Positions 1 to 12,837 of a stretch of 12,837 nucleotides of DNA are shown here, one piece after another. The notes under the pieces are model-generated. The model saw nothing but the letters and a program-made list of their open reading frames with translations. It was not told where the DNA came from and did no database searches. Source of the stretch: Mycobacterium sp. (lineage in GTDB: Bacteria > Actinomycetota > Actinomycetes > Mycobacteriales > Mycobacteriaceae); the NCBI GenBank assembly GCA_019246375.1, contig JAFAQO010000233.1:1-12837 (forward strand), given 5' to 3'. Position numbers and translations under genes: made by a program. Positions within the stretch are counted from its first letter, which is position 1. Each line of letters begins with the position of its first letter.

Positions 1-327
1 GACCGCACCCGGGTCGAGATGATGCGTGGATACGCCGAGACGCGGGACTGCCGCCGCCAATTCCTGCTCGGCTACTTCGGAGAAGCTCTCGCCGAACCGT
101 GCGGCAATTGTGACCGCTGCGCGGCCGATGCCGCAGCAGGGCGCGAGCCCGACACCGCGCAGGAATCCGCGCTGCCCGTCGACACGCCGGTCGAGCACCG
201 AGAATGGGGACCGGGCGTGGTGATCAGCGGCGAACCCGACCGCATCACAGTACTTTTCGACGAGTACGGCTACCGCACGCTATCGATCGAATCGATCCGC
301 GAAAGCGGGGTGCTGCAAGTGCGCTGA
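1..327 (+). CDS. RecQ-family ATP-dependent DNA helicase, C-terminal fragment
   Basis: The frame is open from base 1 to a TGA at 325-327, giving the last 108 residues of a gene that begins outside the window. The first half is the RecQ zinc-binding module: a DCRRQFLLGYFGE helix followed by CGNCDRC, giving four cysteines in the usual C-x(n)-C-x2-C-x2-C arrangement. In this family the module follows the two helicase lobes and stabilises DNA binding. After a short Ala/Glu-rich linker the last ~50 residues (HREWGPGVVI, then an ITVLFDEYGYRTL stretch) look like a small beta-barrel of the DUF3553/UvrD-tail type. I see no RQC winged helix or HRDC domain in this stretch. It converges on cdsA with 9 bp between the stop codons. 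The helicase lobes cannot be inspected here. Confidence 0.85.
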   Translation, partial: DRTRVEMMRGYAETRDCRRQFLLGYFGEALAEPCGNCDRCAADAAAGREPDTAQESALPVDTPVEHREWGPGVVISGEPDRITVLFDEYGYRTLSIESIRESGVLQVR

Positions 328-336
328 CGCCGGCTG

Positions 337-1281
337 TCAGGGCACCAGCGTCAGCACGATCCAGGCCGCCACGGCCGCCGGCAGGAATCCGTCGAACCGG
401 TCCAGCAATCCGCCGTGGCCCGGTATCAGGCTGCCCATGTCCTTGATCCCGAGATCACGTTTGACCTGCGATTCCACCAGGTCGCCGAGCGTGGCGGTGA
501 TCACCACGACCAGCCCCAGCAACGCCCCGATCCAGATCGGCTTGTTGGTCAGATAATGCACGCTCAGCACTGTTGCGGTGATTCCGAACACTAGTGAACC
601 GACGAAACCCTCCCAGGATTTCCGCGGGCTGATGGTAGGGACCATCGGATGCTTGCCGAAGAGCACGCCCACGGTGTAACCCCCGATGTCGGAGAAGACG
701 ACGCCGATCGCCAGGGAAAACGCCCGCCCGGCACCGTCGTGCGGGTAGACCAGCAACGCACCGAACGAAGCGAACAGCGGAACCCAGGCGGCCAGAAAAA
801 CCGTCGCCGAGACGTCGCGCAGGTAATTCGCCGGGGCGGCATCCGGACCCGGCGCCGCCCTGCGGCCGTGGCGACTCAACAGCCGCCAGACCATGCACAC
901 CACGACGGTGCCGCCGAACCCGGCCAGGGCTCCGCGCGTAAAGAATGGCCAGGTCAGCCATAGGGTGGCCTGGCCGCCGACCACCAGCGGAATGACCGGA
1001 ATCACGTACCCGGCAGCAGCCAGCCGGCGCGCCACCTCGAGGGTGCCCAGTAAGACACCGACCGAGAGGATAGCGACATACCCCCACGGCCGCGCCCACA
1101 CCAAGCTCGCGATGACCAGGCCACCCAGGGCCGCGCCCACCAGGATCGCCACCGGCAGGTTGCGTCCGGTGCGCGAAGTCTTCGCACCGCTTGACGACGA
1201 CGACCCGCGCGCCGGCTGGTCGGGCGGGGTGCCTGCGCCGGTATCAGTGTGTCCCACGAACCTTGGTTGCTGAGCGGCCAC
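337..1281 (-). CDS. cdsA: CdsA, phosphatidate cytidylyltransferase (CDP-diacylglycerol synthase)
   Basis: A 314-residue membrane enzyme that converts phosphatidic acid and CTP to CDP-diacylglycerol, the precursor of phosphatidylinositol, cardiolipin and phosphatidylethanolamine. The family signature is intact near the C-terminus (about residues 271-297: SQVKRD, then KD, then PGHGGLLDRFD). SDIGGY (197-202) and SPRKSWEG (218-225) are also typical. Several hydrophobic segments run from residue ~42 to the end. The first ~40 residues are hydrophilic and include a five-serine run (27-31), a low-complexity cytoplasmic tail as in other actinobacteria. The start is GTG: it overlaps the frr stop by one base (TAGTG), and a GGAGG lies four bases upstream at 1286-1290, so it is translationally coupled to frr. 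The identification is firm. Confidence 0.96.
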   Translation of the reverse strand: MAAQQPRFVGHTDTGAGTPPDQPARGSSSSSGAKTSRTGRNLPVAILVGAALGGLVIASLVWARPWGYVAILSVGVLLGTLEVARRLAAAGYVIPVIPLVVGGQATLWLTWPFFTRGALAGFGGTVVVCMVWRLLSRHGRRAAPGPDAAPANYLRDVSATVFLAAWVPLFASFGALLVYPHDGAGRAFSLAIGVVFSDIGGYTVGVLFGKHPMVPTISPRKSWEGFVGSLVFGITATVLSVHYLTNKPIWIGALLGLVVVITATLGDLVESQVKRDLGIKDMGSLIPGHGGLLDRFDGFLPAAVAAWIVLTLVP

Positions 1282-1838
1282 TAGACCTCCAGCAGCTCGC
1301 CTTCTTTGCGTTTGACCAGTTCATCGATCTGGGTGACGTACTGGTGGGTGGTTTTGTCCAAATCCTTCTCCGCCCGGACCACCTCGTCCTCGCCGGCTTC
1401 CCCGTCCTTGCGGATGCGGTGCAGTTCCTCCATCGCTTTGCGACGGATATTGCGCACCGAGACCCGGGCTTCCTCGCCTTTGTGCCTGGCCTGCTTGACC
1501 AACTCCCGGCGACGTTCCTCGGTCAGCTGCGGCACAGCGACCCGGATGAGGGTGCCGTCGTTTGTGGGGTTCACCCCCAAGTCGGAGTTGCGGATGGCCG
1601 TCTCGATGGCACGTAGCTGGTTCGCTTCGTATGGCTTGATCACGACCAGACGCGCCTCGGGGACGTTGATGCTGGCCAGTTGGGTAATTGGGGTGGTCGC
1701 GCCGTAATAGTCGATGACGATCCGCGAGAACATGCCGGGGTTGGCCCGGCCGGTGCGGATAGTGGCCAGGTCGTCGCGGGCCACCGATACGGCCTTTTCC
1801 ATTCGCTCTTCGGCGTCAAAGAGAGTCTCGTCGATCAT
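1281..1838 (-). CDS. frr: Frr, ribosome recycling factor
   Basis: A 185-residue protein, exactly the usual length of bacterial ribosome recycling factor. With EF-G it splits the post-termination 70S complex. Recognisable family features are the N-terminal [16 protein letters not shown] helix, [34 protein letters not shown] and the long C-terminal charged helices with [11 protein letters not shown] and [12 protein letters not shown]. The start ATG (1836-1838) overlaps the stop of the last MIRU mini-ORF as ATGA. Its Shine-Dalgarno sequence (GGAGGAG, 1847-1853, eight-base spacing) lies inside that repeat. It sits between pyrH and cdsA as in M. tuberculosis. It is essential in bacteria generally. 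Confidence 0.97.
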
Positions 1839-1891
1839 TTGCGCCGCTCCTCCTCATCGCTGCGCTCTGCATCGTCGCCGGCGGTGATCAT
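1835..1891 (-). CDS. MIRU mini-ORF 3 of the pyrH-frr array (18 residues)
   Basis: ATG start overlapping the stop of mini-ORF 2; its own TGA overlaps the frr ATG. The peptide is MITA followed by [14 protein letters not shown], so it differs from mini-ORF 2 only at position 4. Confidence 0.35.
1847..1853 (-). promoter_or_regulatory. Repeat-borne Shine-Dalgarno sequence of frr
   Basis: Minus-strand GGAGGAG, eight bases before the frr ATG, lies entirely inside the last MIRU unit. The essential gene therefore takes its ribosome binding site from the repeat. The same heptamer recurs 53 and 106 bases upstream, ahead of mini-ORFs 3 and 2. Confidence 0.75.
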
Positions 1892-1944
1892 TTGCGCCGC
1901 TCCTCCTCATCGCTGCGCTCTGCATCGTCGCCGAGGGTGATCAT
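1888..1944 (-). CDS. MIRU mini-ORF 2 of the pyrH-frr array (18 residues)
   Basis: ATG start in an ATGA overlap with mini-ORF 1. The peptide is MITL followed by [14 protein letters not shown]. The start is preceded by the GGAGGAG of the upstream unit. Confidence 0.35.
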   Translation of the reverse strand: MITLGDDAERSDEEERRK

Positions 1945-1997
1945 TTGCGCCGCTCCTCCTCATCGCTGCGCTCTGCATCGTCGCCGAGGGTGGTCAC
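1941..1997 (-). CDS. MIRU mini-ORF 1 of the pyrH-frr array (18 residues)
   Basis: Starts with GTG in a GTGA overlap with the pyrH stop and ends TGA inside the next unit's ATGA. The peptide is acidic and charged ([18 protein letters not shown]). It probably matters as a translational relay rather than as a product. Expression is not demonstrable from sequence. Confidence 0.35.
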
Positions 1998-2797
1998 GGC
2001 GTCCTCCCATCTGAGACCAGCGTTCCGATTTTCTCACCTGCGACGGCGCGCGCGATATTGCCATCGGTCAGCAAGTTGAACACCAGAATCGGCATGCCAT
2101 TGTCCATGCACAAACTGAACGCGGTCGCATCGGCCACCTGCAGCCCGCGGTCGATGACATCGCGATGGGTGATCGTGGTGAACAGTTCGGCGTCGGGGTT
2201 CTCCCGCGGATCCTCGGCGAACACACCGTCGACCGCCTTGGCCATCAGCACCACTTCCGCGCCGATCTCCAGCGCCCGCTGAGCGGCCGTCGTGTCGGTG
2301 GAGAAGTACGGCAACCCCATGCCGGCCCCGAAGATCACCACCCGGCCCTTCTCCAGGTGCCGACGGGCGCGCAGCGGAAGGTAGGGCTCGGCCACCTGCC
2401 CCATGGTGATGGCCGTCTGGACGCGGGTGACAATACCTTCCTTCTCCAAAAAGTCTTGCAGCGCAAGGCTATTCATGACGGTGCCCAGCATCCCCATGTA
2501 GTCCGACCGGGTGCGCTCCATACCGCGCTGTTGTAGCTGGGCGCCACGGAAGAAGTTGCCGCCGCCGATCACGACCGCGATCTGCACACCGCTGCGGACC
2601 ACTTCGGCGATCTGGCGGGCGACCTGCGCCACGACGTCGGGGTCCAGCCCGACCTGCCCGCCGCCGAACATTTCGCCGCCGAGCTTGAGTACTACCCGCG
2701 AGTACTTGGGCCGGTCCGCTGATTCCCGGCCGACATCCCCGTCGTCGGCGGGAAATGGCTCTGCGCCGTCGGTGCTCGGCGGCTGCGGCTCGGTCAT
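1994..2797 (-). CDS. pyrH: PyrH, UMP kinase
   Basis: A 267-residue amino-acid-kinase-fold enzyme that phosphorylates UMP to UDP, the gateway to UTP, CTP and UDP-sugars. The first ~30 residues are a Pro/Asp-rich extension found in mycobacterial PyrH. The core follows: KLGGE (38-42), GGGNFFRG (78-85), [14 protein letters not shown] (164-177), MAKAVDGVF (185-193) and the MDNGMPI segment (231-237). The ATG start has GAGGAG five bases upstream (2802-2807). The stop overlaps the GTG of the first MIRU mini-ORF. It is first in the pyrH-frr-cdsA block. A 186-bp gap to the glycan operon upstream may hold its own promoter. UMP kinase also feeds the UDP-sugar pool used by the neighbouring UDP-glucose dehydrogenase, which may be coincidence. 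Confidence 0.97.
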
Positions 2798-2983
2798 CGA
2801 ACTCCTCGCATGACAGCGCCATCCCGGCGAACAGCCAGGACGGCTCCTCCATCCTGCCTCATGCCCGCTCCCCGCTCGTGCGGGGGGCTTGTCCTCGTCG
2901 ATTGTGGACTTGTGGTGAGTGGATAGTCGGCAAAATCACGATAAGTTGCTCTCGGTCGTGCCGGCGGCGCGGCAACGCAGACG
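2798..2983. other. Intergenic region between the glycan operon and pyrH
   Basis: A 186-bp gap, the longest non-coding stretch apart from the repeat arrays. It is the likely site of the end of the glycan transcript and the promoter of the pyrH block. I see no convincing -35/-10 pair. A slightly AT-richer patch lies around 2925-2950. A GC-rich hairpin lies at 2867-2888. A five-codon ORF (MRGVR) starts at 2811 on the minus strand and its stop overlaps the pyrH ATG; it is probably chance. Confidence 0.5.
2867..2888 (-). terminator. GC-rich hairpin upstream of pyrH (possible terminator or leader structure)
   Basis: On the plus strand GCTCCCCGC and GCGGGGGGC flank a four-base TCGT loop, giving a nine-base stem with one U-G wobble. 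On the minus-strand transcript the same stem has one C-A mismatch. No T-run follows on the minus strand, so it is not a classical intrinsic terminator. Mycobacteria do use U-poor hairpins. It could instead sit in the pyrH 5' leader. Confidence 0.3.
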
Positions 2984-4294
2984 TCAATAGCTGTGCGCTG
3001 TGCCGTTACCCAAGCAGAGCAATTGCGCGCTGGTCACGGCGTCGTGGTCGAGGATGTTTCGGGTATCAATCACCACCGCGCCGCCGGCTGCGCAGCGGGC
3101 GATCGAGTCCCAGTCCAGCTCACTGAATTCGCGCCACTCGGTGAGCACCAGGATCGCGTCGGCGTCTTTGGCGGCGACGTAGGGATCCCTGGCGGTGGCC
3201 ACCGGCACCCGGCTGCTGTCGATGGCGTCGAGTCGGGGATCGTACGCGGTGACCTGCGCGCCGGCCCGCTGCAGGACCGCGCAGACCGCCGCCGCCGGTG
3301 AGTCCCGGATGTCGCTGGTGCCGGCCTTGAACGTCAGGCCGAGCGCGGCGACCTTCAATTCATCGAGCGGACGGTGCAACACCTGCCGCAACGTGGCGGC
3401 GATGCGCCCGGCCTGGGCGGCGTTGGTCCGCCGGGCCGACTCGACCTCACGCAGCGCGATCCCGCGCACCCGGCCGGTGTACAACAGCGCGGCGGTGTCC
3501 TTCGGCAAACACGAACCACCCCAGCCGGGGCCGGGCGCCAGGAAATACCGCCCGATCCGCTCATCGGCGCCCATACAGCCGGTGACATCGCGAATGTCGG
3601 CGCCGGCTCGGCCGCACAACTCAGCCAGCGAGTTGACGAATGACAGCTTGACCGCCAAAAACGCGTTGCTGGCGTACTTGGCGAGCTCCGCGCTTTCCAG
3701 GCTCATCAGCAAAACCGTGTCGGTATCGTCCGCGTACAGTTCGGCGACGCGGGCAGCGGCGTCACACCCGTCACCGGTCGCACCGACAACGACCCGTTCG
3801 GGGTAGCGGAAGTCGTGTACGGCGTGGCCTTCCCGCAGGAACTCCGGGTTGGCCACCGTGTGAATCCCGCGGGTGCCCAGTGTTTCGCTGAGTCGACGGC
3901 AGGTGCCAACCGGCACAGTCGATTTCACCGCCACCACCGATCCGGGCTGCATCACCTCGGCCAGCTCAGCCACCGCGCGGTCGACCGCTCGCAGATCGGC
4001 GCTGCCGTCGTCGTTGGTCGGCGTTGGAACGCACACGAATACGATGTCGCGGTCGGCCAGGCACCGGTAATCGCACTCGAAGCGCACAGTTTTCCGCTGC
4101 AAGCTGTGGGCCAACAATTCGTCGAGCTCCGGCTCGTCGATGACCGCCCGACCGCAACGCAACTCAGCGACCCGGTGCGGGTCGGTATCAACGCAAATGG
4201 TGTCAATGCCCTTGACGGTCAAGCAGACCGCGCTGGTCAGGCCGACATAGCCGGCGCCGATAACCCCTACCTTCAGGCGCACCTTTCTGTTCAT
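2984..4294 (-). CDS. ugd: UDP-glucose 6-dehydrogenase
   Basis: A 436-residue UDP-glucose/GDP-mannose dehydrogenase family protein. It oxidises UDP-glucose to UDP-glucuronate with two NAD+. The N-terminal Rossmann domain has GAGYVG (13-18). CVPTPTNDDGS (88-98), STVPVGT (125-131) and NPEFLREG (149-156) follow. The active-site segment GWGGSCLPKD (257-266) holds catalytic Cys262 and Asp266, and K206 lies in the AKYASNAF helix. The C-terminal UDP-binding domain has LTFKAGTSDIRDSPA. Nothing is missing. I chose ATG 4294 because it overlaps the upstream GT9 stop as ATGA and starts just before the Rossmann strand; a longer reading to 4441 would run over the GT9. The UXS-like enzyme at the head of the operon would use its product. 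A GDP-mannose or UDP-ManNAc substrate is less likely but cannot be excluded by eye. Confidence 0.9.
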   Translation of the reverse strand: MNRKVRLKVGVIGAGYVGLTSAVCLTVKGIDTICVDTDPHRVAELRCGRAVIDEPELDELLAHSLQRKTVRFECDYRCLADRDIVFVCVPTPTNDDGSADLRAVDRAVAELAEVMQPGSVVAVKSTVPVGTCRRLSETLGTRGIHTVANPEFLREGHAVHDFRYPERVVVGATGDGCDAAARVAELYADDTDTVLLMSLESAELAKYASNAFLAVKLSFVNSLAELCGRAGADIRDVTGCMGADERIGRYFLAPGPGWGGSCLPKDTAALLYTGRVRGIALREVESARRTNAAQAGRIAATLRQVLHRPLDELKVAALGLTFKAGTSDIRDSPAAAVCAVLQRAGAQVTAYDPRLDAIDSSRVPVATARDPYVAAKDADAILVLTEWREFSELDWDSIARCAAGGAVVIDTRNILDHDAVTSAQLLCLGNGTAHSY

Positions 4295-5244
4295 GCGCAC
4301 TCCGCGAGGATCTGTCGAGTCGCATCGAGGACCCGTGCCGGAGTGATCAGCAGCAGCCCGCGGTGCGGGCGGTCCCCATGCGGGTCGCCGCAGACACCCG
4401 CCCATACCGTGATATGCCGGCCGGCGCCCCTCGGTCCCCACCGGCTCGGTGGTGTCGGCCCGAACAACAGCACCGACGGCGTGCCGGTGGCGGTCGCGAT
4501 GTGCCCCACACCGGTGTCGCCGCAGACCACCAGCTGGCAGTCGCTGATCAGCGCCACCATGCCGAGAATGTCCAGTTTTCCTGCCAGGACCGATGATTCG
4601 TCCAAGCCTGCTTGTGCGGCGACGGTGTCGGCAAGAGATTTCTCCGCGGGCGATCCGGTCACCACGACCCGGTGGCCGGTATCTTTGAGTGCTGCGGCGA
4701 CGATCGCGAACCGATCGGCGGGCCAGCGGCGAGACGGGGCGGCCGCCCCCGGGTGGATGACGACGACACCGTCACGGCGCGGGTATCCCGTCGGCCGGTC
4801 GAGCGCCAAGTCCTCAGGGTCGCAGGCAATTCCAGCTGCTCCCAGCAGCGCGCACCAGCGGTCGACCTCGTGAGTTTCGTCGCGCCACGGCGGCCCGCTC
4901 ACCGACGGGTAGGCCGAATTACGATGTGAAATAACGGCTTTGGGCTCGGCTTCGAGCAGATCGGCGATGCTTTCCGGGCCGCGGCCGTGCAGGTTGACGG
5001 CCAGATCCGGCGGTGAGCCGGCCCAACTCAGGTCGCCGAGCCCCGCTGTCGGCAGAACCTCGTCGACGGCGCCGGAGAACAGCGCCAACGGGCCCAGCGG
5101 CTTCGGCGTCGCCAGCACGATGCGGGGCGACGGGTAAGCGCGCCGCAGTCCGCGCAGCGCTGGTATGCCGGTGAGCAGGTCACCCAGACCCAATGCCCGC
5201 AGCACCAGCACCGTGTCGACCGGCGAGACCGCTGTCACGGCCAT
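4291..5244 (-). CDS. GT9 glycosyltransferase (ADP-heptose:LPS heptosyltransferase family), downstream copy
   Basis: A 317-residue GT-B fold enzyme. The N-terminal acceptor half begins VLVLRALGLGDLLTGIPALRG, the family's opening motif, with Asp22 at the position of the proposed catalytic aspartate of WaaC. The donor half has VVIHPGAAAPSRRWP (161-175), VVVTGSPAEK (193-202) and the nucleotide-heptose motif GDTGVGHIATATGTP (242-256), then LFGPTPPSRWGP. There is no signal peptide, so it is cytoplasmic or peripheral. Clustered with the ADP-heptose genes, it most likely transfers heptose; the acceptor is unknown. ATG 5244 is chosen for its GGAGGA at 5251-5256 with six-base spacing, giving a ten-base overlap with the upstream SDR gene. 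GTG 5238 is an in-frame alternative two codons in. Family assignment is firm; sugar and acceptor are inferred. Confidence 0.9.
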   Translation of the reverse strand: MAVTAVSPVDTVLVLRALGLGDLLTGIPALRGLRRAYPSPRIVLATPKPLGPLALFSGAVDEVLPTAGLGDLSWAGSPPDLAVNLHGRGPESIADLLEAEPKAVISHRNSAYPSVSGPPWRDETHEVDRWCALLGAAGIACDPEDLALDRPTGYPRRDGVVVIHPGAAAPSRRWPADRFAIVAAALKDTGHRVVVTGSPAEKSLADTVAAQAGLDESSVLAGKLDILGMVALISDCQLVVCGDTGVGHIATATGTPSVLLFGPTPPSRWGPRGAGRHITVWAGVCGDPHGDRPHRGLLLITPARVLDATRQILAECA

Positions 5245-5927
5245 GACGATTCCTCCGATGAGCACACCACCATTTCGCGAATCTCGTTGCCCGGCGGCTG
5301 GCTCAGCGCGAAAACCACCGTCTCGGCGACGTTGTCGGGGTCGTTGAGCTTGGCGTCCGGCGGCGGCTTGTACTGCTCGTCGCGGCCGTCGAAGAACGGG
5401 GTTTGCATGCCGCCCGGGATCAGCAGCGTCACTCCGACGGTACCGGCCAGCTCGGCGGCCAGCGCGCGGGTGAATCCGACCACCCCGAATTTCGAGGCAC
5501 AGTACGCGGTGGCGTCGCTGACCGCTTTGATGCCCAGGGTCGACGCGCAGGTGACGATGCGGCCCTGCGTCGTCTTCAGGTACGGGAGGGCCGCTCTGAT
5601 CACCGCGGCGGTACCGAGCAGGTTGACGTGCAGCACGTGTTCCCACTCCTTTGCCAAGACCTTGTCCAGCGGGCCGCAGCTGTCGATGCCCGCCGGAGTG
5701 AACACACCGTGCAGCTGCCCGTCGACCGCGTCGGCCAACTCGCGCACCGCATCGTCGACCGTCGAGGTGTCCGCGAGATCCGCCCACGCATAACGGAGGT
5801 TGTCCTGCGGTTTGGCGATGTCGATGACCAGCGGAGTGCCGCCGCGGCGCCGCACCGCCCGCACCGTCGCGGCACCCAGACCCGATGCGCCGCCCGCAAT
5901 CACGATGTTGCCCAATGTCTGCGCCAT
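5235..5927 (-). CDS. Classical short-chain dehydrogenase/reductase, substrate unknown
   Basis: A 230-residue Rossmann-fold oxidoreductase. It has the cofactor loop GGASGLG (12-18), an acidic residue after strand 2 (Asp36, which favours NAD+ over NADP+) and Asn102. The catalytic set is Ser129, Tyr142 and Lys146 (YCASK). The usual NNAG motif is replaced by TPAG (77-80), which is uncommon. The C-terminal part is short, with a PGGMQTPFF turn (171-179). GAGGGG seven bases before the ATG supports the start. It lies 37 bp after hldE and overlaps the next GT9 by ten bases, so it belongs to the operon. It is not HldD, which is an extended SDR of ~310 residues. It may oxidise or reduce a sugar or sugar nucleotide used by this pathway; no substrate can be named. 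Confidence 0.88.
   Translation of the reverse strand: MAQTLGNIVIAGGASGLGAATVRAVRRRGGTPLVIDIAKPQDNLRYAWADLADTSTVDDAVRELADAVDGQLHGVFTPAGIDSCGPLDKVLAKEWEHVLHVNLLGTAAVIRAALPYLKTTQGRIVTCASTLGIKAVSDATAYCASKFGVVGFTRALAAELAGTVGVTLLIPGGMQTPFFDGRDEQYKPPPDAKLNDPDNVAETVVFALSQPPGNEIREMVVCSSEESSWP
5251..5256 (-). promoter_or_regulatory. Shine-Dalgarno sequence deciding the downstream GT9 start
   Basis: GGAGGA on the minus strand, six bases before ATG 5244 and inside the 3' end of the SDR gene. It favours ATG 5244 over the GTG at 5238 that overlaps the SDR stop. Confidence 0.7.
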
Positions 5928-5964
5928 CAGTTAGCCCCTCTCTACGGCCGTCCCAGCGACCGGG

Positions 5965-7359
5965 TTACCTCGCCCTGGCGGCGATCAGCTTCGACGACGA
6001 GTACCCCGGCACGGTGGGCAGCAGTACCACCTCGCCGCCGTGCCGATGCACCACCTCGGTTTCGGGGAGCTCCACCCCGGTGTAGTCGCCGCCTTTGACC
6101 CAGATGTGCGGCCGTAACCGCTCCAACGCGGCCGCCGGTGACATCTCGGAGAACACCGCGACGCCGTCTACGCAGCCCAGCGCCGCCAATACCCGGGCCC
6201 GGTCATCGGCGGGTACCACCGGCCGTCCACTGCCCTTGATCTGCCGCACCGATTCGTCGGAGTTGATCAGGACCACTAATGCATCGCCCAGGTCGCGGGC
6301 ACGGCGCAGCAGTCGCACGTGGCCGGTATGCAGCAGGTCGAAGCAGCCGCCGGTCGCCACAAGGGTGCCGCCGCGGTGCCGCACCCGATCAGCCAGTGCG
6401 AGCACGGATTCCATACCGGTCACCGCGGCGGCATCGGTGGACAAGTCGATTCCACCGGGTATCGGCATGACGCTGGACACCGCTGCGGCGCCGCCCGCGG
6501 CGACGAACCGGGACGCGGCCGCGACCGCGCTGGTGGCGGCCTGCAACGCGTCAGCGCCCTCGCCCAGCGCGGTCGCGGCGGCTACCGAGAAGCGATCACC
6601 GGCCCCGCAGGCGTCGCTGCGGCCTGGTCCGGCGGTTTCCGGGGCGACGATGTGCTCCGCTCTGTGGTGCCGATCGGCGAACATCGCACCGCGCGCGCCG
6701 AGCGTGACGCACACCGCTCCCGCGTCCCACTCTTGCCGCAGCGCACCGGCCAGCTGCCCGATGTTCGTCGTCCGCGGTGAAAAGTGCTTGGCCTCGGCCT
6801 GATTCGGAGTTACGAGCGCGCAACCACGGATGGGGCGCGCACCGCGCGGGTGCGGATCCCACACCACCGGAATGCACTCGGCCGCACCCTCGAGCAGTGC
6901 GCGCAGTTCGGTGTGTTCGGTCACGCCGCGACCGTAGTCGGCGACGCAGATCGCGGCTGCCTGCTGCAGGGAAGCAACCACCTCGCCGGGCAGCGGGTCG
7001 TTGGCCGCGTAGCCGTCGCCGTGGTCGATGCGCACCACCGATTGGCCACCAGCGCGAATCCGGATCTTGCTCACCGTGCCGCCGCTGAGCGGAACCGAAA
7101 TCACCCTGATTGCCGGGTAATCGGCGGCGAACAACCCGGCCAGGGTGCGACCGGTGGGGTCGTTGACGGCCGCGGTGATGAGCACCACCTCTGGGTGCAC
7201 CCGGGCCGCCAGCACGGCGGCGAGCCCGGCGCCCCCGGGGCGCTGCCAGATGCGATCGGGCTCGACCACCGGGACGGGCGCCTCCGGGGAAAGCCGGTTA
7301 GCCGATCCCTCCACGTCGATGTCGAGCATCGAATCACCTAGTATCACAAGTGGTTTCAT
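5965..7359 (-). CDS. hldE: HldE, bifunctional heptose-7-phosphate kinase / heptose-1-phosphate adenylyltransferase
   Basis: A 464-residue protein with both HldE (RfaE) domains, close to the 477 residues of E. coli HldE. Residues ~1-310 are a PfkB/ribokinase-type kinase: GDSMLDIDVEG (8-18), LSPEAPVPVVEP (23-34), PGGAG (41-45), DYGRGV (141-146) and the catalytic DACGAGDRF (249-257). This half phosphorylates D-glycero-D-manno-heptose 7-phosphate at C1. Residues ~332-464 are the nucleotidyltransferase: GGCFDLLHTGH (337-347, HxGH motif), NSDESVRQIKG (366-376), RPVVP and VKGGDY (421-426). This half adenylylates heptose 1-phosphate. The middle step is done by the GmhB domain encoded upstream. ATG 7359 is chosen by its TGATG overlap with the gmhA stop and its alignment with the family N-terminus. 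The anion-hole Thr/Ser after GAGD is Arg256 here. Confidence 0.95.
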   Translation of the reverse strand: MKPLVILGDSMLDIDVEGSANRLSPEAPVPVVEPDRIWQRPGGAGLAAVLAARVHPEVVLITAAVNDPTGRTLAGLFAADYPAIRVISVPLSGGTVSKIRIRAGGQSVVRIDHGDGYAANDPLPGEVVASLQQAAAICVADYGRGVTEHTELRALLEGAAECIPVVWDPHPRGARPIRGCALVTPNQAEAKHFSPRTTNIGQLAGALRQEWDAGAVCVTLGARGAMFADRHHRAEHIVAPETAGPGRSDACGAGDRFSVAAATALGEGADALQAATSAVAAASRFVAAGGAAAVSSVMPIPGGIDLSTDAAAVTGMESVLALADRVRHRGGTLVATGGCFDLLHTGHVRLLRRARDLGDALVVLINSDESVRQIKGSGRPVVPADDRARVLAALGCVDGVAVFSEMSPAAALERLRPHIWVKGGDYTGVELPETEVVHRHGGEVVLLPTVPGYSSSKLIAARAR

Positions 7360-7931
7360 CAGGCACCGCCCTTCTGCCCGAGCAGCACCTCGTCGAGCGC
7401 CATGCATAAGCAATGCACAAGCAGGAGGTGAATTTCCTGCACGGTTGCGGTTGAACCGGCTTCCACACAGATCGCGTCGTCACTCATCGCCAGCAGGGGG
7501 TTGGGCGCCGGACCGGTCAGCGCCCAGGTGGTCACCCCGATCTCCTGTGCTGCTTTGACCGCGGCGAGCACATTGGGGCTGGTGCCGCTGGTCGACAGCG
7601 CGACCAGCACATCGCCGGGCCGGCCGTGCGCCCGCACTCCGCGAGCGAACATCTCCTCCGGTCCGTAGTCGTTGACGATCGCTGTAGCCGCCGAGGTGTC
7701 AGCGTGTAAAGCAATGGCTGACAACGGCATTCGTTCATCTTTGAAGCGGCCGACCAGCTCGGCGGTCAGATGCTGCGCCTCGGCGGCGCTGCCGCCGTTG
7801 CCGCAGGCCAGCAGCCGCCCCCCGCCGCTGAGCACGTCGGCCAGCTGAGCACCCCAATCAGAGAGCTGAGCGACGGCAGGACGCACCCGTGCCATCGCGC
7901 AAACGAGGTCGGCGAAATGACGTTCGATCAT
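7359..7931 (-). CDS. gmhA: GmhA, sedoheptulose-7-phosphate isomerase
   Basis: A 190-residue SIS-domain enzyme, matching the 192 residues of E. coli GmhA. It isomerises sedoheptulose 7-phosphate to D-glycero-D-manno-heptose 7-phosphate, the first step of heptose synthesis. Diagnostic blocks are CGNGGSAAEAQHLTAELVGR (43-62), HADTSAATAIVNDYG (76-90) and LSTSGTSPN (112-120). His54, Glu58, Gln165 and His173 fall at the spacing of the E. coli zinc ligands (His61, Glu65, Gln172, His180). ATG 7931 overlaps the upstream GT9 stop as ATGA, and the next gene hldE overlaps its stop as TGATG. The protein ends soon after the conserved helix. The longer reading upstream runs antiparallel to nothing useful and lacks homology. 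The identification is firm. Confidence 0.95.
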   Translation of the reverse strand: MIERHFADLVCAMARVRPAVAQLSDWGAQLADVLSGGGRLLACGNGGSAAEAQHLTAELVGRFKDERMPLSAIALHADTSAATAIVNDYGPEEMFARGVRAHGRPGDVLVALSTSGTSPNVLAAVKAAQEIGVTTWALTGPAPNPLLAMSDDAICVEAGSTATVQEIHLLLVHCLCMALDEVLLGQKGGA

Positions 7932-8953
7932 GCTGCACCTCGACTCGCTACCTCGGCGACCGCTGCGACGACGTCCTGAGCGGCGATGCCGTCCAGGCAG
8001 GGATGCCCCGGCACCGGGCAGTTTCGCGCCCGGCTGCCCCGGCATGGGGCGTCCTGGTCGCCCAGCAGGGCCACCGTTGTGCCGTACGGGCTCCACCGCA
8101 CGGCCGGGACCACCGGCGCAAACAGCGACACGATCGGCGCACCGACCGCGGCGGCCAAATGCGCCGGCCCGGTGTTGGGCGCGACCACGGCCCGAGCGCC
8201 GGCGAACACTGAACCGAGTTCGGCCAGCGTGGTCTGTCCGCCCAGATCTGTTGCGACGCCCCCGGCAACCCGTGCGGTGACTTCCCGGTCGGCGTCGGTG
8301 CCGGTGACCACGACGTGGTGACCGGCCGCCGCGAGCGCCCGCACCATCTCCGCGCACTTGCCGACCGATGGCGCCCGGGCCGACACCGCGGCGGCAGGGT
8401 GGAACACCACATAGTCGCGGGCGCTCAGGGCGGTGCGCAGCGACGCGCCGAGCCGCGGGAGGCGGTTGACTCGCAGCCGGCCGTCGTCACCCGGCGGCAG
8501 CCGCCAGCCAGCGGCTTCGGCCAGCGACAAAGCCCGCAGTGGTTCGGGTATGTCGTCGGGCAGGTGGTGGCGCAGGTCCAGCAACTTGCCCGGATAGTCC
8601 TCACAGATCGCGCCGATCCACTGCACACCCGCCATCCGGCAGATCAATGCCAGCGGCAGCGGAGACTGGTGAAACGAGGTGAAGATCAACACCGAATCCG
8701 GCTGCTCGGCGGCGATGGTGTCCACCAGCGACGTCACGCCCTCGGTGGTCAACGGCGGTGCGTCGAAGTCCACCCACGCCGCCGCCCACTCGACCACCCG
8801 GTCGACTCCGGGCAGCATCTCGGCGGCCGCACTGCCCCGGGGGCCGGCCAGAAACACCACGCGGTCGTGGGCCGTGGCCACCGCGCGCACCGCCGGCCCG
8901 GCGACCAGCACGTCGCCGATGCTGTCGAGCCTGGCCACCAACGCGGTCGTCAT
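7928..8953 (-). CDS. GT9 glycosyltransferase (ADP-heptose:LPS heptosyltransferase family), upstream copy
   Basis: A 341-residue GT-B enzyme, clearly distinct from the other GT9 of the operon. The N-terminus reads ALVARLDSIGDVLVAGPAVR, with Asp14 at the catalytic position. The donor half has VVFHPAAAVSARAP (182-195), VVVTGTDADRE (214-224), APNTGPAHLAAAVGAP (258-273) and LFAPVVPAVRWSPYG (277-291). A cysteine-rich tail follows (C304, C312, C319 in CRGSRARNCPVPGHPC), as seen in some WaaF-like members. The likely reaction is transfer of heptose from ADP-heptose; the acceptor is unknown. The ATG overlaps the stop of the second MIRU mini-ORF (TGATG), and its Shine-Dalgarno sequence is in the repeat. 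Its stop overlaps gmhA as ATGA. Confidence 0.9.
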   Translation of the reverse strand: MTTALVARLDSIGDVLVAGPAVRAVATAHDRVVFLAGPRGSAAAEMLPGVDRVVEWAAAWVDFDAPPLTTEGVTSLVDTIAAEQPDSVLIFTSFHQSPLPLALICRMAGVQWIGAICEDYPGKLLDLRHHLPDDIPEPLRALSLAEAAGWRLPPGDDGRLRVNRLPRLGASLRTALSARDYVVFHPAAAVSARAPSVGKCAEMVRALAAAGHHVVVTGTDADREVTARVAGGVATDLGGQTTLAELGSVFAGARAVVAPNTGPAHLAAAVGAPIVSLFAPVVPAVRWSPYGTTVALLGDQDAPCRGSRARNCPVPGHPCLDGIAAQDVVAAVAEVASRGAA

Positions 8954-9006
8954 CAGCGCCGCTCCTCCTCATCGCTTCGCTCTGCATCGTCGCCGGCGGT
9001 CGTCAT
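8953..9006 (-). CDS. MIRU mini-ORF 2 of the glycan-operon array (17 residues)
   Basis: Same peptide as the preceding mini-ORF. Its stop shares one base with the GT9 ATG (TGATG), coupling it to that gene. Confidence 0.35.
   Translation of the reverse strand: MTTAGDDAERSDEEERR
8962..8968 (-). promoter_or_regulatory. Repeat-borne Shine-Dalgarno sequence of the upstream GT9
   Basis: GGAGGAG on the minus strand, eight bases before ATG 8953, inside the MIRU unit. The geometry is identical to that of the frr site. Confidence 0.72.
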
Positions 9007-9059
9007 CAGCGCCGCTCCTCCTCATCGCTTCGCTCTGCATCGTCGCCGGCGGTCGTCAT
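9006..9059 (-). CDS. MIRU mini-ORF 1 of the glycan-operon array (17 residues)
   Basis: ATG in an ATGA overlap with the GT2-GmhB stop; ends TGA overlapping the next ATG by one base. The peptide is MTTA followed by [13 protein letters not shown]. It is probably a translational relay; expression is unproven. Confidence 0.35.
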   Translation of the reverse strand: MTTAGDDAERSDEEERR

Positions 9060-10573
9060 CGAAGCCCCTTGAGCACCAGCGACACCGCATCGTCGAGCGA
9101 ATCCGCCACGTGAGCGTTGGCGTGGGCGTCGGTGATTTCCGCACGTCGAGTCCTCTTGGTGGGCACCAGAATCGCCTTGGCCTGTGCGGCGCGAGCCGCG
9201 GCGACGTCACCGCCGGTATCACCGATCATCACGCAACGGCCGGTGTGCACACCCAGGGCACCGGCCGCCGCAATCACCATGCCAGGGGCGGGTTTTCGGC
9301 ATGCGCATCCATCGTCGTGTACGCAGATCTGCCAGCAGTCGAACGGCCCCAACAACTCCTCTACCCGCGAATTCACCGCGTCCAGTTGCTCTGGGCTGAT
9401 TAGGCCTTTAGCCACCCCGGACTGGTTGGTCACCACGGCCAGCAGCACGCCGTGCTTGCGCAGCCGGCACAGTGCGCGCCGCGCGGTCGGCATCGGGGTC
9501 ACGCCGGCCGGATCGCTGAGATACGGCCCGTCTTTGATCAGGGTATCGTCCCGATCGAGCAGCACAGCCAACGGCGGATCGGCCGTGGCGTTGCGGAAAA
9601 CCCATGTTCCGCAGAGTCTTTGACCGACGGCGACCGGCGGGATGAGGACACTGGACAGCGCCATGGCGGCTATCTCGCGTGGCGTGCGGGGACCGGCGGC
9701 GATGCGGCGCAGCGCGAACTCGACGGTCATGGCCAGCCAGCACAGCACTCCGGCGACTGCCACCCGCCGCAGCCGGGCGCACGCCGCCGCGGCGGCAGCC
9801 AGTGCCGCGCCGGTCGTCAGTAGGTGCAACGGCAGCCGGCCACGGCCCTCACCGACCGCGGCGCGCCACCCGCGGCCGTGCTTGCGGCGCATCAGCGCGT
9901 CGTCGCGGTTGCCTCGCTGGGCACGCACACTGCTCCACGCCGATGACCGCGTCTTGACACCGGCCCCCACCACCGGATGCTCGGTTTCTCGTGATGCCTG
10001 GGTGATTCGACCGCCGGCTCGGGTCAGCCGCAGCGCGATGTCGGCATCCTCGCGATAAGCGCGCGGGAAGCGTTCATCGAACCCCCCGCAGGACACCAGT
10101 GCCGCGCGCCGATATGCCATGTCGGCGGTAATCCACTGCGCGGTCGCGAGTCTCAGGGTGCGCTGTTCGTCGTCGGTGGGCCGCCGTGGCTGCCCGTTTT
10201 CGGTCGGCGCCGGCACCAGGATTCGGGCTTGCGACCCGACCACCGAGTGGTCGGCTTCACTCAGGTCACTGGCTAACTGGTGGCGCCAGTCCGGTCCCGG
10301 CACCACGTCATCGTCGAGGAAACAAATCCAGTCCGCGGCGGTGCTCCGCCATCCGAGATTGCGTGCCGCCGCCGGGCCCCGGCCGCCGCAATGCAGTACG
10401 GTGATCGGCAATTCGGAGGCAGGCAGCGCCAGCGGCTGCCCGGGCGCAGGCCGGTCGTCGACCACAATTACTGCCGCGGGCTCCGGTCCGGCCGCGATGT
10501 TTAGCGCAGCGAGCAGCCGACCCAATGAGGGCCGGCCAATCGTCGGGATCACCACCGCATATGCGGCAGTCAT
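9056..10573 (-). CDS. Fusion of GT2 glycosyltransferase and GmhB-type heptose-bisphosphate phosphatase
   Basis: A 505-residue two-domain protein. Residues ~1-235 are a GT-A family 2 glycosyltransferase: YAVVIPTIGRPSL (5-17), VVDDRP (37-42), the FLDDDV metal-binding motif (85-90), GGFDERF (163-169) and a catalytic-type REDADIALRL (174-183). Residues ~250-320 hold two or three hydrophobic segments, so it is probably membrane-anchored. Residues ~335-475 are a HAD phosphatase of the GmhB/HisB-N type: DRDDT (Asp340, Asp342), TNQSG (382-386), Cys417/His419/Cys423/Cys425 as zinc ligands, CRKP and GDTGGD (451-456). It should remove the C7 phosphate from heptose 1,7-bisphosphate between the two HldE steps. 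The zinc loop is shorter than in E. coli GmhB. ATG 10573 overlaps the upstream stop as ATGA. The GT2 donor and acceptor are unknown. Confidence 0.9.
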   Translation of the reverse strand: MTAAYAVVIPTIGRPSLGRLLAALNIAAGPEPAAVIVVDDRPAPGQPLALPASELPITVLHCGGRGPAAARNLGWRSTAADWICFLDDDVVPGPDWRHQLASDLSEADHSVVGSQARILVPAPTENGQPRRPTDDEQRTLRLATAQWITADMAYRRAALVSCGGFDERFPRAYREDADIALRLTRAGGRITQASRETEHPVVGAGVKTRSSAWSSVRAQRGNRDDALMRRKHGRGWRAAVGEGRGRLPLHLLTTGAALAAAAAACARLRRVAVAGVLCWLAMTVEFALRRIAAGPRTPREIAAMALSSVLIPPVAVGQRLCGTWVFRNATADPPLAVLLDRDDTLIKDGPYLSDPAGVTPMPTARRALCRLRKHGVLLAVVTNQSGVAKGLISPEQLDAVNSRVEELLGPFDCWQICVHDDGCACRKPAPGMVIAAAGALGVHTGRCVMIGDTGGDVAAARAAQAKAILVPTKRTRRAEITDAHANAHVADSLDDAVSLVLKGLR

Positions 10574-12210
10574 TGGCCGTGCCGCCGAATCATGAAGGGG
10601 CCCAGTGCCAATACGTCGAGTGGCGCGCTGCCGAAGCACTCCAGCGCGTCTCCCGGGCTGTCGACCATCGGTCGCCCGGCGGTGTTGAAGCTGGTGTTGA
10701 CTACCACAGGCACACCGGTCCGGTCAGCGAACGTGGCGATCATGCGATGCAACAGCGGCCTGTCGGTATCCACGGTTTGGATACGCGCGGTGCCGTCGAC
10801 GTGGGTCACCGCGGGAATGCGGGACCGCCAGTCGTCGGCCACATCGTGAACGAACAGCATGTACGGGCTGGGTAGCGGTCCGCGCGAAAAAAGTTGGTCG
10901 GCCTGCTCGGCCAGGACCATCGGCGCCACCGGGCGGAACTGCTCGCGGCCTTTGACCCGGTTGAGCCGCTCCAGGTTGCCCGGATCGCGTGGATCGGCCA
11001 GCAGCGACCGGTTGCCCAGCGCTCGGGGACCGAATTCCGAACGCCCCTGGAACCAACCGACCAGCAGATTGCCGGCCAGCGCGTCGGCCACCGCGGTCGC
11101 GATATCGTCGGGTCGGTCATAGCGGATGTCGGCCTCGTCCAGCACGGCGGCGATCTGGTCGTCGGACCAGCCCCGGCCGAGCGACGCCGACGGCATCGGG
11201 GCGATTGGCTCGCGGTGCTCGGCGGCCAGCGCGAGCGCCGCCCCGAGCGCGGTGCCGGCGTCTCCGGACGCCGGCTGCACCCAAACGTGGCCGAATCCGC
11301 CATCGGCGAACAATCGGGTGTTGGCTACGCAGTTCAGCGCTACCCCGCCGGCCAGGCACAGCGTGTTGGCGCTACTGCGGGTCCGCAGCCAGCAGACCAG
11401 TTGGAGCAGCACCTCCTCGAGCACCCGTTGCACACTGCAGGCCAGATCGGCGTGCGCGGGATCCAGTTGGGTTTCGCCCGGATCGCGGGGTGCGGTGAAC
11501 TCTGACCAGTCGACCGGTTCGGTGCGGAATGTGCCGTCGCCGCACGAATACACCAACTCGCGCAGGCGGTCCGCGTAGGCGGGCGTGCCGTAGGAGGCCA
11601 TCGCCATCACCTTGTATTCGTCGCTGGACCGCTTGAATCCCAAGTACTCGGTCAGGCTTTCGTACAGCAGACCAAGCGAATGCGGAAGTTGTTGAACGGC
11701 AAGGATATCGAGCTTGCTCTCGCGATATTCCCCGGCCAGCATGGAGGTCGACTCCCCGCGGCCGTCGACCACCAACACCGCGCTGTCGGGTTGCGGTGAA
11801 GCCAATGACGTTGAAGCGGCGTGCGCGACGTGGTGGCGAACATGTCGGACGATGCCCGGGTCGAGGCCGGGCAACGCCGCGGCCAGGAACTGCGGCGCGC
11901 GGCGAGCATAGAGCGTGCGCAAATGTTCCCAGTCCCGGTCCTGACCGTCGAGCACTCCGCCGGTCACCTCGGCCAGCGCCGGATCATAGGAGTAGCCGAC
12001 CGCATCGAGGTCGGCGGCGGTGATTCCGCCCTGCTGTAGACACCATCGAGCAGCCGCCGTGGGCATCTCCCAGGTGGAGAACGCCACTGCCTGCTTACCG
12101 TGCTTGCGCCGCGAGAACCGTTCCTCTTCGGCGGCGGCAACGACCTGTCCGTCGACGACGAGCGCGGCCGCCGGGTCGTGGAAAACCGCATTGATGCCGA
12201 GAATCCGCAC
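10570..12210 (-). CDS. NodU/CmcH-family carbamoyltransferase
   Basis: A 546-residue protein. It should transfer a carbamoyl group from carbamoyl phosphate, via carbamoyl-adenylate, to a sugar hydroxyl. The N-terminal Kae1-like half has FHDPAAALVVDG (10-21), EEERFSRRKH (28-37), RHHVAHAAS (125-133, metal-binding histidines), VVDGRGE (147-153), CLAGGVALNCVAN (285-297) and QPASGDAGTALG (312-323). The C-terminal carbamoyltransferase domain has GWFQGRSEFGPRALGNRS (385-402), KGREQFRPVAP (420-430), THVDGTARIQ and VVVNTSFNTAGRPMV (502-516). All expected blocks are present. The start is GTG 12210, with AGGGA five bases upstream; it gives the family's standard first residues (RILGIN). No in-frame start fits between it and the epimerase stop. 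A heptose or xylose of the same glycan is the natural target, by inference. Confidence 0.92.
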   Translation of the reverse strand: MRILGINAVFHDPAAALVVDGQVVAAAEEERFSRRKHGKQAVAFSTWEMPTAAARWCLQQGGITAADLDAVGYSYDPALAEVTGGVLDGQDRDWEHLRTLYARRAPQFLAAALPGLDPGIVRHVRHHVAHAASTSLASPQPDSAVLVVDGRGESTSMLAGEYRESKLDILAVQQLPHSLGLLYESLTEYLGFKRSSDEYKVMAMASYGTPAYADRLRELVYSCGDGTFRTEPVDWSEFTAPRDPGETQLDPAHADLACSVQRVLEEVLLQLVCWLRTRSSANTLCLAGGVALNCVANTRLFADGGFGHVWVQPASGDAGTALGAALALAAEHREPIAPMPSASLGRGWSDDQIAAVLDEADIRYDRPDDIATAVADALAGNLLVGWFQGRSEFGPRALGNRSLLADPRDPGNLERLNRVKGREQFRPVAPMVLAEQADQLFSRGPLPSPYMLFVHDVADDWRSRIPAVTHVDGTARIQTVDTDRPLLHRMIATFADRTGVPVVVNTSFNTAGRPMVDSPGDALECFGSAPLDVLALGPFMIRRHGQ

Positions 12211-12286
12211 CGTGTTCCCTTCGGGTCGAAAAGTGGCACATATGTGGTTACCTGCTCGTAAAAACAGGTACCCACGCTCCTCGGCA
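12211..12286 (-). promoter_or_regulatory. Non-coding leader before the carbamoyltransferase, with palindrome and inverted repeat
   Basis: A 76-bp gap in an otherwise overlapping operon, visibly more AT-rich than its surroundings. It holds a perfect ten-base palindrome CACATATGTG (12237-12246). It also holds an inverted repeat TACCTG/CAGGTA (12249-12254 and 12265-12270), extendable by two G-C pairs with a bulge; on the minus-strand RNA its loop contains U5. The Shine-Dalgarno sequence AGGGA is at 12216-12220. It could be an operator, an internal promoter region or an mRNA structure; I cannot choose between these. Confidence 0.3.
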
Positions 12287-12837
12287 CTAAACGGTGACCC
12301 GAGGCGGCTCGGCGTGGGTGCGGAACCAGTCGACGGTCTGGGCCAGACCGTCTCCGGCGCGGACCTTCGGCTCCCAGCCCAGTTGTTGGCGCGCACTGCC
12401 GATATCCGGACAACGGCGTTGCGGATCGTCCTGGACAGCGGGAATGTAGTGAATCGGCGAAGTGCTGCCGGCGCTATCACGGATCATCTCCGCAACGCGC
12501 AGCACAGTCAGCTCGGTGGGATTGCCGATGTTGACCGGACCGGTGATGTCGCTGACCGCCAACGCCAGCAGCGCTGCCACCGTGTCGTCGACATGGCACA
12601 GCGATCGCGTCTGGTGTCCGCTGCCCGCAACTGTGATCGGCTCATTGCATAAGGCCTGGCGGCAGAACGTCGGCACCATCCGGCCGTCGTCGGCGCGCAT
12701 CCGCGGGCCGTAGGTGTTGAAAATCCGTGCTACCGCCACATCCGCCCGCATTGCCCGGTGATGAGCGAAAACCAACGCTTCGGCGAACCGCTTCGCCTCG
12801 TCGTAGACACTGCGCGGTCCGATCGGATTGACGTTGC
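12287..12837 (-). CDS. UDP-glucuronate decarboxylase (UXS)-like NAD-dependent epimerase/dehydratase, C-terminal part
   Basis: The frame is open to the right edge, so 182 complete C-terminal codons are visible and the N-terminal Rossmann half is outside. The visible part begins NVNPIGPRSVYDEAKRFAEA, with the catalytic Tyr-x3-Lys (Tyr codon 12803-12805, Lys codon 12791-12793). ARIFNTYGPRMRADDGRMVP, GSGHQTRSLCHVDD, GPVNIGNPTELTVL, QDDPQRRCPDI and LGWEPKV follow. This order and wording match UDP-xylose synthase (UXS) more closely than dTDP-glucose dehydratase or HldD. UXS decarboxylates UDP-glucuronate to UDP-xylose, and UDP-glucose dehydrogenase in the same operon would make its substrate. A 4-epimerase activity (UDP-galacturonate) is the main alternative. 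Confirmation needs the missing N-terminus. Confidence 0.88.
   Translation of the reverse strand, partial: NVNPIGPRSVYDEAKRFAEALVFAHHRAMRADVAVARIFNTYGPRMRADDGRMVPTFCRQALCNEPITVAGSGHQTRSLCHVDDTVAALLALAVSDITGPVNIGNPTELTVLRVAEMIRDSAGSTSPIHYIPAVQDDPQRRCPDIGSARQQLGWEPKVRAGDGLAQTVDWFRTHAEPPRVTV

Follow-up and report, generated by a model that had tools for sequence, protein, structure and literature searches.

Among described systems, the cwg operon of Streptomyces coelicolor (SCO6179-6190, cwgA-L) is, in the published excerpts, a sigma-E target whose predicted product is a cell-wall glycan. The operon is vancomycin-induced and a direct target of this cell-envelope stress sigma factor. Further background comes from parts of PMC10948575, PMC5839063, PMC6767563, PMC13011467, PMC3902916, PMC8005017, PMC7168646 and PMC5563000. 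The window analysed here, 12,837 nucleotides of Mycobacterium sp. DNA, carries a cluster that by sequence is homologous to this operon, and thus is a mycobacterial cwg-type cluster. It probably represents most of an operon whose product would be an envelope glycan with heptose, xylose and carbamoyl groups. An earlier note on this DNA was half right: it recognized the heptose pathway, but missed the cwg type, UDP-xylose, carbamoylation and the up to six glycosyltransferases, part of which are on another contig.

All cluster genes in the window are on the minus strand, tightly spaced and with short overlaps. EPIM, a predicted UDP-glucuronate decarboxylase (UDP-xylose synthase; 12287..12835, cwgA counterpart), is truncated by the contig end and present as its C-terminal part; contig C59 of the same genome has 45 exact end bases in common with the window and carries an N-terminal part. 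CARB, a NodU-family O-carbamoyltransferase (10570..12210, cwgB counterpart), follows with a GTG start that was set at 12210 by comparison. The next gene encodes a fusion of glycosyltransferase 2 and a heptose 1,7-bisphosphate 7-phosphatase domain (GT2::GmhB, 9056..10573, counterpart of cwgC and cwgD). It is followed by the heptosyltransferase-family glycosyltransferase GT9a (7928..8953, cwgE counterpart), the predicted sedoheptulose 7-phosphate isomerase GmhA (7359..7931, cwgH counterpart) and HldE, the predicted heptose 7-phosphate kinase/heptose 1-phosphate nucleotidyltransferase (5965..7359, cwgI counterpart). The remaining genes are a classical short-chain dehydrogenase with YxxxK motif and no assigned substrate (SDR, 5235..5927), a second heptosyltransferase-family gene (GT9b, 4291..5244, cwgJ counterpart) and, as final cluster gene, a UDP-glucose 6-dehydrogenase assigned by TIGR03026 and PDB matches (UGD, 2984..4294). 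Two GT4 and one GT2 genes of the cluster lie across the contig break, on the neighbouring contig. A repeat search found a 53-bp MIRU-like tandem repeat (2.2 copies, 8943..9060) inside the operon; the core of this repeat occurs at 59 sites of the same genome. The window gave nothing at gathering scores in Rfam, no sigma-70-like promoters and eight terminator-like sites versus 5.5 in shuffles.

The relation to cwg was traced with the 29-base published promoter, which has an exact match in one genome (G752), 147 bp before the sole start codon, the distance as printed. Twelve genes follow it with functions in matching order (locus L203). From the promoter matches we infer that G752 is S. coelicolor or a near relative and that genome G409 is a Streptomyces. 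Six genomes have a near or exact promoter match, of which four contain the whole set, one a short contig with the first genes, and one (G649) just two hits to genes of the set. The L203 proteins are 43-65% identical to the mycobacterial ones, and SDR has no counterpart in L203. Eight annotations in the printed excerpts (cwgB, C, D, E, G, H, I, J) agree with the slots, cwgH and cwgI specifically and the ‘transferases’ generically; for cwgD the printed term is dehydratase, in our view a HisB-like name for the GmhB slot. A sigma-E promoter of the Streptomyces form was found in none of 24 mycobacterial upstream regions, and the looser GGAAC...CGT(C/T) form in two of the 24 (shuffle mean 0.325). 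The idea that a sigma-E-like promoter drives the mycobacterial cluster was rejected, since none was found as a conserved feature of these 24 regions.

The isomerase, kinase, nucleotidyltransferase and 7-phosphatase of the ADP-heptose pathway are all present with their motif residues, as the earlier note had claimed. GmhA matches Pfam SIS_2 (7.2e-26), TIGR00441 (3.8e-47) and phosphoheptose isomerases in the PDB (top match 4.7e-45), and four tested His/Gln positions are invariant in the 120-122 loci covering them. HldE matches PRK11316 (7.9e-83), TIGR02199 (1.5e-49) and TIGR02198 (1.9e-39), and its motifs GAGD, GCFDLLHTGH and KGGDY are conserved. A separate alignment covered 15 of the 37 cluster HldEs. 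The PDB matches of HldE were 5x9q (2.7e-26), listed as putative cytidylyltransferase (HldC), and heptose 7-phosphate kinase 4e84 (1e-16). The GmhB domain, the C-terminal part of the fusion, matches PRK08942 (9.8e-30); two unnamed HAD proteins are its top PDB matches (7.3e-15 and 1.1e-14), with GmhB structures 4pnh, 3l8e and 2gmw ranking next (6.1e-13 to 1.2e-11). The DxD and Cys-His-Cys-Cys positions show no variation among the 88 or 89 loci covering them. GT2 and GmhB are fused in all 35 genus loci tested and separate in L203. The NCBI equivalog cut-offs were missed by HldE (TIGR02199, 167.5 of 181.5 bits; PRK11316, 278.6 of 521), GmhA (TIGR00441, 160.2 of 209.45 bits) and GmhB (PRK08942, 103.4 of 178), and likewise for the GT9 equivalogs, so that function assignment rests on motifs and gene company. 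The nine window genes are under purifying selection, with dN/dS values against locus L058 of 0.105-0.203 (EPIM partial); those of the neighbours pyrH, frr and cdsA are 0.075-0.220. The genes fit a route in which sedoheptulose 7-phosphate would be converted to ADP-D,D-heptose via GmhA, HldE and the GmhB domain, each catalytic step being predicted; the span that the earlier note gave to this enzyme set is thus supported.

The donor is likewise predicted to be the D-glycero form. As the earlier note stated, no HldD was recognized: the genome (about 81% complete) has no match above cut-off, and a weak one to TIGR02197 (5.6e-16). Some match to this model occurs in all 148 genomes of the genus sample, and the cut-off was passed in one, beside a different HldE. 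SDR lies directly after HldE, was present in 36 of 36 genus loci and keeps its YxxxK residues in all 109 loci covering them, as would be expected if it substitutes for HldD and yields an L-glycero donor. HldD belongs to the extended SDRs, however, while this protein of 230 amino acids is a classical one, with a model that matches classical alcohol, aldose and ketoacyl dehydrogenases (the absence of HldD from the listed rows of that comparison carries no weight), and the L203 operon has no SDR. We therefore consider an L-glycero donor very improbable. The nucleotide is a second point of doubt. According to Tang et al. (PMC11573728), NTP promiscuity is tied to an Arg in the motif (F/L)XXGRSTT, although a commentary states that this Arg is not strictly required (PMC11461863). 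Streptomyces-type, Nonomuraea and Actinomadura orthologues have Arg at this site, which would allow a CDP-, UDP- or GDP-heptose. In the window, as in all 35 genus loci tested, this residue is Tyr, and the nucleotidyltransferase domain is closest to an adenylyltransferase model. Use of another nucleotide thus seems improbable, and ATP is predicted from the one readable motif residue (Tyr, not Arg).

Two GT9 genes near the pathway genes had been claimed as well, and both were found, GT9a within the range of the earlier note and GT9b outside it. Pfam Glyco_transf_9 matches GT9a at 6e-20 and GT9b at 7.8e-31, and GT9b matches the GT9 structure 3tov (8.1e-18) and E. coli heptosyltransferase II 1psw (3.3e-16). 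The GT9 fold (modelled for GT9a only) and an N-terminal Asp, which is catalytic in WaaC, were found. GT9a has an Asn in all 113 covered loci at the position where GT9b (114 of 117) and WaaC have Asp, and one tested Arg of GT9b is variable (91 of 117 loci). The donors of GT9a and GT9b may therefore differ. Both are predicted heptosyltransferase-family enzymes with putative heptose transfer. A precedent among the structure matches listed is TibC 4rb4, a heptosyltransferase complexed with ADP-D-beta-D-heptose; TibC is not known to require HldD. With the GT2 of the fusion and the three genes across the contig break (two GT4, one GT2) counted in, up to six glycosyltransferases would build a short glycan from ADP-heptose, UDP-xylose and other donors, with a sugar order that is conjectural.

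UDP-xylose synthesis from UDP-glucose is predicted to be encoded by UGD and the UDP-glucuronate decarboxylase, the latter judged on the L058 orthologue. UGD is above the cut-off of TIGR03026 (7.7e-119) and matches UDP-glucose dehydrogenase in the PDB (1.6e-85). The partial EPIM matches Pfam Epimerase (4.5e-20), and its orthologue (L058:3101-4063) matches human UDP-glucuronate decarboxylase 4gll at 1.6e-101, with the next family at 1.7e-36. CARB (Pfam Carbam_trans_C, 3.9e-65) matches decarbamoylnovobiocin carbamoyltransferase (9e-92) in the PDB, and also TobZ and GdmN. This NodU-type enzyme would carbamoylate the glycan, possibly at the heptose; the excerpted Pseudomonas literature gives a precedent, a carbamoyl group at heptose O-7 introduced by the putative carbamoyltransferase WapO. 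In a Frankia paper nodU gave no lead; of its 13 matches, the 12 listed were nodule and nodulation.

The operon most likely serves the cell envelope, as in Streptomyces. Among the recurring neighbour families inspected (a part of all), no flippase, polymerase, ligase, or anchoring or export gene was found, which makes a soluble or secreted small glycoconjugate (a cofactor, protectant or natural product) the main rival to a wall glycan. One cluster-adjacent GT4 is closest to MshA (TIGR03449, 4.4e-80; 269.5 of 462.5 bits) and MftF is close to both GT2s; the two families take their names from soluble cofactors. The matches of CARB with known structure are mostly natural-product enzymes. Against a soluble product stand the envelope-stress regulation of the Streptomyces operon and the wide distribution of the gene set, CARB, GT9a, GmhA and HldE occurring together in 61 of the best 80 named loci. 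Moreover, the inspected neighbours are unrelated genes and not PKS/NRPS or resistance genes. They include a sigma factor, STAS and HATPase proteins, topoisomerase IB, biotin carboxylase, a TPP enzyme, UDG, hemerythrin, an NTP transferase, a pyruvyl transferase-like protein and a family (F20) with no Pfam match; the flank gene caller was crude and called some antisense frames. A soluble product is thus unlikely, and an envelope glycan is preferred.

The earlier note considered an HldE route unexpected in this genus. Its proposed search for HldE was run and gave another picture: the cluster is present in 37 of 148 Mycobacterium genomes sampled from a larger group, and the TIGR02199 cut-off was passed in 26. 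Gene set and order are repeated in 36 further loci of this sample, 32 of which have all nine window genes; L034 lacks EPIM and UGD, L040 and L049 lack UGD, and L054 is N-masked. M. persicum is one named carrier among the matches listed. The named loci are the best 80 of at least 592 stretches, and the extent beyond Mycobacterium is a lower bound; of the 19 without the four genes together, ten are stretches shorter than 15 kb. A second GmhA model, which we take to be of the M. tuberculosis Rv0113 type, passed its strict cut-off in one of 148 genomes and gave some match in 98, the GmhA of the cluster among them. The enzymes share their names and folds with those of the LPS core, as would be expected after a recent transfer from Gram-negative bacteria. 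In the HldE tree, however, which covers the window, eight of the other 36 genus-sample loci and named ones, the 26 mycobacterial rows form a single clade within a 102-row clade that is actinobacterial except for one Chloroflexi MAG, and E. coli HldE is outside. Such a transfer is extremely improbable and was rejected on this tree, made by a quick method (SH-aLRT only) with one proteobacterial row.

Heptose is usually tied to Gram-negative bacteria and is here predicted for a mycobacterial glycan; in the literature seen in part, no report of heptose in these mycobacterial species was found. A heptose glycan, as proposed in the earlier note, is the natural reading. ‘Undescribed’ is fair because the printed cwg product is, in the excerpts, predicted only, but the operon itself was already in print. 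The comparison gives an orphan operon of Streptomyces, inducible by vancomycin, a concrete predicted chemistry (ADP-heptose, UDP-xylose, carbamoyl), finds operons of this type in one in four of the sampled mycobacteria and opens the cwg glycan to identification by sugar analysis. ADP-heptose is an agonist of ALPK1, a vertebrate sensor, which raises the question whether such mycobacteria contain it. Tentatively, it is possible that roughly one in four Mycobacterium species produces ADP-D,D-heptose and from it a carbamoylated heptose-xylose envelope glycan, and hence carries the ALPK1 ligand, and that the Streptomyces cwg glycan is of the same chemical class; the cwg operon would then gain a product. 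Among the 12 matches listed of 246 for ALPK1 and mycobacteria (titles and beginnings of abstracts), none concerned mycobacterial ADP-heptose.

The Gram-negative LPS core pathway (GmhA, HldE, GmhB, HldD, WaaC/WaaF) shares with the cluster the isomerase, the fused kinase/nucleotidyltransferase, the phosphatase and the GT9 folds. In contrast, the mycobacterial cluster has no HldD found and no lipid A or Kdo genes, its GmhB is fused to GT2, and UDP-xylose and carbamoyl genes are in the operon. The GDP-heptose set of M. tuberculosis (Rv0113 GmhA, HddA, GmhB, HddC) also starts from sedoheptulose 7-phosphate, according to PMC7705670, but it is an alpha-anomer GDP route, and the window GmhA scores higher with the other GmhA model. 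Septacidin and hygromycin B are, in the excerpts, likewise actinobacterial cases of ADP-heptose, but belong to antibiotic clusters. The Pseudomonas LPS inner core combines a carbamoyltransferase with heptosyltransferases, but in outer-membrane LPS, and the likeness of WapO and CARB is one of predicted function. Compared with cwg of S. coelicolor, the mycobacterial cluster has no Streptomyces-like sigma-E promoter, fuses GT2 with GmhB, contains an extra SDR and UGD, and is preceded by the two GT4 genes and by one GT2 in the opposite orientation. The two nevertheless have in common a UDP-GlcA decarboxylase-like gene, a carbamoyltransferase, GT2, GmhB, GT9, two GT4, GmhA, HldE, a further GT9 and a further GT2.

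The window holds nine tightly packed genes on the minus strand, running from 12835 down to 2984 according to gene calls and family profiles. In order, they encode a UDP-glucuronate decarboxylase (truncated by the contig end), a NodU-type carbamoyltransferase, a GT2::GmhB fusion (9056-10573), a first GT9 (GT9a, 7928-8953), GmhA (7359-7931), HldE (5965-7359), a short-chain dehydrogenase (SDR), a second GT9 (GT9b, 4291-5244) and a UDP-glucose dehydrogenase (UGD), after which pyrH, frr and cdsA follow. Five of the eight junctions are overlaps of 1 to 10 bases, and gaps of 76, ~100 and 37 bases precede the carbamoyltransferase, GT9a and SDR genes. All genes listed in the earlier note were found at their positions; both of its GT9 genes are present, but the second lies just beyond the range it gave. 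The gap before GT9a is occupied by a 53-bp tandem repeat (8943-9060) inside the operon, and another array of it lies between frr and pyrH (1833-1996). These repeats are presumably mycobacterial interspersed repetitive units; their core (at most one mismatch) occurs at 59 sites in the window's own genome, and at 22, 2 and 0 sites in the Mycobacterium genomes G060, G069 and G072.

Contig C59 of the same genome shares 45 identical terminal bases with the window, within the decarboxylase gene, and contains two GT4 genes and one GT2 gene, the latter on the opposite strand. The cluster thus comprises twelve genes here too. The two GT4 genes and the GT2 gene recur in 34, 34 and 33 of 36 other mycobacterial loci; in G069 and G072 the GT4 pair is not close to the cluster but ~6 to 7 kb off.

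An HldE route had been called unexpected in this genus, with a search across Mycobacterium proposed as a check. That search contradicted the claim: the HldE model TIGR02199 matched in 38 of 148 genomes, at 40 places, and 37 of these genomes, the window's own counted, carry the cluster. The three places outside it are a different HldE in G034, a second HldE in G060 (L021, of a different type from the cluster's) and, in G011, an additional match that is weak. Of the 36 loci besides the window, 32 have the full set of nine core genes. Our literature search, with most subscription papers beyond reach, found no published account of an HldE route in Mycobacterium. Only one of the 36 loci (L058) has the cluster beside pyrH, as in the window. 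In many others (e.g. L067, L044, L047, L048) its surroundings include genes for a sigma factor, a STAS protein, an HATPase-like protein, topoisomerase IB and biotin carboxylase, flanks that we take to resemble the sigF-accA3 region.

In the class-wide sample, TIGR02199 matched in 210 of 394 genomes (above cut-off in 79), a count of HldE-model matches among which cluster presence was checked in part. Named carriers among the matches listed include M. persicum, M. yunnanensis and species of Nocardia, Amycolatopsis, Prauserella, Nonomuraea, Microbispora, Streptosporangium and Actinomadura. Carbamoyltransferase, GT9a, GmhA and HldE occur jointly in 61 of 80 named loci (the best 80 of at least 592 stretches); ten of the other 19 are stretches shorter than 15 kb. 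A polysaccharide pyruvyl transferase-like gene (L088:5759-6643 and relatives) adjoins the cluster in 14 loci among the matches listed, 13 from Pseudonocardiaceae and one from a Streptosporangiaceae MAG.

The 26 mycobacterial cluster HldEs form a single clade in a tree of 113 rows (SH-aLRT 100). It is nested in a 102-row clade (SH-aLRT 100) that is actinobacterial except for one Chloroflexi MAG, while E. coli HldE, the one proteobacterial row in the tree, and the non-cluster HldEs of G060 and G034 fall outside. By this topology the operon looks old, actinobacterial and patchily distributed rather than recently acquired from Gram-negatives.

HldD exceeded its model cut-off in only one of the 148 Mycobacterium genomes, G034 (356 bits), where it adjoins the non-cluster HldE (L022 / L141) that groups with E. 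coli HldE. The GmhA model scored across these genomes, presumably of the M. tuberculosis type, was over cut-off in one and gave some match in 98. Additional GmhA-like proteins (145-167 bits against this model), encoded away from the cluster in 17 genomes, hint that the genus has a further heptose locus.

The cluster would form ADP-D,D-heptose without epimerisation, and the heptosyltransferase TibC, listed in complex with ADP-D-beta-D-heptose (4rb4), provides a precedent for such a donor. HldE residue 453 (6001-6003) is Tyr in the window and in all 35 genus loci tested, whereas orthologues of the Streptomyces type and those of Nonomuraea and Actinomadura carry Arg. The available text of PMC11573728 describes Arg at the matching position in NTP-promiscuous nucleotidyltransferases; that of PMC11461863 indicates that it is not strictly required. 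Tyr at the position of this promiscuity-linked Arg favours ADP as the mycobacterial nucleotide. GT9a residue 260 (8174-8176) is Asn in 113 of 113 covered loci, whereas its counterpart is Asp in GT9b (114 of 117) and in WaaC; the Asn may mark a different donor. A decarboxylase orthologue (L058:3101-4063) matched human UDP-glucuronate decarboxylase at 1.6e-101 versus 1.7e-36 for the next family, and together with UGD this predicts UDP-xylose synthesis. Matches of the NodU-type enzyme include decarbamoylnovobiocin carbamoyltransferase, TobZ and GdmN, and it might carbamoylate heptose by analogy with Pseudomonas LPS, for which the accessible literature offers a precedent.

A related operon is the cwg cluster of S. 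coelicolor, in which cwgH is annotated as phosphoheptose isomerase and cwgI as bifunctional synthase/transferase (PMC5839063, available text). According to the accessible part of PMC6767563, the operon has 12 genes, its sigma-E promoter is separated from the start codon by 147 bp, and its predicted product is a cell-wall glycan. We searched 295 genomes of one genus, taken as Streptomyces, for this promoter; it occurred with at most two mismatches in six, one of which, G752, has it exactly. The sole start codon of the decarboxylase frame in G752 lies exactly 147 bp downstream, and twelve genes follow: decarboxylase, carbamoyltransferase, GT2, GmhB, GT9a, GT4, GT4, GmhA, HldE, GT9b, GT2 and GT2. 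Their proteins are 43-65% identical to the matching mycobacterial queries (six from the window; decarboxylase, GT4 and GT2 from loci L055, L042 and L058). Among the five genomes with a non-exact promoter, three have the same gene set and one is represented by a stretch of 4.3 kb that covers the first genes; in G649, also a near match, hits were limited to one GT2/GmhB-like and one GT4-like protein. Eight cwg annotations in the available published text agree with their slots in G752, with the 'dehydratase' label of cwgD read as HisB-like naming of a GmhB protein.

Gene set, order, motifs, selection and cwg homology are established at the level of sequence. The product is probably an envelope glycan; its location is the weakest step and would follow from the regulation of the Streptomyces operon. 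That same regulation speaks against a soluble conjugate, which we consider rather unlikely, even though the recurring neighbours inspected included no transporter, polymerase or anchor gene, and one GT4 is nearest to MshA and the GT2s to MftF, enzymes that act on soluble compounds.

The earlier observation of a heptose operon was true and its surprise misplaced: the cluster is not peculiar to one mycobacterium but represents, in this genus, a glycan operon that is widespread among actinobacteria and whose product we found as a prediction only. Compared with cwg of Streptomyces, the mycobacterial form joins GT2 and GmhB in a single protein (in all 35 genus loci tested), has an extra SDR and UGD, places the GT4 pair in front and carries one GT2 where the Streptomyces operon has two.
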